Of a DNA stretch of 64,000 nucleotides, positions 1 through 64,000 are shown piece by piece; the first letter of the stretch is position 1, and every line of letters starts with the position of its first letter. This DNA comes from Alpinimonas psychrophila. GTDB taxonomy: Bacteria > Actinomycetota > Actinomycetes > Actinomycetales > Microbacteriaceae. Location of the stretch: positions 62,001-126,000 of the forward strand of contig NZ_JACGWU010000005.1 in assembly GCF_014137865.1 (NCBI RefSeq), written 5' to 3'. Below the pieces are notes generated by a model, which searched no databases, was not told the DNA's origin, and was given only the letters and a program-made list of their open reading frames with translations. The position numbers were made by a program, and so were the translations under genes.

Positions 1-492
<492 letters not shown>

Positions 493-570
493 CTTTCTGA
501 AAACATTCCCTCGTTGAGGTCTTAGGGTCACGGCATGGGCTAGTGCTGGTTTCGCGTAAACTCGAGGATT

Positions 571-1881
571 GTGACTGACCGCATCCTTATTAAGAACCTT
601 TCCGCTACGCCCGAGGGCCCCGTCTCCGTTTCTGGATGGGTTGAGACCGTGCGTGATCAGAAGAAGGTGCAGTTCGTCGTGTTGCGCGACGAGAGTGGTG
701 CCGTTCAACTTGTGCACCCTCGCTCAGAGGAGAGCGACCCCATCGCTGAGAGCATCTCCGGCCTCGCTGCGGGCAGCTTCATCACCGTTTCGGGTGACCT
801 CAAAATCGACGAACGCGTCAAGCTCGGCGGCCTCGAGATCAAACTTTCTGATCTCACCGTTGTCTCCGAGGCCATCGCCGAGACCCCCATTGCCGCTGAC
901 AGCAGTATCGACAAGCGCCTCGACTGGCGCTTTCTCGACCTGCGCACCCCGCGTAACAGCCTCATCTTCCGCATCCAGACCACGCTTGAGCACGCCATGC
1001 GCACCTACTGGATCGAGCGCGACTACGTCGAGATTCACTCACCCAAACTGATGGCGAGCCCGAGCGAGTCCAACGCCGAGCTCTTTGAAGTCGACTACTT
1101 TGAGGGCAAGGCGTACCTCGCGCAGAGCCCCCAGTTCTACAAGCAGATGGCGCAGGCCGCTGGCTTTGGAAAGATCTTCGAGATTGGGCCCGTCTTTCGC
1201 GCGGACCCGTCGTTCACTTCGCGTCACGCCACGGAGTTCGTGAGCGTCGACGCCGAGATCTCCTGGATTGACAGCCACGAAGACGTCATGAAGATGCAGG
1301 AAGAGCTGCTAGTCGCCGCTCTCACTGCCGTGAAGAACAAGCATGGCGAAGAGATCAAGACCTACTTTGACGTGGATGTTGTGGTTCCATCGTTGCCCTT
1401 CCCCCGCATCCCGCTGGCCGAGGCCAAGCGCATCGTGGCCGAGCGTGGATACGAGGTGCCGCGCGCGGATGACGACATGGACCCCGAGGGTGAGCGCCAG
1501 ATTGCCGCCTACGTGGCCGAGAAGTTCGGTCATGAGTTCGTGTTCCTCACCGACTACGCCGCCAGCATTCGCCCGTTTTATCACATGCGTGACGATGCCG
1601 ATCAGAGCATCACGCGCAGCTACGACCTCATCTGGCGGGGCACTGAGATCACGACCGGGGCACAGCGCGAGCACCGCATCGAGGTTCTCACCAAGCAGGC
1701 GCAGGAGAAGGGTCTCGACCCCGAGGAGCTATCCTTCTACCTGGACTTCTTTAGGTATGGCGTTCCCCCACACGGTGGATTTGGCATGGGCCTTGGCCGC
1801 GTCATGATGCTGATGTTGCACCAGCCCAACCTGCGCGAGGTGACGTACTTGTTCCGCGGCCCCAACCGCCTCACGCCATAA
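571..1881 (+). CDS. aspS: Aspartyl-tRNA synthetase, archaeal-genre (probable Asp/Asn-tRNA ligase)
   Basis: This class II synthetase charges tRNA(Asp) with aspartate. The first ~100 residues form the OB-fold anticodon domain (VSVSGWVETVRDQKK). Motif 2 is near 208-234 (FEIGPVFRADPSFTSRH) and motif 3 near 402-410 (GGFGMGLGR). At 436 residues it lacks the ~150-residue GAD insertion of bacterial AspRS (about 590), so it belongs to the archaeal genre. Enzymes of this type are often non-discriminating and also make Asp-tRNA(Asn) for GatCAB; that is inference here. It starts at GTG 571 behind GAGG and ends before a strong terminator. Confidence 0.95.
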   Translation: MTDRILIKNLSATPEGPVSVSGWVETVRDQKKVQFVVLRDESGAVQLVHPRSEESDPIAESISGLAAGSFITVSGDLKIDERVKLGGLEIKLSDLTVVSEAIAETPIAADSSIDKRLDWRFLDLRTPRNSLIFRIQTTLEHAMRTYWIERDYVEIHSPKLMASPSESNAELFEVDYFEGKAYLAQSPQFYKQMAQAAGFGKIFEIGPVFRADPSFTSRHATEFVSVDAEISWIDSHEDVMKMQEELLVAALTAVKNKHGEEIKTYFDVDVVVPSLPFPRIPLAEAKRIVAERGYEVPRADDDMDPEGERQIAAYVAEKFGHEFVFLTDYAASIRPFYHMRDDADQSITRSYDLIWRGTEITTGAQREHRIEVLTKQAQEKGLDPEELSFYLDFFRYGVPPHGGFGMGLGRVMMLMLHQPNLREVTYLFRGPNRLTP

Positions 1882-1923
1882 GGTTCACTCTTTTCGCCCC
1901 ACTTTCGGCTGACGTTCAGACAC

Positions 1924-1953
1924 AAAAAGGGAGCCTTCGCGGGCTCCCTTTTT
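1924..1953. terminator. Bidirectional Rho-independent terminator
   Basis: Perfect 7-bp GGGAGCC/GGCTCCC stem with a 6-nt loop, flanked by five A on the left and five T on the right. It therefore works on both strands and separates the convergent aspS and mycoredoxin genes. Confidence 0.9.
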
Positions 1954-1970
1954 CATGCTAAGTCTCGGTG

Positions 1971-2237
1971 TTACTTGGCGGCACCAAGCTCGGTGAGCTT
2001 CGCGTGCAGTGCCGAGTCGGAGGGCTCCACCTGGTGGGTTCCATCCGGAAAAGCAATGACGGGGATGTTCTTGCGCCCGCTAATAGCCTCGGCCTGGGCG
2101 GCACCCTCGACGACGGCCTCGAGGTCAACGTAGTCATAATCCACGTTCAAAGTGTCGAGAAGCTTCTTCGAACGGCGGCAATCGCCACACCATTCGGCGC
2201 CATACATTGTGATTCGGGAGTCAGTTTGAGCATTCAT
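1971..2237 (-). CDS. Mycoredoxin-type glutaredoxin
   Basis: An 88-residue thioredoxin-fold protein with a redox motif EWCGDCRRSK (Cys17 and Cys20), a cis-Pro segment NIPVIAFPDGT and a C-terminal amphipathic helix. The length and the W-C-x-D-C context match the actinobacterial mycoredoxin/NrdH-like group, which reduces mixed disulfides with mycothiol. Use of mycothiol is inferred from the family and lineage. It is cytoplasmic (no signal peptide), monocistronic, and convergent with aspS across the shared terminator. Confidence 0.88.
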   Translation of the reverse strand: MNAQTDSRITMYGAEWCGDCRRSKKLLDTLNVDYDYVDLEAVVEGAAQAEAISGRKNIPVIAFPDGTHQVEPSDSALHAKLTELGAAK

Positions 2238-2373
2238 ACTTCCAGCGTACGTTCATCTCACACACAAGGGAAGCGCACATGTGAGCAGTTTTGCCGTCAT
2301 ATGGATGCTTTAAGCCGATAGGGTAACCGCTGGGGCCTCTCGGTCACACTCTGTCTACGAAAGGCTTCACAAC

Positions 2374-2757
2374 ATGTCAAACTTCGGAGATTTCATCTGG
2401 TTCTTCCTGGTGAGCTTCCTTTTCATCGCCTACTTGATGATCTTGTTCTCGATCATTGGTGACCTGTTCCGTGACCACAAGCAGTCCGGCTGGGTTAAGG
2501 CTGTCTGGATCATCTTCTTGGTCGTCGTTCCCTTCATCACCGCGTTCGTTTACCTCATCGTCCGCGGCCAAGGTATGGCCCAGCGTCAGAACGCTGCCGT
2601 CCTCGAAGCCAAGTCTGAAGCCGACGCCTACATCAAAGAGGTCGCCGGCACGTCACACGCTGACGAGATTGCTAAGGCTCACGCCTTGAAGGAGTCAGGT
2701 GCCATTACGGCCGACGAGTTCACGGCGCTGAAGAAGAAGATCATCGAAAGCGTGTAA
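2374..2757 (+). CDS. PLDc_N / SHOCT-domain small membrane protein
   Basis: A 127-residue protein with two transmembrane helices: residues ~6-30 and ~43-65 (WVKAVWIIFLVVVPFITAF). The arrangement with RDHKQSGWVKAVWI between them is the PLDc_N (phospholipase-D nuclease N-terminal) pattern, but no catalytic PLD domain follows. The last ~32 residues (EIAKAHALKESGAITADEFTALKKKII) form a SHOCT domain, a short oligomerisation module. The function is not established; it is probably an envelope-associated scaffold. ATG 2374 is preceded by GAAAGG. Confidence 0.85.
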   Translation: MSNFGDFIWFFLVSFLFIAYLMILFSIIGDLFRDHKQSGWVKAVWIIFLVVVPFITAFVYLIVRGQGMAQRQNAAVLEAKSEADAYIKEVAGTSHADEIAKAHALKESGAITADEFTALKKKIIESV

Positions 2758-2783
2758 CAACCAGCCAACCTTCGGGTTGCACA

Positions 2784-2820
2784 ACGAACGGCCCGGAGAC
2801 ATTTTCTCCGGGCCGTTCGT
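2784..2820. terminator. Rho-independent terminator-like hairpin
   Basis: Long perfect stem (16 bp, ACGAACGGCCCGGAGA with its complement) around a 5-nt loop, between the convergent SHOCT-domain gene and the A/B-barrel gene. There is no long T-run, but the position and stability indicate a shared terminator. Confidence 0.8.
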
Positions 2821-2834
2821 CATTGACGGTGAAT

Positions 2835-3137
2835 CTAGATTTCGATGTCGATTGCCGTACGCGAAGCAAAGAGTGGCTTGAGGTGGTTGACGGCAACAAC
2901 ATGCAGGGGGTGAACGAGGTAGGTCTCGAGATCATCGAGATTGGCATATTCCGACTGAAGAATGGCATCCCCGTTCACGCCAAAGTAGGCAACGTTAGGC
3001 GTCACGCTCAGGCTGATGAGCTCGTCAAGTTGCTCAACAAGGGGCTCCAGGGTGCGGCGAATCTCGGCCACGGCCTCGGCACGTCCGGCTTCGTCGGTGG
3101 CAACAAGTTTCCAGATAACGATGTGGCGAATGCTCAT
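2835..3137 (-). CDS. Stress-responsive A/B-barrel (Dabb) domain protein
   Basis: A protein of 100 residues starting MSIRHIVIWKLV, with the dimeric alpha/beta-barrel pattern of the Dabb family: first strand with the H..W core, a central helix, and a C-terminal HPLHVVAVNHLKPLF segment. Family members are small dimeric barrels of mixed or unknown function. The ATG at 3137 is chosen because AAGGAG sits just upstream and the start overlaps the TGA of the glutaredoxin-like gene (ATGA), so the pair is translationally coupled. A 16-residue longer in-frame start exists but lacks a ribosome-binding site. Confidence 0.85.
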   Translation of the reverse strand: MSIRHIVIWKLVATDEAGRAEAVAEIRRTLEPLVEQLDELISLSVTPNVAYFGVNGDAILQSEYANLDDLETYLVHPLHVVAVNHLKPLFASRTAIDIEI

Positions 3138-3421
3138 AGGAGCTCCTTCAAAGAGTTGGTAAGGCGAACCGGGTCGATGCGCCAAAAATTATGAACTTTT
3201 CCATTGATGAGCAAGACGGGGATCTGTTCCCAGTACTCATCAAAGAGCGCGCGGTCTGTTTCGATCGAGAGCTCGCGAACAATGAGGCGAGAGACGCCCG
3301 GATCGATGGCCGGACTATCCGCGCTGTGAAGCTGGGCCACGACGTCGTTCACAACGAGACGCGCATCGTCACACAAGTGACAGCTGGGCTTGCCAATCAG
3401 GGTGAGGGTGATGTTGGGCAC
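3134..3421 (-). CDS. Glutaredoxin-like protein (DUF836-type)
   Basis: A 95-residue thioredoxin-fold protein with the redox pair CHLC (Cys14, Cys17) after strand ITLTLIGKPS, and a cis-Pro region QIPVLLINGKVHNFWRID. This matches the short glutaredoxin-like family often seen as 80-100-residue cytoplasmic proteins. It is the first gene of a two-gene operon with the Dabb protein (4-nt overlap). The partner substrate is unknown. Confidence 0.85.
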   Translation of the reverse strand: MPNITLTLIGKPSCHLCDDARLVVNDVVAQLHSADSPAIDPGVSRLIVRELSIETDRALFDEYWEQIPVLLINGKVHNFWRIDPVRLTNSLKELL

Positions 3422-3462
3422 GTCTTCCAGCCTAGAGGGCGTGTGGCCCGCGAATGGGCATG

Positions 3463-3496
3463 CAAAAAGCGCCTGGCACTGTGGCCGGGCGCTTTT
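3463..3496 (-). terminator. Terminator of the bS22 gene
   Basis: On the minus strand AAAAGCGCC pairs imperfectly with GGCGCTTTTT, giving a G+C-rich hairpin ending in a T-run just downstream of the small ribosomal protein gene. Confidence 0.7.
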
Positions 3497-3517
3497 GGCG
3501 TGGAAGGAAAGAAGAAT

Positions 3518-3616
3518 TTACTTCTTGTTGCGACGCTGGTGACGGGTCTTACGAAGCAACTTACGGTGCTTCTTCTTCGCCATGCGCTTGCGACGCTTTT
3601 TGATTACTGAACCCAC
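3518..3616 (-). CDS. Small ribosomal protein bS22 (AURKAIP1/COX24 domain)
   Basis: A 32-residue, extremely basic ORF read from GTG 3616 to TAA 3518. It begins VGSVIKKRRKRMAKKKHRK and ends RKTRHQRRNKK. This is the signature of the actinobacterial AURKAIP1/COX24-domain protein, bS22 of the 30S subunit, known from mycobacterial ribosome structures to lie near the decoding region. Such genes are often missed because of their size. It is monocistronic with its own terminator. Confidence 0.93.
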   Translation of the reverse strand: MGSVIKKRRKRMAKKKHRKLLRKTRHQRRNKK

Positions 3617-3710
3617 GAGAACCTCACAAATATTGGGCTAGGCCAGAAACTTTACTGGCCAGATTGAGCAATATGCCTCGTGGAAGTCTAGCGGATGAAT
3701 TTGATGCCAA

Positions 3711-4187
3711 CTACTCCGAGCGGCGTGCTGCCCGGCGGATGGATTCGGAAAGCTTGGTGGCGGCATCTTTAGAACCGGTTTGGAGTTCACGCCACGCCTG
3801 GGTTACTTGGTAGACGGTGCTGGCAGCGACGCTTCCCACGTTTGTGGCCGCAGCCACGACGTCGTCTCCCAAGAGTCGCTCCGATTCGGCGCCATCAGCG
3901 TTGCCAGCGAAGTTAACACTGAGGAATGGTATCGCCCAGTCTTCAAGTTCCTCGAGCGGCGTGGCATCCAGGCGGTATAAACGGTGCTGTCCCTCTTCAC
4001 GCACCACAACGAGTCCGGCCTCACGCAATACCTTCAGTTGTTTCGAGACAGTGGGTTGCGTGAGTCCGGTGCGCGCGACTAACTCCGACACACTGAGCTC
4101 GCTCGTGCCCTGCACCTGGTTCTCCAGAAGGATATGTAGCATCTCGCGGCGGGTTGCATCCGCCACCACGTCAAAAATGTCAGCCAT
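3711..4187 (-). CDS. ArsR/SmtB-family winged-helix regulator
   Basis: A 158-residue protein with an N-terminal ArsR-type winged helix (residues ~1-75). It opens with IFDVVADATRREMLHILL; the recognition helix is GLTQPTVSKQLKVL and the wing is EGQHRLYRLD. The C-terminal half is a Ser/Ala-rich extension without the Cys/His metal sites of classical ArsR proteins. The ligand is unknown. It is divergent from the Trk/Ktr potassium operon with 84 bp between the starts, so control of that operon is possible but not shown. Confidence 0.88.
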   Translation of the reverse strand: MADIFDVVADATRREMLHILLENQVQGTSELSVSELVARTGLTQPTVSKQLKVLREAGLVVVREEGQHRLYRLDATPLEELEDWAIPFLSVNFAGNADGAESERLLGDDVVAAATNVGSVAASTVYQVTQAWRELQTGSKDAATKLSESIRRAARRSE

Positions 4188-4271
4188 GACACTAAGGTTA
4201 CCGGAGTCCGTGACCGGGCTACCATGGCTGTGCGGGCATATCTCGCGTCACGGGTCGGCAAGGATGGGTGC

Positions 4272-5696
4272 ATGAACGAGGAACTAGCCCAGAATGCGCC
4301 GGCCTGGGTGCGCGTGAGGGAAGCCCTGGAGGGCTTCGCCCGCAGGTCACCGTCCCGTTTTGCCGTCCTGATTTTCGCGGCGATGATTCTTGTTTTCACG
4401 GCAATTTTCGCGGCCCCATTCTCGGGGGCGAACAACACTCCTACAGCTCTTGCCGATGCGCTCTTCACCGCCGTCTCGACAATTTGCGTCTCGGGCCTAT
4501 CCACGGTCGACATGGCCACGCACTGGTCGCCGCTCGGGAACGCCTTCGTCTTTATCGGAACCCAGATCGGTGCCATTGGTGTGTTGACGCTGGCCTCCGT
4601 GCTGGGCGCCATCATCTCCGGCGGCTTGGGCCTTCGCGCCAAACTCATGATTGCGAGCGACACCAACCCGCTTCGCCTGCACGCCGGGCCGGTGCCGGAG
4701 GGCCAAGCCATCAAGCTCGGGGATGTCGGCGGTCTCGTGGTTTCGGTGGCCGTGAGCCTCTTTGCCATCGAGACGGTCATCGCGATTCTTATGATGCCCA
4801 GCGTCATGGCGGCCGGGTACCCCGTGGGGGAATCCATTTGGTACAGCTTTTATTACGCGGCATCCGCTTTCACCAACACAGGCTTCACGCCGAACATCGG
4901 TGGACTCGCCATTTTTCAGGGCGACTTCTGGTTTCTCTCCCTCATCATGATTGCTGTGATGCTCGGCAGCTTCGGTTTCCCAGTTCTCTATGCCCTGCGC
5001 CGACACCTGTTTCACCCCCGCAAGTGGTCGCTCCATGTCAAGCTCACGCTGACGACCTGGTGGCTGCTGTGGGCTGGCGGCATCCTCGCCTTCCTCATCG
5101 TTTCCCCGATTGGGTCGACCGCGTTTCGGGCATTCGACGCCGGGCAAAGAATTTTTGAAGCGGCTTTTCTCTCGACGATGGCGCGCTCGGGCGGTTTCAA
5201 TATCGTCGATATCAGTCAGCTCGACACGGCCACCCTCTTGCTCACCGACATGTTGATGTTTATTGGTGGTGGTTCGGCATCCACCGCCGGCGGTATCAAG
5301 GTCACGACCTTTGCCATCCTTCTGCTGGCAGCCGTGGCCGAGGCACGAGGACGTTCCTCTATCGAAGTCTTTCGGCGCCGGGTCCCCAGCGATGTTCTGC
5401 GCCTGGGGGTCAGCGTGGTTCTGTGGGGGGCGACAACGGTGGCTTTGGGCACACTGATTTTGTCGAATATTACGGATGCTCCGCTGGAATACATCCTCTT
5501 CGACGTGATCTCGGGTTTTGCCACTGTGGGTATGAGCACGGGGGTCACTGCGAGTCTGCCCGATTCTGGCGTCTACGTGATGGCTGCCATCATGTTCATG
5601 GGCCGGGTGGGTACAGTAACGTTGGCGGCGGCCCTGGCGGCAAGCCAGGTTGGCCAGTTCTTTAATCACCCCGAGGAAAGGCCGATCGTTGGTTGA
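4272..5696 (+). CDS. ktrB: Potassium uptake channel subunit (KtrB/TrkH family)
   Basis: A 474-residue polytopic membrane protein with the four M1-P-M2 repeats of the superfamily. Visible selectivity-loop segments are STICVSGLSTVDMATHW, AFTNTGFTP, ARSGGFNIVDIS and ATVGMSTGVTA, each with the conserved Gly that lines the K+ filter. It forms the K+-conducting subunit. ATG 4272 is preferred (AAGGATG upstream); an in-frame ATG at 4224 would add 16 atypical residues. It is coupled to the RCK gene that follows: the ktrA TTG lies within the last eight bases. Confidence 0.92.
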   Translation: MNEELAQNAPAWVRVREALEGFARRSPSRFAVLIFAAMILVFTAIFAAPFSGANNTPTALADALFTAVSTICVSGLSTVDMATHWSPLGNAFVFIGTQIGAIGVLTLASVLGAIISGGLGLRAKLMIASDTNPLRLHAGPVPEGQAIKLGDVGGLVVSVAVSLFAIETVIAILMMPSVMAAGYPVGESIWYSFYYAASAFTNTGFTPNIGGLAIFQGDFWFLSLIMIAVMLGSFGFPVLYALRRHLFHPRKWSLHVKLTLTTWWLLWAGGILAFLIVSPIGSTAFRAFDAGQRIFEAAFLSTMARSGGFNIVDISQLDTATLLLTDMLMFIGGGSASTAGGIKVTTFAILLLAAVAEARGRSSIEVFRRRVPSDVLRLGVSVVLWGATTVALGTLILSNITDAPLEYILFDVISGFATVGMSTGVTASLPDSGVYVMAAIMFMGRVGTVTLAAALAASQVGQFFNHPEERPIVG

Positions 5697-6360
5697 TCGC
5701 AAGAAGAAGAACACCGCCGTGCTCGTCATCGGGCTCGGCCGTTTTGGAGCAGCCACGGCAGGGCAACTCGATCGCCTCGACCGCGAAGTTCTGGCCGTAG
5801 ACGAAAACATGGAGCTCGTTCAGAAATGGTCTGAGCGCATTACGCACGCCGTTCAAGCCGATGTCACGAAGATTGAAGCTCTTGAGCAAATCGGAGCCCG
5901 CGACTTCAGGACAGCTGTTGTAGCGGTTGGGTCTTCCATTGAAGCAAGCGTTCTCATCACCGCCAATCTTGTCGACCTCGGTGTCGAACAGATTTGGGCC
6001 AAGGCCATCAGTAAATCTCACGGCAAAATTTTGGAACGCATCGGCGCCAACCACGTCATTTACCCGGAGGCCGAAGCCGGCGAGCGCGTCGCCCATCTTC
6101 TCTCGGGACAGCTGCTCGACTTCGTCGAAATCGACCCGGACTTCGCGATTGTCAAGCTGCACCCCCCACGAGTTCTGGCCGGTAAAACATTGACCGAGTC
6201 AGGTGTGCGGGGGACCTCCAAGGTCACCGTGGTCGGCGTGAAGAAGCCCGGAGAATCTTTCACGTTCGCCACGGCCGAGACTCTCATCGATAGCGGTGAC
6301 GAAATCCTCGTGTCGGGGCACCCCAGCGATATCGAGAGATTCGCCGCGCTACCGAAGTAG
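5689..6360 (+). CDS. ktrA: Potassium channel gating subunit (KtrA/TrkA RCK protein)
   Basis: A 223-residue cytoplasmic regulator. The N-terminal Rossmann RCK_N domain has VIGLGRFGAATAGQL (nucleotide-binding GxGxxG) and the acidic end of strand 2 (VDE). A C-terminal RCK_C (TrkA_C) domain spans ~140-223. It would gate the KtrB channel in response to ATP/ADP or NAD(H). Start TTG 5689 is chosen because GAGGAAAGG lies 7-8 nt upstream and the start overlaps the ktrB stop. A longer ATG start at 5650 would lie deep in ktrB. Confidence 0.92.
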   Translation: MVDRKKKNTAVLVIGLGRFGAATAGQLDRLDREVLAVDENMELVQKWSERITHAVQADVTKIEALEQIGARDFRTAVVAVGSSIEASVLITANLVDLGVEQIWAKAISKSHGKILERIGANHVIYPEAEAGERVAHLLSGQLLDFVEIDPDFAIVKLHPPRVLAGKTLTESGVRGTSKVTVVGVKKPGESFTFATAETLIDSGDEILVSGHPSDIERFAALPK

Positions 6361-6369
6361 GGCCTGCGC

Positions 6370-7212
6370 CTACTGACCGACGGCCATTTCTTGGGATCGA
6401 CTAATGGATGCGGCGGTGGCGCGCACGAAAATGCCGGGGAGGTCGGCCTCGTCGAAGACGGCGATGACACGCTCGGTGCTGCCCTTGGGGCTCGTGACCT
6501 GACGGCGCAATTCCGCCGGGGTCTCCCCCGAAGCCGCTAAAAGTTCGACGGCACCGCGGAAGGTTGCGCGCACGGCAAGATCCGCTTGCGCGGGGGTGAG
6601 CCCGTGGGCAATGCCGGCTTGGGTGAGAGCCTCAATGAAGTAGTAGACGTAGGCCGGGCCGGAGCCGGAGATCGCGCCCACGGCGTCCATTTGGGATTCG
6701 GGAACCACCAACACGTCGCCCACTGTGTCAAATAAGCGCGTTACTAGGTCAATATCAGCGGAACTCGACCGGGATCCCGCGCACACACCAGTGACGCCGA
6801 GACCAACCTTCGACGGGGTGTTCGGCATGGAACGAATAGCGGAAATGGCGGCGGGGAGGTGCGCTTCGAGGGTAGCCGTGGTGACTCCCCCGGCTACGCT
6901 GACAATGATGGCCCCGGGTTCCAACGCATCCGAAATCTCATCAAGAAGGTCGGGCACCATGATCGGTTTCACGGCCACAAGAACAATGGTGGCGCCGCGA
7001 ACGGCCTCCCGGTTGGCATCCGGATTAATGCTGGTCGCCAGCGCTGTCACACGGGGTTCGTTATCGAAAGTCGCGGCTTGTTCGGCACTGCGATTGGTGA
7101 CGCGGATGCCGCCCTCGACATAGACGTTCGGCGCCAGCAATCCCGAAAGAATGGCACGCCCCATCGATCCGGCACCCAAAATGGCAATGCTGGGAAGGTT
7201 AACTGTATTCAC
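6370..7212 (-). CDS. proC: Pyrroline-5-carboxylate reductase
   Basis: A 280-residue enzyme for the last step of proline synthesis: P5C + NAD(P)H to proline. The N-terminal Rossmann motif is IAILGAGSMGRAILSGLL. The C-terminal signature region is AISGSGPAYVYYFIEAL, followed by the dimer-domain helix and the TSPKGSTE segment. The length is normal for the family. It is divergent from the cation-efflux gene and convergent with ktrA, which ends 10 bp away. Confidence 0.95.
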   Translation of the reverse strand: MNTVNLPSIAILGAGSMGRAILSGLLAPNVYVEGGIRVTNRSAEQAATFDNEPRVTALATSINPDANREAVRGATIVLVAVKPIMVPDLLDEISDALEPGAIIVSVAGGVTTATLEAHLPAAISAIRSMPNTPSKVGLGVTGVCAGSRSSSADIDLVTRLFDTVGDVLVVPESQMDAVGAISGSGPAYVYYFIEALTQAGIAHGLTPAQADLAVRATFRGAVELLAASGETPAELRRQVTSPKGSTERVIAVFDEADLPGIFVRATAASISRSQEMAVGQ

Positions 7213-7238
7213 TCGCTCATTCTAGGATTGGAGCAGTT

Positions 7239-7259
7239 GCCGCGCGAGACCAGCGCGGC
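7239..7259. other. Perfect 7-bp inverted repeat in the proC/CDF divergent spacer
   Basis: GCCGCGC and GCGCGGC arms with a 7-nt loop lie between the divergent starts of proC (7212) and the cation-efflux gene (7297). It could be an operator or a leader hairpin; no family is recognised. Confidence 0.35.
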
Positions 7260-7296
7260 GGTCAGCGTGGGAATATCGGCGAAGAGGACAAGTTCT

Positions 7297-8259
7297 ATGA
7301 GCGCAACCGGTGGCAACAAAGCAATCATTGCGGCACTTTTGGCCAACCTCGGAATTGCGGCGACCAAGCTCATTGCCTTTGCGTTCTCGGGGGCTACCTC
7401 GCTTTTGGCAGAGGGTGTGCACTCGATTGCTGACTCGGGCAACCAGTTGTTGTTGCTCCTCGGGGGTCGCAAGGCGCGTCAGCGGGCCGATAACAAGCAT
7501 CCGTTTGGCTATGGGCGCGAGCGCTTCGTTTACGCCTTCGTGGTCTCGATTATTTTGTTCAGCGTGGGTGGCGTCTTCTCCCTCTACGAGGGCTTTAACA
7601 AGCTGCAGCATCCTGAGCCGCTCGAATACTGGTGGCTCCCCATGCTGGTGCTGACCATCGCCATTGTGTTGGAGAGCCTTTCACTTCGCACCGCCGTTCG
7701 GGAGTCGAATCCTCTGCGCGGTGACGCATCCTGGATCCAGTTCATTCGTCATTCCAATGCTCCCGAGCTTCCCGTTTTGCTTCTCGAGGACACCGCCGCT
7801 CTTCTGGGTCTGGTGATGGCCTTCTTCGGTGTGGGTCTCACCGTTCTCACGGGCGACAGCATGTGGGACGCCGTCGGCACCATCGGCATCGGCATTCTGC
7901 TTGTTCTCGTCGCCATTATTTTAGGCATTGAAACCAAGAGCCTCCTGGTGGGCGAGGGGGCAACACTCGAAGACGTTCAGGCCATTGAAAAGGCCGTCGA
8001 AGCGGGCGGTGAAGCCGAGAGCATCCTGCACTTGAAGACACTGTATTTGGGGCCGGATGAGCTGTTGGTGGGAGCCAAACTGGCCTTTCCGGCCGAGATG
8101 CGGTTCTCCGAGGTCGCCACCGCTATCGACAGAATTGAAGCCCGCGTTCGAGCTTCTGTGCCGGCCGCCCGCGTCATTTACATCGAACCCGACGTCGCGC
8201 GTGTCGAACACGGCACGTCGTTGAATACCGACGCCGTCTTCATCAAGAGCATCGACTAA
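7297..8259 (+). CDS. Cation diffusion facilitator family transporter
   Basis: A 320-residue inner-membrane protein with an AALLANLGIAATKLIAF first helix and the CDF signature SLLAEGVHSIADSGNQ. A second metal-site helix follows (residues ~165-185; in place of the canonical HxxxD it shows LLEDTAALLG), then a cytoplasmic C-terminal domain from ~215. CDF proteins export divalent metals (Zn, Mn, Fe) by proton antiport; the metal is not predictable here. ATG 7297 follows GAAGAGG; the frame is open far upstream but non-protein-like there. The amidotransferase gene starts 8 bp downstream, suggesting cotranscription. Confidence 0.88.
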   Translation: MSATGGNKAIIAALLANLGIAATKLIAFAFSGATSLLAEGVHSIADSGNQLLLLLGGRKARQRADNKHPFGYGRERFVYAFVVSIILFSVGGVFSLYEGFNKLQHPEPLEYWWLPMLVLTIAIVLESLSLRTAVRESNPLRGDASWIQFIRHSNAPELPVLLLEDTAALLGLVMAFFGVGLTVLTGDSMWDAVGTIGIGILLVLVAIILGIETKSLLVGEGATLEDVQAIEKAVEAGGEAESILHLKTLYLGPDELLVGAKLAFPAEMRFSEVATAIDRIEARVRASVPAARVIYIEPDVARVEHGTSLNTDAVFIKSID

Positions 8260-8267
8260 GGAGTTTC

Positions 8268-8978
8268 GTGAGCAACGTTTTGAAAACAGCGCTGGTCATT
8301 CAGCATGACCCCTCTATTCATCTGGGCAATCTTGAGCCTGTCTTGCGTGAGCGCGGGTATGACATTCAGATTCTGGATGCCCGCACCACCGACTTCGAGA
8401 CCCTTACACTGGCGCCCGATCTTCTCGTCGTTTTGGGCAATGACGGCGGTGTCTACGAACGGGATGCCCTTCCCTATATTGTTGCCGAGGAAGCGTGGCT
8501 GGCGTCGCGCTTGGCCGCCCAGCAACCCACGTTGGGAGTGTGCTTTGGTGCCCAGATCATGGCGAGTGCTCTCGGCGAGCGCGTGTACAAGGGCGACACC
8601 ACGCAGATTGGTTTTCGGGACGTCGTTCCCACGTTGGCCGGTTCGAGCTCCCCCGTTCGGCATTTTGCGGGGGTGCCGGTCATGGAGTGGCACGGCGACA
8701 CCTTTGACCTACCGGCCGGGGCGACTCTGCTGGCCGGGTCGAGTGACTACGCCAATGAAGCCTTTGCCTTGGGGTCATGGGGACTCGCGGTGCAATTTCA
8801 CCCCGAGACCACGGAGGAAATGCACGAGGAGTGGCTTTCCATTGGGCGCGAGTCCGTGGTGAATCTGGGGATGGACCCCGATGCCCTGGTCGCCGAACGC
8901 GATACCCACTCCACTGCGATGGGCGTGGCCTCCCAGTCCATGTTAAACGAGTTTCTCGATGGGATCGAGAAGCGTTAG
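8268..8978 (+). CDS. Class I glutamine amidotransferase-like protein
   Basis: A 236-residue stand-alone GATase1 domain. The nucleophile elbow is LGVCFGAQIMASAL (Cys), and the catalytic His and Glu are in AVQFHPETTEEM. Such proteins hydrolyse glutamine or gamma-glutamyl amides; no synthetase partner is fused or adjacent, so the acceptor is unknown. GTG 8268 is preceded by AAGGAG overlapping the stop of the CDF gene. It is convergent with tadA (4-bp overlap of the 3' ends). Confidence 0.88.
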   Translation: MSNVLKTALVIQHDPSIHLGNLEPVLRERGYDIQILDARTTDFETLTLAPDLLVVLGNDGGVYERDALPYIVAEEAWLASRLAAQQPTLGVCFGAQIMASALGERVYKGDTTQIGFRDVVPTLAGSSSPVRHFAGVPVMEWHGDTFDLPAGATLLAGSSDYANEAFALGSWGLAVQFHPETTEEMHEEWLSIGRESVVNLGMDPDALVAERDTHSTAMGVASQSMLNEFLDGIEKR

Positions 8979-9442
8979 GGCTTGTCGCGGAAAAAGTCGG
9001 TGAGGATCTTGCCGCATGCCTCTTCCTCGACGCCGGCAATCACTTCGACTTGGTGGTTAAGCCGACGATCCCGCAGCAAGTCGTGAACCGACCCGGCCGC
9101 CCCCGCCTTGGCATCCCACGCACCGAAAACAAGCCGAGGAATGCGGGCGGCGAGAATTGCCCCGGCGCACATCACGCACGGTTCGAGGGTGACGACGAGG
9201 GTGACATCGGTGAGGCGCCAAGACCCACGTACCTCCGCGGCGGCCCGGATGGCCAGAATCTCGGCGTGAGCGGTGGGATCATTATCCCGCTCACGCTCGT
9301 TACGGCCCCTGGAGATAATGCGTCCGTCCGCGGTAACCACGAGGGCGGCCACGGGCACGTCGTTCGTCTCGAGCGCGAGCCGGGCATCCGCTAAGGCAAT
9401 GTTCATCAGCATGCGGTATTCATCAGGCACGGGCAATGTCAC
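8975..9442 (-). CDS. tadA: tRNA-specific adenosine deaminase
   Basis: A zinc deaminase converting A34 to inosine in tRNA-Arg(ACG). The motif TAHAEI supplies the zinc ligand His59 and proton shuttle Glu61, and EPCVMCAGA supplies Cys89 and Cys92. GTG 9442 gives 155 residues, the family norm, and has GGAAAGGG 6-8 nt upstream. A longer ATG start at 9571 would overlap the divergent upp gene. Its expected substrate tRNA is encoded at 27134-27206 in this window. Confidence 0.93.
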   Translation of the reverse strand: MTLPVPDEYRMLMNIALADARLALETNDVPVAALVVTADGRIISRGRNERERDNDPTAHAEILAIRAAAEVRGSWRLTDVTLVVTLEPCVMCAGAILAARIPRLVFGAWDAKAGAAGSVHDLLRDRRLNHQVEVIAGVEEEACGKILTDFFRDKP

Positions 9443-9532
9443 GGTCGTTACCCTTTCCGCGGTCGCATCGTTCGTGCCAGCGTTGATGATCCCGACAACT
9501 CTCGTCACAGCATCATTCGATAGATTAAGCCT

Positions 9533-10165
9533 ATGCGACTGCACGTAGCCAATCATCCTCTGATCACCCACAAGCTCACGGTATTGCGTGACAAGACCAC
9601 TCCGTCATCGGTGTTCAGGTCGCTTACCGAGGAGCTCGTCACGCTGTTGGCCTACGAGGCCACGCGCGAGGTGCGCGTGGAGCCCGTCACGATTGAGACG
9701 CCCGTGACCACCACGGTGGGCGTCATGCTCAGTCAGCCGCGCCCCCTCGTTGTACCCATTCTTCGCGCGGGCCTCGGAATGCTCGAGGGCATGGTCAAGC
9801 TCATCCCTTCGGCCGAAGTCGGCTTTTTGGGAATGGTGCGCGATGAGGAAACCCTCAAGCCCAGCACCTACGCCGAGCGCCTGCCCGATGACCTGAGTGG
9901 TCGCCAGTGCTTCGTGCTGGACCCCATGCTGGCCACCGGAGGATCGCTTATTGCCGCCATTGAGTTTCTCTTCAAACGCGGCGCTACCGACATTACGTGC
10001 ATCTGCTTGCTCGGTTCCCCCGAGGGTGTTGCGGCGGTCGAGGCGGCTACCGTTGATGCCAACGTCATGCTCGTGCTGGGAGCTCTCGACGAGCGCCTCA
10101 ACGAGAGTGGCTACATTGTTCCGGGCCTTGGCGATGCCGGTGATCGGCTCTACGGCACGGTCTAG
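9533..10165 (+). CDS. upp: Uracil phosphoribosyltransferase
   Basis: A 210-residue pyrimidine-salvage enzyme making UMP from uracil and PRPP. The PRPP-binding loop is [17 protein letters not shown], the N-terminal segment is [14 protein letters not shown], and the C-terminal uracil-binding region is [17 protein letters not shown]. All are standard for bacterial Upp. It is divergent from tadA with 90 bp between starts. Confidence 0.97.
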
Positions 10166-10521
10166 CCGTCGTTTCCTAGGGGTGCGTCATTTGACACCCC
10201 CTACTCGCTCCGGTTTACTAAGGTCATGACAAAAAGCGTTTTTTCCTTGGCCTCCTGTGGAGTCTCGGAAGCATCCGGCATGATGATGCCTGGAGTTGAC
10301 GCTGCGTGTACGCGAATGTGTTGCTGTAACTAGGCACTTTTCGCCCTAGTTCTCCTTCATCTCCAGTTGCGCCTTGTTTGCAGTATCTGGTTGAGGAGAA
10401 CGCTCTGCACAATGGTGCACGCCGACCCTAACGGGTCACCATACGTTTTCTGAAACACCCGAACACTGGTTTCGCAGGCCCCGCCGCACCACGTTCGCGC
10501 ATCATCATAAGGATGAGACAC
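10166..10521. other. Gene-poor spacer between upp and the winged-helix gene
   Basis: The stretch holds a hairpin after upp (10177-10203, TAGGGGTG with CACCCCCTA, no T-run) and a candidate 35-codon leader ORF (10226-10333). A 7-bp hairpin overlaps that ORF's stop (10328-10351). A further possible stem, GACCC/GGGTC, lies near 10424-10437. No other protein-like frame is seen, so it looks like a long structured 5' leader for the downstream regulator. Confidence 0.5.
10226..10333 (+). CDS. Putative cysteine-rich leader peptide
   Basis: A 35-codon ORF from ATG 10226, preceded by AAGG, ending ACTRMCCCN then TAG. Three consecutive Cys codons (TGT TGC TGT) lie just before the stop. The hairpin AACTAGG/CCTAGTT (10328-10351) starts within the last two codons. 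This layout resembles cysteine-responsive attenuation leaders described in mycobacteria, where a polycysteine tract in a small ORF senses Cys-tRNA. The gene controlled here would be the winged-helix regulator 190 bp downstream, which has no known sulfur role, so the assignment is speculative. Confidence 0.4.
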   Translation: MTKSVFSLASCGVSEASGMMMPGVDAACTRMCCCN

Positions 10522-11154
10522 ATGGCACCCGCCACTAACGCCACACCTCCGACCGGCAAGAACCAAGCGCGCGGTTTCGCCCTCTATGTTGGCATCGATG
10601 AGGCGACCGCTGCTGCTAACGGCATCGACCTCGCCAAGATCGTCGAAGCTCTGAAGAACCTCACGACTCAGCTCGTTCCCGACGCCCAAACCTATGCCGC
10701 CGTGGCGCTTGCGCCCGAACAGGCCGGTGGACGAGACGTGGATGTCGTGCGCCTTGCTCTGCAGGAACCCTCGGCGGTGGCGCGGCATCGCGGCGATGAA
10801 TCGGCGTCGGACAAAGAGGGCAGTGGGGTCACAATCGACATCTCCCGCAAGCGCATCCTGATCGATGACGAAACTGCTCCCCTCACCTTCAAGGAGTTTG
10901 AGCTGTTGCAGTTCCTCGTGATTCACAAGGGTTTGACGGTGAGCCGGTCAGAACTCATTGCGGCACTCTGGCGGGCCGACGATGTCGATATTCCCAACGA
11001 GCGCACGATTGACGTGCACGTTCGGCGGTTGCGCGCAAAATTGGGCCGCTTCGAGGACATCGTGCGCACCGTTCGGGGCATTGGTTACCGTTACGACACT
11101 CATGCGGACGTCACCGTGTTGCACGCGAGTGCCCCCAGTCCCGACATGTTCTAG
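10522..11154 (+). CDS. Orphan winged-helix (OmpR/PhoB-type) regulator without receiver domain
   Basis: A 210-residue protein. The C-terminal Trans_reg_C winged helix (~105-195) is clear: TFKEFELLQFLVIHKG, the ALWRADD transactivation-loop region, ERTIDVHVRRLRAKLG recognition helix and VRGIGYRYD wing. The N-terminal ~95 residues (ARGFALYVGIDEATAAANGID) are not a CheY receiver: no phospho-acceptor Asp pattern is visible. The signal is therefore unknown. Start ATG 10522 has AAGGATGAG at good spacing. The last 10 codons are duplicated about 820 bp downstream, beyond a toxin-antitoxin module. Confidence 0.88.
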   Translation: MAPATNATPPTGKNQARGFALYVGIDEATAAANGIDLAKIVEALKNLTTQLVPDAQTYAAVALAPEQAGGRDVDVVRLALQEPSAVARHRGDESASDKEGSGVTIDISRKRILIDDETAPLTFKEFELLQFLVIHKGLTVSRSELIAALWRADDVDIPNERTIDVHVRRLRAKLGRFEDIVRTVRGIGYRYDTHADVTVLHASAPSPDMF

Positions 11155-11155
11155 G
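11125..11155 (+). repeat. Direct repeat copy 1 (3' end of the winged-helix gene)
   Basis: 31 bp covering the last codons and TAG of the regulator. It matches 11948-11978 at 30 of 31 positions; the single difference (T/C) is synonymous. Together the copies bracket the VapBC-like module like attachment or duplication ends. Confidence 0.9.
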
Positions 11156-11174
11156 CTGCTCGCCCGCTTTTTTC

Positions 11175-11591
11175 CTACGCCCACGGATCGATGAGATCAA
11201 GGCCGAGTCCCTCGAAATCGCTGGTGTTACGCGTGGCCAATGATGCACCCTGGGCGAGGCAAACCGCTGCGATCTGGCTGTCCGCAAAACTGAGAGTTCT
11301 TCCACGCCTTTGTTGCTCCGCAACAAGTTCCCCCCACTCGTAGGCAGCCAGGCGGTCGAAGGGCACCACGAACTGAGCAAAGTCTTCCAGGATTACGTCC
11401 ATGACGGATGCCGTCAGGTCCATTTTGCGCTGTCCGTCTGGAAGAATCGCCACGCCTCGAACGAGCTCCCCGACGATTGTGGCTGTCAGGAAAAGGTCGC
11501 GTCCAACATGGCGGTCAAACCACAACACGAATTGAGGATGCTGGCTCTTGCGAGTGAGCTCAGACACGACATTTGTATCGATAATGATCAC
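11175..11591 (-). CDS. PIN-domain toxin (VapC/FitB-like)
   Basis: A 138-residue PIN ribonuclease. The first strand is MIIIDTNVVSEL (Asp5), followed by VGELVRG (Glu42), and the third acidic site is LSFADSQIAA around residue 103. A short terminal strand (ASLATRNTSDFEG) carries the last acidic position. All catalytic acids are present, so the toxin is probably functional. It is translated after the antitoxin with an ATGA overlap. By family it cleaves structured RNA such as tRNA; the target is unknown. Confidence 0.92.
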   Translation of the reverse strand: MIIIDTNVVSELTRKSQHPQFVLWFDRHVGRDLFLTATIVGELVRGVAILPDGQRKMDLTASVMDVILEDFAQFVVPFDRLAAYEWGELVAEQQRRGRTLSFADSQIAAVCLAQGASLATRNTSDFEGLGLDLIDPWA

Positions 11592-11869
11592 AAGGATGAT
11601 TCTGGCTCGCTGAAGTCCACCCCGCTGGCCAGTTCCGTTGATCTGGGGAAAACTAATTCCTCGGTGTCTATGTGAGCGAAACGAGCTCGCATGCGAGCGC
11701 CGAGCGAAGCGAGTGCCTCTTCAGACCGCGGAGAGTTTTCGGTTCGGAGAACTGCCGCCCCCAAAATAGCTCGAACTTCCGCCTCCATGGAGCGCCCGTT
11801 TCGCCTTGCCCGCTCCTTGAGACCCAGCTTCACTTCTTCTTCTAGATTTCTCACCACGATCGATGTCAT
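11588..11869 (-). CDS. FitA/VapB-like ribbon-helix-helix antitoxin
   Basis: A 93-residue antitoxin. The N-terminal ribbon-helix-helix, TSIVVRNLEEEVKLGLKER followed by ARRNGRSMEAEVRAIL, is the FitA/Arc DNA-binding pattern. The C-terminal part (EELVFPRSTELASGVDF) is the likely toxin-wrapping tail. A perfect 18-bp palindrome lies 39 bp upstream of the start, fitting autoregulation. It forms an operon with the PIN toxin (4-nt overlap). Confidence 0.92.
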   Translation of the reverse strand: MTSIVVRNLEEEVKLGLKERARRNGRSMEAEVRAILGAAVLRTENSPRSEEALASLGARMRARFAHIDTEELVFPRSTELASGVDFSEPESSL

Positions 11870-11907
11870 TGGTCACCTTCTTCGTTTGATAGTCCCCCAA
11901 CTGCTAG

Positions 11908-11925
11908 CAAAATGATATCATTTTG
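11908..11925. promoter_or_regulatory. 18-bp perfect palindrome, putative antitoxin operator
   Basis: CAAAATGATATCATTTTG reads identically on both strands and sits just upstream of the antitoxin start in an otherwise less A+T-rich area. Ribbon-helix-helix antitoxins bind such palindromes; binding here is inference. Confidence 0.75.
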
Positions 11926-11947
11926 TCTCTACCTCCTGGGGATGCTT

Positions 11948-11978
11948 GCGAGTGCCCCCAGCCCCGACATGTTCTAGG
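11948..11978 (+). repeat. Direct repeat copy 2 (duplicated regulator 3' end)
   Basis: 31 bp matching 11125-11155 with one mismatch. It still encodes ASAPSPDMF and a TAG, in frame after an ATG at 11942. It lies upstream of the VapBC-like promoter region, so the module occupies the 792 bp between the copies. Confidence 0.9.
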
Positions 11979-12138
11979 TACGAAAACTCGGTCCGAAAAA
12001 GAAAATTCCAAATATCTCAAATTGGTAACGAAATGCACTAGCTTTCCGTTATCCGTTCGTTATATTCTTATCAAGCACCGATCATTTGCTGTGGTGATCG
12101 AATGTTGAATGTGATTGCAAGACACTCTTGGTGAATAA

Positions 12139-12180
12139 GATAAAGGGCCTACCAGTTGCCTCACTGGTTGGCCCTTTATC
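12139..12180 (+). terminator. Strong two-part hairpin before the photolyase gene
   Basis: An outer 11-bp perfect stem GATAAAGGGCC/GGCCCTTTATC encloses an inner 6-bp stem ACCAGT/ACTGGT. It is followed by TTTG and lies 22 bp upstream of the phr start. It is probably the terminator of transcripts coming from the winged-helix gene; it could also be a leader hairpin of phr. The region 11979-12138 is A+T-rich and holds no gene. Confidence 0.7.
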
Positions 12181-12202
12181 TTTGCCCTGAGTAGGGATTT
12201 TT

Positions 12203-13645
12203 ATGAATACCAGCATTGTGTGGCTCCGCGACGACCTGCGTGTTTCTGATAACCCCGCCCTCCTCGCGGGGGCTGAGACATCCGACAATCTCGTCGTCGT
12301 TTATGTTCTTGACCAGGAGAGCCCCGGCATCCGCCCCCTGGGTGGCGCGACAAAGTGGTGGCTGCATCACAGCCTCGAAGCCCTCGCCGACAAACTCCAG
12401 CGGCTTGGCGGCCGCCTTATCCTGCGCCACGGCCCGGCCCACGACGTCCTCCGCGAGCTGATCGCCGAGACGAGTGCTCACGCCATCTTCTGGAACCGTC
12501 GCTACGGCGGTGCCGAGCGTGAACTGGATGCCACCATCAAGAGTTTTGCCCGCGCATCCGGGCTGAAAGCACAAAGTTTTCAGGCGAGCGTTCTCTTTGA
12601 ACCCTGGACCGTGCGCACCGGAGGTGGCACTCCCTATACGGTCTTCACGCCGTTTTGGAAGTCCTGCATTAATAACCATGACATTCCCCGGATGCCGTTA
12701 GACGCACCGCCGGTCCTTCCGCATTCACCCCTCATCACGCGAGCTCACGGCGGCCAAGAGGCCGAACCACTCGCCAGTGACGACCTTGCCTCGTGGCACC
12801 TGTTGCCCACTGCCCCGGACTGGTCTGCGGGACTCGCCCATCGTTGGACTATCGGCGAAAACGCCGCGCACGAGCGCCTCGAGGACTTCATCGACACGCG
12901 CCTCCCCCAATACGCCGACGGCCGCGATGCCCCCGCACGTTTGGTGACCAGCGAACTCTCGCCCCACTTGCGTTTTGGCGAAATTAGTCCTTTTCAGGTG
13001 TGGCACCGAGTCGAAGCAGCCAAGGCGCATGGGGATGCCGTCGTGCTCAAGAATGCGATTAAATTCATGGCAGAGGTCGGATGGCGTGAGTTCAGCTACC
13101 ACCTGCTGTATCACTGGCCCGATCTTGCCACGGTGAACTTTGACTCTCGGTTTGATGCTTTTCCGTGGGGAGAGGCCAACCCCGAAGCACTCGCAGCCTG
13201 GCAGCAGGGCCGCACAGGGATTCCTCTGGTCGACGCCGGCATGCGCGAGCTCTGGCAAAGCGGCACCATGCACAACCGCGTTCGCATGGTCGCCGCGTCG
13301 TTCCTCATCAAGAACTTGCTCATCGACTGGCGCGTGGGCGAACAGTGGTTTTGGGATACCCTGGTCGACGCTGATCCGGCGAGCAACGCCGCGAGTTGGC
13401 AGTGGGTTGCCGGCAGTGGGGCGGATGCGGCACCGTACTTTCGAGTCTTCAACCCTGTACTGCAGGCCGATAAATTCGACCCGCAGCACGAGTACCTCCA
13501 CCGCTACTTAGGCGAGTATGAGCATCCGCTGGTCAGCGACTACCCGTTGCCCATCATCGACCTTGTCGAATCACGAAACCGGGCGTTGGCGGCCTTTGCG
13601 CAGCTGCAAGGCATCCCGCGCGCCATCAGGCCACCTTCGCCCTAG
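12203..13645 (+). CDS. phr: Deoxyribodipyrimidine photolyase (class I)
   Basis: A 480-residue blue-light DNA-repair flavoprotein. The N-terminal photolyase domain opens SIVWLRDDLRVSDNPAL. The FAD-binding C-terminal domain contains TSELSPHLRFGEISPFQVWH, WREFSYHLLYHWPDL, TGIPLVDAGMRELWQSGTMH, NRVRMVAASFL and WQWVAGSGADAAPYFRVFNP, the standard CPD photolyase blocks. The length is typical. A strong hairpin precedes the gene and AGTAGGGA serves as ribosome-binding site. Confidence 0.96.
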   Translation: MNTSIVWLRDDLRVSDNPALLAGAETSDNLVVVYVLDQESPGIRPLGGATKWWLHHSLEALADKLQRLGGRLILRHGPAHDVLRELIAETSAHAIFWNRRYGGAERELDATIKSFARASGLKAQSFQASVLFEPWTVRTGGGTPYTVFTPFWKSCINNHDIPRMPLDAPPVLPHSPLITRAHGGQEAEPLASDDLASWHLLPTAPDWSAGLAHRWTIGENAAHERLEDFIDTRLPQYADGRDAPARLVTSELSPHLRFGEISPFQVWHRVEAAKAHGDAVVLKNAIKFMAEVGWREFSYHLLYHWPDLATVNFDSRFDAFPWGEANPEALAAWQQGRTGIPLVDAGMRELWQSGTMHNRVRMVAASFLIKNLLIDWRVGEQWFWDTLVDADPASNAASWQWVAGSGADAAPYFRVFNPVLQADKFDPQHEYLHRYLGEYEHPLVSDYPLPIIDLVESRNRALAAFAQLQGIPRAIRPPSP

Positions 13646-13652
13646 CGAGAAA

Positions 13653-14015
13653 CTACTGAACGATGGCGAGACCTGTGGCGCTGGATGCCGCGGCGACACT
13701 TCCGGCATTGACCATGTCGGTAAAGCCGAGGCTCTTCATTTGCGTGATGGCTTGGCCGGCACGATTACCCGACTTGCAATAGACAACGTAGGTTCCCGCT
13801 GTCGGAAGCTTCGAGACCGTAGCCGCGAAGGTCGTCGACTCCACGTCAATGTTCACGGCACCCTCCAAGTGGCCTCCGGCGAATTCGGCGGGCGTGCGTA
13901 CGTCAATGATGACAGTGCCCTGACTCACAACGATGGGGGCAGCGGCGGGGGCACACGCGGTCAGAACAAAAACGGTGGCGAGGGCAAGGGCGGCGAAAGC
14001 AAAAATCTTCTTCAT
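13653..14015 (-). CDS. Rhodanese-domain lipoprotein
   Basis: A 120-residue secreted lipoprotein. The signal peptide MKKIFAFAALALATVFVLTAC has lipobox LTAC (Cys21). The rhodanese domain runs from VIIDVRTPAEFAGGHLEGAV to the active loop VVYCKSGNRAGQAI, with the catalytic Cys in YCKSGNRA. It would handle persulfide or sulfane sulfur at the outer face of the membrane. The start at 14015 is chosen for its signal peptide. A perfect 30-bp palindrome lies 10 bp upstream of the start. Confidence 0.9.
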   Translation of the reverse strand: MKKIFAFAALALATVFVLTACAPAAAPIVVSQGTVIIDVRTPAEFAGGHLEGAVNIDVESTTFAATVSKLPTAGTYVVYCKSGNRAGQAITQMKSLGFTDMVNAGSVAAASSATGLAIVQ

Positions 14016-14024
14016 GCGCTCACT

Positions 14025-14054
14025 GTAGCAGATACCCCATGGGGTATCTGCTAC
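14025..14054. promoter_or_regulatory. 30-bp perfect palindrome, CsoR/CstR-type operator candidate
   Basis: Each 15-base half is GTAGCAGATACCCCA and its exact complement; the core ATACCCCATGGGGTAT resembles operators of the CsoR/RcnR/CstR family (copper or persulfide sensors). It lies immediately upstream of the rhodanese lipoprotein gene, consistent with persulfide-responsive repression. No CsoR-like gene is in the window, so a trans-acting factor would be elsewhere. Confidence 0.65.
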
Positions 14055-14062
14055 CCGCAAAG

Positions 14063-14908
14063 CTACGCCTCGCGCGTGATCTCCACCCGAACAAAGACTC
14101 CCGAAGCACTCGCCCCCGCGTACACGCCGCGCAACGGCGAAACGTCACGATAATCGCGACCATGCGCAATGAGAACATGGCGTTCGCCAATGGCAATCAT
14201 GTTAGTCGGGTCATAGCCAAACCAGTCGCCGGTGAACCACTCTACCCACGCGTGCGACTCCCCCACGATGGTTTCCCCCAACGGGGCATCGGGCCGGGGA
14301 TGAAGGTAACCCGAAACGTAGCGCGCCGGGATGCCGACGGACCGCAGAGCACCGAGTGTCACGTGGGCAATATCTTGACACACCCCCTGACCGGCCTCCC
14401 ACGCATCGGCGCCGGTGGAATGAACCCCCGTGACGCCCTGCATGTAGGTGATGTGCTCGTGCACCGCTTGACAGACGGCCATGGCGGTTTCGGCCGGGGA
14501 GAGCCCTCTGCCCACAATCGATTCGGCGAGCGCCACAACCTCGACCGGCGGCTCCGTCATCCGCGTGTGATGCAAAAACTCCACAAACTGGGTTGTCGTT
14601 TGCGCCGTGTTGGTGAGCTGATCCCAAGAAATATCCGGGGTTTCCCGCACCACGGGGCGCACCTCAACCACGCTCGTGGCCGTCACCGATAACTCGGTGT
14701 GCGGGGTGAGCACTTCGAACGTGGAGACCCGCGTTCCCCAATAATCGACATAACTGTTTTGGGTCGCCGACGGCAAAATGTCGAGGGTGGCGGAGAAGAC
14801 AAACTGGTCGCCGCCCGAAAAGGGAAGCATGCGTGCTTCGTTGTAGGACGCCGTAGCCGGGCTCTTGTAGGAGAACCCCGTGCGGTGCACAATGCGCAAG
14901 CGGCTCAT
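14063..14908 (-). CDS. Transglutaminase-like protein (ATP-grasp/alpha-E cluster)
   Basis: A 281-residue protein. The N-terminal beta domain (residues ~1-90, IVHRTGFSYKSPATASYNEA) is the bacterial transglutaminase N domain. The core has catalytic Cys in GQGVCQDIAHV, His in GESHAWVEWF and Asp in FGYDPTN. In this conserved three-gene cluster it accompanies a circularly permuted ATP-grasp and an alpha-E protein, a set proposed to make and process a peptide or amide-linked product; the product is unknown. It overlaps the upstream alpha-E gene by 4 nt. Confidence 0.92.
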   Translation of the reverse strand: MSRLRIVHRTGFSYKSPATASYNEARMLPFSGGDQFVFSATLDILPSATQNSYVDYWGTRVSTFEVLTPHTELSVTATSVVEVRPVVRETPDISWDQLTNTAQTTTQFVEFLHHTRMTEPPVEVVALAESIVGRGLSPAETAMAVCQAVHEHITYMQGVTGVHSTGADAWEAGQGVCQDIAHVTLGALRSVGIPARYVSGYLHPRPDAPLGETIVGESHAWVEWFTGDWFGYDPTNMIAIGERHVLIAHGRDYRDVSPLRGVYAGASASGVFVRVEITREA

Positions 14909-15834
14909 GAGTTCTCCCCGATCCAGACGGGGACAGCGCTGGTGGGAAAATACCGTAACCGAATAGCGTCGCTCGCGGCACTGGTGACCGACTGCACATT
15001 TTCCATATGGCCGGGTAGGTCATCCATCAGTTCAATGATCGGGCGGTATTCCAATTCGCTGCGAATCTGGCCCAGCAGGCGCTGCGCGTGATCGGCAACG
15101 CCGGCACGGCCGCTGCGGGGATCAATGTCCCGCAGGCAGTCTTCCGCCCGCTTCACGGAGGCGAGAATCGACCGTGGAAACAGGCGATCGGTAAGCAAGA
15201 ACTCGGCTGCGTTACGTGCCGAAGGGACCCCCCGGTAGGTGCGCAGATACGCTTCAAAAGCCCCACAGCTGCGCAGAATAGTGGTCCACGAGGGACCGCT
15301 GGCGTCTGTGAGCTGACGGGTTGCCAACAATCGGGCCGTCATGTCGGCGCGTTCGATGGCCCGACCGAGCGAGAAAAACTGCCATGCTTCATCGTGGCTC
15401 GTCCCCGAATCGACGATGCCAATAGACAGTGCCGCCCGCTCCCGCACCCACCGAAAGAACTCGTGGGTCTTGTCGATTCCGACTTTCTTGGGCATGCGCG
15501 CATTGTTGGAGTTCAGACACTCCCACAGCTCGGTGGAAATAATTTCGCGAGCCCGCCGAGCATTCTCGCGTGCGGCATCCACGGCGTAGGCAATGGAAGC
15601 GGGGTGGGTGCGGTCAATGGCCAGAATGGCAATAACGTCTTCGCGCGTCACCAGCTGATTTTCGGGCATGTCGGTCCCCATGACCGACAAGAGCGATCGG
15701 CAGGCCGTATCTTCGTCAATCCACGGGTCCTCGAGCAGCAACTGAAGGTGAACATCCAGGATGCGCGACGTCCCGTCGCTGCGCTCAACATAGCGACCGA
15801 TCCAGAAAAGTGACTCGGCAATTCTGCTCAGCAT
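14905..15834 (-). CDS. Alpha-E domain protein
   Basis: A 309-residue all-helical protein starting MLSRIAESLFWIGRYVERSD, the hallmark of the alpha-E family. Further family blocks are FFSLGRAIERADMTARLL and the helical C-terminal bundle. No catalytic residues are known. It is almost always encoded with the permuted ATP-grasp and transglutaminase genes, as here, with short overlaps on both sides (translational coupling). Confidence 0.92.
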   Translation of the reverse strand: MLSRIAESLFWIGRYVERSDGTSRILDVHLQLLLEDPWIDEDTACRSLLSVMGTDMPENQLVTREDVIAILAIDRTHPASIAYAVDAARENARRAREIISTELWECLNSNNARMPKKVGIDKTHEFFRWVRERAALSIGIVDSGTSHDEAWQFFSLGRAIERADMTARLLATRQLTDASGPSWTTILRSCGAFEAYLRTYRGVPSARNAAEFLLTDRLFPRSILASVKRAEDCLRDIDPRSGRAGVADHAQRLLGQIRSELEYRPIIELMDDLPGHMENVQSVTSAASDAIRLRYFPTSAVPVWIGENS

Positions 15835-17558
15835 TGTGAATCCCTTCGTGCCAGGAGTTGCTGTTGCTGTTGCTCCTGTTGCTGCATGCGCTTGCCCGCG
15901 TCGCCATCGCGAGGAGAGGATTCCGGCATGTTCCGAATTTGGTGGACCACGCCGGTTGCGGGAGACAGCTCCTCTTCGATGGCCAACTGTTCGGCTTCGG
16001 CCTCATCGATGGCTGCTTGCTCCACTGTTGCCTGATCGATGACAATTGTGGCAACGCCCCGAGATCCGGCCGAACGTCGGTCGCGATCCTTGTGCCCCAA
16101 AACCCAGGTGTCTTTCGAACCGCCGCCCTGGCTGGAGTTCACAACCAGCTCCCCCTCGGGAAGGGCAACGCGGGTGAGGCCGCCCGGTAAAACGTAGACG
16201 TCGTCGCCGCTGTTCACAGCGAAGGGCCGCAGGTCGGCGTGCCGCGGACGCATGCCTTCCTCCACCAACGTGGGGATCGTGGAGAGCTGAACAAGCGGTT
16301 GGGCGATCCACCCGCGCGGGTCGTCAATGAGCCGCTGGCGAAGGGCATCCAGTTCCTCTTTTGAGGCGTCCGGGCCCACAACGAGACCCTTACCACCAGA
16401 GCCGTCAACGGGTTTGATCACCAGTTCGTCGAGGCGATCAAGCACCTCTTCCAGTGCCTCCGGTTCTTCGAGGCGCCAGGTATCGACGTTCGGCAGAATC
16501 GGTTTCTCGCCCAGGTAATACTCAATGAGCGCAGGCAAGTACGTGTAGACAAGTTTGTCATCGGCGACACCGTTACCCACCGCATTAGCGATGGTGACGT
16601 GGCCGAGGCGTGCCGCGAGCAACATCCCGGGCGAACCTAAAACAGAGTCGGGGCGAAATTGCAGTGGGTCGAGAAACTCGTCATCGACGCGGCGATAGAT
16701 AACGTCGACGCGGGTAGGACCGGCGGTGGTGCGCATCCAGACACGCCCCCCGGAGCAAAAGAGGTCTCGGCCCTCGACGAGTTCGACGCCCATCAAGCGA
16801 GCCAGCAGGGTGTGCTCAAAGTAGGCAGAGTTGTAGACCCCGGGAGTGAGCACCACGACCGTGGGATCATCCACACCATCGGGGGCGGAGGCACGCAAGG
16901 CATTGAGCAAACGGTACGGGTAGTCGCCCACCGGGCGCACACTCATCGAAACAAAAAGTTCGGGCAACGTCTGTGCCATGACGCGACGGTTGGAGATGAC
17001 GTAACTGACACCGCTGGGCACACGCACGTTGTCTTCAAGAACTCGCCAGGCTCCTTTCTCATCACGGATGAGATCGATACCTGCCACGTGAATACGAACG
17101 CCATTTGCGCTGACAATCCCGGCCGCTTGACGGTGAAAGTGCTTGGATGTACTGATGAGTGCGGCAGGAATGACACCGTCGCGGACTGCGAGCTGGGGGC
17201 CATACACATCGGCAAGAAATCGTTCGAGGGCCTTGACCCGCTGGGTCACGCCCTTCTCGACATTTGCCCAATCATCCGCTTCGATGACACGGGGAACAGC
17301 ATCGAGCGGAAAGGGGCGTTCTTCGCCGGCAAAATCAAAGGTCACACCCTGTGCAAGGTAGCTACTGGCGAGGGCTTCCGTGCGGCCGCGCAACTCCTCC
17401 TGCGACATCTGTGCGAGTGCGCCATAAATGTCTTTATAGGAGCCGCGGGGGGAGGAAAAATCAGCAAAAGACGGAAACATCTCGTCCCACGGAGGCGTTC
17501 CCTTGCGTGAGCGAGGAGTCTCGTGGGCGGTGCCATAACCGTCGAACAGGGTTGCCAT
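15828..17558 (-). CDS. Circularly permuted ATP-grasp protein (type 2)
   Basis: A 576-residue ATP-dependent ligase-like protein. It contains HFHRQAAGI, VLEDNVRVPSGVSYVISNR, VVLTPGVYNSAYFEHTLLA, the ATP-grasp lysine strand ELVIKPVDGSGGKGLVVGP and the C-terminal metal-site region FAVNSGDDVYVLPGGLTRV. The family is predicted to form amide bonds. ATG 17558 (AGGATGG upstream) is favoured over an upstream start at 17636. The C-terminal ~60 residues are an acidic tail ending in a Gln-rich run (QQQEQQQQQ), unusual for the family. It is first gene of the three-gene operon. Confidence 0.92.
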   Translation of the reverse strand: MATLFDGYGTAHETPRSRKGTPPWDEMFPSFADFSSPRGSYKDIYGALAQMSQEELRGRTEALASSYLAQGVTFDFAGEERPFPLDAVPRVIEADDWANVEKGVTQRVKALERFLADVYGPQLAVRDGVIPAALISTSKHFHRQAAGIVSANGVRIHVAGIDLIRDEKGAWRVLEDNVRVPSGVSYVISNRRVMAQTLPELFVSMSVRPVGDYPYRLLNALRASAPDGVDDPTVVVLTPGVYNSAYFEHTLLARLMGVELVEGRDLFCSGGRVWMRTTAGPTRVDVIYRRVDDEFLDPLQFRPDSVLGSPGMLLAARLGHVTIANAVGNGVADDKLVYTYLPALIEYYLGEKPILPNVDTWRLEEPEALEEVLDRLDELVIKPVDGSGGKGLVVGPDASKEELDALRQRLIDDPRGWIAQPLVQLSTIPTLVEEGMRPRHADLRPFAVNSGDDVYVLPGGLTRVALPEGELVVNSSQGGGSKDTWVLGHKDRDRRSAGSRGVATIVIDQATVEQAAIDEAEAEQLAIEEELSPATGVVHQIRNMPESSPRDGDAGKRMQQQEQQQQQLLARRDSQC

Positions 17559-17745
17559 GTTGCCATCCTGCCTGTGAGGGATTACGCGAATGTTACCGAT
17601 GTATCCCGCCGCATCGCCCTGAGCGAAATATAACAATTACAGCGTACTTTCTCTTGTGCCGAGCAAATAACTCGGTCGATGTGAACTCATCGCGATAAGG
17701 AAGCGTAAGAAAGTTGTGAGGTTCTCCCAGATTGCTGTTTGGAAA

Positions 17746-17789
17746 CCGTTAGGACTCTGATTTAGCGCCGAATCAGGGTGTCTAATCGG
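17746..17789. promoter_or_regulatory. Large imperfect dyad upstream of the kdp operon
   Basis: CTGATT (17757) and AATCAG (17771) form the inner arms. They are extended by CCGTTAG and CTAATCGG (17782-17789), with partial matches between. It lies 70-115 bp before the first kdp reading frame, in the 300-bp spacer after the divergent ATP-grasp gene. It is a candidate KdpE operator, by position only. Confidence 0.4.
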
Positions 17790-17859
17790 TTCATGGCCGT
17801 TACGGCAGTCGCGCGCCGCTTGGGTGTCGCGTCAGCTCTTTCCAGAGGGAGTTCTACTC

Positions 17860-17943
17860 GTGTTTGACATTTTTTACGTGCTCGGCATTATCGCCGTGTT
17901 CGCACTTATCGGCGTCATCGGATGGGGGGTCGAGAAACTGTGA
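17860..17943 (+). CDS. 27-residue membrane peptide preceding kdpF
   Basis: A GTG-started ORF encoding one hydrophobic helix (VLGIIAVFALIGVIGWG) with a charged end, VEKL. AGAGGGAG lies ~10-15 nt upstream. Its TGA overlaps the GTG of kdpF (GTGA), so it is translationally coupled to the Kdp complex. It is distinct from KdpF, which follows. It is probably an extra small subunit or regulator; I recognise no named family with confidence. Confidence 0.6.
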   Translation: MFDIFYVLGIIAVFALIGVIGWGVEKL

Positions 17944-18029
17944 TTTTCTTTGACGTTCTGTCCGCGGTGTTGGCTGTTGCCGCCGTGGTGTACCTCGTGT
18001 ATGCCCTGGTTAAGCCGGAGCGCTTCTAG
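17940..18029 (+). CDS. kdpF: Potassium-transporting ATPase subunit KdpF
   Basis: A 29-residue single-helix peptide (VLSAVLAVAAVVYLVYALV) ending KPERF, the conserved KdpF C-terminus. It stabilises the KdpABC complex in the membrane. GTG 17940 overlaps the preceding peptide's stop, and its TAG is immediately followed by the GTG of kdpA. Confidence 0.92.
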   Translation: MIFFDVLSAVLAVAAVVYLVYALVKPERF

Positions 18030-19703
18030 GTGGATACATTATTCGCAATCTTTCAAGTGGCCTCTTTGGTCCTTATCCTCGCGTTGCTGTATCACCCACT
18101 GGGCGAGTACATGGCCCGCATCTACACATCCACGAAGGATCTCAAGGTAGAGCGTGGCTTTTACCGCCTGATTGGCGTAGAAGCGCGGTCCGAGCAGACG
18201 TGGCAGTCCTATTTGCGCGGAGTGCTTGCCTTCTCCGTCACTGGGTTACTGTTCGTGTATTTGCTGCAACGCTTTCAAGCCGTGCTCCCTTACTCTCTGG
18301 GTCTCCCCGCTGTTCCTGAGGGCCTGTCTTTCAATACGGCCGCATCCTTCGTGGCGAACACTAACTGGCAGTCGTATTCGCCCGAGTTGACGTTGGGTTA
18401 CACGGTACAAATTGCCGGACTTGCTGTGCAAAATTTCGTTTCGGCGGCGGTAGGCATTGCTGTGGCGATCGCGTTGGTGCGCGGCTTCGCCCGACGTAAG
18501 TCGGGCACAATAGGTAACTTTTGGGTCGATCTGACCCGAGGCACCCTCCGCCTCCTGCTTCCGATCTCACTGCTCGGTGCGGTCGTGCTCATCGCCAGTG
18601 GTGTGATTCAAAACTTTAATGGATTCACTGAGATTTCAACCCTCAGCGGCGGTGTGCAGCATCTACCCGGAGGTCCCGTCGCGTCCCAAGAGGTGATTAA
18701 AAACCTCGGAACAAACGGCGGCGGTTTCTTTAACGCGAATGCCGCACATCCATTTGAAAATCCAAACGCGTGGACAAGTTTGCTGCAGAACGTGCTCATG
18801 CTGATGATCCCGTTCTCATTGACGCGTACCTTCGGTCGCATGGTCGGAGATCCAAAGCAAGGTCACGCAATCCTTGCGGTGATGGCCACAATCTTTGTTA
18901 CCTCGCTCACTTTCCTCACCTACCTCGAACTGAAGGGAGCCGGAACCGCGCCCCAGCTAGCCGGTGCGGCTATGGAGGGTAAAGAGCAGCGCTTTGGCAT
19001 CTTCGCCTCCACACTGTTCGGTTCGACCAGCACACTGACCTCAACGGGGGCCGTGAATTCCATGCACGACTCCTACACGGCGCTGGGCGGCATGATGCCC
19101 ATGATCAACATGATGCTCGGTGAAGTTACTCCTGGTGGGGTCGGTTCGGGGCTTTATGGAATGCTCATCCTCGCGGTGATTGCCGTCTTTATCGGAGGCC
19201 TACTCGTCGGGCGAACCCCCGAGTATTTGGGCAAAAAACTGGGCCCCAAGGAGATCAAACTCGCAAGCCTGTTCATCTTGGTCACCCCGACCTTGGCCCT
19301 CGTAGGGACCGCGCTGAGCTTTGGAATTCCTGCGATCCGAGCGGATGTTGAAGCGACCTCAATATGGAACCCCGGCGTCCACGGCCTGTCGGAGGTGTTG
19401 TATGCGTTCACCTCGGCGGCGAACAACAACGGATCGGCGTTCGCTGGTCTCACCGCCAACACTCCGTGGTTGAATACGGCGCTCGGGATAGCGATGCTCC
19501 TTGGTCGTTTTATTCCCATCGTGTTTGTCCTCGCGCTTGCCGGCTCCTTGGCTGCCCAGGACAAGGTTCCTGCCACTGCGGGAACATTGCCCACTCATCG
19601 ACCACAATTCGTCGGTCTTCTTATTGGAGTGACGCTCATCGTGACCGCGCTCACCTATTTCCCTGTTCTCGCCCTGGGACCGCTCGCAGAAGGATTGCTG
19701 TAA
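18030..19703 (+). CDS. kdpA: Potassium-transporting ATPase subunit KdpA
   Basis: A 557-residue channel-like K+-binding subunit with ~10 membrane helices. Filter-loop segments include [54 protein letters not shown] and [20 protein letters not shown], the four KdpA selectivity loops. Its length equals that of the E. coli protein. It starts at GTG 18030 directly after kdpF and 3 bp separate its stop from kdpB. Confidence 0.97.
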
Positions 19704-19706
19704 ATC

Positions 19707-21869
19707 ATGTCCACAACAACACTCAGCCAGGCCACTCCCCAGGAACTGGAGAAGAGCCACGCCAAGAAAACGATGGCAACCGCCTTCAACTTCGCGCAGC
19801 TTCTTAACGCTTTCCCTGGAGCATTCCGAAAGCTTGACCCGAGATTAATGTGGCGTAACCCGGTCATGTTTATCGTCGAAGTTGGCGCGGCCCTCACCAC
19901 AATTCTGGCTGTCGCCGAACCATTCCTCGGCGGCCCCCAATCCTCCGGTGGCACCCCCGTCCCCGCAAGCTTTACCTGGGGTATTGCTGTTTGGCTCTGG
20001 CTGACCGTGATCTTTGCGAATCTGGCCGAGTCCGTCGCCGAAGGTCGCGGCAAAGCACAGGCTGACAGCCTACGCAAAACTCGGACCAGCACCATAGCTC
20101 ACCGCGTTACCGGATACGAGGCTTCGGTTGATCCCGCCGCCGAACGATCACTCACCCAAGAGGTGTCCTCCGCTGAACTGCACCTCGGCGACATACTGGT
20201 CGTGGTCGCGGGCGAATTGATTCCCGGCGATGGCGACATTATTTGGGGTATCGCCTCGATCGATGAGTCCGCCATTACAGGCGAGTCAGCCCCCGTCGTG
20301 CGCGAATCTGGCGGTGACCGCAGTGCCGTGACCGGCGGCACCCGGGTGTTGTCCGACCGCATCGTTGTGATTGTCACCTCGAAACCGGGCGAGACCTTCG
20401 TGGACCGCATGATTGGGTTGGTCGAGGGAGCCTCCCGGCAGAAGACCCCCAATGAAATTGCACTGAACATCCTGCTCGCCAGCCTGTCCATCATCTTTGT
20501 CATCGTCACCCTGACCCTGAACCCCATCGCGTCCTACTCGGCCGCGACCGTGAGTCTGCCCGTGCTCATCGCTCTGTTGGTCTGCCTCATCCCGACCACA
20601 ATCGGGGCACTGCTTTCGGCCATCGATATCGCTGGAATGGATCGCTTGGTGCAACACAATGTGCTGGCCATGTCGGGTCGCGCGGTCGAAGCCGCCGGCG
20701 ACGTGACGACCCTGCTGCTGGATAAGACGGGAACGATCACCTACGGCAATCGTCAAGCCTCCGAGTTCGTGCAACTCGCCGACGTGAGCGAGCAAGAGCT
20801 CATCCGGGCCGCGGCGCTTTCGTCACTGTCCGACCCAACACCCGAAGGCAAGTCAATCGTCACGCTCGCCGATGCGCAAGGCGTGCATGTGGGTACGTCG
20901 GTCGACGGTGTCATCGTTCCCTTTACCGCTCAAACTCGGATGAGTGGTCTCGACCTTCCCGACGGTACTCAGATTAGAAAGGGCGCCGGATCCGCGGTCC
21001 TCGCGTGGCTTGCAGAAGATGAACCGACCCCCAGCTCGGTCCTGATCGAACTCGAGACGCACGTGGAACACATCTCACAATCTGGTGGTACCCCGCTGGT
21101 GGTCGCTTGTAAGACCTCGGCAGGGGTGAATCAGATCCTTGGGGTCGTTCACCTGAAAGATGTTGTCAAGGAGGGTTTATCGGAGCGTTTCGCGGAACTG
21201 CGAGCCATGGGAATCCGTACAATCATGATCACTGGAGACAACCCTCTGACGGCGAAAGCGATCGCAGCCGAGGCGGGGGTCGATGATTATCTCGCGGAGG
21301 CAACTCCCGAGGACAAGCTCGCCCTGATCCGCCGTGAGCAGGAGGGTGGAAATCTCGTCGCCATGACCGGTGACGGCACCAACGATGCCCCTGCCCTTGC
21401 TCAGGCGGATGTCGGGGTGGCAATGAACACAGGGACCTCCGCGGCAAAAGAGGCCGGAAACATGGTCGACCTCGACTCCGACCCGAGCAAACTTATTGAC
21501 ATCGTGCGGATCGGCAAGCAGTTGCTGATTACCCGTGGCGCCTTAACGACGTTCTCCATCGCCAATGACATTGCCAAGTATTTCGCGATAATCCCAGCGA
21601 TGTTCATGGGGGTATTTCCGGGTCTTGCCGTACTGAACATCATGAATTTGCATTCGCCGTCCTCGGCCGTGTTGTCGGCCATTATCTTCAACGCGATGAT
21701 CATCATCATCCTCATCCCGCTCGCCCTCCGCGGAGTGAAATATCGGCCACTGAGCGCCTCGAAGATCCTCAGCAGAAACCTCTTGGTTTACGGCCTCGGT
21801 GGCGTCATCGCACCCTTCATTGGAATCAAGCTCATCGACCTCATTATCAGCGTGATTCCCGGTTTTTGA
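19707..21869 (+). CDS. kdpB: Potassium-transporting P-type ATPase KdpB
   Basis: A 720-residue P-type ATPase. The phosphorylation site is [13 protein letters not shown] (Asp near residue 339), the actuator loop is [13 protein letters not shown], and the hinge is [18 protein letters not shown]. The transmembrane segment [21 protein letters not shown] precedes the P site. It energises K+ uptake through KdpA. It is about 40 residues longer at the N-terminus than E. coli KdpB. Confidence 0.97.
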
Positions 21870-21911
21870 ACCAGTGCCTGAACGAATACAAAGAAAAAGG
21901 AAAACATCATC

Positions 21912-22520
21912 ATGAGTTCACCACGCACGCGCATCCGCCACTATTGGGTCGCCCTCCGCGCCATGCTCATCTTCACCGTGGCCCTCGGTGTTCTCTACCC
22001 GCTTGCCGTCACGGGAATCGGACAACTAGCTTTTCCGGCACAAGCTAACGGCTCACTCGCGAAAGTCGGTGGTGCGACAGTAGGTTCCGCTCTCCTCGGC
22101 CAGTCCTTTGCTGACGCGGACGGCAACCCGCTTCCGGAGTGGTTCCAACCCCGCCCCTCCGCCGCCGGCGCCGGTTATGACGCGGGAGCATCGAGCGGCA
22201 GTAACTGGGGGCCAGAAAACGCTGACCTGATTGCCGCAATTGAGCAACGCAAGGCCCAGATCGCGGAGTTCAACGGGGTCAGCCCGGGGGACATCCCCGC
22301 CGACGCGCTCACGGCTTCTGCTTCCGGACTCGACCCGCACATCAGCCCTGACTATGCCCGCCTCCAGGTGGCACGTGTTGCTGCCGCCCGCCATCTTCCT
22401 GAAGAGAGCGTTCGCGCACTGGTCGAAGCTAAAATTCACAATAGGGACCTCGGGTATCTGGGCGAGCCCACCGTGAATGTGCTCCAACTCAATATCGCCC
22501 TCGACGCGTTGAAAGGCTAG
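21912..22520 (+). CDS. kdpC: Potassium-transporting ATPase subunit KdpC
   Basis: A 202-residue subunit with one N-terminal membrane helix (ALRAMLIFTVALGVLYPLAVT) and an extracytoplasmic domain. Conserved KdpC blocks are GSALLGQSFAD, WFQPRPSAAG, PADALTASASGLDPHISP and NVLQLNIALD. It bridges KdpA and KdpB. It follows kdpB by 42 bp and precedes kdpD by 2 bp. Confidence 0.96.
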   Translation: MSSPRTRIRHYWVALRAMLIFTVALGVLYPLAVTGIGQLAFPAQANGSLAKVGGATVGSALLGQSFADADGNPLPEWFQPRPSAAGAGYDAGASSGSNWGPENADLIAAIEQRKAQIAEFNGVSPGDIPADALTASASGLDPHISPDYARLQVARVAAARHLPEESVRALVEAKIHNRDLGYLGEPTVNVLQLNIALDALKG

Positions 22521-22522
22521 CC

Positions 22523-25024
22523 ATGAAACGAGGGCGCCTTCGAGTGCTGCTCGGTGCCGCTCCCGGCGTCGGGAAAACCTACACCATGCTTGAGGAAGGC
22601 AAACGCCTCCTGAGTGAGGGTAAAGATGTCGTCGTCGCGGTTGTAGAAACTCACGGTCGCGCCGCCACGGCGGCGATGACTCAGGGCCTCGAAGTAATCC
22701 CGCGAGTCTCCGTTTCCCATCGCGGCATCGAACTTACCGAAATGAATCTTGCCGCTGTGCTGGCGAGAAATCCCGCAGTGGCTCTGGTCGACGAACTCGC
22801 CCATACGAATGCTCCCGGATCTCAGCATGAGAAACGGTGGCAAGATGTCGAGGCGTTACTTGCTGCCGGTATCAACGTGATGTCCACGGTGAACATCCAG
22901 CACATCGAGTCGCTCAATGACGTTGTTGAACAGATCACGGGTGCCCCTCAGCGGGAAACGATTCCTGATGAAATTCTGCGCGAAGCTGACCAAATCGAGG
23001 TCATCGACCTTGCCCCACAAGCACTCCGTGATCGCCTCGCCGAAGGCCACGTCTACCCGTCCGAACGAATCGACGCCGCCCTCTCAAACTATTTTCGGCT
23101 CGGCAACCTCACTGCCCTCCGTGAGCTGGCGTTACTGTGGCTGGCCGATGAAGTCGACAGCGCCCTCAAGAATTACCGGGCTGAACACGGCATCGAAAGC
23201 AAATGGGAAGCGCGTGAACGTGTCGTCGTCACCCTCACCGGTGGTCCAGAAGGGGAAACCCTCTTGCGCCGGGGTGCCCGAATTGCCGCGCGCTCCGCCG
23301 GGGGAGAACTTCTCGCCCTGCACATCACCAGTCAGGACGGACTGCGTACCCCCGACCCCGAAGCCCTCGCAGCGCAGCGCGCGTTGGTCGAAAAACTGGG
23401 CGGCACTTACCACCAAGTCGTCGGCGATGACATCCCCCTCGCGCTCGTTGAATTCGCCAAAGCAACCAATGCAACCCAACTTGTCATCGGTGTCAGTCGC
23501 AGGAGTCGCTTCATGGCCGCCCTCACCGGCCCCGGCATCGGCGCGACCGTCATCCGGGAATCCGGAAACATCGATGTCCACATCGTCAACCATGCCGCCG
23601 CAGGTGGTGGTTTCTCCCTGCCGCGTTTGACTGGCGGGCTGACTCTCAAACGCAGAATTTATGGTTTCGTCATCGCGCTTGTTGGGGGGCCTCTCCTGAC
23701 GTGGCTACTCGTGTCGTTTAGAAGTAGCGACTCGCTCACCAGTGACGTGCTGGCTTATCAACTCCTCGTCGTGCTGGTGGCGCTCGTCGGCGGCATCTGG
23801 CCAGCCCTCTTTGCTGCCCTTCTCTCGGGCGTCACCTTAGACTTCTTCTTTGTCGATCCCCTCTACACCGTGACCGTCGGCAAACCTATGCACCTCTTCG
23901 CCCTAGTGCTCTACGTCGTCAACGCTCTGCTGGTCAGCTATGTCGTGGACCAAGCCGCTAGACGCTCCCGCACGGCTATTCGGGCAGCAGCTGAATCTGA
24001 GCTCCTCGCCACCATCGCCGGAAGTGTGCTCCGCGGGCAAGGTGCGCTTGACGCCTTCGTCAGCAGGACCCGGGAAGCCTTCAACCTCACGGGAGTTCGG
24101 CTCGTTGTTGACGGTGAGATTCTCTGCACAGACGGTGACGTTGCCCCCGACGATAAATCTGCCACCGTGCCAGTTGGCACCCGCGCGGTTCTCGAACTTT
24201 ATGGTCCGGACTTGGAATCGTCTGAACGCCGCCTCCTCACTGTGATCGTCACCCAAATTGATGCGGCTCTCGAACACACAGCCCTCAGCGAAACCGCCAG
24301 TGAAGTTGGTCCTCTCGCTGAGACAGACCGCGTCCGAAGCGCGCTCCTCTCAGCGGTTAGTCACGACCTCCGCCGTCCACTGGCTGCAGCAATCGCCGCC
24401 GTCAGTGGCCTCCGCTCTACCGACGTGTCCTGGTCGACCTCGGATCGCGAAGAACTTCTTGCCACAGCGGAAGAAAGTTTAAGCACTCTCTCCGCCCTCG
24501 TCACTAACCTGTTGGATGCCAGTCGGCTCCAAGCCGGGGTCCTCGGTATTTCACTCGGACCCGTTGATGCAGAAGACGTCATCCTGCCCGCATTTGATGA
24601 ACTCGATCTCGGACCAGGCGACATAGAACTCGACCTCGGCCGGGGCCTGCCCCCACTACTGGCTGATGCGGGATTGCTCCAGCGTGTTATCGTCAATCTT
24701 CTTGCCAACGCGCACCGCTTTGCCCCTCCTGGCACCCGGGTTCGAATCTCCACGAGCAGCTTTGGAAACACCGTTGAAATCCGCATCGTCGATCACGGAC
24801 CCGGTATCCCCTCTGAACGCCGTGACGAAGTCTTCGTTCCCTTTCAGCGCCTCGGTGATACTGACAACCTCACCGGCCTCGGACTGGGCCTTGCCCTGTC
24901 AAAAGGTTTTGCTGAAGGGATGGGTGGCACGCTCGAAGCGGAAGACACCCCGGGAGGCGGACTCACTATGGTCATCGCCCTCCCGATTGCAGACACAATC
25001 CCATCACTTCAGGACACTCCATGA
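22523..25024 (+). CDS. kdpD: Osmosensitive K+ channel histidine kinase KdpD
   Basis: An 833-residue membrane sensor kinase. The N-terminal KdpD domain has Walker A GAAPGVGKT (11-19) and the VALVDELAHTNAPGS block. A universal-stress-like domain spans ~230-360 and four DUF4118 helices ~375-485. A GAF-like segment precedes HisKA with SAVSHDLRRPLAA (His near 614) and an HATPase with NLLANAHRFAPPG and GLGLGLALSKGFAEGMGG. It phosphorylates KdpE on K+ limitation. It overlaps kdpE by 4 nt. Confidence 0.96.
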   Translation: MKRGRLRVLLGAAPGVGKTYTMLEEGKRLLSEGKDVVVAVVETHGRAATAAMTQGLEVIPRVSVSHRGIELTEMNLAAVLARNPAVALVDELAHTNAPGSQHEKRWQDVEALLAAGINVMSTVNIQHIESLNDVVEQITGAPQRETIPDEILREADQIEVIDLAPQALRDRLAEGHVYPSERIDAALSNYFRLGNLTALRELALLWLADEVDSALKNYRAEHGIESKWEARERVVVTLTGGPEGETLLRRGARIAARSAGGELLALHITSQDGLRTPDPEALAAQRALVEKLGGTYHQVVGDDIPLALVEFAKATNATQLVIGVSRRSRFMAALTGPGIGATVIRESGNIDVHIVNHAAAGGGFSLPRLTGGLTLKRRIYGFVIALVGGPLLTWLLVSFRSSDSLTSDVLAYQLLVVLVALVGGIWPALFAALLSGVTLDFFFVDPLYTVTVGKPMHLFALVLYVVNALLVSYVVDQAARRSRTAIRAAAESELLATIAGSVLRGQGALDAFVSRTREAFNLTGVRLVVDGEILCTDGDVAPDDKSATVPVGTRAVLELYGPDLESSERRLLTVIVTQIDAALEHTALSETASEVGPLAETDRVRSALLSAVSHDLRRPLAAAIAAVSGLRSTDVSWSTSDREELLATAEESLSTLSALVTNLLDASRLQAGVLGISLGPVDAEDVILPAFDELDLGPGDIELDLGRGLPPLLADAGLLQRVIVNLLANAHRFAPPGTRVRISTSSFGNTVEIRIVDHGPGIPSERRDEVFVPFQRLGDTDNLTGLGLGLALSKGFAEGMGGTLEAEDTPGGGLTMVIALPIADTIPSLQDTP

Positions 25025-25728
25025 AAATCCTCATCGCCGACGACGATCCCCAAATCCTCCGTGCACTGCGCATAACACTGTCCGCCCGGGGGTACGAAAT
25101 CATCACCGCGGCCAATGGTGTCGAAGCCGTCAACGCCGCCATAGAACACCACCCTGACATCTTCATGCTTGACCTTGGGATGCCCGAACTCGACGGGATC
25201 CAAGTCATTGAAGCCCTTCGAGGGTGGACCCAAGCCCCGATCCTTGTCGTATCCGGAAGAACAGGGGCGGCCGACAAGGTCGAGGCCCTCGACGCCGGCG
25301 CAGACGACTACGTAACCAAACCATTTTCCATCGACGAACTCCTAGCGCGGATCAGGGCGCTCACCCGTCGCGTTCCCAACCAAGAAGCCACTCCGGTCGT
25401 TACTATCGCGAACATCGCCATCGATCTCTCTGCGAAAAGCATTACAAAAAACACTCAAGCCGGATCAGAATTAATCCGACTCACCCCTACCGAGTGGCAC
25501 GTGCTCGAAATACTCGTGCGTAACGCAGGTAAACTCGTGACCCGCCAGAGCCTCCTCACCGATATTTGGGGATCCGAACACATCACAGATACCGGATATT
25601 TACGCCTCTATATTGCCCAACTCCGCAAAAAAATTGAACCCGACCCCAGCCAGCCTCGATATTTACTGACCGAATCAGGAATGGGCTACCGCTTTCAACC
25701 GGATACAGAAACAGCGACTACAAATTGA
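25021..25728 (+). CDS. kdpE: Response regulator KdpE
   Basis: A 235-residue OmpR-family regulator. The receiver has the acidic triad DDD (7-9), phospho-acceptor Asp51 in FMLDLGMPELDG and Lys in VTKPF. The DNA-binding winged helix includes LTPTEWHVLEILVRNAGKL and YLRLYIAQLRKKIEPD. It activates kdp transcription with KdpD. It starts within the kdpD stop (ATGA); the dyad at 17746-17789 is a possible site. Confidence 0.96.
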   Translation: MKILIADDDPQILRALRITLSARGYEIITAANGVEAVNAAIEHHPDIFMLDLGMPELDGIQVIEALRGWTQAPILVVSGRTGAADKVEALDAGADDYVTKPFSIDELLARIRALTRRVPNQEATPVVTIANIAIDLSAKSITKNTQAGSELIRLTPTEWHVLEILVRNAGKLVTRQSLLTDIWGSEHITDTGYLRLYIAQLRKKIEPDPSQPRYLLTESGMGYRFQPDTETATTN

Positions 25729-25799
25729 TTTGCAAAATATAGCCGCTGTGACATATGGCAAAAGTAGAGGTTTCTCGCCAATGAATGCAGCCACGCGCG

Positions 25800-26855
25800 C
25801 TACGCGTTGAGGATGACCTTGAGGGCCTTTGTCTCAGCGGCGCGACTAAACACGTCGTAGGCCTCGATGATGTTCTCAAGCGCAAAAGTGTGGCTGACGA
25901 ATGCTTCGGCAACAATTTTCTTCTGGCCGACGAGTTTCAGCAACGTTCCGAGCGTATTGGTATTAACCAGCCCCATACTGATGTTGATATTGGAAATCCA
26001 CAGGTCCTGCAATGGGAGCTCGACCGGCTTGCCGTGTACACCGACGTTAGCGACATGACCGGCGGGGCGAACAATTTCGAGACACATGGCGAAGGTCTGA
26101 GGTATGCCGACAGCCTCGATTGCGACGTCAACACCAAGACCATCCGTCAGCGCAAGCACTTGCTTCTTCCAGTCCGTCTCACTTGAGAGAACACCATCCG
26201 TCGCACCGAATTTCTTGGCCTGTTCGATCCGGTTCGCATCGAGATCGATGGCGATTATCTTGGCTGGACCGTAGAGTCCAGCAGTCGCTATCGCGGCGAG
26301 CCCAACTGGCCCGGTACCGATAACTGCGACGACATCCCCGGCTTTCACCTGACCGTACTTCACACCAATTTCGTGACCGGTGGGCAGGATATCGGAGAGC
26401 AGAGTGCCCTGCTGCGGTGAGACGTCAGCAGGCAGGAGATAAACCGAGGTTTCGGCGTAGGGTACGCGCACGTACTCGGCCTGGGTGCCATCAATGAGGT
26501 GGCCGAAGATCCAGCCGATACCGGAGGCTCCCTCTGCTCCGAGGCAGTGCGAGAAAACGCCCTGCTTGCAATAGTCGCAGTGGCCGCACGCTGAAATACA
26601 AGACAAGATGACCTCGTCGCCCACTTTAAGGCTGGTGACCGCGGATCCAATCTCGGTAATGGTGCCAACACCTTCGTGACCGAGGATGCGACCGGGAGTG
26701 ACCGTCGGGACATCTCCCTTGAGGATGTGCAGATCGGTTCCGCAGATAGTGGTGCTGATCATCTTGACGATGATGTCGGTGGGCTGCGTGATGACCGGAT
26801 TCGGTACCTCTTCCCATGCCTTCTGGTTAGGACCTTTGTACACGAGCGCCTTCAT
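25800..26855 (-). CDS. Zinc-dependent alcohol dehydrogenase
   Basis: A 351-residue medium-chain dehydrogenase. The catalytic zinc region is ICGTDLHILKGD with GRILGHEGVGTI. The four structural-zinc cysteines are in CISACGHCDYCKQGVFSHC, and the Rossmann motif is VVAVIGTGPVGLAAI. It oxidises alcohols or reduces aldehydes with NAD(P); the substrate is not predictable. ATG 26855 with GAGGAAC upstream is preferred to a longer start at 26975. The leader carries two direct repeats (26871-26898). Confidence 0.93.
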   Translation of the reverse strand: MKALVYKGPNQKAWEEVPNPVITQPTDIIVKMISTTICGTDLHILKGDVPTVTPGRILGHEGVGTITEIGSAVTSLKVGDEVILSCISACGHCDYCKQGVFSHCLGAEGASGIGWIFGHLIDGTQAEYVRVPYAETSVYLLPADVSPQQGTLLSDILPTGHEIGVKYGQVKAGDVVAVIGTGPVGLAAIATAGLYGPAKIIAIDLDANRIEQAKKFGATDGVLSSETDWKKQVLALTDGLGVDVAIEAVGIPQTFAMCLEIVRPAGHVANVGVHGKPVELPLQDLWISNINISMGLVNTNTLGTLLKLVGQKKIVAEAFVSHTFALENIIEAYDVFSRAAETKALKVILNA

Positions 26856-26870
26856 TGGGTTCCTCACTTC

Positions 26871-26898
26871 GATGGTTTCAAAACTGATGGTTTCAAAA
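26871..26898. repeat. Tandem 13-bp direct repeat in the alcohol dehydrogenase leader
   Basis: GATGGTTTCAAAA occurs at 26871-26883 and again at 26886-26898, a 15-bp period, just upstream of the dehydrogenase ribosome-binding site. The same 26856-27133 spacer has a CCTTC/GAAGG inverted repeat near 26939-26960; otherwise it is empty up to the tRNA. Confidence 0.6.
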
Positions 26899-27133
26899 AC
26901 TATATGGTCGAGTAGCAGCGTCAACACTTGCGATAGTAGTCCTTCCAGACGACCAGAAGGTATAACGAAATCCACCGCGGGAGAGCGCGCAGGCCCTTAG
27001 CCAGATCAGCCATTGCTTCAGGCATGGTTGCTGGGTGGCTCCCGAAGTGGCGGACGTCACCTAGCCCACTGGAAACGAAAGAAACGGTTCACCCATAGGG
27101 TAAAACCGCTTCACATCTCGCTGTCTCAACGAG

Positions 27134-27206
27134 TGCGCCCGAAGGGATTCGAACCCCTAACCTTCTGATCCGTAGTCAGATGCTCTATCCGTTGAGCTAC
27201 GGGCGC
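27134..27206 (-). tRNA. tRNA-Arg(ACG)
   Basis: A 73-nt cloverleaf on the minus strand. The acceptor is GCGCCCG/CGGGCGC with A73, the anticodon loop CTACGGA contains ACG inside a 5-bp TCTGA/TCAGA stem, and the T arm is AGGGGTTCGAATCCCTT. CCA is not encoded. A34 is the target of TadA, which is also encoded in this window. Confidence 0.97.
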
Positions 27207-27277
27207 AGTGTTGGAAACCAACTCAGAAAGCATAGCAGTTGGAGGGTGCCACACTTTAACCGAAGGCGTTCAGCGCC

Positions 27278-28435
27278 TTAGGCGCGGGCGGCCAGCAACC
27301 CGCACACGTGAGCGGTCGTTTCACGAACACGTTCAGCAGCGGTCGTCACGAGTCTCGCAAGATCGGTGGGTCCTGGGGCAATCGAGAATGCCCCAGCAAC
27401 ACCGGCGGCTCTCGTTTCGGCGGCCGACAACGCAACACGGCCGGCAATAACAATAATCGGGCAATCTTGAGACGCGGCGGCGATGACGCCATCAATCACT
27501 TTGCCCCCCAGTGACTGGGAGTCGAAAGAGCCCTCCCCCGTGAACACAAGGGTTGCTCCCGCCATGGCCTCCGCAAGGCCGATCGCATCGACAACGAGAC
27601 GCGAACCTTGAACCATGTGGGCATCCAGCAGTGCGACCATGCACACGGGCAGGCCGCCCGCGGCACCAAATCCAGGGCCGGTCAGGCTCTGGATGTCGGC
27701 CACCGCGTTGACCGGAGCGTTGACCACGTCGTGAAGGATGCCTGCTAAGTGAGCGAGGCCCGCATCCAACAACCCGACATCGTGAGGACTCGCACCTTTC
27801 TGCGGCCCAAAAGTGGCGGCGGCTCCCTGCTCTCCGCACAACGGGTTGTCTACGTCTACCGCGATGCGCCAGGTGGCTAGGCGGGCGCGGGCGTGAAGAT
27901 GTGAGAGGTCAACCGACGTAATCGCCGCCAATCCTTCTCCTCCTGGGGCAACGTTCCTCCCGTGAGCATCCAGAAATCTGACACCGAGCGCGGTCAGCAG
28001 TCCCGTGCCACCATCGGTGGTTGCCGAGCCGCCGATGCACAGCAATATTTCTGTGGCGCCACGGTCGAGCACCTTCCGAGCAATGAGCCCCACACCGAAG
28101 GTGTCGGCACGCAAAGGCCGGAGCGTGACATCTGATACGTGGGGTAGCCCGTTGGCCTCAGCGGCCTCGATAATCGCGCGCCGGCCATCCGTTGATATGC
28201 CGAAACGCGCACGAATTGGCCGACCAATCGCATCGACCGTCGTCATGGTCTCGGGCACAACTTCCCACGCAGAAGCGATCACGTCGAGAGTGCCTTCGCC
28301 CCCGTCGGCCATCGGCCTCTGCACAATGTTGGCAGTGTCACCGAAGACATCTCGAACGCCCGCAGCCATTGCCGCGGCGGCTTCGGCAGCCGACAAGCTC
28401 CCCTTAAAGGAGTCCGGTGCGATGACAATTCTCAT
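27278..28435 (-). CDS. glxK: Glycerate kinase
   Basis: A 385-residue GlxK/GK-I family kinase making 2- or 3-phosphoglycerate from glycerate. Key blocks are MRIVIAPDSFKGSLSAAEAA, PMADGGEGTLDVI, CIGGSATTDGGTGLLTALG, PLCGEQGAAATFGPQKGAS and VFTGEGSFDSQSLGGK. The length and motifs are standard. It stands alone between the tRNA-Arg and the flavin reductase. Confidence 0.95.
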   Translation of the reverse strand: MRIVIAPDSFKGSLSAAEAAAAMAAGVRDVFGDTANIVQRPMADGGEGTLDVIASAWEVVPETMTTVDAIGRPIRARFGISTDGRRAIIEAAEANGLPHVSDVTLRPLRADTFGVGLIARKVLDRGATEILLCIGGSATTDGGTGLLTALGVRFLDAHGRNVAPGGEGLAAITSVDLSHLHARARLATWRIAVDVDNPLCGEQGAAATFGPQKGASPHDVGLLDAGLAHLAGILHDVVNAPVNAVADIQSLTGPGFGAAGGLPVCMVALLDAHMVQGSRLVVDAIGLAEAMAGATLVFTGEGSFDSQSLGGKVIDGVIAAASQDCPIIVIAGRVALSAAETRAAGVAGAFSIAPGPTDLARLVTTAAERVRETTAHVCGLLAARA

Positions 28436-28509
28436 GCCTCAGCCTCCCACGTTTCATTGCGGACGTTGAAGAAATGAGCCCGTGATATTCGTTCTACGCG
28501 CCACCCGTG

Positions 28510-29073
28510 CTAGTCGATGGTCGAAGAATCACTCAAGGCGTGCCACGTTCGGTTGTGATAGACCAACGGTCGAGAATTCTCGGGCAGTCGAGTGCTCTCA
28601 TCGGGAAGGTGAACTTCAAGAATCTCGGCAGCGATAATCAGGGAATCACCGACATCCATGCGATTGACAATCTTTCCGCGCATCCACGTGGAAGCCGACG
28701 GGAGAAAGGGTTCACCGGTCGGAAGACGTGACCAGGTCGAGGCATCCGCAAATCGATCGATACCGCTGGTGGCAAAAGTCTTCGCTAATTCGAGATGACT
28801 TTCTCCGAGGAGGTGCACGACCACTGTCGCGGCCGCGTTCAAGGCCGGGCCTGACGAGGAATGCGCCGACAACGAGAAAATCAAAAGTGGCGGATTGGCC
28901 GAAACGGAGGTGACCGACGTGGCAGTGAGGCCGACCGGGCCGCGTCCCGCATCAGCGGTTATCACAGCAACACCCGCCGGGTGGTTTCGAAAAGCCGCCT
29001 TGAAGTCATCGGCACTGACCGCTTGTTCTACTGGTTGTTCTCCGGCCTGGAGCGGGGGTTGTGATTCGGGCAT
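28510..29073 (-). CDS. Flavin reductase family protein
   Basis: A 187-residue FMN-binding split-barrel protein. It opens with FKAAFRNHPAGVAVITADAG, then the flavin-phosphate loop GLTATSVTSVSANPPLLIFSL and a C-terminal RPLVYHNRTWHAL strand. Members reduce FMN/FAD for two-component monooxygenases or bind flavin; no monooxygenase partner is adjacent. It lies 21 bp downstream of the transglutaminase gene and may be cotranscribed with it. Confidence 0.9.
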   Translation of the reverse strand: MPESQPPLQAGEQPVEQAVSADDFKAAFRNHPAGVAVITADAGRGPVGLTATSVTSVSANPPLLIFSLSAHSSSGPALNAAATVVVHLLGESHLELAKTFATSGIDRFADASTWSRLPTGEPFLPSASTWMRGKIVNRMDVGDSLIIAAEILEVHLPDESTRLPENSRPLVYHNRTWHALSDSSTID

Positions 29074-29094
29074 AATCCAATTATCCCCGCTGCG

Positions 29095-29886
29095 TCACTG
29101 CAGCTGGACGAGAGCTAAATGGTCGTCCAGAACAAACTCATCACTCGTGGCACTCACGAGAAGTGACACGAAGTTCACTTGGCCGCCGATGACGGTCAAA
29201 AATGCGACGTCTGCCGCATCCCGCCCGGTCGCTATACGCACGAGTGACTGGCGGGGAGCAGTGCCGGTGGCATCAATGACATGCCAGGCGCCGTCAACGA
29301 ACGCCTCCGCAACGGCGTGAAAATCCATCGGGCTCAAGCCTGGCGCATAGGTGGACACAACGCGTGCGGGAATATCTAATGCTCGAAGCAGGCCAACAAC
29401 GAGGTGAGCAAAGTCGCGGCACACACCCTTGCGGGAAATCAACGTTCCCACGGCCCCATCGGTGGAATTACTGGACCCCGAAACGTACCGCACCTGGGTC
29501 GCCACCCACTCGCGCACAGCGCTCACCAGCTGAACCCCGGTGAGCCCTCGGAACAGTGCACGGGCCGTCGGTGCCAAAACATCAGACTCGCAATAACGGC
29601 TTTGCCTCAGATACCGGATGTTGTCCATCTCACTGGGTGCCAACGCCACAGATGTTCCACGAAACTGTGCACTGTAGTTGACATCGATGGGCCCAGCCAC
29701 GACATCCACAAGGTGCAATCGCGTTCCATGCTGATCTAAAATCTCGCGCACCATACAATCGTTATCGCCTTGCGTGACGACAATTTGTTCGGTCGCATTT
29801 GTTGCATCCACGATCGCCACCGAAAGCACCAGTTGCGCCGGGGCAAGAGCGTTCAGCACGAGGTGTGAGCCAACAGTACGAAGCAT
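29095..29886 (-). CDS. Transglutaminase-like domain protein
   Basis: A 263-residue protein: an N-terminal beta domain (1-110), then a transglutaminase core with Cys in KGVCRDFAHLVVGLL, His in MDFHAVAEAFVDG and Asp in WHVIDATG. It probably acts as a cysteine protease or amidase. It is related in architecture to the protein at 14063-14908 but encoded without ATP-grasp or alpha-E partners. No signal peptide is seen. Confidence 0.88.
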   Translation of the reverse strand: MLRTVGSHLVLNALAPAQLVLSVAIVDATNATEQIVVTQGDNDCMVREILDQHGTRLHLVDVVAGPIDVNYSAQFRGTSVALAPSEMDNIRYLRQSRYCESDVLAPTARALFRGLTGVQLVSAVREWVATQVRYVSGSSNSTDGAVGTLISRKGVCRDFAHLVVGLLRALDIPARVVSTYAPGLSPMDFHAVAEAFVDGAWHVIDATGTAPRQSLVRIATGRDAADVAFLTVIGGQVNFVSLLVSATSDEFVLDDHLALVQLQ

Positions 29887-29943
29887 GAATGACCTTTGTG
29901 GCGCAATAGTAAGGGATGGTTATTCTGACAACATTAGCCGCGT

Positions 29944-31164
29944 TTATTTCGATGCGGAAAGCACTGTCTTGAGGGACACCTTGCTCGTGTATTGAATGGA
30001 TCCGTAGCGGAACAGCCGCACGGCCAGGCGGAGAACAACGGCGCTCAAAAGGAAGAGTACCGCGATCACGATGGCGGCCTCCCCACCCGAAAGCGACCCG
30101 ACCGCGTTGCGGATCATTGCGGTGACGGGCGCGGAGTATGGGAAGTAGGTGAATATCTGCACAACGATTCCATGGGGATCCGACAAGATGAGCGACACCA
30201 CATACAGCGGCACAAACATGAGGATCATGAGTCCGGCAAAGAGATTGCCGGCGTCTTTTGCGGTCGGCATGACCGAACCAATGGCGACGAGTGTTCCCGT
30301 GAAAAGAGCAAAGCCCCCCAGTGCCAACAGGGCGCCAATCACCATTCTCCACGGATCAACGCTCAGCCCCGCGAGATCAATTTCGGGCAGACTCAATGCC
30401 GTTCGGAAGAAGACATAACCGATCAGGAGCGGCAAGGCGAAGCAGAACATTTGCACAAGACCGACGGTGAACAGGGCAATGATTTTCCCCCCGATGAGCG
30501 CGGTGGGATTCACGGTCGTGAGGATCATCTCCGTGACCCGATTCTCCTTCTCCTCCAACGTGACCGTCAGCATCTGATTCGATAACAAGACAAACGTGAG
30601 GAAGAACAGCACGAGGAAGATGAGTGGCGGGAGGATGCCGCCGAATCCAGGGTTGACCTCACCGTTTACGAAGGTCGTGGACGTCACCGGCACGTTGCCC
30701 TGGGCAAGGGCGGCGAGCGTAGGGTCTCCAATCTTGGCCTGGCTGCTGGCAACGAGAAGCTGGGTGGCCACCTGCCCGTACGTCGAGTTGGCGAAGAGAC
30801 CAAGGTCGGCCCCGTAAACGGCCGTCGCGGTGGTGGTTGGATCTGCGGCGAAGACGAAGTGCGCCTCGGTCGTGCCCGTTCTGACGGCCGCTATCGCGGT
30901 GGCATCATCCGTGACGGCAGTACCGCCGAAAGCGCCGGCAATGGCGGGGTCAATATAACCGGATGCGTCGCTATACGTGAAGGAAAGTTCGGTATCCGAT
31001 TGGGCGGCTGCAGAGCTCCCAGCCGATGAGTTTGAGAGCACGATCAAGGCGATCACAATCGCGATGGCTACGGGTACGAAAAGGGTGATGAGCCAGAACC
31101 TTTTTCGTCCCAGCGTGCGTGCCACTTCGAAACTGACCACCGTCGATAAGTTGTGCTGTGCCAT
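29944..31164 (-). CDS. ABC exporter permease (NatB-like)
   Basis: A 406-residue ABC-2 type permease. One N-terminal helix (FWLITLFVPVAIAIVIALIVL) is followed by a large extracytoplasmic domain (~45-170) and five or six C-terminal helices, including the VTLEEKENRVTEMILTTV coupling helix. The layout matches NatB sodium/drug exporters. It sits 1 bp downstream of the ATPase gene. The substrate is unknown. Confidence 0.92.
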   Translation of the reverse strand: MAQHNLSTVVSFEVARTLGRKRFWLITLFVPVAIAIVIALIVLSNSSAGSSAAAQSDTELSFTYSDASGYIDPAIAGAFGGTAVTDDATAIAAVRTGTTEAHFVFAADPTTTATAVYGADLGLFANSTYGQVATQLLVASSQAKIGDPTLAALAQGNVPVTSTTFVNGEVNPGFGGILPPLIFLVLFFLTFVLLSNQMLTVTLEEKENRVTEMILTTVNPTALIGGKIIALFTVGLVQMFCFALPLLIGYVFFRTALSLPEIDLAGLSVDPWRMVIGALLALGGFALFTGTLVAIGSVMPTAKDAGNLFAGLMILMFVPLYVVSLILSDPHGIVVQIFTYFPYSAPVTAMIRNAVGSLSGGEAAIVIAVLFLLSAVVLRLAVRLFRYGSIQYTSKVSLKTVLSASK

Positions 31165-31165
31165 C

Positions 31166-32092
31166 TCAGACTCCCGCCTTCATTGTCTGCTCGCCGTAAA
31201 CCTGCACGAAAATCTCCTCAAGCGAGAGTTTGCTCGTCGTAAAGCTACGAACGAGCACTCCTGCCGTCACGAGATCCCTCAGAATCTTTGCTTCGTCCAC
31301 GGAATCAGCCAACGTGAGCTCCGCATAGTTGCGGGTGAGTGTGCTGATCTCGTAATGCGGTGACGGCGGAACCTCGCCGGAGTACACCAGCCGAATCATG
31401 GTGCCCCCGTACTGGTTCTGCACCTCCGGGATGGTGCCATACGCCTCTGCTTGCCCGTCTTTCAGAAGGATGACACGGTCACACAACCGCTCCACTTCCT
31501 CCATTTGATGCGTGACCATCAGCACGGTCGCCCCGTTGGTCTTCTGTTCCTCGATGATGTCCATCAGCAGGCGTCGGTTGACGGGGTCGAATCCTTTGGT
31601 CGGCTCATCCAGAATGAGAAGTTCCGGATCATTCATGATCGTGACGCCAAGTTGAACTTTCTGCTGCTCACCACCGGAGAGTTTCTCCACCCGGGTTCGC
31701 GCCTTATCGCCGAGGCCAACCCGCTCGAGATAGTTCACCGACCATTCTGCGGATGCCCGTCTACTCAAACCTTTGAGCCGCCCAAAGTAGGTCATGACGT
31801 CGATGACGGATTCTTTTTTGTACAGTCCGCGTTCCTCGGGCAGGTACCCAAGGCGCGGGCCCGTCTCGGGCGTGAAGGGACGGCCATCGATGTGGAGGAC
31901 CCCGGCGGTGGGCTTGTAGATCCCGAGCAGCGCCCGGAGGGTGGTCGTCTTTCCTGACCCATTCGACCCCAGAAAACCGAAGGTCTCTCCGCGCTGAACA
32001 TCGAAGGAAAGGTCATTGACGACCGTGGTTCCCCCGAAATCCATTCGGAAATTCTCGATATGGACAGGATGCTCAGTAGGGGGAGTCATCAA
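31166..32092 (-). CDS. ABC exporter ATPase (NatA-like)
   Basis: A 308-residue ATPase. Walker A is GSNGSGKTT, the signature is KLSGGEQQK, Walker B is LLILDEPTKGFDP and the switch His is in MVTHQMEEVERL. The C-terminal ~80 residues form the accessory domain of NatA-type exporters (DUF4162 region). It is coupled to the permease gene downstream. ATG at 32092 or the adjacent ATG 32089 are both possible. Confidence 0.93.
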   Translation of the reverse strand: MMTPPTEHPVHIENFRMDFGGTTVVNDLSFDVQRGETFGFLGSNGSGKTTTLRALLGIYKPTAGVLHIDGRPFTPETGPRLGYLPEERGLYKKESVIDVMTYFGRLKGLSRRASAEWSVNYLERVGLGDKARTRVEKLSGGEQQKVQLGVTIMNDPELLILDEPTKGFDPVNRRLLMDIIEEQKTNGATVLMVTHQMEEVERLCDRVILLKDGQAEAYGTIPEVQNQYGGTMIRLVYSGEVPPSPHYEISTLTRNYAELTLADSVDEAKILRDLVTAGVLVRSFTTSKLSLEEIFVQVYGEQTMKAGV

Positions 32093-32143
32093 TTCAGCCT
32101 AAGCGCCAACGCGTCTCCCACCCAAATGGCGGAGCGGCGGCGA

Positions 32144-33376
32144 TTACCGGGCGCGCGGGGTCGCGGTGTCGCTGATGGCTGCGAGGAGGTTGCGTTTCAC
32201 CAGTGGGAGGAGCTCGTTGCGCTGAATCGGGTCGATGCTAGGCCATGCATCCTCGATCGCGCCGTTCATTGCCGCAGCGAGGGTTCGGATTTCGTGTTCT
32301 ACCCGGCCGATGTCGAGGCCCGTGGAGCGGGCAAGTTTGCGCCAGTGGTCGAGGCTGACTGCAGAGGGGCGTCGGGCTCCGCTGATTTCCATGGCGAGGT
32401 TCTGGTCGTACTCGGGGTAGAGGATGACGGGCACGGCGTCGTAGAGAGGGGCGAGGGAGATCCGGTCGGGCCGGAGCATGACCGAGTAATTCTTCGCGTG
32501 AGCGTCAGCGTTGCCGATTATGGTGTTGAACGCGAGCTGGCGGAGGAAGTCGTATTCGATGTCCGGATCGGCAAGCTCGGCGGCACGGAGCAATTCGATC
32601 GTCTGCTTCGCTGTCTGGTCATACTTTCGTTTGGCCGAGGTGCCGGAAGCCTGAGCGAGATCCTCCGCGTGGATCCGCTGGGCAGCGACGGTCCCGGTTG
32701 GTGCGCGGTCGAACCGTTCGACGATGAAGGCCTGCTGGTCGAGCATGTGTAGGAGTGAAGCTTTCGCAGCAGGGAGCCCGACGGTGCTGGCCAGCGCGAG
32801 GGTGTCGGCTTCGACCTGTTCGAGGCCGGGGAGCCTCATGGCTGCGGGCTTGATGATGTGGGTGGACGGCATCGTGCGGTTCGACCAGTACCATTCCCCT
32901 TCGTAGTCAGCGAGGGCAAACTTTCCCTGTGATCCGGCGAGGGAGAAGCGCGCCGGACCTTCGGCGGGTGTCCAGGCGTCGGGGTCTCGTTTGATCGCGG
33001 CGATCCGTTCGGCTACGTCCATGTCAAGCGCCGGGTCGAGGAGCGGCTGGTCGCGGCGGAGGTCAGCTCCGGCGGGGACAAGAACGAGACCTCCGGCGAT
33101 GTCGCCTCCGGCGGCGGCGAGGAGGCTAAGGGTGTCGGCGCCTGCGGCGCCGTAGCTCTTCTTCATGCGCTCCCGCACCTCGGCGCGGTCGGGCAGGAGG
33201 TTGTCAAGGAGGTTCGTCGCTGCGGAGCGAGATGCGCGGCCATCGCGCGGGATCGAAAGCGAGATAGGTGTCGCCGGTGCTGATTCGTCATAGGTGAACA
33301 CCAACTCGCCGGTGTGGCCCCCTTCGGCGAACCGTCCATAATAGACACCCTCCAGGTAGGCGTCGAGCTCGATCAC
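32144..33376 (-). CDS. hipA: HipA-family serine/threonine kinase toxin
   Basis: A 410-residue HipA toxin. The N-terminal HipA_N1 domain (1-100, LEGVYYGRFAEGGHTGELVF) precedes a kinase core with FSLAGSQGKFAL (P-loop), THIIKPA (nucleotide Lys), GNADAHAKNYSVM (catalytic Asp, ~287-299) and PLYDAVP (metal Asp). All key residues are present. HipA kinases phosphorylate aminoacyl-tRNA synthetases and induce dormancy; the target here is unknown. It overlaps the regulator gene by 4 nt. The region is visibly more G+C-rich than the island that follows, suggesting separate acquisition. Confidence 0.92.
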   Translation of the reverse strand: MIELDAYLEGVYYGRFAEGGHTGELVFTYDESAPATPISLSIPRDGRASRSAATNLLDNLLPDRAEVRERMKKSYGAAGADTLSLLAAAGGDIAGGLVLVPAGADLRRDQPLLDPALDMDVAERIAAIKRDPDAWTPAEGPARFSLAGSQGKFALADYEGEWYWSNRTMPSTHIIKPAAMRLPGLEQVEADTLALASTVGLPAAKASLLHMLDQQAFIVERFDRAPTGTVAAQRIHAEDLAQASGTSAKRKYDQTAKQTIELLRAAELADPDIEYDFLRQLAFNTIIGNADAHAKNYSVMLRPDRISLAPLYDAVPVILYPEYDQNLAMEISGARRPSAVSLDHWRKLARSTGLDIGRVEHEIRTLAAAMNGAIEDAWPSIDPIQRNELLPLVKRNLLAAISDTATPRAR

Positions 33377-34020
33377 CTGTCGCCTCGCGGGGTCGGCAGC
33401 GCGGTCGCCTCGATGTCGAGTGCACGCAGCACACGGCGGATCGACCCAACCGAGTCCGGGTCGGCATGCTCGATACGGCGCACCTGGCGTGGGGTCAGGT
33501 CAACGTTCACAGCGAGAGCCTGAACGCTCAGGCCCCGGATGGTTCGCTCACTGAGAACGGCGGAGGCGAGGTCCTCCGGGCGGCGAAGGTAGAGGGTTGG
33601 GCGACGGCGAAGCTGCGTGCGGACACTGTTGTGGTCTCCGGCGATCGCGCGCACCACCATGCTGCTGGTCGCGTCGATGATCGTGGGCGCGGTGTTGCCC
33701 CACCACTCGGCGAGAAGGGCCGCGGGGTCCTCGGCCTCGCGCAGGGCCCTAATCCGCTTGGCGGTGCGGGCGCGGAGCTGTCCTTCGAGGGAGGCGATGC
33801 TCCGATTCTGGATCGCAGCAGAAAGGGCCTTGCGAGACTCGGCCGACAGTGGGCGCCGAGATGGTACGGGGTTGCGTGCAAAGTCAGAGTCGATCTCCCA
33901 GGCGCGTCCGCGTTTGGTCGCGCGGACGGAGCCATTAGCGATGAGCGCACGCACGCGCCTCTCGCTAATCCCACGCTCGAGGGCGAACTCTTTGATGTCC
34001 ATGACACAAGGGTACCGCAT
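33373..34020 (-). CDS. hipB: HipB-like antitoxin with two helix-turn-helix domains
   Basis: A 215-residue protein. The N-terminus (IKEFALERGISERRVRALI plus SVRATKRGRAWEID) looks like a MerR/excisionase-type helix-turn-helix. A helical middle section follows, and the C-terminus has an XRE helix-turn-helix (GLSVQALAVNVDLTPRQVRR). Typical HipB is ~90 residues with XRE only, so the fusion is unusual. AAGGG precedes ATG 34020; ATG 34002 would give MDIKEF. It neutralises HipA and probably represses the operon. Confidence 0.82.
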   Translation of the reverse strand: MRYPCVMDIKEFALERGISERRVRALIANGSVRATKRGRAWEIDSDFARNPVPSRRPLSAESRKALSAAIQNRSIASLEGQLRARTAKRIRALREAEDPAALLAEWWGNTAPTIIDATSSMVVRAIAGDHNSVRTQLRRRPTLYLRRPEDLASAVLSERTIRGLSVQALAVNVDLTPRQVRRIEHADPDSVGSIRRVLRALDIEATALPTPRGDR

Positions 34021-34173
34021 GTCCGCCCTTAAGGTGCCTAGTTCATTCGCATGCCGTCTTCGCGACGTATGGAGTGGAAACCAACGGTCCCACAAACGAA
34101 GGATTATGGAACAAGTTTCTTAGATTTCTGAATGTCAGAGTGAACCGTCCCTGATTATGCGGCGGCTTGTCTA

Positions 34174-35085
34174 TTAACTAATCGTTTCTCTAATGAGATG
34201 AAGGCTGTTCTGATACCGTTCTTTTCTGATCCTTGCATGAAGCCATTGTTCTGCGATTCGGACGCCATCAAGTTTTCTAACTTCCGTAACAAAGTCATTG
34301 AAACCAAGCAAGTCGTTGAACGTTATCGTTCCCACGAGATTAAATCGACCGACGGTACGGGCTATGAACTCAAGTCCGCGTTGTCCTTCCAATAATTCTA
34401 TGAGCTCAGATTGGTCACTAGTTGCTATAAACCCGAAGCCAAAAACTAGCTCGTTCGTAATTTCCGTCCGTTGACGCAAAAGGCCAATCTGCATCGCTCC
34501 AGTCTCAATAAGGCGGTTAATTCGGGTTCGACAACCCGAAATTGACAGCCCAACTTGCTCGCCCATTTCGGAGTATCCAAGTCGTCCGTCCAACTGAAGT
34601 AATTCAATGAGGTGCAAGTCGATGGAGTCAAGCGCCAGTTCAAGCATTTGTGGTTCTTCACCAAGGAAAAAGCTCTTGAGCATTCGCTCGTAAATAATCA
34701 CCTGCACTTCAAGGACACCCGCTATGGAACGAATGTAATGAACATCGTTGTAAAGATCATTCATATTTGCCATGTGCAATTCAGCAACAAGTTGATTGTG
34801 GCCCGCCACCTCAGATACGAAAATTGATGAATTCATCTCGCAAACCATTTCTGACATTGCGCCAACATCACCCTCAGAACGAATAGTCACGTGAGCAAGT
34901 ACGTTGAGCCCCAGTAGGCGTGGATGAACTGCAGCAACGATGCGAATGTCACCATTTTCTATCAACGCTCCTATTCGTTTCGCAACGTTGGTTCGATTTG
35001 TATTTAGCTGACGAGCGATATCGCTAAAAGACGCTCTTCCGTCTCGGCGAAGAAGTGCAACGGAGGCTTCGGTAATGGTGTCCAC
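34174..35085 (-). CDS. Double-domain Lrp/AsnC-family regulator
   Basis: A 303-residue protein containing two Lrp modules in tandem. The first helix-turn-helix is at 1-50 (SFSDIARQLNTNRTNVAKRI) with an AsnC effector-like domain to ~140. The second is at ~155-200 (GYSEMGEQVGLSISGCRTRI) with its own RAM-like domain. Standard Lrp is ~150-165 residues. It is divergent from the amino-acid importer with 237 bp between starts, so it is probably the local regulator of the catabolic island. Confidence 0.88.
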   Translation of the reverse strand: MDTITEASVALLRRDGRASFSDIARQLNTNRTNVAKRIGALIENGDIRIVAAVHPRLLGLNVLAHVTIRSEGDVGAMSEMVCEMNSSIFVSEVAGHNQLVAELHMANMNDLYNDVHYIRSIAGVLEVQVIIYERMLKSFFLGEEPQMLELALDSIDLHLIELLQLDGRLGYSEMGEQVGLSISGCRTRINRLIETGAMQIGLLRQRTEITNELVFGFGFIATSDQSELIELLEGQRGLEFIARTVGRFNLVGTITFNDLLGFNDFVTEVRKLDGVRIAEQWLHARIRKERYQNSLHLIRETIS

Positions 35086-35135
35086 GACGAACAGAATACA
35101 GTGCGCCGCAAACGCCTGAAAACAAAATTATTATA

Positions 35136-35159
35136 AATACTTCATTTGAAGCAAGTATT
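35136..35159. promoter_or_regulatory. Dyad in the Lrp/importer divergent spacer
   Basis: Perfect 7-bp arms AATACTT and AAGTATT are 10 bp apart, with an inner TTCA/TGAA pair. It lies 51 bp upstream of the Lrp-type start in an A+T-rich region, as expected for an Lrp-family operator. Binding is inferred. Confidence 0.5.
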
Positions 35160-35225
35160 GTCGATAAAACACGTGCAATATGTGCCGCTTTTTGAAAGTT
35201 TTAGTCATATAACAGCAATTATGAA

Positions 35226-35254
35226 TTGACAAACAAGAGCGTTGTGCACAGGAT
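35226..35254 (+). promoter_or_regulatory. Candidate sigma-70-type promoter of the importer operon
   Basis: TTGACA (35226-35231) is separated by 17 bp from CAGGAT (35249-35254), 69 bp upstream of the binding-protein start. The -35 is a consensus match; the -10 is weaker. Confidence 0.5.
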
Positions 35255-35322
35255 GAGCATTACGCATCCGCCCTCAGCAACGTCATCCCCGGGTGGAGCA
35301 ATATGCATTCAATGGAGAAGTC

Positions 35323-36183
35323 ATGAAAAAACCAATGTACGGATTGATCGCCGCTGCATCGCTCGCACTCGTTCTCTCGGGCTGCGCAGCGGGGAATTCT
35401 AACGCTGATACGACGACCGCAGCAACGGATTCAAACTCAAAAGCACCTGCCGGCCTTGTCAATGAGGGCTATTTCACTGCTTGCATTGACCCTGAATACC
35501 CACCACTTGAGTATTACGCAGATTCGACGGGGGGCGACATTATCGGCTTTGACGCAGACGGCATCAGAGCAGTCGCAGACGCGTGGGGCGTCGAACCAAA
35601 GTTTGAAGTCACATCATTTGACGGGCTTATGCCCGGGCTTCAGTCAGGAAAATGTGACGTCATCTTCGGTGGTCTTTACATGAGCGAGGCTCGAATGCAA
35701 GTAGCTGACGCCAGCGCTGTCATGAATGCCGGCCCGTCGGTCCTCGCTTCACCTGCTCTCGCCAAAACATTGAATAAGCCTGAGGACCTTTGTGGTCTGA
35801 ATGTCGCCACACAGGCGGCCTCCAGTAATGCCGCGAGTGTTGTGGCACTCAGCGATAAGTGTGTTGCAGATGGCCGGAAGCCAATCAATAGCACGGAATA
35901 CCCCAAGACCGCGGAAACCGTTCTTGCCGTGATCAACGGAAAGGCCGATGCGCTTGTTGAGACGAATGTTGCTGCTACATACATGGCAACTCAGAGTGAA
36001 GGCAAGTTAGCCGTTGCCGGAAATGTATTTGCCCCTGATACAACTTTTGGAGTGTTCACGAAGAAAGGCAGTCCCTTGTCTGAAGCGGTAGCTAAGGTTC
36101 TTGTCACCGTGTTTGATAACGGAGCTCTTGCCAAAGCCGCCAGTCAATACAATTTGGACGTTTCAATCTTGAACGTTCACTAA
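35323..36183 (+). CDS. Amino-acid ABC transporter substrate-binding lipoprotein
   Basis: A 286-residue family-3 solute-binding protein. The signal peptide has lipobox LSGC, followed by a Thr/Ser-rich linker. The periplasmic-fold body runs from GYFTACIDPEYPPLEYY through FDADGIRAVADAWG, DGLMPGLQSGKCDVIFGGL and GVFTKKGSPLSEAV. It captures a polar amino acid or related compound at the cell surface. ATG 35323 has GGAGAAG upstream. It is first gene of the island's operon and followed by a structured spacer. Confidence 0.92.
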   Translation: MKKPMYGLIAAASLALVLSGCAAGNSNADTTTAATDSNSKAPAGLVNEGYFTACIDPEYPPLEYYADSTGGDIIGFDADGIRAVADAWGVEPKFEVTSFDGLMPGLQSGKCDVIFGGLYMSEARMQVADASAVMNAGPSVLASPALAKTLNKPEDLCGLNVATQAASSNAASVVALSDKCVADGRKPINSTEYPKTAETVLAVINGKADALVETNVAATYMATQSEGKLAVAGNVFAPDTTFGVFTKKGSPLSEAVAKVLVTVFDNGALAKAASQYNLDVSILNVH

Positions 36184-36195
36184 AGACCCAGCTTG

Positions 36196-36288
36196 TGTGG
36201 TTGTCGAGGTGGGCTCTCTGGAACAGCGCAGTGACTCTGACCGACACTCTGTTTTTCTATGTGTACAGAGTCCCTCTCGATAACCACA
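36196..36288 (+). other. Intercistronic stem-loop between binding protein and permease
   Basis: Outer arms TGTGGTTGTCGAG (36196-36208) and CTCGATAACCACA (36276-36288) pair over 13 positions with one G-U. Inside, GACTCTG (36233) pairs with CAGAGTC (36266). Such elements stabilise or partly terminate the upstream message, giving excess binding protein over permease; this role is inferred. Confidence 0.65.
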
Positions 36289-36309
36289 TGTAAATAGGAG
36301 TTGTTTCGC

Positions 36310-37050
36310 ATGCTTTTTGATCCTCAAATATTCTTAGAACAGCTCGTGAATCCCGCTTACCTTTGGGGCGCATTTCTTTCAGTTGGTGTGGCGGTCTTTT
36401 CGCTCCTCATCGCTACCGTCATCGGTTTCTTCTTGGCCTTGGGCCGAACTTCAAAAAAACTATTCCTTGTTGCGCCTTCTCACGCGTACGTTTGGTTCTT
36501 TCGCGCTCTACCAGCCCTTCTTGTCTTACTGATTATGTGGAACGCTCTGCCTCAATTGCTGCCCGCGTTACGGTCAGACTGGTATACACCCTTCCTGGCC
36601 GCCTCGATCGGCCTAGGTCTTGTTGAAGCGGCTTTCATGGCGGAGATCATTCGATCCGCTCTCAGCAGTGTTGATGAGGGGCAGGCATTGGCCGGTCGCG
36701 CATTGGGCTTGAAACCAGCTTCCGTGATGATCAAAGTTGTCTTGCCCCAAGCCATTAGGACCGCTCTACCTCCAACTGGTAATGAATTTATTGGCCTAAT
36801 TAAATACTCTTCTCTTGCCTCAGTGATCTCACTGCGCGAATTGTTGACGACCGCGCAAGTCGGTGTAAACATCACTTTTCGCTACGCGGAGTACTACACC
36901 GTTGCCATCATCTACTACCTCGTCATCGTCACAATTATCACCGTCGTGCAAAGCCGCGTTGAACGAAAGTTTCTATGGACATCAAAGTCCGTCAAAAGAG
37001 TCGATCGAACGTCGAGAACCTCATTGAATCAACTTGAGGAGCAAAAATAA
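36310..37050 (+). CDS. Amino-acid ABC transporter permease (HisM/GlnP-type)
   Basis: A 246-residue inner-membrane permease with about five helices. The EAA coupling loop is EGQALAGRALGLKPASVMIKVVLPQAI and the region preceding it is AFMAEIIRSALSSVDEGQ. ATG 36310 is preferred, 9 nt after AGGAG; TTG 36301 would touch that site. Only one permease gene is present, so it probably forms a homodimer. It overlaps the ATPase start by one base. Confidence 0.93.
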   Translation: MLFDPQIFLEQLVNPAYLWGAFLSVGVAVFSLLIATVIGFFLALGRTSKKLFLVAPSHAYVWFFRALPALLVLLIMWNALPQLLPALRSDWYTPFLAASIGLGLVEAAFMAEIIRSALSSVDEGQALAGRALGLKPASVMIKVVLPQAIRTALPPTGNEFIGLIKYSSLASVISLRELLTTAQVGVNITFRYAEYYTVAIIYYLVIVTIITVVQSRVERKFLWTSKSVKRVDRTSRTSLNQLEEQK

Positions 37051-37856
37051 TGAGTTTGGATAAGCCTGTCGCTCCAGATCGTTCGGAGAATGAGTCCACA
37101 CCAACACTTCAAGTGAAGAATCTTCACAAGGCCTACAACGGCAATGAAGTTCTCAAGGGTGTTGAGTTTGCAATCAACAGGGGTCAAGTGAAGGCAATTC
37201 TGGGCCCCTCTGGATCCGGAAAATCAACGATGCTGCGTTTGATGGCTCTACTTGAACCCGCCGACGATGGGGCCGTCTTTCTTGATGGCCTTCAAATTGG
37301 AACAAGCAATTCAAAGGGAAAGACAATTCACCACTCGGAAGGAAAACTCGCCGTTGAACGCAGAGACATCGGCATGGTCTTCCAAAGGTTCAATTTGTTC
37401 CCCCATCTATCAGCCCTTGACAATGTTGCGCTGGCGCTCATCAGTGTGCAATCAATAAAGAGGTCAGATGCGAGGGAGACGGCGTTCCGTCTTCTTGAGA
37501 GGGTGGGACTTGCTGATCGTGCCAGTCATTTCCCTTCAGAACTATCTGGAGGCCAGCAACAGCGCGTAGCTATTGCTAGAGCCCTTGTCCTCAAGCCACA
37601 TGTAATGCTCTTCGATGAGCCGACATCTGCTCTGGATCCTGAACTAGTAGGCGAAGTGTTAGAAGTCATGGAGGACCTTGCTGCGTCGGGGATGACAATG
37701 ATTGTGGTGACACACGAAACCCGGTTTGCGCGCAGAGTCGCCAACGAAGTGACGCTTTTTGATAGTGGAGTGATTGTTGAGCAGGCGGAGCCGAATGAGT
37801 TTTTTGAAAATCCACAGCACGAACGGACTAAGAGGTTCTTGAGTCATGTCCACTAA
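37050..37856 (+). CDS. Amino-acid ABC transporter ATPase (GlnQ-type)
   Basis: A 268-residue ATPase. Walker A is LGPSGSGKSTML, the Q-loop VFQRFNLFPHLSALDNV is typical of polar amino-acid importers, the signature is ELSGGQQQRVAIA, Walker B is VMLFDEPTSALDPELV and the switch is VVTHETRFARRV. It energises uptake with the preceding permease. Its 3' end overlaps the dehydrogenase gene by 11 bp. Confidence 0.95.
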   Translation: MSLDKPVAPDRSENESTPTLQVKNLHKAYNGNEVLKGVEFAINRGQVKAILGPSGSGKSTMLRLMALLEPADDGAVFLDGLQIGTSNSKGKTIHHSEGKLAVERRDIGMVFQRFNLFPHLSALDNVALALISVQSIKRSDARETAFRLLERVGLADRASHFPSELSGGQQQRVAIARALVLKPHVMLFDEPTSALDPELVGEVLEVMEDLAASGMTMIVVTHETRFARRVANEVTLFDSGVIVEQAEPNEFFENPQHERTKRFLSHVH

Positions 37857-38904
37857 ACAAGTTGAATCTCAACTTGCTTCGCCGGAAGAACGGACGATGT
37901 CACATCCGTTTAATCGGGCCGTATATACGGATCTCGATGGAATTGACTTCACTGCCGGCATCGAATTGCTGGAGGCTAACGGTTTTTCCTTTTCACTGAT
38001 CAGCTCACTCGATTCAGAAGAAATTATTAGTGCCTCAGAGGGTGCCTCCGCACTACTGGTGGGCTATGCAGAAATCACACGAGAAATGATTGAGAGGATG
38101 CCTAGCGTTCGAATCATCGCACTCATGTCAATGGGCTTTGACAACGTTGATGTCGAAGCCGCGTCAGACCATGGAATTTGGGTTACAAACATACTTGGCG
38201 CCGCTACCGAGGAAGTCGCAACCCATGCGCTGGCACTGACTCTCAATGTAGTTCGAGGTATCTCACTTTCAGACCGATTAGTCAGATCAGGGCATTGGAA
38301 CGCGAAAAAGGAGTCCACTCCACCACGCCTGAGCGACTGCACTCTTGGTGTGATCGGTCTCGGTCGCATTGGGTCGAGATTTGCTGAAATCGCACGGCCG
38401 CTATTCCGAGAGGTGATTGGATACGATCCGCTCCTACCAGATACGAGTGAGTCGCGTGCGTGGTTAGAAGGTATTGGTGTGCGTCGAGTTTCCCTTTACG
38501 TGTTGTCCTCAACAGCACGGGTCGTTTCCCTCCATCTCCCTCTAACGTCTGAAACGGTCAACATGATTGACTCTGATTTTCTATCGACGATGCCCAAGGG
38601 CTCATTCCTTATCAATGTCAGTCGTGGAGGCCTAATAAACAGCCAGGCACTTGCTAACTCCCTGACGACCGAGCACCTAGCCGGAGCTGCGCTCGACGTT
38701 CTCGATGTCGAGCCCCCGCCTTCTAGCCACCCACTTCTTCAACACCCGAAAGCTGTGATAACTCCACACAACGCCTATCTGTCGGACCGCAGTGACGCCG
38801 AGTATGTCCGCCAACAGGCACAAAACATCGTGACTTGGGCAAGATGTGGTCGCCCGGACACGCCAATCATCGATTTAGCAAAAAACCAATCCCATACTTC
38901 CTGA
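37846..38904 (+). CDS. D-isomer 2-hydroxyacid dehydrogenase family protein
   Basis: A 352-residue NAD-dependent enzyme interconverting D-2-hydroxyacids and 2-oxoacids. The nucleotide-binding motif is GVIGLGRIGSRFAEIA (Gly near 171). The catalytic Arg is in INVSRGGLIN (~261), Glu in ALDVLDVEPPP and His in VITPHNAYLSDRS. ATG 37846 has AAGAGG upstream; ATG 37897 is an alternative matching the family length better. The substrate is unknown; its 2-oxo product could feed the decarboxylase two genes on. Confidence 0.9.
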   Translation: MSTKQVESQLASPEERTMSHPFNRAVYTDLDGIDFTAGIELLEANGFSFSLISSLDSEEIISASEGASALLVGYAEITREMIERMPSVRIIALMSMGFDNVDVEAASDHGIWVTNILGAATEEVATHALALTLNVVRGISLSDRLVRSGHWNAKKESTPPRLSDCTLGVIGLGRIGSRFAEIARPLFREVIGYDPLLPDTSESRAWLEGIGVRRVSLYVLSSTARVVSLHLPLTSETVNMIDSDFLSTMPKGSFLINVSRGGLINSQALANSLTTEHLAGAALDVLDVEPPPSSHPLLQHPKAVITPHNAYLSDRSDAEYVRQQAQNIVTWARCGRPDTPIIDLAKNQSHTS

Positions 38905-38922
38905 CATTCGGAGCATCGCATT

Positions 38923-40599
38923 ATGAGAAAACTTTCAACGTTCGAGCGGCCCTTCAGCGATTACCATCTCGAAATCGTTTCGGCGCGTTCTATTTACACT
39001 GTTGACGCGAATGACACCGTCGTGACCGCGATTTTAATTGCTGCAGGGCAGATTGTTGCCTCCGGAACAATAAGCGAGTGCCGCACTGCTGCTTCAAAAT
39101 TATCGACTCAATCACCCACCGAGACCGACTTCGGTCACAACATAATTGTTCCAGGATTCATCGATGCACACGCGCATCCATTGATGTTGGGACAAATGAT
39201 GAGCTGGGTTGATTGTGGACCAGATAAGGCCAAAAACATTCCGGAGATTATTTCTCTTTTGAAAGCTGCAGCAGTTAGCGTTCCCGACGGGCATCCCATC
39301 CGTGGCTATGGATATGAACAGCGGAATCTCGATGAGAAACGACACCCGCACAAAAGCGAGCTCGACGAGGTGGCCTCAAATAGGGAGGTATATCTCATGA
39401 ATGCCTCGGGCCATGGTGGAGTCGTGAATAGCTACACTTTTGACCTTTACGGAGTGACTAAGGAAACTCCCAATCCTCAAAGCGGTGAGTTCTTTCGAGA
39501 TAACCAAGGGGAACTAACGGGTGAACTTTCTGATGCTGCGTGCAATATTCTGACAGGCCTTAACGGAGTCAAAATTGGTCACCACGGCCCGAACTTTCAT
39601 CTCAGCGACGCCCCGGCCGAGCACGTGCGTCAACTCGCTGTTGCGCAAGAAAATTTTCTTGCGGGGGGGGTTACGGCCATTGGGGACGCGCAGGTTTCCA
39701 AACGCGAATTTGACACTTATCTTCGCCTTGCCGAGCAAAAAGGCCTCAAGACACGAGTTTCAATGTACTTACTTTCACACCTCCTTGATGACGCCATTGA
39801 CTCCGGAATGCATGGGGCTTTCGGGAACTCCTTCCTCAGCTTTGCAGGCATCAAGTTCTACGCAGATGGAACGCTTGGCGGTTGGACAGCCTATTTCCCA
39901 GACGGCTATCTAGGGGATCCTTGCAGAACTGGACAGCTTTACCATGAACCAGAAGAATACAAGCGACTAATCTCTCGCGCCCATGCTGTCGGATTGCAAA
40001 CAGCAACGCACGCACAATCACCCACAGCCATTGAAATGGTCATCGTCGCAATTGAAGATGCCTTGGCAGAAAGTCCTTCCACTGATTCGCGCCACCGAAT
40101 CGAACATTGCGGCCTTCCGACTCCTGAACAGATAGCAAGAATGGCAAAAGCAGGGATTCGTCCTGTTAGCCAGCCCCAGCATCATTACAACTGGGGCGAA
40201 GGAGTTGAACAGGCCATTGGAACTCCCGGAGAAAGATTCAACCCTCTCGGCGAATTCGCACGTGGAGGCGTGAGCATCACCATCAGTTCAGACGCCCCAG
40301 TCGCAAATCCACGCCCTCTTGAAGCAATCAGAGCAGCAATTAGTCGCATAACCAGGCGTGGCAGCCAACTTGGTGAAGAGACTTTGGCAATATCGCGCGT
40401 CCAGGCTCTTCGCGCCCATACAATCAACGCGGCTTTCACGCTCGGGCGTGAGTCAGATTTGGGCAGTCTGGAAATAGGAAAGCGTGCAGATTTTGCTGTC
40501 CTTGATGCAGATCTTTTTGAAATTGATCTTGAAGAGATTGCCCACATAAAGGTTGTTCAAACTTGGGTGGATGGCTGTAGCCGCTACTCGTCAGAATAA
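38923..40599 (+). CDS. Amidohydrolase (YtcJ-type)
   Basis: A 558-residue metal-dependent hydrolase. The N-terminal beta cap (EIVSARSIYTVDANDTVVTA) leads to GFIDAHAHPLMLGQM with metal His83 and His85. Further blocks are GIKFYADGTLGGWTAYF, AVGLQTATHAQSP (His), HRIEHCGLP (His), ISSDAPV (Asp) and LGSLEIGKRADFAVLD. The YtcJ group hydrolyses amide or formamide bonds. A run of eight G lies at 39663-39670 in frame. It is part of the same operon (18-bp gap upstream). Confidence 0.92.
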   Translation: MRKLSTFERPFSDYHLEIVSARSIYTVDANDTVVTAILIAAGQIVASGTISECRTAASKLSTQSPTETDFGHNIIVPGFIDAHAHPLMLGQMMSWVDCGPDKAKNIPEIISLLKAAAVSVPDGHPIRGYGYEQRNLDEKRHPHKSELDEVASNREVYLMNASGHGGVVNSYTFDLYGVTKETPNPQSGEFFRDNQGELTGELSDAACNILTGLNGVKIGHHGPNFHLSDAPAEHVRQLAVAQENFLAGGVTAIGDAQVSKREFDTYLRLAEQKGLKTRVSMYLLSHLLDDAIDSGMHGAFGNSFLSFAGIKFYADGTLGGWTAYFPDGYLGDPCRTGQLYHEPEEYKRLISRAHAVGLQTATHAQSPTAIEMVIVAIEDALAESPSTDSRHRIEHCGLPTPEQIARMAKAGIRPVSQPQHHYNWGEGVEQAIGTPGERFNPLGEFARGGVSITISSDAPVANPRPLEAIRAAISRITRRGSQLGEETLAISRVQALRAHTINAAFTLGRESDLGSLEIGKRADFAVLDADLFEIDLEEIAHIKVVQTWVDGCSRYSSE

Positions 40600-40608
40600 G
40601 GATTTGCT

Positions 40609-42279
40609 TTGAATTACAGCTCAAAATCGATAGCAAGCGCCTTGACTGCAGGAGTTATTGTCGATAACGCAGGACGGGCAATCATGACCACTTTGCGGAA
40701 CTACGGGGTGGATACGGTTTTTGGCATTCCCGGAACTCATAATTTGGAGTTATATCGACCTCTGAAGGAACTTGGGATTCGCCCTGTAACGTCGCGCCAT
40801 GAGCAGGGGGCGGGATACGGTGCTGATGGATGGTCACAACAGACGGGTCTTCCTGGAATCGTCATTACAACCTCAGGACCTGGACTGCTAAATGCCCTTT
40901 CGGCAGCAGGAACGGCATATTGCGAATCTCGACCTCTCATTATTTTGTCGCCCGGTGCCTCCGAAGGCCAAGAATTTGCAGATAACGGCGCGCTTCATGA
41001 AACCAAGAACCCTACCGGTGCCGTTGGAGCAATCGTTGAATGGAGCAGACGTGTTCACAGCGCAACTGAAGCGGTTCAAGCCGTCCACGACGCCTTCGAA
41101 CTCTTTCGCTATGGTCGTCCGAGGCCTGTTCATATTGAAGTTCCTCTAAATATCCTCGAAGGATTAAGTGACTGCCCTGAATCACTTAAACGCGCTCGCC
41201 CCGTTCGAGCCTCCATGGAGGCAGATTATGGAGACGTCCTAGCTGCCGCTAAAACGCTTCGGCAAGCCCTTAGGCCACTTATTATTGCTGGTGGCGGAGC
41301 CCTTCGTTCAAGCAGTGATTTATCGTCCCTCGCCGAGTTGTTGAATGCTCCTGTGATCACAACGCTTAACGGCAAGGCCGCTATTCCGGAAGCACACGCA
41401 CTGTCACTTGCTTCAGATATTCGACTTCCTTCGATGCAGACTTTTATTAATGACTCTGATGCAATCCTGATTGTCGGCTCTAAACTTGGCGACGCCGAGC
41501 TATGGGGAGGCACGATAAGCCCAGTCGGAATTGTTGTCCGTATCGACATACTGGAGTCACAGCTTCAAAAGAATGTGAAATCCGAAATATCTCTTGTGGG
41601 CGACAGCTCCACGGTCATCCGGCAACTTATGGAATGCCTCCTTGAATGCGCCAAGAGTCAACCGTCTGTCTCTTTCCATAAACTTCAACATCGCTCGGAA
41701 CAATTAGATTCTGTCCGATTGGAAGCGGCCGCCGAGGCGCGTTCAATATCACCCCAACTTTATTCAATCGCGAAAGCAATTGCAGGCGCGCTGCCAGAAA
41801 ATGCCATAGTAAGTGGCGACTCGTCACAAATTACTTATTTTGGAATGTCGAGCGTCGTTCGGCAAGACCTCGCTCATTCATTTCTTTATACGCCTACCTA
41901 CGCAACCCTCGGCTACGGCCTACCTGCTTCTATCGGAGCAAAGGTGGCAAGTCCGCATCGACCTGTCATCTGTGTTTTGGGAGACGGTGCACTGATGTTC
42001 TCGATTCAAGAATTGATGACCGCCGTGGAGCAAGAAATCAGCATCACGGTTGTGTGTGTTGACAATGGCGGTTATGGCGAGATTCTTCAGAATGAACGCG
42101 ACCGAGGCATTGAGCCAGTTGGCGTTGTGCTTAGGCAACCTGACTGGGTGGAACTTGCGAATGCTTTCGGCGCAAGGGGCTATCTCATCGCAGATTTGGA
42201 AGAACTTTCGCTCGTGGTCGCACGCGTAATCAACGCGCCCGGAGTGGACGTTCTTCACGTTCCACTTCATCGATTCTAA
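40609..42279 (+). CDS. Thiamine-diphosphate 2-oxoacid decarboxylase-like (AruI/acetolactate-synthase family)
   Basis: A 556-residue ThDP enzyme. The N-terminal domain has VFGIPGTHNLELYRPL and SRHEQGAGYGADGW (ThDP-activating Glu65). The C-terminal ThDP motif starts LGDGALMFSIQELMTA (~457) and ends VCVDNGGYGEI. The GTHNLELYR and GIR..TSRHEQGAG pattern is closest, from memory, to AruI-type 5-guanidino-2-oxopentanoate decarboxylases rather than true acetolactate synthases. TTG 40609 is preceded by AAGGA. The probable role is decarboxylation of an amino-acid-derived 2-oxoacid. Confidence 0.85.
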   Translation: MNYSSKSIASALTAGVIVDNAGRAIMTTLRNYGVDTVFGIPGTHNLELYRPLKELGIRPVTSRHEQGAGYGADGWSQQTGLPGIVITTSGPGLLNALSAAGTAYCESRPLIILSPGASEGQEFADNGALHETKNPTGAVGAIVEWSRRVHSATEAVQAVHDAFELFRYGRPRPVHIEVPLNILEGLSDCPESLKRARPVRASMEADYGDVLAAAKTLRQALRPLIIAGGGALRSSSDLSSLAELLNAPVITTLNGKAAIPEAHALSLASDIRLPSMQTFINDSDAILIVGSKLGDAELWGGTISPVGIVVRIDILESQLQKNVKSEISLVGDSSTVIRQLMECLLECAKSQPSVSFHKLQHRSEQLDSVRLEAAAEARSISPQLYSIAKAIAGALPENAIVSGDSSQITYFGMSSVVRQDLAHSFLYTPTYATLGYGLPASIGAKVASPHRPVICVLGDGALMFSIQELMTAVEQEISITVVCVDNGGYGEILQNERDRGIEPVGVVLRQPDWVELANAFGARGYLIADLEELSLVVARVINAPGVDVLHVPLHRF

Positions 42280-42335
42280 ACCTTCGAGATTCATTTGATC
42301 GAAATCATCCGTAAGCATCCAGATTGGAAAAACTC

Positions 42336-43910
42336 ATGCATGCACTAAAAGACAACATGGCGGCCAAGAAATCTGCTCAAGTCTGGATAGACGAGAACAT
42401 GCCTTTGCTATCTGATTGGCATACCAACATCTGGGAGCTGGCGGAGCCGGCGTGGAGGGAGTTTCGTTCGGCGAAGTGGTACGTCGAGTGTCTGCGCGCG
42501 GAAGGTTTTACCGTAGAAGAAGGATCCGCGGGGATGCCAACGGCCTTTAGCGCAACTTGGACAAACGGCATGGGCGGCCCAACGTTACTTACATATGCCG
42601 AGTACGACGCGGTGCCCGGAAACAATCAGTCTGCATCAGTTATTGAAGAGACTCGGGATGGCATGAGTCGGTTTGCTCCTGGTCACACCGATCCCCATTC
42701 AGCGCTAGGAATATCCACTCTTGCGGGGCTGCTTGCCACAAAACATGCAATGACAGAGTTCAGCATCTCAGGCACTCTAAAGTACACGGGCGAACCCGCA
42801 GAGAAAATGCACGGGTCGAAAGTAGTCCATGGACTTCGCGGCTACTACGACGATGTTGACGCAATTGTGAGCTTTCATCCCTTCTACATGTTGCCCCTCT
42901 GTAACACCGCCCGATGGGATACCCAATGCGGTGCCTATTACAGCAAGGTCTATACATTTATCTGCGATGAGCCAGAATCCTGGCAACTTTCGTCAAACCC
43001 AAACTCACCGATCCCCGCTTCGCATTCTTCGGCACGCGCTCCAGGCGCAAACGTTGCACTGATGTCGATGTACACCACGGCGCGAATAATGCAGGACGCG
43101 ATGCTACCGAGCTTTGGCGGATGGAGCCTCAGTGACGCGATTCTTCTTGATGGGCAGGCCACTGCAGATAACCTTCCCGCCCGGGTTGCTCGAATTCAGT
43201 ATTCATGGCGAACTCCGAACATTGAAATGGCTGAGCATGTTCTCGCCGTCCTCGATAGAAACGCAAAGAACTCAGCGGAAATGGCTCACTGTTCAACTGA
43301 AGCCACATGGATCGCCAGAAGCCGACCAGGAATCACTAACCACGTAATGGCCACTGTCCTCTACGAGAACCTGACGTGTGTGGGAGCGCCAGTATACGAT
43401 CAGAACGCAATCAAAGTAGCACAGGAAATTCAGAAAAACTTAGGTCTCGAAGTCATGGACAAACCATTCCTCAGCGAATGCGAGAAACTAATTTCTCCTC
43501 AGGACGCCGAGGCCCTTCTTCGGGAACACCTAGCTCCTTGGCAGCAAAACTGGACGAGCGATGACTATGTGGAGATGACTCACTACGCACCAACCGTGCG
43601 CTTCTACATTTCGCGCCCGGCCCTCAAAACGCCCGCCGGGGCAGGCGCCTATCCAGGTTGGGTCATGAATGCCCTCGGCGGGATTCCAGCGACAATTGAT
43701 CCGACAATCGTGACAGCAGGAAAGACGATCTCAGGAACATTCATCGACCTATTCACTGAGCCACACCTTCTCAAGGAAGCCCGAGATGAGTTCAACGATC
43801 GCGTGGCTGCAAACCCAATGCCGGTTTTACTGGATGCTGACTTTGAACCTCCGATCAATCTACCGTGGCCCGACTATAGAGCCCGAGGCGAAGAACGAAG
43901 CTGGGGCTAA
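42336..43910 (+). CDS. M20-family amidase (AbgB-like)
   Basis: A 524-residue protein like the aminobenzoyl-glutamate hydrolase B subunit. It opens with HTNIWELAEPAWREFRSAKW, then PTLLTYAEYDAVPG, a metal-site block GHTDPHSALG (116-125), KYTGEPAEKMHGSK and VSFHPFYMLP. The usual AbgB block G-H-G-C-G-H-N is replaced here by GHTDPHS, so the Cys ligand is absent. It probably hydrolyses N-acyl or amide bonds of amino-acid conjugates. ATG 42336 is preferred; TTG 42324 is also in frame. It is the last gene of the island. Confidence 0.82.
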   Translation: MHALKDNMAAKKSAQVWIDENMPLLSDWHTNIWELAEPAWREFRSAKWYVECLRAEGFTVEEGSAGMPTAFSATWTNGMGGPTLLTYAEYDAVPGNNQSASVIEETRDGMSRFAPGHTDPHSALGISTLAGLLATKHAMTEFSISGTLKYTGEPAEKMHGSKVVHGLRGYYDDVDAIVSFHPFYMLPLCNTARWDTQCGAYYSKVYTFICDEPESWQLSSNPNSPIPASHSSARAPGANVALMSMYTTARIMQDAMLPSFGGWSLSDAILLDGQATADNLPARVARIQYSWRTPNIEMAEHVLAVLDRNAKNSAEMAHCSTEATWIARSRPGITNHVMATVLYENLTCVGAPVYDQNAIKVAQEIQKNLGLEVMDKPFLSECEKLISPQDAEALLREHLAPWQQNWTSDDYVEMTHYAPTVRFYISRPALKTPAGAGAYPGWVMNALGGIPATIDPTIVTAGKTISGTFIDLFTEPHLLKEARDEFNDRVAANPMPVLLDADFEPPINLPWPDYRARGEERSWG

Positions 43911-43936
43911 CTCTAATCGCACTAACAAAGATTGCG

Positions 43937-44150
43937 ATGTTCGGTATCGAAGACGACATTGCCAGCCTTGATCTCAAGTCGCGCCTCCTCTTGCAAGTCC
44001 ATGACGAACTCGTGCTCGAGGGTTTTGAAGGGGAGTGGGACGTCGTCGAGAAGCTCGTCGTCTATCGCATGGAGAACGCCGCGACACTGAGCGCGCCCCT
44101 TGATGTACAGGTCGGTAAGCGCCAAAATGGGCGAAGCTGCTCATGCTTTG
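43937..44150 (+). pseudogene. polA: Relic of the DNA polymerase I (polA) 3' end
   Basis: The frame from 43937 reads SRLLLQVHDELVLE, then GEWDVVEKLV, then SAPLDVQVG. This is the C-terminal palm-domain motif C and tail of bacterial Pol I. After VQVG the frame is lost; a shifted frame gives GEAAHA (44132-44149), matching the usual EAAH terminus. Only the last ~70 codons remain and no start or upstream domain is present. It begins 26 bp after the M20 gene. Confidence 0.78.
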
Positions 44151-44338
44151 TACTCGGTAATGACGTTGGTAACACGCGACTGATTGGTGCGAGCCCCCCG
44201 CATGTGGTGTGTGCTTGAGTGTAGTTGCAGTAAGCAAACCACGAGCGAAGTGCGTTCGGCGGCGATATGGTCGTCGTTGACTTGTGAGATGAGTCCGAAC
44301 AAATTCTTGCGTGCTCCAGTTCCGGTAATCGGAGTCAT
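44141..44338 (-). pseudogene. Relic of a Phd/YefM-type antitoxin
   Basis: The start MTPITGTGARKNLFGLISQV then NDDHIA is the characteristic YefM/Phd N-terminus (normally ATEARKNLF.LI..VNDDH). Similarity stops after ~27 residues and the remaining 38 residues are unlike the family; no toxin gene is adjacent. It overlaps the polA relic at its 3' end. Confidence 0.6.
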
Positions 44339-44340
44339 TG

Positions 44341-44535
44341 GTGTCTCCCCTCCTAGCCACACGTGTTGACGAGCAAACTTTTCGCGATTTTGAAAAAGTC
44401 CTCGCCGCTACCGGCGTTAGTCAAAGCCAACTCCTCCGGTCCTGGCCCAGCGTTGGCATAAGCCAGAAGACGGCACAAACATGGGAATCACATTTCCCCG
44501 AGCTAAAGAGTTCTGCGGAGAACTCGCGACAATAG
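44341..44535 (+). pseudogene. Decayed small regulator-like ORF, copy A (internally deleted)
   Basis: A 64-codon frame containing ATRVDEQTFRDFEKVLAATG, then VSQSQLLR, then WPSVGISQKTAQT. Compared with copy B (48539-48694) it lacks a ~23-codon internal segment (IDLLLVEYGSLSDRKRE region), and the two share DNA similarity on both sides of the gap. The N-terminus resembles small ribbon-helix-helix or RelB-like proteins, but the family is not recognised. Confidence 0.55.
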
Positions 44536-44760
44536 GCCGCCAAAGAGATCACCCCTAAAGAATTAGGCGGAAGCCAGGCCGGTGCGGCACACACACCCAT
44601 GCTGCTTGCTTCTCATACCAGGCATGGTAGCCATACAGAGTGCACGTAAGAACTGCGTTAGCTGCATGAACAACAAAAGCTGTGGCAACTGGTTCGCTTG
44701 CGGAATATCTGTCGCGGCGTATCGTTGAAGGGGAAGTCAGCGACGTTAAGGAGTTAGCTA

Positions 44761-45249
44761 ATGACCGATCTCAAGGTAATGCCACACAGTTCAACCGATC
44801 CGGATATCGCCTCGGGAGTAGCCCAGGTCCTCGGCCCCGTCGTGGTCGATCTGACCGCGCTCTCCGTCGACAGCAAGCAAGCGCACTGGCACGTGCGTGG
44901 TGCAAACTTTCAGGCCGTTCACGAGCTCCTCGACGTCGTCGTTGACAACGCCAGGCAGTACGCAGACACCGCAGCGGAGCGCGTCATTGCGCTTGGTCTG
45001 CCAATCGACGTCCGAATACAGACCGTCGCGAAGAAAGCAACGACAGGCACAATGAGTGCTGGCTTCCAGCAGGCAGACACGGTGATCGCCGAAGTCATCT
45101 CCGCGATCGACGCGGCGCTTGTCACGGTGCATACGGCCGTCGAAGAACTGGCCCAGCTCGACCCGGTCAGCCAGGACGTCGCCATTGAAATCGCGCGCGG
45201 ACTCCAGAAAGACCGCTGGTTCTTGTTCTCCCACATCAGTGCGAAGTAG
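44761..45249 (+). CDS. dps: Dps-family DNA-protection ferritin
   Basis: A 162-residue four-helix ferritin. The ferroxidase signature is SVDSKQAHWHVRGANFQAVHELLD, followed by ADTAAERVIALGLPIDVR. It forms dodecamers that store iron and shield DNA in oxidative stress and stationary phase. ATG 44761 has AAGGAG 7 nt upstream. The 225 bp before it holds no gene. Confidence 0.95.
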   Translation: MTDLKVMPHSSTDPDIASGVAQVLGPVVVDLTALSVDSKQAHWHVRGANFQAVHELLDVVVDNARQYADTAAERVIALGLPIDVRIQTVAKKATTGTMSAGFQQADTVIAEVISAIDAALVTVHTAVEELAQLDPVSQDVAIEIARGLQKDRWFLFSHISAK

Positions 45250-45368
45250 CACGGTCATCACTCCGCTGTCATAAATTCCCATCCGTATAGTCGATGACGG
45301 ATGTGGGGGAGGGTCACCTTCTTGCAGAGTCTGCTCATTGAGTTAACGGATTAGAAAGAGGTCTACTA

Positions 45369-47126
45369 ATGTCCCGCCGAAATGCCCCCGTTGCCCGCCG
45401 GTCTACATTTAAACTCGGGCTCGTCGGGCTCGTCGGGCTCCTCACTTTCGCGTTGGCCGCCTCGGCACTCCCCGCTTCCGCCGCAGTGACATCAACCATT
45501 CCCGTTTACCAGGATGACCTTTCGTCAACCAACGTGAGTAGTGGGCGGACGTCTTGGGACTCGTCAAATTCAGTCAAATTTAATGAACTTCCCGCTGCGG
45601 GCACAAAGTGGGCACTCGACATCGAAAACAAGCCAGCCGGATCAGCATTAATCGGTGTTAGCGGACTGACGCTGAGTGTCACGAACAATAACTCTACGCC
45701 GACCAAGGTTCGCTACCAGTACTACGTGGGAACTGGAGGCTACCCTGCGGTCGACGCCCGGTTTCCGACCCTGATAGATGTGTTCGCTGCACCGTTGGGC
45801 TGGGATCAGGCCCTTGTTTCCGGCGAAGAGAGATTTGGCGTCGGTCTTCAGATCCAGTTGGAGAAAGAAATCACGCCTGGCGCCTACGCCCGCGTGACCG
45901 TTACTAACACTGCAGTTCCGGGGACCGGTCCGCGTGATTTCAGAACCGGGAACTGGTTCGCAAACACGAATATCCACGCTGACGGCTATCTTGACGGCAT
46001 TGTTGTCAACGAGAGATACTTTACCGTTGGCGTTGCGCGGGACATATTGCTCACAAACTTCGGCGATTTCAAGGTGGTGTCGTTCGGCCCGAACCTCGGA
46101 CGTGATCTCGCGTATGATTACCGCGTCCAAGACTTCACGATCCTCGACCAGACGTTCCATTTCACGGTGCCGTCGGTGAGCACCAGCTCCACGGTGTCCG
46201 TCTCACCATCCGGCTCGGCCATAGCGGGCGCGAAAGTGACCATCACTGGAACGGTGTCGCCATCGGATGCCATCGGCACGATCGAGATATTCGACAACGG
46301 GACCTCACCGCTAGGTGCGGGCGCGGCAGCCGGTGGAGTCTTCACAGTAGTGACCTCCACGCTCAGTGTTGGCAGTCACAGCTTTACCGCCACGTTCACT
46401 CCGACCAACCCCGTGAACTACCAGGCGTCGACGTCGCCTGCGGTCACGTTCTCCGTCAATAAAGCCGAAGTGCCGGCGCCTCCGCCGACGCCAAGCGGAT
46501 CCATTCAGATCGTGGAACCCATCGCACCTCAAATACCGGTCGTGACAGAGCAGACTCCACCCCCACCTCCGGTGACCGCACAAATTGTGTTGACCAAGAT
46601 AGGTTCCTCGACCGCGCAGCTACTGGAGCGTTACCAAACGGCCAACAATGGAAACGCGCCTCCCCCAGCCGCGGAGGTACTGACGATTGCTGCCGGTGAA
46701 CTCGAGGCCCGGACCGGTGCCATCCTCTCCACAACTCACTTCGTAGCATCCATGCCGTGGACAGGAAACAGCGATGACCAGTGGGTCGATGTCTGGGCGT
46801 ACTCAACACCAACCTATATCGGCACTTTCCCGGTCATCAACGGCGTACTAAAAATCACCGGGGCCGATCTGTCAGCACTGACAGCGGGCGACCACCACCT
46901 CGTGCTCGTTGGCCAAAGCAGCGGCGCCAGCGAAGTGATGGGCTTTGCGATCGCCGATCCCGCCAGTGTGCCAGGCGACAACGTCACGGTGACCCCCGAA
47001 GCTACAAACCCGAATGTGACTGCCGAGTCACCGGATCTCGGCTGGCTGCTGTGGGCGGCCATCGCCGGTGTGGCCATCGCGGCCATCACCACCATTGGAA
47101 CCGTAATCAGACGCCGCCGCGACTAA
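45369..47126 (+). CDS. Secreted, membrane-anchored surface protein with an Ig-like domain
   Basis: A 585-residue protein. The signal peptide (residues ~1-38) ends at ALPASAA. The N-terminal ectodomain (40-270) is of unrecognised type, followed by a bacterial Ig-like (Big_3/Big_5) domain at ~273-370 (SSTVSVSPSGSAIAGAKVTI). Then come a Pro-rich linker (PPPPPV), a second beta region and a C-terminal membrane helix (WLLWAAIAGVAIAAITTIG) with RRRRD. There is no LPXTG, so it is anchored by the helix. Role unknown; adhesion or cell-envelope structure is plausible. Confidence 0.82.
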   Translation: MSRRNAPVARRSTFKLGLVGLVGLLTFALAASALPASAAVTSTIPVYQDDLSSTNVSSGRTSWDSSNSVKFNELPAAGTKWALDIENKPAGSALIGVSGLTLSVTNNNSTPTKVRYQYYVGTGGYPAVDARFPTLIDVFAAPLGWDQALVSGEERFGVGLQIQLEKEITPGAYARVTVTNTAVPGTGPRDFRTGNWFANTNIHADGYLDGIVVNERYFTVGVARDILLTNFGDFKVVSFGPNLGRDLAYDYRVQDFTILDQTFHFTVPSVSTSSTVSVSPSGSAIAGAKVTITGTVSPSDAIGTIEIFDNGTSPLGAGAAAGGVFTVVTSTLSVGSHSFTATFTPTNPVNYQASTSPAVTFSVNKAEVPAPPPTPSGSIQIVEPIAPQIPVVTEQTPPPPPVTAQIVLTKIGSSTAQLLERYQTANNGNAPPPAAEVLTIAAGELEARTGAILSTTHFVASMPWTGNSDDQWVDVWAYSTPTYIGTFPVINGVLKITGADLSALTAGDHHLVLVGQSSGASEVMGFAIADPASVPGDNVTVTPEATNPNVTAESPDLGWLLWAAIAGVAIAAITTIGTVIRRRRD

Positions 47127-47254
47127 GCTTCGCAACCCGCCTCTCGCAACCCAAGCTTGCGGTCTGTGAGGTGGCAGAAAAACCAATTGCCGATGTGCGA
47201 GTTAACGATTGCCAGCCCGGCCGTGTCCCTCTCCTGGCGGGCCAAAGAGGGTTA

Positions 47255-47611
47255 CTAACCGAGCGCGAACCCAGAACCATTGAGCGTCCATAAAGGCGCG
47301 ACGACGGCAACCATGACAAGCACAATCAAAAGAGTCCATAACGCTCTATCGCGACGTCTGGGTCGAATTATTGCGCCGGTGACCAACAACGCCACAAAGA
47401 GGGCAACGAGGACGGCGCTGCTGACAAGTGCGGGACCCAACCGTGCACCTGGAGCGCAGCTGGGTGGAACGGGGTAAATTGCGGGACAAATAATGGGTAG
47501 CGATTGGGCTACCCAAATCAGCGAAATTGAGATCGCAGCGATCGCGGCAGCCGGTACCGCCCAGCTCCATAAAGGTCGCACCGTAGACTGTTCATCCGAT
47601 TTGATTGTCAT
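47255..47611 (-). CDS. Small three-helix membrane protein, paralogue 1
   Basis: A 118-residue protein with helices at ~15-35, ~57-80 and ~88-108. The loop after helix 1 carries two Cys (ICPAIYPVPPSCAPG). The order, the W.AQ..LP block, the second Cys and the RPR motif after helix 2 are shared with the protein at 48133-48477, so the two are divergent paralogues. Family and function are unrecognised. Confidence 0.65.
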   Translation of the reverse strand: MTIKSDEQSTVRPLWSWAVPAAAIAAISISLIWVAQSLPIICPAIYPVPPSCAPGARLGPALVSSAVLVALFVALLVTGAIIRPRRRDRALWTLLIVLVMVAVVAPLWTLNGSGFALG

Positions 47612-47823
47612 GGGCTCAGAGTAACGGAGAGCTACGCTGGCCTAGAGTTTGTGAAAGTCGGATAACGTTTTGCCTGTAAGCCAGCCTCTGTGGATTCGAG
47701 GTTAATTTGGTCACGGCAATGCCCTCTCCGGCCTCAGTTGGCTCGGCGCGGTACTCACGCCAAGTGGTCGGTATCATGCCGCAACCCTATGACGTGCCTC
47801 ACCAAAACTCGCAAGCAGAACCG

Positions 47824-48018
47824 CTAACGCGAAGATTTACATGAACGCAACGCCACACCACCAACGGGGAAAACGACCAAACCTCCCGCGCAGAAAAAAG
47901 CAATCCACTCGCCCGTGGCTAAGCTCACCCACAGCCCAGCCGCGAGAATTACCAGGCTATAGACAATTCCAAAAATCCAAAATCGCCGACGAGATGAGGT
48001 GATCTGAGCGGTGGACAT
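47824..48018 (-). CDS. Small two-helix membrane protein
   Basis: A 64-residue ORF with a basic N-terminus (SSRRRFW) and two hydrophobic helices (IFGIVYSLVILAAGLWVSL and WIAFFCAGGLVVFPVGGVAL). GAGGGC precedes the ATG very closely. It is unrecognised, but its composition is consistent with a real membrane peptide. The preceding 47612-47823 shows no gene. Confidence 0.5.
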   Translation of the reverse strand: MSTAQITSSRRRFWIFGIVYSLVILAAGLWVSLATGEWIAFFCAGGLVVFPVGGVALRSCKSSR

Positions 48019-48132
48019 GCCCTCACACTACTGGACACCCAAGGACTTGTGGCCTGCCGTGTTTGATAAAACCTCACACGCGTTGTCACGCTCGTCATGC
48101 AATGGGTTTGCGCGATCGATAACCTGGACGAC

Positions 48133-48477
48133 ATGCCCGTCAAGACAAAGACACAAGGCGCCACGCGCTCACTTGCAGTCGCAGCTTGCACTGTCCTTCT
48201 AGGCTTACTTCTCCTTTGGCTAGCACAGCCGGTTCTGCCTGGTTGGGCCTGCGCGGCCAGTCATCCAAGAGTGTGTCCTGCGCAGTTATTGCCTGTTCGT
48301 GCATCGCTAATCAGCTCAGGCCTTCTCGTCGCACTGCTCGCGATTGTCCTCGTCGGGCTACTGCTTCGGCCCCGAGCAAACCGCTGGCTGAGCAATATGT
48401 CTCATAGTGCCGTCGTCGCCGTTCCGGTAATTTTGGCCTTAACAGTCGTCGCGCACTTTCATATACCGCAGCCCTGA
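48133..48477 (+). CDS. Small three-helix membrane protein, paralogue 2
   Basis: A 114-residue protein from ATG 48133 with the same plan as 47255-47611. Helix 1 ends in LLLLWLAQPVLPGWAC, a Cys-bearing loop (HPRVCPAQ) follows, helix 2 ends in LLLRPRANRW, and helix 3 is VVAVPVILALTVVAHF. An upstream ATG at 48097 would add 12 residues. Function unknown. Confidence 0.62.
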   Translation: MPVKTKTQGATRSLAVAACTVLLGLLLLWLAQPVLPGWACAASHPRVCPAQLLPVRASLISSGLLVALLAIVLVGLLLRPRANRWLSNMSHSAVVAVPVILALTVVAHFHIPQP

Positions 48478-48538
48478 TTCAAGCCTGCTTGGCGCGGATT
48501 GCGAGCACAGTCCTCGAGTTAACGCTGATTGACGGATT

Positions 48539-48694
48539 GTCCTAGCCGCTGCTGGGGTAAGCCAAAGTCAACTCTTAGCTGGAACCATTGATCTGCTGCT
48601 GGTTGAATACGGAAGCCTCAGTGACCGCAAACGCGAAATACTTATCCGGATATGGCCAAGCATCGGAATTAGTCAGAAGACAGCGCAAACATGA
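48539..48694 (+). pseudogene. Decayed small regulator-like ORF, copy B
   Basis: A 51-codon open stretch reading VLAAAGVSQSQLLAGTIDLL, then EYGSLSDRKREIL, then WPSIGISQKTAQT and a TGA. A TGA also lies at 48530, where copy A still reads RDFEKVL, so the 5' part is lost. DNA similarity to copy A spans ~48527-48739. Copy B keeps the internal segment that copy A lacks. Confidence 0.55.
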
Positions 48695-48734
48695 AAGCAA
48701 CACTTTCCTTAGTCAAGAGTTCAAAGGAGAAATC

Positions 48735-48809
48735 ATGACCCTGGATGCGTATTCAGACCTCTTCGACGATGATCTGGGCAGCGTTTCGGCCGCCTTCAAT
48801 ACGACCTAG
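48735..48809 (+). pseudogene. C-terminal relic of a tyrosine integrase
   Basis: MTLDAYSDLFDDDLGSV followed by a short tail matches the very C-terminus of actinobacterial tyrosine recombinases (usual form M-T-L-D-x-Y-x-D-L-F-x-D-D-L-D-x-V). This part includes the nucleophilic Tyr. Nothing integrase-like precedes it; upstream is copy B of the small ORF. It lies 95 bp from a partial tRNA-Ser copy, the expected neighbour of an integrase. Confidence 0.7.
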
Positions 48810-48904
48810 GGCGAAGAGAACGTGTTCATTTGGTGTTCAGTTTGGTCTTTTGGAGCAAAAACCCTCTACTTCCTCTCAGATAAAGGGATGTAGGGGGTAA
48901 GACT

Positions 48905-48955
48905 TGGCGGAGACGGAGGGAACTCTCGGAACCCTTACGAGTTCCCCACCTTAGC
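48905..48955 (-). repeat. Partial tRNA-Ser(GCT) copy, attachment-site relic
   Basis: Nearly identical to the 3' 56 nt of the tRNA-Ser at 50967-51022, including CGGAACCCTTACGAGTT, but with a 5-nt loss in the T-loop region and two substitutions. It cannot fold as a tRNA and is best read as one end of an old integrated element. 48810-48904 and 48956-49063 hold no gene. Confidence 0.78.
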
Positions 48956-49063
48956 GGAGTCGCCTTTTCCTAATCAGGGCCGACGTTGCAAGCCTCGAGG
49001 CTCCGGCCGTCGGCTCGTCCTCTCCCGTCTGCGAGATCGAGTAGATCTGGGACTCGCGCTGCG

Positions 49064-49457
49064 TCACAAGGCAAGGGGTTCGGGTACGTCGGGCGCATCA
49101 GGTGGCCCGTCGGCGAGAATCGCGGTCACGATGCTCACCGCGCGTTGAGTGAGAACATCGCCGGGATAGAACTCTTCATAGAGGTCTTCGGCTCCCTCGA
49201 GTGTGCTGATGTGACAGAGACTGAAAAGCAGGCGGATGTCGCGGGTGTCGCGGCCGGGCCGGTTGGCCCGCAGCTTCATCGCTTCCTGGGCGAACATGGA
49301 GTGAGTCGAGATCCTGAGTTGTCCCGCGGTCGAAGTAGCACAGAGCCAAGGCAGCACCGCCGACGAGTCGGATGCCCGCCACCTGATCGGCCGCGCGAAG
49401 CTCGACGATGAGTTCGCGAAGCCCGGTGATGATGTCGTCGCGGTCCAACGCAGTCAC
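49064..49457 (-). pseudogene. Broken nucleotidyltransferase (AbiEii-like toxin)
   Basis: The first frame, from GTG 49457 just after the XRE stop, reads VTALDRDDIITGLRELIVEL and then the nucleotidyltransferase block GGAALALCYFDRGTTQDLDS. It then jumps to another frame reading FAQEAMKLRANRPGRDTRDI and LYEEFYPGDVL. The central part of the gene, including the second catalytic Asp region, is deleted and the frames disagree. The intact ancestor would be the toxin partner of the XRE protein. Confidence 0.75.
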
Positions 49458-49459
49458 GG

Positions 49460-50035
49460 TCAGACGCTCGCGAAGGTGTCTCGCCAGGCGAGCACGCCAC
49501 GCTTCGCGAACTCCGGGGGCACCTCGGAGTTCGGCGGAACCGGGTCGGCGGGATCGACGTCGAGGCCACGCGGGTTCTGCACGAAGCGGCTTCGCGCATT
49601 GACCCATTCGGGTGAAGGGAGGTTGTCTTCGCCGAGGCGCCATGCGACGATTGCAGCAAGTGCCGCGTCCCATACTGAGTCTTTGGTCGTCTCTGGTTCG
49701 GCGAGTCCAAGGACGCCGCGGACGAGGCCTCGCTCTGCTACGAGATTGTCGCTCAGCTGGATAAGAGCACGCAGCGCCCGATCCTTGTCGCCGACACGAA
49801 GCCGCTCACGTATTTCGGCGGCGATTGTCGCGGCGTCGTCGCGGCGAGTGGGCGCCGAATAGAGGCGATGATCGGCCCCAGCTAGCAAGCGATCGATGGT
49901 GTTGAACTCAGCGTCACGCCCACGCTCTGAACGAGAAACCGTGGCCTGGTCAATGCCTGCACGATCAGCCAACTGCGCCTGAGTGAGCTGCTGGCTTTTG
50001 CGTGCTGCGCGCACGAGCGTCGATGCGACTGCCAC
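49460..50035 (-). CDS. XRE-family regulator, antitoxin partner of the broken nucleotidyltransferase
   Basis: A 191-residue protein. The N-terminal XRE helix-turn-helix is KSQQLTQAQLADRAGIDQAT then VSRSERGRD, followed by an all-helical domain (50-191). XRE plus nucleotidyltransferase pairs are common toxin-antitoxin or abortive-infection modules in actinobacteria. This gene remains intact while its partner is broken. A perfect dyad sits 16 bp upstream of the start, suggesting autoregulation. Confidence 0.85.
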   Translation of the reverse strand: MAVASTLVRAARKSQQLTQAQLADRAGIDQATVSRSERGRDAEFNTIDRLLAGADHRLYSAPTRRDDAATIAAEIRERLRVGDKDRALRALIQLSDNLVAERGLVRGVLGLAEPETTKDSVWDAALAAIVAWRLGEDNLPSPEWVNARSRFVQNPRGLDVDPADPVPPNSEVPPEFAKRGVLAWRDTFASV

Positions 50036-50050
50036 CGGAACCTCCTTCTG

Positions 50051-50072
50051 AATATGACTCGGAAATCATATT
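50051..50072. promoter_or_regulatory. Dyad operator candidate of the XRE gene
   Basis: Perfect 7-bp arms AATATGA and TCATATT with an 8-bp spacer lie directly upstream of the XRE start codon (50035, minus strand). Confidence 0.6.
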
Positions 50073-50341
50073 GTATCTGGATCAGCGGAGTTGCGCCACA
50101 GCTCACGAGCAATTCCCGGGCTTACCTTGGCACGAGCCACACGTTGCCGTTAATGGCGATGTGGGACGTTCAGGACGTCACCGAATCACTCATCCGGTCG
50201 TGTGGCAAGTTCACCGGAAATCAAGACATCTACTACTGGCTCGAGGCACTCGATCAGCTGTCTTACGTGGTGCGCGGTTCGGTCAGCGGCGGACAAGATC
50301 TCCTCGATTCCGTGTTTGCGAAGTCGACGCCCGCCGACTGA
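50054..50341 (+). CDS. Unassigned 95-residue ORF
   Basis: The frame from ATG 50054 includes GNQDIYYWLEALDQLSYVVR and ends FAKSTPAD. It is soluble and of normal composition in its second half. The start overlaps the XRE operator dyad and no ribosome-binding site is obvious. Another frame here (ILYLDQRSCATAHEQF) faintly recalls DUF5615 proteins, so this may be a remnant. Nothing is seen in 50342-50535. Confidence 0.3.
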   Translation: MTRKSYCIWISGVAPQLTSNSRAYLGTSHTLPLMAMWDVQDVTESLIRSCGKFTGNQDIYYWLEALDQLSYVVRGSVSGGQDLLDSVFAKSTPAD

Positions 50342-50535
50342 GGTGCATCACGCTCACCTGCAAGTCTGGAGGTTTCAACGAATCTCGACAGCAGCACTGG
50401 ACCAGAAAGCCCCCCCCCTTCCGGATGGAGAACCCTCGGTAAACGCCAAGTACACAAAACGGAGCGGCACCACTCAATCAGTAGGTCACAGCAAAGCCAA
50501 TGCTGGTCTAAATCGTACGCTGACCAAGGATTTTC

Positions 50536-50550
50536 TGGCGGAGTCGGAGG
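50536..50550. repeat. 15-bp copy of the tRNA-Ser 3' end
   Basis: TGGCGGAGTCGGAGG is identical to the 3' terminus (with CCA) of the tRNA-Ser(GCT) gene at 50967. It directly abuts an IS-end-like sequence (50551-50575), so the IS481 relic and flank lie between two copies. Confidence 0.7.
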
Positions 50551-50578
50551 TGTCTGGTTTCAGGACATAGGAAACATC

Positions 50579-50960
50579 TGTCTCAAGACATAAGAAACAA
50601 ACACCCACCATGCTGAAGCATGAACAGGGCCCGCCTCATTGTCACCGGCACTCGCACGGACGACACCAGCTCAGGCCCGTAGCCCTGATAGGCGACGCAC
50701 GAGTGTGTTACGACAAGCTCGACTCAACCAGTGTGATCACATTCCGATACGGAGGGAAACTCCACCACATTGGCATCGGCCGGCCCTACAAAAAACGCCC
50801 ATCATCATGCCCATCAACGGCCTTCAGATTCGCGTCTTTGACCAGAAAACCGGCGAACTCATCCGGGAATTAACCTTTGATGCCAGCCGCGATTACCAAC
50901 GGCAAAAATGAAAGAAACCCCCGAACCCGTAGGTTCGGAGGTTTCCGATGTCTTGAGACA
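50579..50960 (+). mobile_element. Internally deleted IS481-family element
   Basis: Terminal inverted repeats TGTCTCAAGACAT..GAAAC (50579-50598) and GTTTC..ATGTCTTGAGACA (50941-50960) match at 18 of 20 positions. Between them is only the C-terminal end of an IS481 transposase, split over two frames: LHHIGIGRPYKK, then GLQIRVFDQKTGELIRELTF and DASRDYQ. The catalytic DDE domain is gone. A second, degenerate end-like sequence precedes it (50551-50575). Confidence 0.8.
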
Positions 50961-50966
50961 TCACAA

Positions 50967-51058
50967 TGGCGGAGTCGGAGGGATTTGAACCCTCGGAACC
51001 CTTACGAGTTCTCCACCTTAGCAGGGTGGTGCACTAGGCCGAACTATGCGACGACTCC
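50967..51058 (-). tRNA. tRNA-Ser(GCT)
   Basis: A 92-nt class II tRNA with encoded CCA. The acceptor is GGAGTCG/CGACTCC, the anticodon stem CCACC/GGTGG encloses loop CTGCTAA (anticodon GCT), the long variable arm contains ACTCGTAAGGGTT, and the T arm is GAGGGTTCAAATCCCTC. Its 3' end is the source of the partial copies at 50536 and 48905, i.e. an integration site. Confidence 0.96.
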
Positions 51059-51101
51059 TTGCGCACACGTCAAAACGCACGCACGGGTCCCATCATACCG
51101 G

Positions 51102-52388
51102 TTACTGCTGGTTGAGCGTTCGGCCCTTGGAGCACGTGAAAGACCCGGCCGTCTGTCCCGTAATTGAATCCGGCAAGACAGTGGCCGCCTGTTGAGTCGC
51201 GGCCGGAGTTGCTGTGGCCGTGGCCGAATCCGATGGGCTCGCCGTGCCCGCATCCGGCGTTGTTGTCGGTTCCACAGGAACCACCGTCGGGGCATTGGCA
51301 TCAACGACGGAGCCTACCCCCGTCGTTCCCGAAAGGCTAATGGGTTGATCCGCGGAGATGGCATCGAAAAGTACGGCCGCGGCAGCCACGTTAGGTTGGA
51401 CCTTACCCGAGTAGACACCTGCGCCCCCAGTGGTGCCCGGGTACTGCACGAAAACGATGCTGTCGAGAGGAATGTCTTTCATGGCCATGGCGATGGAAAC
51501 CATAGTGTCGACATTGTTTAGGCTGTTCGATAGCGTCATGTTGCTCGCGGCTGCCTTGGCAAGCCCATAGAGCGCGACCGGGTTGGTTAGCGTTTCGGCA
51601 CTCTTCAACTTGCGTACCAAGGACGAGAGGAAGACTTGTTGATTCGAGATTCGGCCGAGGTCACTCCCGTCGCCCACTCCGTGGCGGGTGCGCAGAAACT
51701 GGAGGGCGGCAAGGCCGGACAGTGTGTGCATTCCGGGATCAAGGAAGGTCTGCGTGTACTCATCCTGAATCGGATCGGCGACGCAGACGTCGACTCCCCC
51801 GATGGCGTTAGCCATCTCGATGACGCCGTTGAACTGAATTTCGGCAGCAAATGGAATACTCAGGCCCGTCAGCTCCTCGACAGTGAGCACCACACAGGCC
51901 AAACCGCCCTCATTGAGCGTGGCGTTGATGGGGCCTGTCCAGCCTCCGCCACCACCGGGGCAGTTAGGGAAGTGAACGACCATGTCACGCGGGATGCTAA
52001 TAACGGTGGCGCTCTTGTGGTCTTGTGAAATGTGCAAAATCATGTTCACGTCATTGAGGACGCTGCCGGGATCGACATCAAAAACATTCGGGTCCGTGTT
52101 GGCGCGACTATCACTGCCCACCAGAAGAAGATTTACGCCTCCCTCGATCGCACCAATTTGGGGAATAGTGGCCTCATTCGCAAGGGCGACCCCGGGCTTA
52201 AAAGAACGCGCTACGTCCCACGCAGCGACGGCAGCAACCGAAGCTCCGCTCACGAGAAGGACCACCACAGCAGCCCCAATGAAGCCGAGAACCGTGCGAA
52301 CGGGGCCGCGGGATTGCTGGCGGCCGTGACGAACAATGCCGGAGTCGCGGCGAACCCGGCGTGCACGAGTACGTGGCTCTTCACTCAT
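51102..52388 (-). CDS. LytR-CpsA-Psr (LCP) family glycopolymer ligase
   Basis: A 428-residue membrane-anchored protein: a basic N-terminus, one helix (~32-55, VLGFIGAAVVVLLVSGASVA), then the LCP domain. Conserved blocks are NLLLVGSDSRA, VNMILHISQDHKSATVISIPRD, MANAIGGVDVCV and LQFLRTRHGVGDGSDLGRISNQQ. It ends in a Thr/Ala/Pro-rich tail and a lone Cys segment. LCP enzymes attach teichoic-acid or polysaccharide chains to peptidoglycan. It lies between two tRNA-Ser genes. Confidence 0.94.
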   Translation of the reverse strand: MSEEPRTRARRVRRDSGIVRHGRQQSRGPVRTVLGFIGAAVVVLLVSGASVAAVAAWDVARSFKPGVALANEATIPQIGAIEGGVNLLLVGSDSRANTDPNVFDVDPGSVLNDVNMILHISQDHKSATVISIPRDMVVHFPNCPGGGGGWTGPINATLNEGGLACVVLTVEELTGLSIPFAAEIQFNGVIEMANAIGGVDVCVADPIQDEYTQTFLDPGMHTLSGLAALQFLRTRHGVGDGSDLGRISNQQVFLSSLVRKLKSAETLTNPVALYGLAKAAASNMTLSNSLNNVDTMVSIAMAMKDIPLDSIVFVQYPGTTGGAGVYSGKVQPNVAAAAVLFDAISADQPISLSGTTGVGSVVDANAPTVVPVEPTTTPDAGTASPSDSATATATPAATQQAATVLPDSITGQTAGSFTCSKGRTLNQQ

Positions 52389-52437
52389 GTTGCTCCCCTT
52401 GCGCTTCTCTTAGGTCAATCGATTACCGCATTTCTAG

Positions 52438-52522
52438 CGGAGGGCGTGGGATTCGAACCCACGAAACATTTCTGTTCACTGGTTTTCAAGACCAGCTCCA
52501 TCGGCCGCTCGGACAGCCCTCC
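52438..52522 (-). tRNA. tRNA-Ser(TGA)
   Basis: An 85-nt class II tRNA. The acceptor is GGAGGGC/GCCCTCC with G73, the anticodon stem CTGGT/ACCAG encloses loop CTTGAAA (anticodon TGA), there is a long variable arm, and the T arm is GTGGGTTCGAATCCCAC. CCA is not encoded. serS is encoded about 0.9 kb away. Confidence 0.96.
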
Positions 52523-52624
52523 CGTTATCTTTCCGCACCAAAAAGATGCTTCAGACGACCGCTCGATTCTACCCGACGACAGCTCTTAGGATTTCAGAGC
52601 ATCCTGCATGAAACCTGAAAGGCC

Positions 52625-53440
52625 CTAAGAGATGAGGGCTAGGGCGTGCGCGAGACCATCTTCAAGCACGGATCCACAGGTTTCCGTTGAGACAGCAACG
52701 ACCTCTTCGGGAGCCTCTCCCATGGCAATCGCACGCCCTAAGCTGGCCGCCCACTCCAGCATTTCAATGTCATTGCGGCCGTCGCCCGCCGCGACGATGC
52801 GTGCTCGCGAAATATTGAGGTGCTCACGAACGCGCTCCAAGGCCGTTGCCTTGTTCACGCCATCGGGCGAAATATCCAACCACGCTGTCCAGCCGATGGA
52901 ATAGCTCACGCGTTGGAGACCCATGCGCTCGACGACCGCGAGAAAGTCTTCGGTCTCGTGATCGGGCGAAACCACGACGACCCTGGTGGCATTGCGGTGC
53001 AGCAGTTCTTCGAAGGCGACCTTGTGGGTCGCATCCGTCATATCGACACCCGGAAAAGGTTCCGTGTAGTAATAGTCACCCTTGTCATCTTCAACGGCGT
53101 AACGGCCATCGGGCAGATGGGGCTGGATGGTGCGCAGAACGTTCTCGGGGTTGAACGTCTCCACATACTCAACGCGGTAGCCGCGAGAGGCCATCGCATC
53201 TTTGCGCAACGTGACCGCGCCATTGGAGCACACAACCCACTCGGGAGTGAGGCCGAGCTGGTTGAGAACCGGCAAAGTATCGCGCGAGGAACGCCCAGTG
53301 GCCAGCATGACCTCGTGGCCAAGATTGGCAACGCGCGTCACCTGAAAGCGCACCTCGTCAGAGATATCGCCCCGCTCGGTGAGCAGCGTGCCGTCAATAT
53401 CGAGAGCAATGAGAAGACGCTCGTCCTCGGCGATGCGCAT
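52625..53440 (-). CDS. HAD-superfamily phosphatase (Cof-type)
   Basis: A 271-residue HAD hydrolase. Motif I is LLIALDIDGTLLT (nucleophile Asp), motif II VMLATGRSSRD, a C2B cap lies between, and motifs III and IV are KATALERV and VAAGDGRNDIEMLEWA. Cof-type enzymes dephosphorylate sugar phosphates or flavin and PLP precursors. ATG 53440 overlaps the serS stop (TAATG), so the genes are coupled; the longer frame reaching 53713 lies inside serS. Confidence 0.92.
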   Translation of the reverse strand: MRIAEDERLLIALDIDGTLLTERGDISDEVRFQVTRVANLGHEVMLATGRSSRDTLPVLNQLGLTPEWVVCSNGAVTLRKDAMASRGYRVEYVETFNPENVLRTIQPHLPDGRYAVEDDKGDYYYTEPFPGVDMTDATHKVAFEELLHRNATRVVVVSPDHETEDFLAVVERMGLQRVSYSIGWTAWLDISPDGVNKATALERVREHLNISRARIVAAGDGRNDIEMLEWAASLGRAIAMGEAPEEVVAVSTETCGSVLEDGLAHALALIS

Positions 53441-54717
53441 TAGGCGGTCACCGGGGTGGTCGGCGTCATGACGTCGAGGCCACCGAGGTAGGGGCGCAAA
53501 GCTTCTGGCACGATGACCGAACCGTCGGCCTGCTGGTGTGTTTCCAGGATGGCGACGAGCCAGCGCGTAGTGGCCAGCGTTCCGTTGAGGGTCGCGACCG
53601 GCGTGGTCTTGCCGTTCTCGCCGCGATAGCGGGTGTCGAGACGACGAGCCTGATACGTGGTGCAGTTGGAGGTGCTGGTCAGCTCGCGGAAGGCATCCTG
53701 CGTGGGAACCCACGCCTCAATGTCAAACTTGCGCGCGGCACTGGAGCCCAGATCGCCGGCGGCTACGTCAATAACGCGGTACGAGAGTCCCAAGCTCTGC
53801 AGCATGCCCTCCTGCCAGGCGACGAGGCGATCGTGTTCGGCCTCGGCCTCCTCCGGTGTCGTGTACACAAACATTTCGAGCTTGTTAAATTGATGAACCC
53901 GGATGATGCCTCGGGTGTCCTTGCCCCCCGAGCCAGCCTCGCGACGGTAGCAGGTCGACCAGCCGGCGTACCGCAGGGGGCCCTGGCTCATGTCGAGAAT
54001 CTCGTCGGAGTGATACCCGGCGAGCGCGACCTCACTCGTACCCGTGAGGTACAGGTCGTCGGCGGGCAGGTAGTAGATCTCGTCGGCGTGCTCCCCCAAG
54101 AAGCCCGTGCCCTCCATGATTTCGGGGCGCACGAGGGTGGGCGTAATAAGGGGAATGAATCCGACTTCGAGAGCGCGGTCGAGGGCCATGTTCATCAAGG
54201 CCAGTTCGAGGCGCGCGCCAATTCCCCGCAAGAAGTAGAATCGTGCACCCGACACCTTGGTGCCGCGCGCGATGTCGATGGCGCCGAGCATTTCGCCCAG
54301 CTCGAGGTGATCGCGGGGTTCGAAGTCGAACGTGGGGATGGTTCCGACCTCGCGCAGCGTGACAAACTTCTCTTCGCCACCGGCGGGAACGCCGTCGAGA
54401 ATGGGGTTGGCAATCTTGCGGATGGCGGTGTCGTACGCGGCTTCGACCTCGACGACCGCGGCGCTGGCCTCTTTCACGCGGGCCGAGAGCTGCTGCACCT
54501 CGGCCAACAAAGCCTTCTTCTCATCGCCGACGGCCTGGCCAACCCTCTTGCTAAACACGTTCTGTTCGGCGCGGAGCTCCTCGAACGTGGCGAGGGCAGC
54601 GCGGCGTGCAAGGTCGGCGTCGATGGCGTCATCTACCAAGGAGACGGCAGCACCACGGGACTCCTGCGAACGTCGAAGAACATCAGGATTTTCGCGTAAA
54701 ACAACGGGATCAATCAC
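53440..54717 (-). CDS. serS: Seryl-tRNA synthetase
   Basis: A 425-residue class II synthetase. The N-terminal coiled-coil arm (30-105) binds the tRNA-Ser variable arm. Motif 1 region is [24 protein letters not shown], motif 2 [26 protein letters not shown], and motif 3 [14 protein letters not shown]. It is standard in length. It begins [12 protein letters not shown] at 54717 and forms an operon with the HAD phosphatase. Confidence 0.97.
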
Positions 54718-54776
54718 GATCTCAAGTTTACGGCCCTCACTCGGTGGGTTGGGTCAGGCGGAACACGGAGCTCGCG

Positions 54777-55694
54777 TTATTGGCCGAGCAGGTTATCTAG
54801 CCACGCGCGTGCATCGGTGAAAACCTCGTCGGCATATCGAGAAGGATGCGCAATCAGCGCACGATCGGCCCGAGGGTAGGACCCCAAGAAGATTAAGCCG
54901 GGGCTGAAGCGGCGCAGCCCGAGGAGGGCATCCGCCATGCGTTCATCTCTAATGTGACCGTCGGCATCGATCACGAAGCGGTATCGGCCCATGCTGTCGC
55001 CGATGGGGCGCGACTGAATCAGGCTGAGGTTCACACCGCGCGTGGCAAACTGTTCCAGCATTTCCAGCAGGGTTCCCGCGCGATCCTCGGGCAACTCGAT
55101 GATGAGGCTGGTTTTGTCGTACCCGGTGGATTCAGGCAACGCGGTGGTGCGGCTCACCAGCACGAAGCGGGTAACGGCATTGGGGTTGTCGCCGATGTTC
55201 GAGGCCAAGACCTCCACGGCGTAGTGCGTTTCGATGCCGGCCGGGGCAATGGCGGCATCGGCCGTTGACGATTCCAGCAGGCTTGCGGCGGCCGCGACAT
55301 TGGAGGAGGAAGGGATGTGGCCGTGGTGCGGCAGGTTCGTATCAAGCCAGCTGTGGCACTGGCCGTAGGCCACCGGGTGCGCGTTGACAATCGTCACATC
55401 TTCCAACTTCGTTCCCGGCGTGGCCACGAGGTCGAAGCGCACGGGCACGAGATATTCGCCGATAATGCGAAGGTTCGGGATGTTGGCCAGGGCATCCTGA
55501 GTGGCCGTCACGCCACCCTCGATAGAGTTCTCGATCGCAATCATGGCGGCAACGCTGCGGCCGGAAACCACATCCGCGAAGGCTTCGCCCACGTTATTGA
55601 CCGAACGCCACACGGCGCCCTCAGCCTCAGGAACCTGCTTGAGGGCAGCCTCAGTGAAGGTGCCGGCGGGGCCCAAATAGCTGTACGTTTCCAT
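54777..55694 (-). CDS. pheA: Prephenate dehydratase
   Basis: A 305-residue monofunctional enzyme for phenylalanine synthesis (prephenate to phenylpyruvate). It opens SYLGPAGTFTEAALKQ; catalytic blocks are AMIAIENSIEGGVTATQDAL and NVTRF-like NAVTRFVLVS. A C-terminal ACT domain (~195-285, LIIELPEDRAGTLLEMLEQF and LSLIQSRPIGDSMGRYRF) gives Phe feedback control. It lies 59 bp upstream of serS on the same strand and is divergent from pgm. Confidence 0.96.
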   Translation of the reverse strand: METYSYLGPAGTFTEAALKQVPEAEGAVWRSVNNVGEAFADVVSGRSVAAMIAIENSIEGGVTATQDALANIPNLRIIGEYLVPVRFDLVATPGTKLEDVTIVNAHPVAYGQCHSWLDTNLPHHGHIPSSSNVAAAASLLESSTADAAIAPAGIETHYAVEVLASNIGDNPNAVTRFVLVSRTTALPESTGYDKTSLIIELPEDRAGTLLEMLEQFATRGVNLSLIQSRPIGDSMGRYRFVIDADGHIRDERMADALLGLRRFSPGLIFLGSYPRADRALIAHPSRYADEVFTDARAWLDNLLGQ

Positions 55695-55723
55695 TCCACC
55701 GATGTTACCGGCAGTGCCAGACT

Positions 55724-57382
55724 ATGACCGTGAACACTCGCGCCGGCACCAAAGCCCTCCCATCCGACCTGATCGATGTGAAGGCGCTGATTCACGCCTA
55801 TTACGCCCTTGTTCCGGATGTCAGCATTCCCGAACAACGCGTCGTCTTCGGCACCTCCGGTCACCGCGGCTCCTCGCTGAACACCGCGTTCAACGAGCAC
55901 CACATTCTGGCCACCACGCAGGCCATCGTGGAATACCGTGCGCTGCAGGGCATCACCGGGCCGCTGTTTATTGGCATGGACACGCATGCCCTCAGTCGCC
56001 CCGCGCAGACCACGGCCCTTGAGGTTCTCGTTGCCAATGGCGTGCGGGTGATGATGGATAGCCGTGGCGGCTTCACTCCCACGCCTTCTCTTTCGCACGC
56101 GATTCTGGCGTACAACCGGGTCGGGCATGATGCTGATGGGCACGCTCTCGGCGGAAACCCTGATCTGGCAGACGGCATCGTCGTCACCCCGAGCCACAAC
56201 CCGCCCGGCGATGGCGGCTTCAAGTACAACCCGCCGCACGGTGGCCCCGCCGACAGCGACGCCACGAACTGGATCGCTGCTCGCGCCAACGAGATCATCG
56301 CCGCCGGCCTGGTTGACGTGCAGCGCACCGACCCCGAGGGGCTCGTCGAAACCTACGACTTCTTGGAGCATTACGTTGCCGACTTGGGCAACATCCTGAA
56401 CATGGATGCCATTGCGGAATCCGGTGTGCGAATCGGTGCCGACCCCCTGGGTGGGGCATCCGTTGCCTATTGGGCCGAAATCAGCGAGCGCTACGGCCTG
56501 AACCTCACGGTCGTGAACCCCGAAATTGACCCCTCGTGGGCGTTCATGACGCTGGACTGGGACGAGAAAATTCGCATGGATCCCTCGAGCCCCAACGCCA
56601 TGGCTTCCCTCATTACGCGGCGCAACGAGTTCGATGTGCTGACCGGGAATGATGCGGATGCCGACCGCCACGGCATCGTCACGCCCGACGCGGGGCTGAT
56701 GAATCCGAACCACTTCTTGGCCGTTGCTATTGACTACCTGTTCGCCCATCGCTCCGGATGGCGCCCGGATGCCCGCATCGGCAAGACCCTCGTCTCCTCC
56801 TCCATCATCGACTTCGTCGCCGATTCTCATCACCGCGAGCTGTGGGAAGTTCCCGTGGGCTTCAAGTGGTTCGTGCCGGGACTCGTCGATGGCTCAGTGG
56901 GTTTCGGCGGCGAAGAAAGCGCCGGCGCCTCCTTCTTACGCCTTGACGGCACCGTCTGGACCACCGACAAAGATGGCATCATCTTGGCCCTGTTGGCCGC
57001 GGAGATTATTGCGGTCACGGGCAAGACGCCGTCGGTTTTGTATCGCGAGTTGACCGAGCGTTTTGGCGACCCGGTCTACGAGCGAGTGGATGCTCCGGCC
57101 AACCGCGAGCAAAAGGCGCGCCTGGGCAAACTCAGCGGTGCCGACATCGCGGCCACCGAACTCGCCGGTGACCCAATCATCGCCAAGCTCTCGCATGCGC
57201 CCGGCAATGGCGCTGCCATCGGCGGCGTGAAGGTCGTCACGGAGTTCGCGTGGTTCGCCGCCCGACCCTCTGGCACCGAAGACGTCTACAAGATCTACGC
57301 CGAGTCCTTCAAGGGGCCCGAGCACCTCGCGCTTGTGCAGGCCGAGGCTCGTGCCATCGTGGATCGCGCTCTCGCGAGCTAG
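55724..57382 (+). CDS. pgm: Phosphoglucomutase (alpha-D-glucose-specific)
   Basis: A 552-residue alpha-phosphohexomutase interconverting glucose-1-P and glucose-6-P. Key blocks are VVFGTSGHRGSSLNTAF, the phosphoserine loop VVTPSHNPPGDGGFK, the metal loop GNDADADRHGIV, the sugar loop GFGGEESAGASF and the phosphate-binding ARPSGTEDVYKIYAE. The motifs are complete and the length is typical of the Pgm type. Confidence 0.97.
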   Translation: MTVNTRAGTKALPSDLIDVKALIHAYYALVPDVSIPEQRVVFGTSGHRGSSLNTAFNEHHILATTQAIVEYRALQGITGPLFIGMDTHALSRPAQTTALEVLVANGVRVMMDSRGGFTPTPSLSHAILAYNRVGHDADGHALGGNPDLADGIVVTPSHNPPGDGGFKYNPPHGGPADSDATNWIAARANEIIAAGLVDVQRTDPEGLVETYDFLEHYVADLGNILNMDAIAESGVRIGADPLGGASVAYWAEISERYGLNLTVVNPEIDPSWAFMTLDWDEKIRMDPSSPNAMASLITRRNEFDVLTGNDADADRHGIVTPDAGLMNPNHFLAVAIDYLFAHRSGWRPDARIGKTLVSSSIIDFVADSHHRELWEVPVGFKWFVPGLVDGSVGFGGEESAGASFLRLDGTVWTTDKDGIILALLAAEIIAVTGKTPSVLYRELTERFGDPVYERVDAPANREQKARLGKLSGADIAATELAGDPIIAKLSHAPGNGAAIGGVKVVTEFAWFAARPSGTEDVYKIYAESFKGPEHLALVQAEARAIVDRALAS

Positions 57383-57400
57383 GACGTTCGCGGCAAGCGC

Positions 57401-58177
57401 CTAAAGATACCCGGGGGCCGGATGGAGACCGAAGAACTGCTCGAGGGTGAGGGTGCCTGCGTCGCGCATGGCCTGGGCGGCCCCGACGCCGACGTAGCGA
57501 AAGTGCCACGGCTCGTAGGTGAATCCCGTGATGGTGTCTTGGCCATTGGGATAGCGCAGCACGAAACCGTAATTCGCGGCATTCGCCGCCAACCACTGGC
57601 CCGCCACCGTGGACTCGAAGCAGGCATTCAAGTAGCAGGCGCCACCATCATCAAAGTCCACAGCCAAACCGGTCTGGTGTTCGGAGTGGCCGGGGCGGGC
57701 CGAATACGTGTCGGCGGCCTCTTGGCCATCGCGCGCCACGTACCGGTTGTAAAGCGATACTTGAGTGCCATAGTCGCGGTAGGCGCTGATGATGCCAAAG
57801 TTCACACCTTGGGCAACGGCATCCGTGTACATCGCCTCGACAGCGCGGGCGGCGGCCTCGCGCAGCGGCTGCGTGAACTCGTTGGGAACACCAACGGGAA
57901 TGGACAGGTCACTCGGAGCGAAGTCCACGGGGTTCAGGGGCCGGCGCTTGTTGCTGATAACCCAGAGGGAGTTGGGATCATCCAACGACAGGAGTGTGCG
58001 ATCAAAAGTGGGAGTGGTTGGGGTCACCGGCGCAGATACCGGAGCGGTGGCGCTCGGAGAAGCACTCTCAGCGACGCTCGAGGTCGAAGCGGGAGTCGTC
58101 GGAGTCGCGCACCCCGCAAGGGAAAAAAGGATGGTCCCCACGATCGCCATCATCCGTGTTGTCCCACATGTGTCCAC
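57401..58177 (-). CDS. D-alanyl-D-alanine carboxypeptidase lipoprotein (VanY family)
   Basis: A 258-residue putative lipoprotein (lipobox LAGC after MMAIVGTILFS) with a Ser/Thr/Pro linker, then a zinc-peptidase VanY domain. Blocks are GVNFGIISAYRDYGTQVSLY, SARPGHSEHQTGLAVDFDDG (zinc His and Asp) and GFTYEPWHFRYVG (Glu and His). It trims the peptidoglycan stem. GTG 58177 gives a positive residue before the hydrophobic stretch; ATG 58153 is an alternative. Confidence 0.9.
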   Translation of the reverse strand: MDTCGTTRMMAIVGTILFSLAGCATPTTPASTSSVAESASPSATAPVSAPVTPTTPTFDRTLLSLDDPNSLWVISNKRRPLNPVDFAPSDLSIPVGVPNEFTQPLREAAARAVEAMYTDAVAQGVNFGIISAYRDYGTQVSLYNRYVARDGQEAADTYSARPGHSEHQTGLAVDFDDGGACYLNACFESTVAGQWLAANAANYGFVLRYPNGQDTITGFTYEPWHFRYVGVGAAQAMRDAGTLTLEQFFGLHPAPGYL

Positions 58178-58209
58178 GGCATTCAGGGTAGCGCGGCTAG
58201 CATGGGCAC

Positions 58210-59454
58210 ATGGCTCAGGGTGGATGGCGCAGTTTTTCGGCAGCACGAAAGCGTCGCATCGTGATCGCCATTGTGGCTGTGTGCGTCATGGCATTCGGTG
58301 GCTGGGGCGTGTTGTTGTTTGCCGTGCAAGAAGCCAGCGGCGGTCCGAATTCGCCGAGTTCGGCATCCGGAACGCCTGTTATCACCACCCCCTCGGCAAC
58401 CCCGACTCCAACCCCAACAGACACACGAGTGACGGTGTCGGCCATGGGCGACATGCTTCCGCACGACACGGTCAACGCGGCGGCACTTCAGCCCGACGGC
58501 ACCTATGACTACGCGCAGTTTCTCACCGACGTGAAACCGCTCACCGCCAGTTCGGGTATCGTGTTCTGCAACCAGGAGGTCTCCTCTTCGGGGGCAGCCT
58601 TTGGCATCAGTGGGTATCCGGTCTTCAACGCCCCGGAGAAGTTCTCGGCCGACATCGCCAGCGGGGCTGGCTGTAACGCGATCAACATTGCGAATAACCA
58701 CATGGCCGACAAGGGCCAGGACTCCATCAATGCCACGCGCGCCGTGTGGGATGCCCTGAATCCCCTCCTGATTAGCGGTGCCAACCGCTCCCCCGAGGAG
58801 CAGCAGACCGTGACGGTCACCACGGTGCAGGGCATCAAGTTTGCCCTTGTCTCGTTTGCCGAATACAGCAACGTTCCCGCCACGGATTACGGTCTCAATG
58901 TCTTTGGTAACGATGCCGCCCTCACCTCGGTGATGGCCACGGCCCGTGCCAACGCGGATGTCGTGCTGGTCTCCCTGCACTGGGGAACCGAATATTCCAA
59001 CGGGGTCAACGACGCCCAGCGCACCGAGGCGGCCCGCATGGTCGAGCTCGGCGCCGACGTCATCATCGGCACGGGCCCGCACGTGCTCGAGCCCGTGGAG
59101 TGGATCCCCGGCCCCGACGGCAAGCAGGTGCTGGTCTGGTTCTCAATCGGCAACCTGCTTTCCACACAACTCGAGATTGCGCAGCTCATCGGCGGCATCG
59201 CCCAGTTCGACGTCGTCAAGACGCCCGCGGGAGTCATCTCGATTCAGGCGCCCTCCTTCATTCCCACCTTCATGAGCTATGAGTGGACCGCCGAACAGGC
59301 CGCTGCCGGTGACTTGCTCGCGCGGCATAACCTGCACGTGTATCCGTTGGCGAATGCTGCGGATGCCCTTTCCCGCTCTCTGTTTAACACCACGGTCGCC
59401 GACCAGCAGGCGTACGTCGCAGGCGTTCTCGGACCCCTCGTCACCATCAAGTAA
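58210..59454 (+). CDS. CapA-family protein (poly-gamma-glutamate synthesis-like)
   Basis: A 414-residue membrane-anchored phosphoesterase-like protein: one N-terminal helix (19-41), a Thr/Pro linker, then the CapA domain. Blocks are VSAMGDMLPHD, CNAINIANNHMADKGQDS, VVLVSLHWGTEYSN, LGADVIIGTGPHVLEP and VLVWFSIGNLLS. Family members act in capsule or polyglutamate export, or are of unknown function; no capB or capC genes are near. It is divergent from the VanY gene. Confidence 0.9.
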   Translation: MAQGGWRSFSAARKRRIVIAIVAVCVMAFGGWGVLLFAVQEASGGPNSPSSASGTPVITTPSATPTPTPTDTRVTVSAMGDMLPHDTVNAAALQPDGTYDYAQFLTDVKPLTASSGIVFCNQEVSSSGAAFGISGYPVFNAPEKFSADIASGAGCNAINIANNHMADKGQDSINATRAVWDALNPLLISGANRSPEEQQTVTVTTVQGIKFALVSFAEYSNVPATDYGLNVFGNDAALTSVMATARANADVVLVSLHWGTEYSNGVNDAQRTEAARMVELGADVIIGTGPHVLEPVEWIPGPDGKQVLVWFSIGNLLSTQLEIAQLIGGIAQFDVVKTPAGVISIQAPSFIPTFMSYEWTAEQAAAGDLLARHNLHVYPLANAADALSRSLFNTTVADQQAYVAGVLGPLVTIK

Positions 59455-59585
59455 AACTCAACTTGCTAGACTCCCAAGTCTCGTATATCGTGAACTCTGC
59501 CTCCTCCTCGGTTTAGGGTCTTTACCCTCCTGAGTTCCCGTGATTTTTCCTTTGCTCTCTCGCTTCGAAACAGACAAGAAGACGC

Positions 59586-61421
59586 ATGTCAACCACGAAT
59601 AAAGCTCCCGCCGCCACCTCGCCCATCATGAGCAAGCGTCAAATTCTGCTGGTCATGATCGGCCTCATGGCGGGCATGTTCCTCTCTGCTCTCGATCAGA
59701 CCGTGGTCTCTACGTCGATGCGCACCATTTCCGACGACCTGCACGGAATGTCCCTGCAGGCCTGGGTCACCACCGCGTACCTGATCATGTCGACCATTTC
59801 GACTCCGCTCTACGGCAAGCTCAGCGATATCTTTGGCCGCCGCATTCTGTTCATCATTGCCATCTCGATCTTCTTGCTCGGCTCGCTGCTCGCCGGGACC
59901 GCCGGCAACATGTACGAGCTCGCGTCGTTCCGCGCCATTCAAGGCCTCGGTGCAGGTGGTCTGATGGCCCTGCCGCTCGCCATCATGGGGGACATGCTTG
60001 CTCCCCGGGAGCGTGCCAAATATCAGGGTTTCTTCCTGGCCGTCTTCGGTGTCTCGAGCGTCATTGGCCCCCTGATTGGCGGCGTCCTTTCGGGCACCCA
60101 CGAGATTTTGTTTCTCTCCGGTTGGCGCTGGGTATTCCTCATTAACCTGCCGATCGGTCTCATCGCCCTCGCCATCGTGTTGCGCTTCCTGCACCTTCCC
60201 TCCACGCACCGTCGAGTGCGCATCGACTGGTGGGGCGCGACCACCGTTATCACGGCAACCGTTCCCCTCTTGATCGTTGCCGAACAGGGTCGCGAGTGGG
60301 GCTGGGATTCTCCCGCAGCCTTCTTCTGCTACGGCCTGGGGATTTTGAGTACTGTTGCCTTCATCCTGATTCAACGTGCCATGGGTGACGACGCCCTGAT
60401 CCCGTTGAAGATGTTCAAATCGCAAACCTTCTCCGTGTCCACCATCCTGGGTGTCTTCGTCGGTTTTGGCATGTTCGGGGCAATGATGACAATTCCCCTG
60501 TACCTCCAACTCGTCAAGGGATCCACCCCCACCGAGAGCGGTTTCCAAATGCTCCCGATGATTCTGGGGCTCATGATTGCCTCCATTGCCAGCGGTCAGC
60601 TCATGGCCCGCACCGGAAGCTACAAATGGTTCCCGCGCGTGGGAACGGCGTTCATGGTCTTGGGGTTTTACGTTCTCACCTTCCTCACTTCCAAAAGTGA
60701 CATCACGCTTGCCATGCTCGGCATGTTCCTGATGGGCCTTGGCCTCGGTCAGCTCATGCAAACCCTCACCGTCGCCAGCCAGAACTCGGTGGGCCCACGT
60801 GACATCGGGGTCGCCACAAGCTCCTCCACCTTCTTTAGGTCGATGGGTGGAACGGCCGGAACCGCGATCCTGTTCTCGGCACTGTTTGCGCGCATCCCCG
60901 AAACGTTGGCAGCAGCATTCGGAACCCCCGCCATTACCAGCGGAATTACCGCCGCCATGCAAGATCCCGCGGTCGCCGCCGACCCCAAGAACGCCCAAAT
61001 TCTGGCGCTCTACGCAGACCCCACCACGATTGGAACGGCCCTGAACGGTGACACCTCGTTCCTGAATAACGCGGATCCCCGCCTTGCCGAACCTTTCTTG
61101 GTCGGCTTCGCCCAAGCCACGGTGTCGATTTACTGGATCGGGTTCTTCGTTCTCGCTGTCGCCTTCGTTCTCAGCTGCTTCTTGAAAGCCCAGCCCCTGC
61201 GCCAGAAATCAGCGATGGAAGAAGCCGCTGATGAGGATGCCGTTCTGCTCGCCGAGCGCGCCGCCGAGATGATGGGTTCCATGATCGAGCCCGGTACAGC
61301 TACCGGTCAGATTGCCTTGGCCCAAGCAGAAGAACGAGAAGCTGCGCGTAAGGATCACCGCGACAAGGCGGAAGCCAAAGCTGCGGCAAAGTTGGCCAAG
61401 GGCTCAAAACCTCAGAAGTAA
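59586..61421 (+). CDS. DHA2-family MFS multidrug exporter
   Basis: A 611-residue transporter with 14 predicted helices. It opens LLVMIGLMAGMFLSALDQTV followed by VSTSMRTI; motif A-like is YGKLSDIFGRRILF, and the antiporter motif C region is FLAVFGVSSVIGPLIGGVL. A ~75-residue charged Ala/Glu/Lys tail follows the last helix. It exports drugs or other small organics by proton antiport; the substrate is unknown. The preceding 59455-59585 has only a GGGT/ACCC mini-hairpin near 59516. Confidence 0.93.
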   Translation: MSTTNKAPAATSPIMSKRQILLVMIGLMAGMFLSALDQTVVSTSMRTISDDLHGMSLQAWVTTAYLIMSTISTPLYGKLSDIFGRRILFIIAISIFLLGSLLAGTAGNMYELASFRAIQGLGAGGLMALPLAIMGDMLAPRERAKYQGFFLAVFGVSSVIGPLIGGVLSGTHEILFLSGWRWVFLINLPIGLIALAIVLRFLHLPSTHRRVRIDWWGATTVITATVPLLIVAEQGREWGWDSPAAFFCYGLGILSTVAFILIQRAMGDDALIPLKMFKSQTFSVSTILGVFVGFGMFGAMMTIPLYLQLVKGSTPTESGFQMLPMILGLMIASIASGQLMARTGSYKWFPRVGTAFMVLGFYVLTFLTSKSDITLAMLGMFLMGLGLGQLMQTLTVASQNSVGPRDIGVATSSSTFFRSMGGTAGTAILFSALFARIPETLAAAFGTPAITSGITAAMQDPAVAADPKNAQILALYADPTTIGTALNGDTSFLNNADPRLAEPFLVGFAQATVSIYWIGFFVLAVAFVLSCFLKAQPLRQKSAMEEAADEDAVLLAERAAEMMGSMIEPGTATGQIALAQAEEREAARKDHRDKAEAKAAAKLAKGSKPQK

Positions 61422-61426
61422 AGGCT

Positions 61427-62284
61427 CTATCCGCGCTCGAAGATCACATCGCCCGTCGCAACAACGGCAGCAAAGCGCTTCTGCATGACGACAATGGCCT
61501 CGGGGTTTTGATCGACCAGTACGAAGCGGCGACCGAGAGCGGCGGCGACTGCTCCCGTGGTTCCGCTGCCGGCAAAAAAGTCAAGCACGGCGTCTCCCTG
61601 ACGTGACGAAGCGTGCACGATTCGGCGCAAAATACCCTCGGGCTTCTGCGTCGGATACCCCGTTTTTTCACGACCAGTGGGAGAGACGATGGTGTGCCAC
61701 CACACATCGGTGGGGAGCTTTCCGCGCTCGGCTTTCTCGGCCGTCACCAAGCCGGGGGCCATGTACGGTTCGCGATCCACTTCATCCGAGTTAAAGAAAT
61801 ATGTCACAGGATTCTTGACGTACACCAGAATCGTGTCATGCTTGGCGGGCCAACGCTTCTTTGACTTGGCGCCATAGTCATAGGCCCAAATAATCTCGTT
61901 GAGAAAACTTTCGCGGCCGAAGAGGGCATCCAACATGACCTTCGCGTAGTGTGCCTCACGATAATCCAGGTGCAGATAGAGAGTGCCGTCGTCGGTCAGC
62001 AAGCGCCAGGCCTCCCGCAGTCTGGGTTCGAGAAAACCCCAGTAGTCATCGAAACGATCGTCGTACCGCATGAGATCACTGCGGGTGCGCTCATAGGACT
62101 TGCCCTTGAAACCAGTGAGGGCTGTTGTGGAATCCGCGGCGGCCAGCACGCTCGTTGTCTTGGTGCGCGTTTGTTCTCGCCCCGTATTGAACGGCGGATC
62201 AATGTAGATGAGGGTGAACGTGGCATCCGGAAGCGTCGCCAACACAGCGAGGTTATCTCCATGGATGATGCGGCCAATAGTCAC
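61427..62284 (-). CDS. Site-specific DNA methyltransferase (beta-class, orphan)
   Basis: A 285-residue amino-methyltransferase with the catalytic motif IV first (LIYIDPPFNTG, ~29-39) and the AdoMet motif I near the C-terminus (VLDFFAGSGTTGAVAAALGR), the beta order of N6-adenine or N4-cytosine enzymes. YPTQKPEGILRRIV is motif X. GTG 62284 starts VTIGRIIHGDN at the usual place; a longer ATG start at 62332 would collide with the divergent GNAT gene. No restriction enzyme gene is adjacent. Confidence 0.92.
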   Translation of the reverse strand: MTIGRIIHGDNLAVLATLPDATFTLIYIDPPFNTGREQTRTKTTSVLAAADSTTALTGFKGKSYERTRSDLMRYDDRFDDYWGFLEPRLREAWRLLTDDGTLYLHLDYREAHYAKVMLDALFGRESFLNEIIWAYDYGAKSKKRWPAKHDTILVYVKNPVTYFFNSDEVDREPYMAPGLVTAEKAERGKLPTDVWWHTIVSPTGREKTGYPTQKPEGILRRIVHASSRQGDAVLDFFAGSGTTGAVAAALGRRFVLVDQNPEAIVVMQKRFAAVVATGDVIFERG

Positions 62285-62330
62285 GTGCCTAGTCTGGCAG
62301 GTGCTCGGGTGCCGGGCGTAGGCTGAGGCC

Positions 62331-62669
62331 ATGGCTATTGAGGTGATTCACGAACCCGCCGCCCACCGCTATGTCGTCCTCGTTGACGGCGCCGAGGCCG
62401 GCGAAGCGAGTTACGTCATGCGCGCGGATGAACTGATGATCACGCACACGTTTATCGACCCGAACCACCGCAACGAGGGGCTTGGTGCCGTTCTAGTGCA
62501 CCGCGCCATCGATGACATCATCGCCACGAGTACGCAACGCATAACATCCGGATGCTGGTTTGTCACCGCCTGGCTGGGCGCCCACCCGGGCTACGTTGAT
62601 GCAGCGCGCTCCGGCGGTATCGATGCCGAGCTCGGCAATACCTGCCGGATTGTTACCCCTGACCGTTAG
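62331..62669 (+). CDS. Small GNAT-type acetyltransferase (YjdJ-like)
   Basis: A 112-residue protein of the short GNAT subfamily. It has YVVLVDGAEAGEASYVMR, then MITHTFIDPNHRNEGLGAVL (acetyl-CoA pyrophosphate loop R-N-E-G-L-G) and VHRAIDDI, and ends HPGYVDAARSG. Family members are ~90-110 residues and their acceptor is unknown. It is divergent from the methyltransferase gene, with the starts 47 bp apart. Confidence 0.88.
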   Translation: MAIEVIHEPAAHRYVVLVDGAEAGEASYVMRADELMITHTFIDPNHRNEGLGAVLVHRAIDDIIATSTQRITSGCWFVTAWLGAHPGYVDAARSGGIDAELGNTCRIVTPDR

Positions 62670-62678
62670 GCCAAAGCG

Positions 62679-63515
62679 TTAGGCCAAACGCGACTTGATC
62701 CACTTCACCATGTCTGCGATGACTTCCCGGCGGTTGGTTTCGTTGAAGAGCTCGTGACGGGCATCCGGATACACGGTTACCGTGACGTCATTCTGGGCCG
62801 CCGTTTTGGTATACGCCTTGGCCAGTTTCAGCGCGCTCTTCTCACCCCCCAAGGGATCACGGCTACCCAAAATGATGAGGATGGGCACCTGATCCATGTC
62901 GTAGGCGGGCACGCCATATAGGCGCAAACCGTCAAGGAGGCCGAACAATTTGAGAACCTCGGCGTCAAACGTGAGAGGGTCGGCCTCGAACGCGGCCACA
63001 ACTTTGGGGTCGCGGCTGAGCCACTCGTGGGTTGTGCCGCCTTCGAAAGCGAACTTCTTGTTCAGATCCCCCGATTCCATGGAGCCGGGCATGCGATACG
63101 CGGTGGCCGACAGAATGACTTCCGCGTAGTCACTAGCGTGCGTGTTAATGAGTTTTTGGGCAAGGAGCGAGCCCATACTGTGGCCCAGCAAGACGATTGG
63201 TACGCCAGGGTTTTCCTCACGAATGATGGTGGTCAGCTGGCTGATGTTTCCGATTGCAGCCCGAAGCCCTCCGGCACCGAGGTGACCCAGCTGGGTCGTG
63301 TCGTCGTTAAACTGCTGCATGCCTGTGCGTCCGTGCCCCCGCATGTCCGCAACGTAGACGCCGAATCCCGCGGTGTTGAGGGCCTTGGCCAGAGCCGTGT
63401 ACCGGCCGGCGTGCTCACCAATGCCGTGCGCAATTTGGATGATGGCCTTGGCCGCAGCTTTCGGATAGACGTCATAAGTAATGACGACCCCGAACGGATC
63501 AGTGAATGTTGGCAC
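62679..63515 (-). CDS. Alpha/beta hydrolase (monoglyceride lipase/lysophospholipase-like)
   Basis: A 278-residue serine hydrolase: oxyanion region IIQIAHGIGEHAGRYTALA, nucleophile elbow VLLGHSMGSLLAQ (Ser), Asp region ILIILGSRDPLGGE and His in YPDARHELFNE. The HGIGEHAGRY pattern is typical of the monoacylglycerol lipase group. No signal peptide is seen. It is convergent with the GNAT gene (9-bp gap). Confidence 0.92.
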   Translation of the reverse strand: MPTFTDPFGVVITYDVYPKAAAKAIIQIAHGIGEHAGRYTALAKALNTAGFGVYVADMRGHGRTGMQQFNDDTTQLGHLGAGGLRAAIGNISQLTTIIREENPGVPIVLLGHSMGSLLAQKLINTHASDYAEVILSATAYRMPGSMESGDLNKKFAFEGGTTHEWLSRDPKVVAAFEADPLTFDAEVLKLFGLLDGLRLYGVPAYDMDQVPILIILGSRDPLGGEKSALKLAKAYTKTAAQNDVTVTVYPDARHELFNETNRREVIADMVKWIKSRLA

Positions 63516-63567
63516 GAAATGTTCCCCCTCGAGCGGTGGCTCAATAACTAGCTGGCCCGGACGCGCG

Positions 63568-64000
63568 TTACCGCACGCCCCCCATCAACTTAAGCACCCA
63601 TCGACTGATCAGTAGCAGTGCACTACCGATAGCGATCGAAATGATTCCCAGAATAAAGAAGTAACCGATGTTTTCCACCGGATTTGTGGAGCTGTAGAAC
63701 GTTGCCAACTGGCCCGACATGGCAGTTCCCAGCGAGGAGGCCAAGAACAACAGCGCCACCATTTGGGTGCGATAGACCTTGGGGGCCAACTTGGTGGAGA
63801 CCGACAGCCCCACGGGGGACAGGAGAAGTTCGGCGATGGTGAAGACGAACAAAATTCCCACCAAAGCCAGCAGGGGAGCCGAGTGCGGTGCCGCCGTAGC
63901 GATCGGGAGAAAGAGCAGGAAGCCAAGTCCCACAACGATGGTCCCCAGGGAAAACTTCACGGGCGTGCTCGGCTGACGCGTTCCCCACTTGGTCCAGAGT
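63568..64000 (-). CDS. POT/PTR2 peptide:proton symporter, C-terminal part
   Basis: The gene runs off the right edge; the minus-strand frame is open from 64000 (LWTKWGTRQPSTPVKFSLG) to the stop at 63568. The visible 143 residues contain four helices, including FTIAELLLSPVGLSVSTKLA, the conserved late helix of bacterial di/tripeptide transporters (E..LSPVGLS), and FFILGIISIAIGSALLLI. It imports small peptides with protons. Confidence 0.88.
   Translation of the reverse strand, partial: LWTKWGTRQPSTPVKFSLGTIVVGLGFLLFLPIATAAPHSAPLLALVGILFVFTIAELLLSPVGLSVSTKLAPKVYRTQMVALLFLASSLGTAMSGQLATFYSSTNPVENIGYFFILGIISIAIGSALLLISRWVLKLMGGVR

Follow-up and report, generated by a model that had tools for sequence, protein, structure and literature searches.

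A palindrome before a lipoprotein rhodanese gene of Alpinimonas psychrophila contains the predicted operator of a CstR-like persulfide-sensing repressor

In Alpinimonas psychrophila, the start codon of a gene encoding a putative surface rhodanese is preceded by a long and perfect palindrome. The question raised by this locus is whether the palindrome is a protein binding site and, if so, for which regulator. The locus is part of a stretch of 64,000 nucleotides on contig C5 (hereafter the window) and comprises the following features.

14025..14054, no strand: 30-bp perfect palindrome GTAGCAGATACCCCATGGGGTATCTGCTAC, composed of a 16-bp core and non-conserved symmetric 7-bp arms.
14032..14047, no strand: operator core ATACCCCATGGGGTAT (TAC-N8-GTA), predicted site of a CstR-like repressor, matching the published ScCsoR operator ATACC-n6-GGTAT.
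14022..14030, minus strand: putative extended −10 element TGCTACAGT, 6 nt from the ATG and overlapping one palindrome arm.
13653..14015, minus strand: predicted lipoprotein rhodanese of 120 aa (PF00581, E 2.1e-14), with lipobox LTAC and catalytic loop CKSGNR.
14063..14908, minus strand: transglutaminase-like gene (PF08379/PF01841), upstream and co-directional, ending 8 nt before the palindrome.

As claimed in a sequence-only reading of this DNA, the palindrome is perfect over 30 bp. Its arms (14025-14039 and 14040-14054) pair over 15 + 15 nt with 100% complementarity, without spacer or mismatch, and no longer zero-gap palindrome is present in the 64-kb window, the runners-up measuring 20 and 18 bp. 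No palindrome above 22 bp arose in any of 100 simulated 64-kb sequences (first-order Markov), and the 30-bp palindrome is confirmed as real and far above chance. Elsewhere in the window, a 20-bp perfect palindrome, CGCAAGAAAATTTTCTTGCG, is located at 39644-39663, and an 18-bp perfect palindrome (11908-11925) is found just upstream of genes for a PIN-domain protein and a FitA-like ribbon-helix-helix partner (11175-11869, minus strand), a type II toxin-antitoxin-like pair of which it could be the operator.

The 30-bp palindrome takes up most of the 47-nt minus-strand gap between the transglutaminase-like gene and the start of the rhodanese gene at 14015, at a distance of 9 nt from the ATG (14013-14015). 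Together with the PF00581 match and the lipobox motif, this distance agrees with the earlier description of an element abutting the start of a surface rhodanese gene. The protein has one Rhodanese domain with a loop of the form CxxGxR, and rhodanese activity is predicted. Its N-terminus is hydrophobic, MKKIFAFAALALATVFVLTAC, and carries the lipobox-like LTAC; by signal peptide and lipobox motif alone, the protein is predicted to be a bacterial lipoprotein. An alignment of 27 sequences, made up of the window protein and those of 26 of 29 other loci (all but L050, L052, and L054), shows no variation at C21 (the lipobox Cys), C80, G83, and R85. The best PDB match is the larger 3tp9, followed by 2jtq (PspE; E 1.2e-08), and the window protein scores under both PspE model cut-offs. 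Its best named relatives are mostly from Microbacteriaceae, along with other actinobacteria. On the far side of the palindrome, transglutaminase-like, Alpha-E, and circularly permuted ATP-grasp genes lie in a row (14063-17636, minus strand; Pfam). These three form a common gene trio, and we regard the transglutaminase-like gene as context, outside the regulon discussed below.

At 14032-14047, the palindrome contains an exact match to the 16-bp ATACC-n6-GGTAT, an operator definition taken from work on the S. coelicolor sulfane-sulfur sensor ScCsoR, which is reported to bind this sequence (PMC7533328). Within the window, ATACCCCATGGGGTAT was found once at up to 3 mismatches (shuffle mean 0.04). 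While the perfect symmetry of the proposed 30-bp unit stands, comparison of orthologues revealed that only the inner ~16 bp is kept and that the outer 7-bp arms are not, and the more fitting description is that of a 16-bp operator whose flanks are specific to a lineage. A search of the genome contigs for the exact 24-bp core plus arms yielded 0 matches. A run of at least 6 symmetric flanking pairs was present at 3 of 74 distinct 16-bp sites examined, namely at the one in the window and at L223 and L224, both from relative G030. By our own arithmetic, about 0.02 such sites would be expected at one quarter per pair, so arm extension may have been selected in a few lineages. The long symmetric arms of the G030 sites (L223:1190-1219 and L224:1242-1269) are unlike those of the window in sequence, and both are possible dual operator/hairpin elements.

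When the complete genome was scanned with the 16-bp pattern ATACCCCNNGGGGTAT, allowing at most one mismatch, five places were found; the reversed control gave 0.

Site 1, contig C5, window 14032-14047: before the lipoprotein rhodanese gene.
Site 2, C1:789419: ATACCCCCTGGGGTAT, in the promoter of the CDR-rhodanese-CstR operon.
Site 3, C1:154646: before the gene for a small Cys-rich protein of 56 aa (L023:4695-4865).
Site 4, C9:51434: before the gene for a small Cys-rich protein of 38 aa (L022:4510-4626).
Site 5, C12:12183: before a thioredoxin gene (PF00085).

The genes behind all five sites are of sulfur or thiol type, and the window rhodanese has its site in common with the promoter of the CstR-like regulator's own operon. 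The recurrence of the core that the sequence-only reading had suggested looking for is thus observed at sulfur loci, including that operon. Taken together, the five sites very probably outline the sulfur-stress regulon of the CstR-like repressor, with binding predicted from the shared sequence. Since a looser 14-bp pattern with 2 mismatches showed no enrichment (65 forward against 122 reversed-control matches), only the 16-bp pattern with at most one mismatch was used.

The two small proteins behind sites 3 and 4 share the family motif MC..V.C.KCGK.[TS]W.GCGQH. No accepted match to this family was obtained in Pfam or NCBIfam, and a literal literature search for the peptide GKTTWAGCG returned no paper. 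Matches occur in 90 of the 199 genomes of the bacterial family, and 13 positions, 5 of them Cys, are invariant in 25 chosen sequences. In some relatives, the gene for the small Cys-rich protein adjoins the CstR gene or is located directly downstream of that for the lipoprotein rhodanese. The proteins may be zinc knuckles or sulfur carriers.

The genome (2.24 Mb, 12 contigs) encodes three PF02583 (CsoR-family) proteins; the family is therefore represented, as the sequence-only reading had wanted checked. Two of the genes are part of one copper cluster with genes for two copper-type P-type ATPases (CopA). Both regulators of this cluster resemble RicR (E 2.3e-40 and 3e-39, below the model cut-off) and carry Cys-His-Cys at the aligned positions. 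The third regulator (C1:787117-787395; DUF156/CsoR-family domain, PF02583 E 2e-21) is the last of an operon that starts with a CoA-disulfide-reductase-like protein with a C-terminal rhodanese domain, followed by a single rhodanese. Its location on C1, with the window on C5, fits the idea of a sensor encoded elsewhere, although 16 of 44 orthologous regions include a CstR-like gene in divergent orientation no more than 300 bp away. Because it has two Cys, Ala where the copper paralogues carry His (Cys, Ala, Cys), and 7mq3 and 7mq1 as best solved relatives, this regulator is CstR-like, and a response to persulfide is predicted. At the scored His position, which we take to be a copper ligand, His is absent from 63 of 63 CstR-class and present in 13 of 13 copper-class homologues, where 76 of 80 distinct homologues were scorable and the CstR class was assigned by best match. 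Three of the four unscored homologues read Cys-Cys without His by eye and one is a fragment.

Conservation was evaluated at orthologous rhodanese genes. Matches at E ≤ 1e-10 were obtained at 46 places in 43 of the 199 family genomes, and 44 of the 46 regions were examined, leaving out a second copy in G010 and G179 (weak match, 515-aa frame). A 16-bp site is present within 150 bp upstream of the rhodanese gene in 25 of the 44 regions. Any upstream 16-bp site within the examined region was found in 40 and a CstR-like gene in 30 of the 44, two counts that are favored in larger regions, as the regions were unequal and larger where a CstR gene had previously been seen nearby; the 150-bp figure is unaffected. 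Of these 30 regions, 16 have the CstR-like gene in divergent orientation within 300 bp, and in each of them a site lies between it and the rhodanese gene. Thirteen others have it divergent at a distance of 590-5273 bp; in these, the site belongs to a longer cluster, at the side of the CstR gene, and the cluster often includes thioredoxin and small Cys-rich genes. In the last region, the CstR-like gene immediately precedes the rhodanese gene on the same strand. Neither a site (at most one mismatch) nor a CstR gene was found in 4 of the 44 (G192, G112, G157, and G038); a two-mismatch site is present in G192. Reversed-pattern sites numbered 0 in the 158,230 bases of the 44 regions. A further 80 loci were fetched from named genomes, some of which were also in the family search. 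Here, with the actinobacterial split read off record titles, the 16-bp site occurs in 39 of 56 actinobacterial loci, 23 of the 56 having it within 260 bp upstream, and in 0 of 24 non-actinobacterial loci. Cultured carriers of the 16-bp site are Aurantimicrobium minutum (L281) and Cryobacterium fucosi (L288), among others. A 17-bp site was found at 1 and a reversed-pattern site at 0 of the 80.

A single further genome of the genus, G083 (87% complete), was searched, and it has no match to the lipoprotein rhodanese at E 1e-10. Three 16-bp sites are present in this genome.

G083, same contig as the CstR gene and about 2 kb from it (by eye): before a gene with a CDR start.
G083: before the gene for a homologue of the 56-aa Cys-rich protein.
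G083, L059:1501-1516: identical core ATACCCCATGGGGTAT, before the gene for a YgaP-like membrane protein (PF11127), a likely further member of the regulon.

In the genome's own copper cluster, the sites have one additional base (17 bp, TAC-N9-GTA; C1:426190 and C1:430534). The copper CsoR sites of S. lividans are reported to share TAC-X9-GTA (PMC3902906), a spacing (17-bp ATAC...GTAT) that was not found at the window site, which has N8. Scanning the own genome with the 17-bp pattern gave 8 matches against 5 in the control at 2 mismatches and 2 against 0 at 1 mismatch. Across 20 genomes, chosen among carriers of the lipoprotein rhodanese, there are 74 16-bp sites against 3 reversed ones and 42 17-bp sites against 0. 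Close sites were then grouped and the own genome was left out. Among the resulting 63 clusters of 16-bp sites in 19 relatives, 52 face sulfur-set genes, 0 copper-set genes, and 11 neither; the corresponding numbers for the 35 clusters of 17-bp sites, which come from 13 of the 19 relatives (6 had none), are 2, 19, and 14. Facing is defined by the start of a tblastn alignment within 400 bp, pointing away from the site, and not by mapped gene starts. With unclassified clusters left out, the contrast has a Fisher p of 1.3e-15, which is only indicative because, among other limits of the counts, related genomes are counted as independent. According to Pfam, 10 of the 11 unclassified 16-bp clusters have OsmC, SLAC1, CMD, a flavin oxidoreductase, a glycine transporter, and three multicopper oxidases as neighbors, two being without a family. 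With multicopper oxidase genes some 400 bp or less away from the three sites L189, L192, and L205, a length of 16 bp is no absolute mark of sulfur control; perhaps these exceptions to the spacing rule reflect cross-talk. The two 17-bp clusters facing sulfur-set genes (L243 and L247) do so at thioredoxin and CoA-disulfide reductase. Judged on site length, neighbor genes, and sensor residues, 16-bp sulfur sites are separable from 17-bp copper sites, with exceptions.

These data bear directly on the possibility that the core is a copper CsoR/RicR operator and the rhodanese part of a copper-stress response. The presence of two RicR-like copper repressors in the genome, the resemblance of the core to sites of copper regulation, among them those of copZA1 and copZA2 in S. 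lividans (PMC3902906), and the 3 of 63 16-bp clusters near multicopper oxidase genes are in line with it. We nevertheless consider it improbable, given that the copper-cluster sites of the genome itself have the 17-bp spacing published for S. lividans CsoR, that a CopA or copper-CsoR alignment start faces 0 of the 63 16-bp clusters of the 19 relatives within 400 bp, and that the regulator divergent from orthologous rhodanese genes is of the CstR type and not of the copper type. With spacing, neighbor genes, and sensor residues against it, copper control was rejected. Of the persulfide- or copper-sensing repressor invoked by the sequence-only reading, the persulfide part is supported by the data and the copper part is disfavored.

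A different view is that the palindrome functions mainly as an RNA hairpin, either as a terminator lacking a U-tract or as a stabilizer of the 3' end of the upstream transglutaminase operon. It begins 8 nt past the upstream stop codon, and an 81-nt RNA across it folds with a z of −4.83, a strong hairpin if transcribed from upstream; the long-armed L224 and L223 of one relative reach −4.72 and −2.89. However, a search of 13600-14300 for intrinsic terminators (GC-rich stem plus T run) found 0, and nothing in Rfam reached the gathering score. When five further orthologous stretches were folded, z ranged from +0.20 to −1.70, and three close orthologues keep only the 16-bp core, with unremarkable folds (z −0.64, −1.13, and −1.70). 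Moreover, the core is also found between divergent CstR/rhodanese pairs, where no same-direction upstream transcript runs in. A hairpin role cannot be the conserved function, and a palindrome serving mainly as RNA is unlikely; the terminator-only reading was set aside, and a hairpin was kept as a possible extra role in this lineage, in which it could add a 3'-end or insulating function for the upstream transcript. Palindromes are common operator shapes, which would also allow for an unrelated regulator, or for chance. Both are highly implausible, since this 16-bp word recurs at the orthologues of many genera and next to the CstR-like gene, and reversed controls amount to 0, or to 3 versus 74. 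Very probably, the core of the palindrome is the operator at which a CstR-like repressor that senses persulfide, and whose gene lies on another contig, would bind and control the lipoprotein rhodanese gene.

On the minus strand, GGGGTATCTGCTACAGT is followed by GAGCGC and then by the ATG, and TGnTAnnnT with the same 6-nt gap was likewise seen by eye in L029, L030, and L031. An extended −10 element only 6 nt from the ATG predicts a leaderless rhodanese mRNA, with the −10 box abutting the operator; a repressor on this site would then keep RNA polymerase off the promoter. Paired −35/−10 elements of the sigma-70 type were not found by consensus in 13600-14300. In several other relatives, the site is further from the start codon, and the promoter spacing of the window is therefore not general.

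From the site, the genes, the type of sensor, and their conservation, all read from sequence, a mechanism can be proposed in which binding, release by persulfide, promoter position, export, and enzyme substrate are predictions. The reduced CstR-like repressor would bind the 16-bp site beside the putative extended −10 element and block rhodanese transcription. When sulfane sulfur (persulfide or polysulfide) rises, the Cys of the repressor would be modified (persulfidated), the repressor would leave the DNA, and the rhodanese would be made. Such behavior is reported for ScCsoR, which is on DNA in its reduced form and is released on persulfidation (PMC7533328). The rhodanese would be exported and lipid-anchored outside the membrane, where it may move sulfane sulfur from thiosulfate or polysulfide to thiols. 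The same repressor would govern its own CoA-disulfide-reductase/rhodanese operon, the thioredoxin, and the two small Cys-rich proteins; inside the cell, thioredoxin, CoA-disulfide reductase, and the cytoplasmic rhodanese would reduce or pass on sulfane sulfur. E. coli PspE, a single-domain rhodanese reported to be periplasmic (PMC2593051) and to convert thiosulfate into cellular sulfane sulfur (PMC10215317), is on the latter account a fair model for the function of the window protein.

Operators of the CstR/ScCsoR type that control a rhodanese are already known. ScCsoR (SCO0620) is described as a DUF156 sulfane-sulfur sensor that needs both Cys and represses a rhodanese gene (PMC7533328). The system proposed here shares with it an actinobacterial two-Cys DUF156 repressor, 16-bp ATACC-n6-GGTAT operators, and a rhodanese among the targets. 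In S. coelicolor, however, the genes reported form a compact cluster with a persulfide dioxygenase and a TauE-like exporter (PMC7533328), whereas here the sites are dispersed and precede genes for a CoA-disulfide reductase/rhodanese fusion, thioredoxin, small Cys-rich proteins, and a lipid-anchored rhodanese. Likewise, S. aureus CstR (PMC5480029) and the solved relatives 7mq1-7mq3 are two-Cys CsoR paralogues with sulfur-transfer enzymes as targets, but a single operon is directly controlled in S. aureus, as its authors suggest (PMC5480029), compared with five candidate sites here. The S. lividans copper CsoR belongs to the same repressor superfamily and is reported to use TAC/GTA-flanked G-tract operators (PMC3902906); it differs in its TAC-X9-GTA spacing, against TAC-N8-GTA in the window, and the candidate sensor is without the His of the copper paralogues. 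PspE (PMC10215317, PMC2593051) resembles the window protein as a single-domain extracytoplasmic rhodanese, with 2jtq as second-best PDB match. The window protein differs in its lipobox, its predicted CstR-type operator, and scores under both PspE model cut-offs. By title or abstract start, no lipoprotein rhodanese under CsoR/CstR control stood out among the literature matches listed. As far as this literature goes, mostly titles and abstract starts, the lipid-anchored target and the scattered regulon are new, as are the small Cys-rich proteins and the family-wide test of the spacing contrast.

More tentatively, and with some doubt, we suggest that in Microbacteriaceae N8 versus N9 spacing separates the regulons of the persulfide sensor and its copper paralogues, and that the N8 set includes the small Cys-rich proteins (38-56 aa here) as sulfane-sulfur carriers that would act with the lipid-anchored rhodanese and thioredoxin on both sides of the membrane. 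Spacing would then provide a simple rule by which the operators of paralogous repressors could be assigned to persulfide or to copper. An isolated palindrome is thereby turned into a testable regulon, a single word leading to the sensor, a reductase, rhodaneses, a thioredoxin, and a small Cys-rich family. This regulon suggests that in these actinobacteria sulfane sulfur is managed outside the membrane as well.
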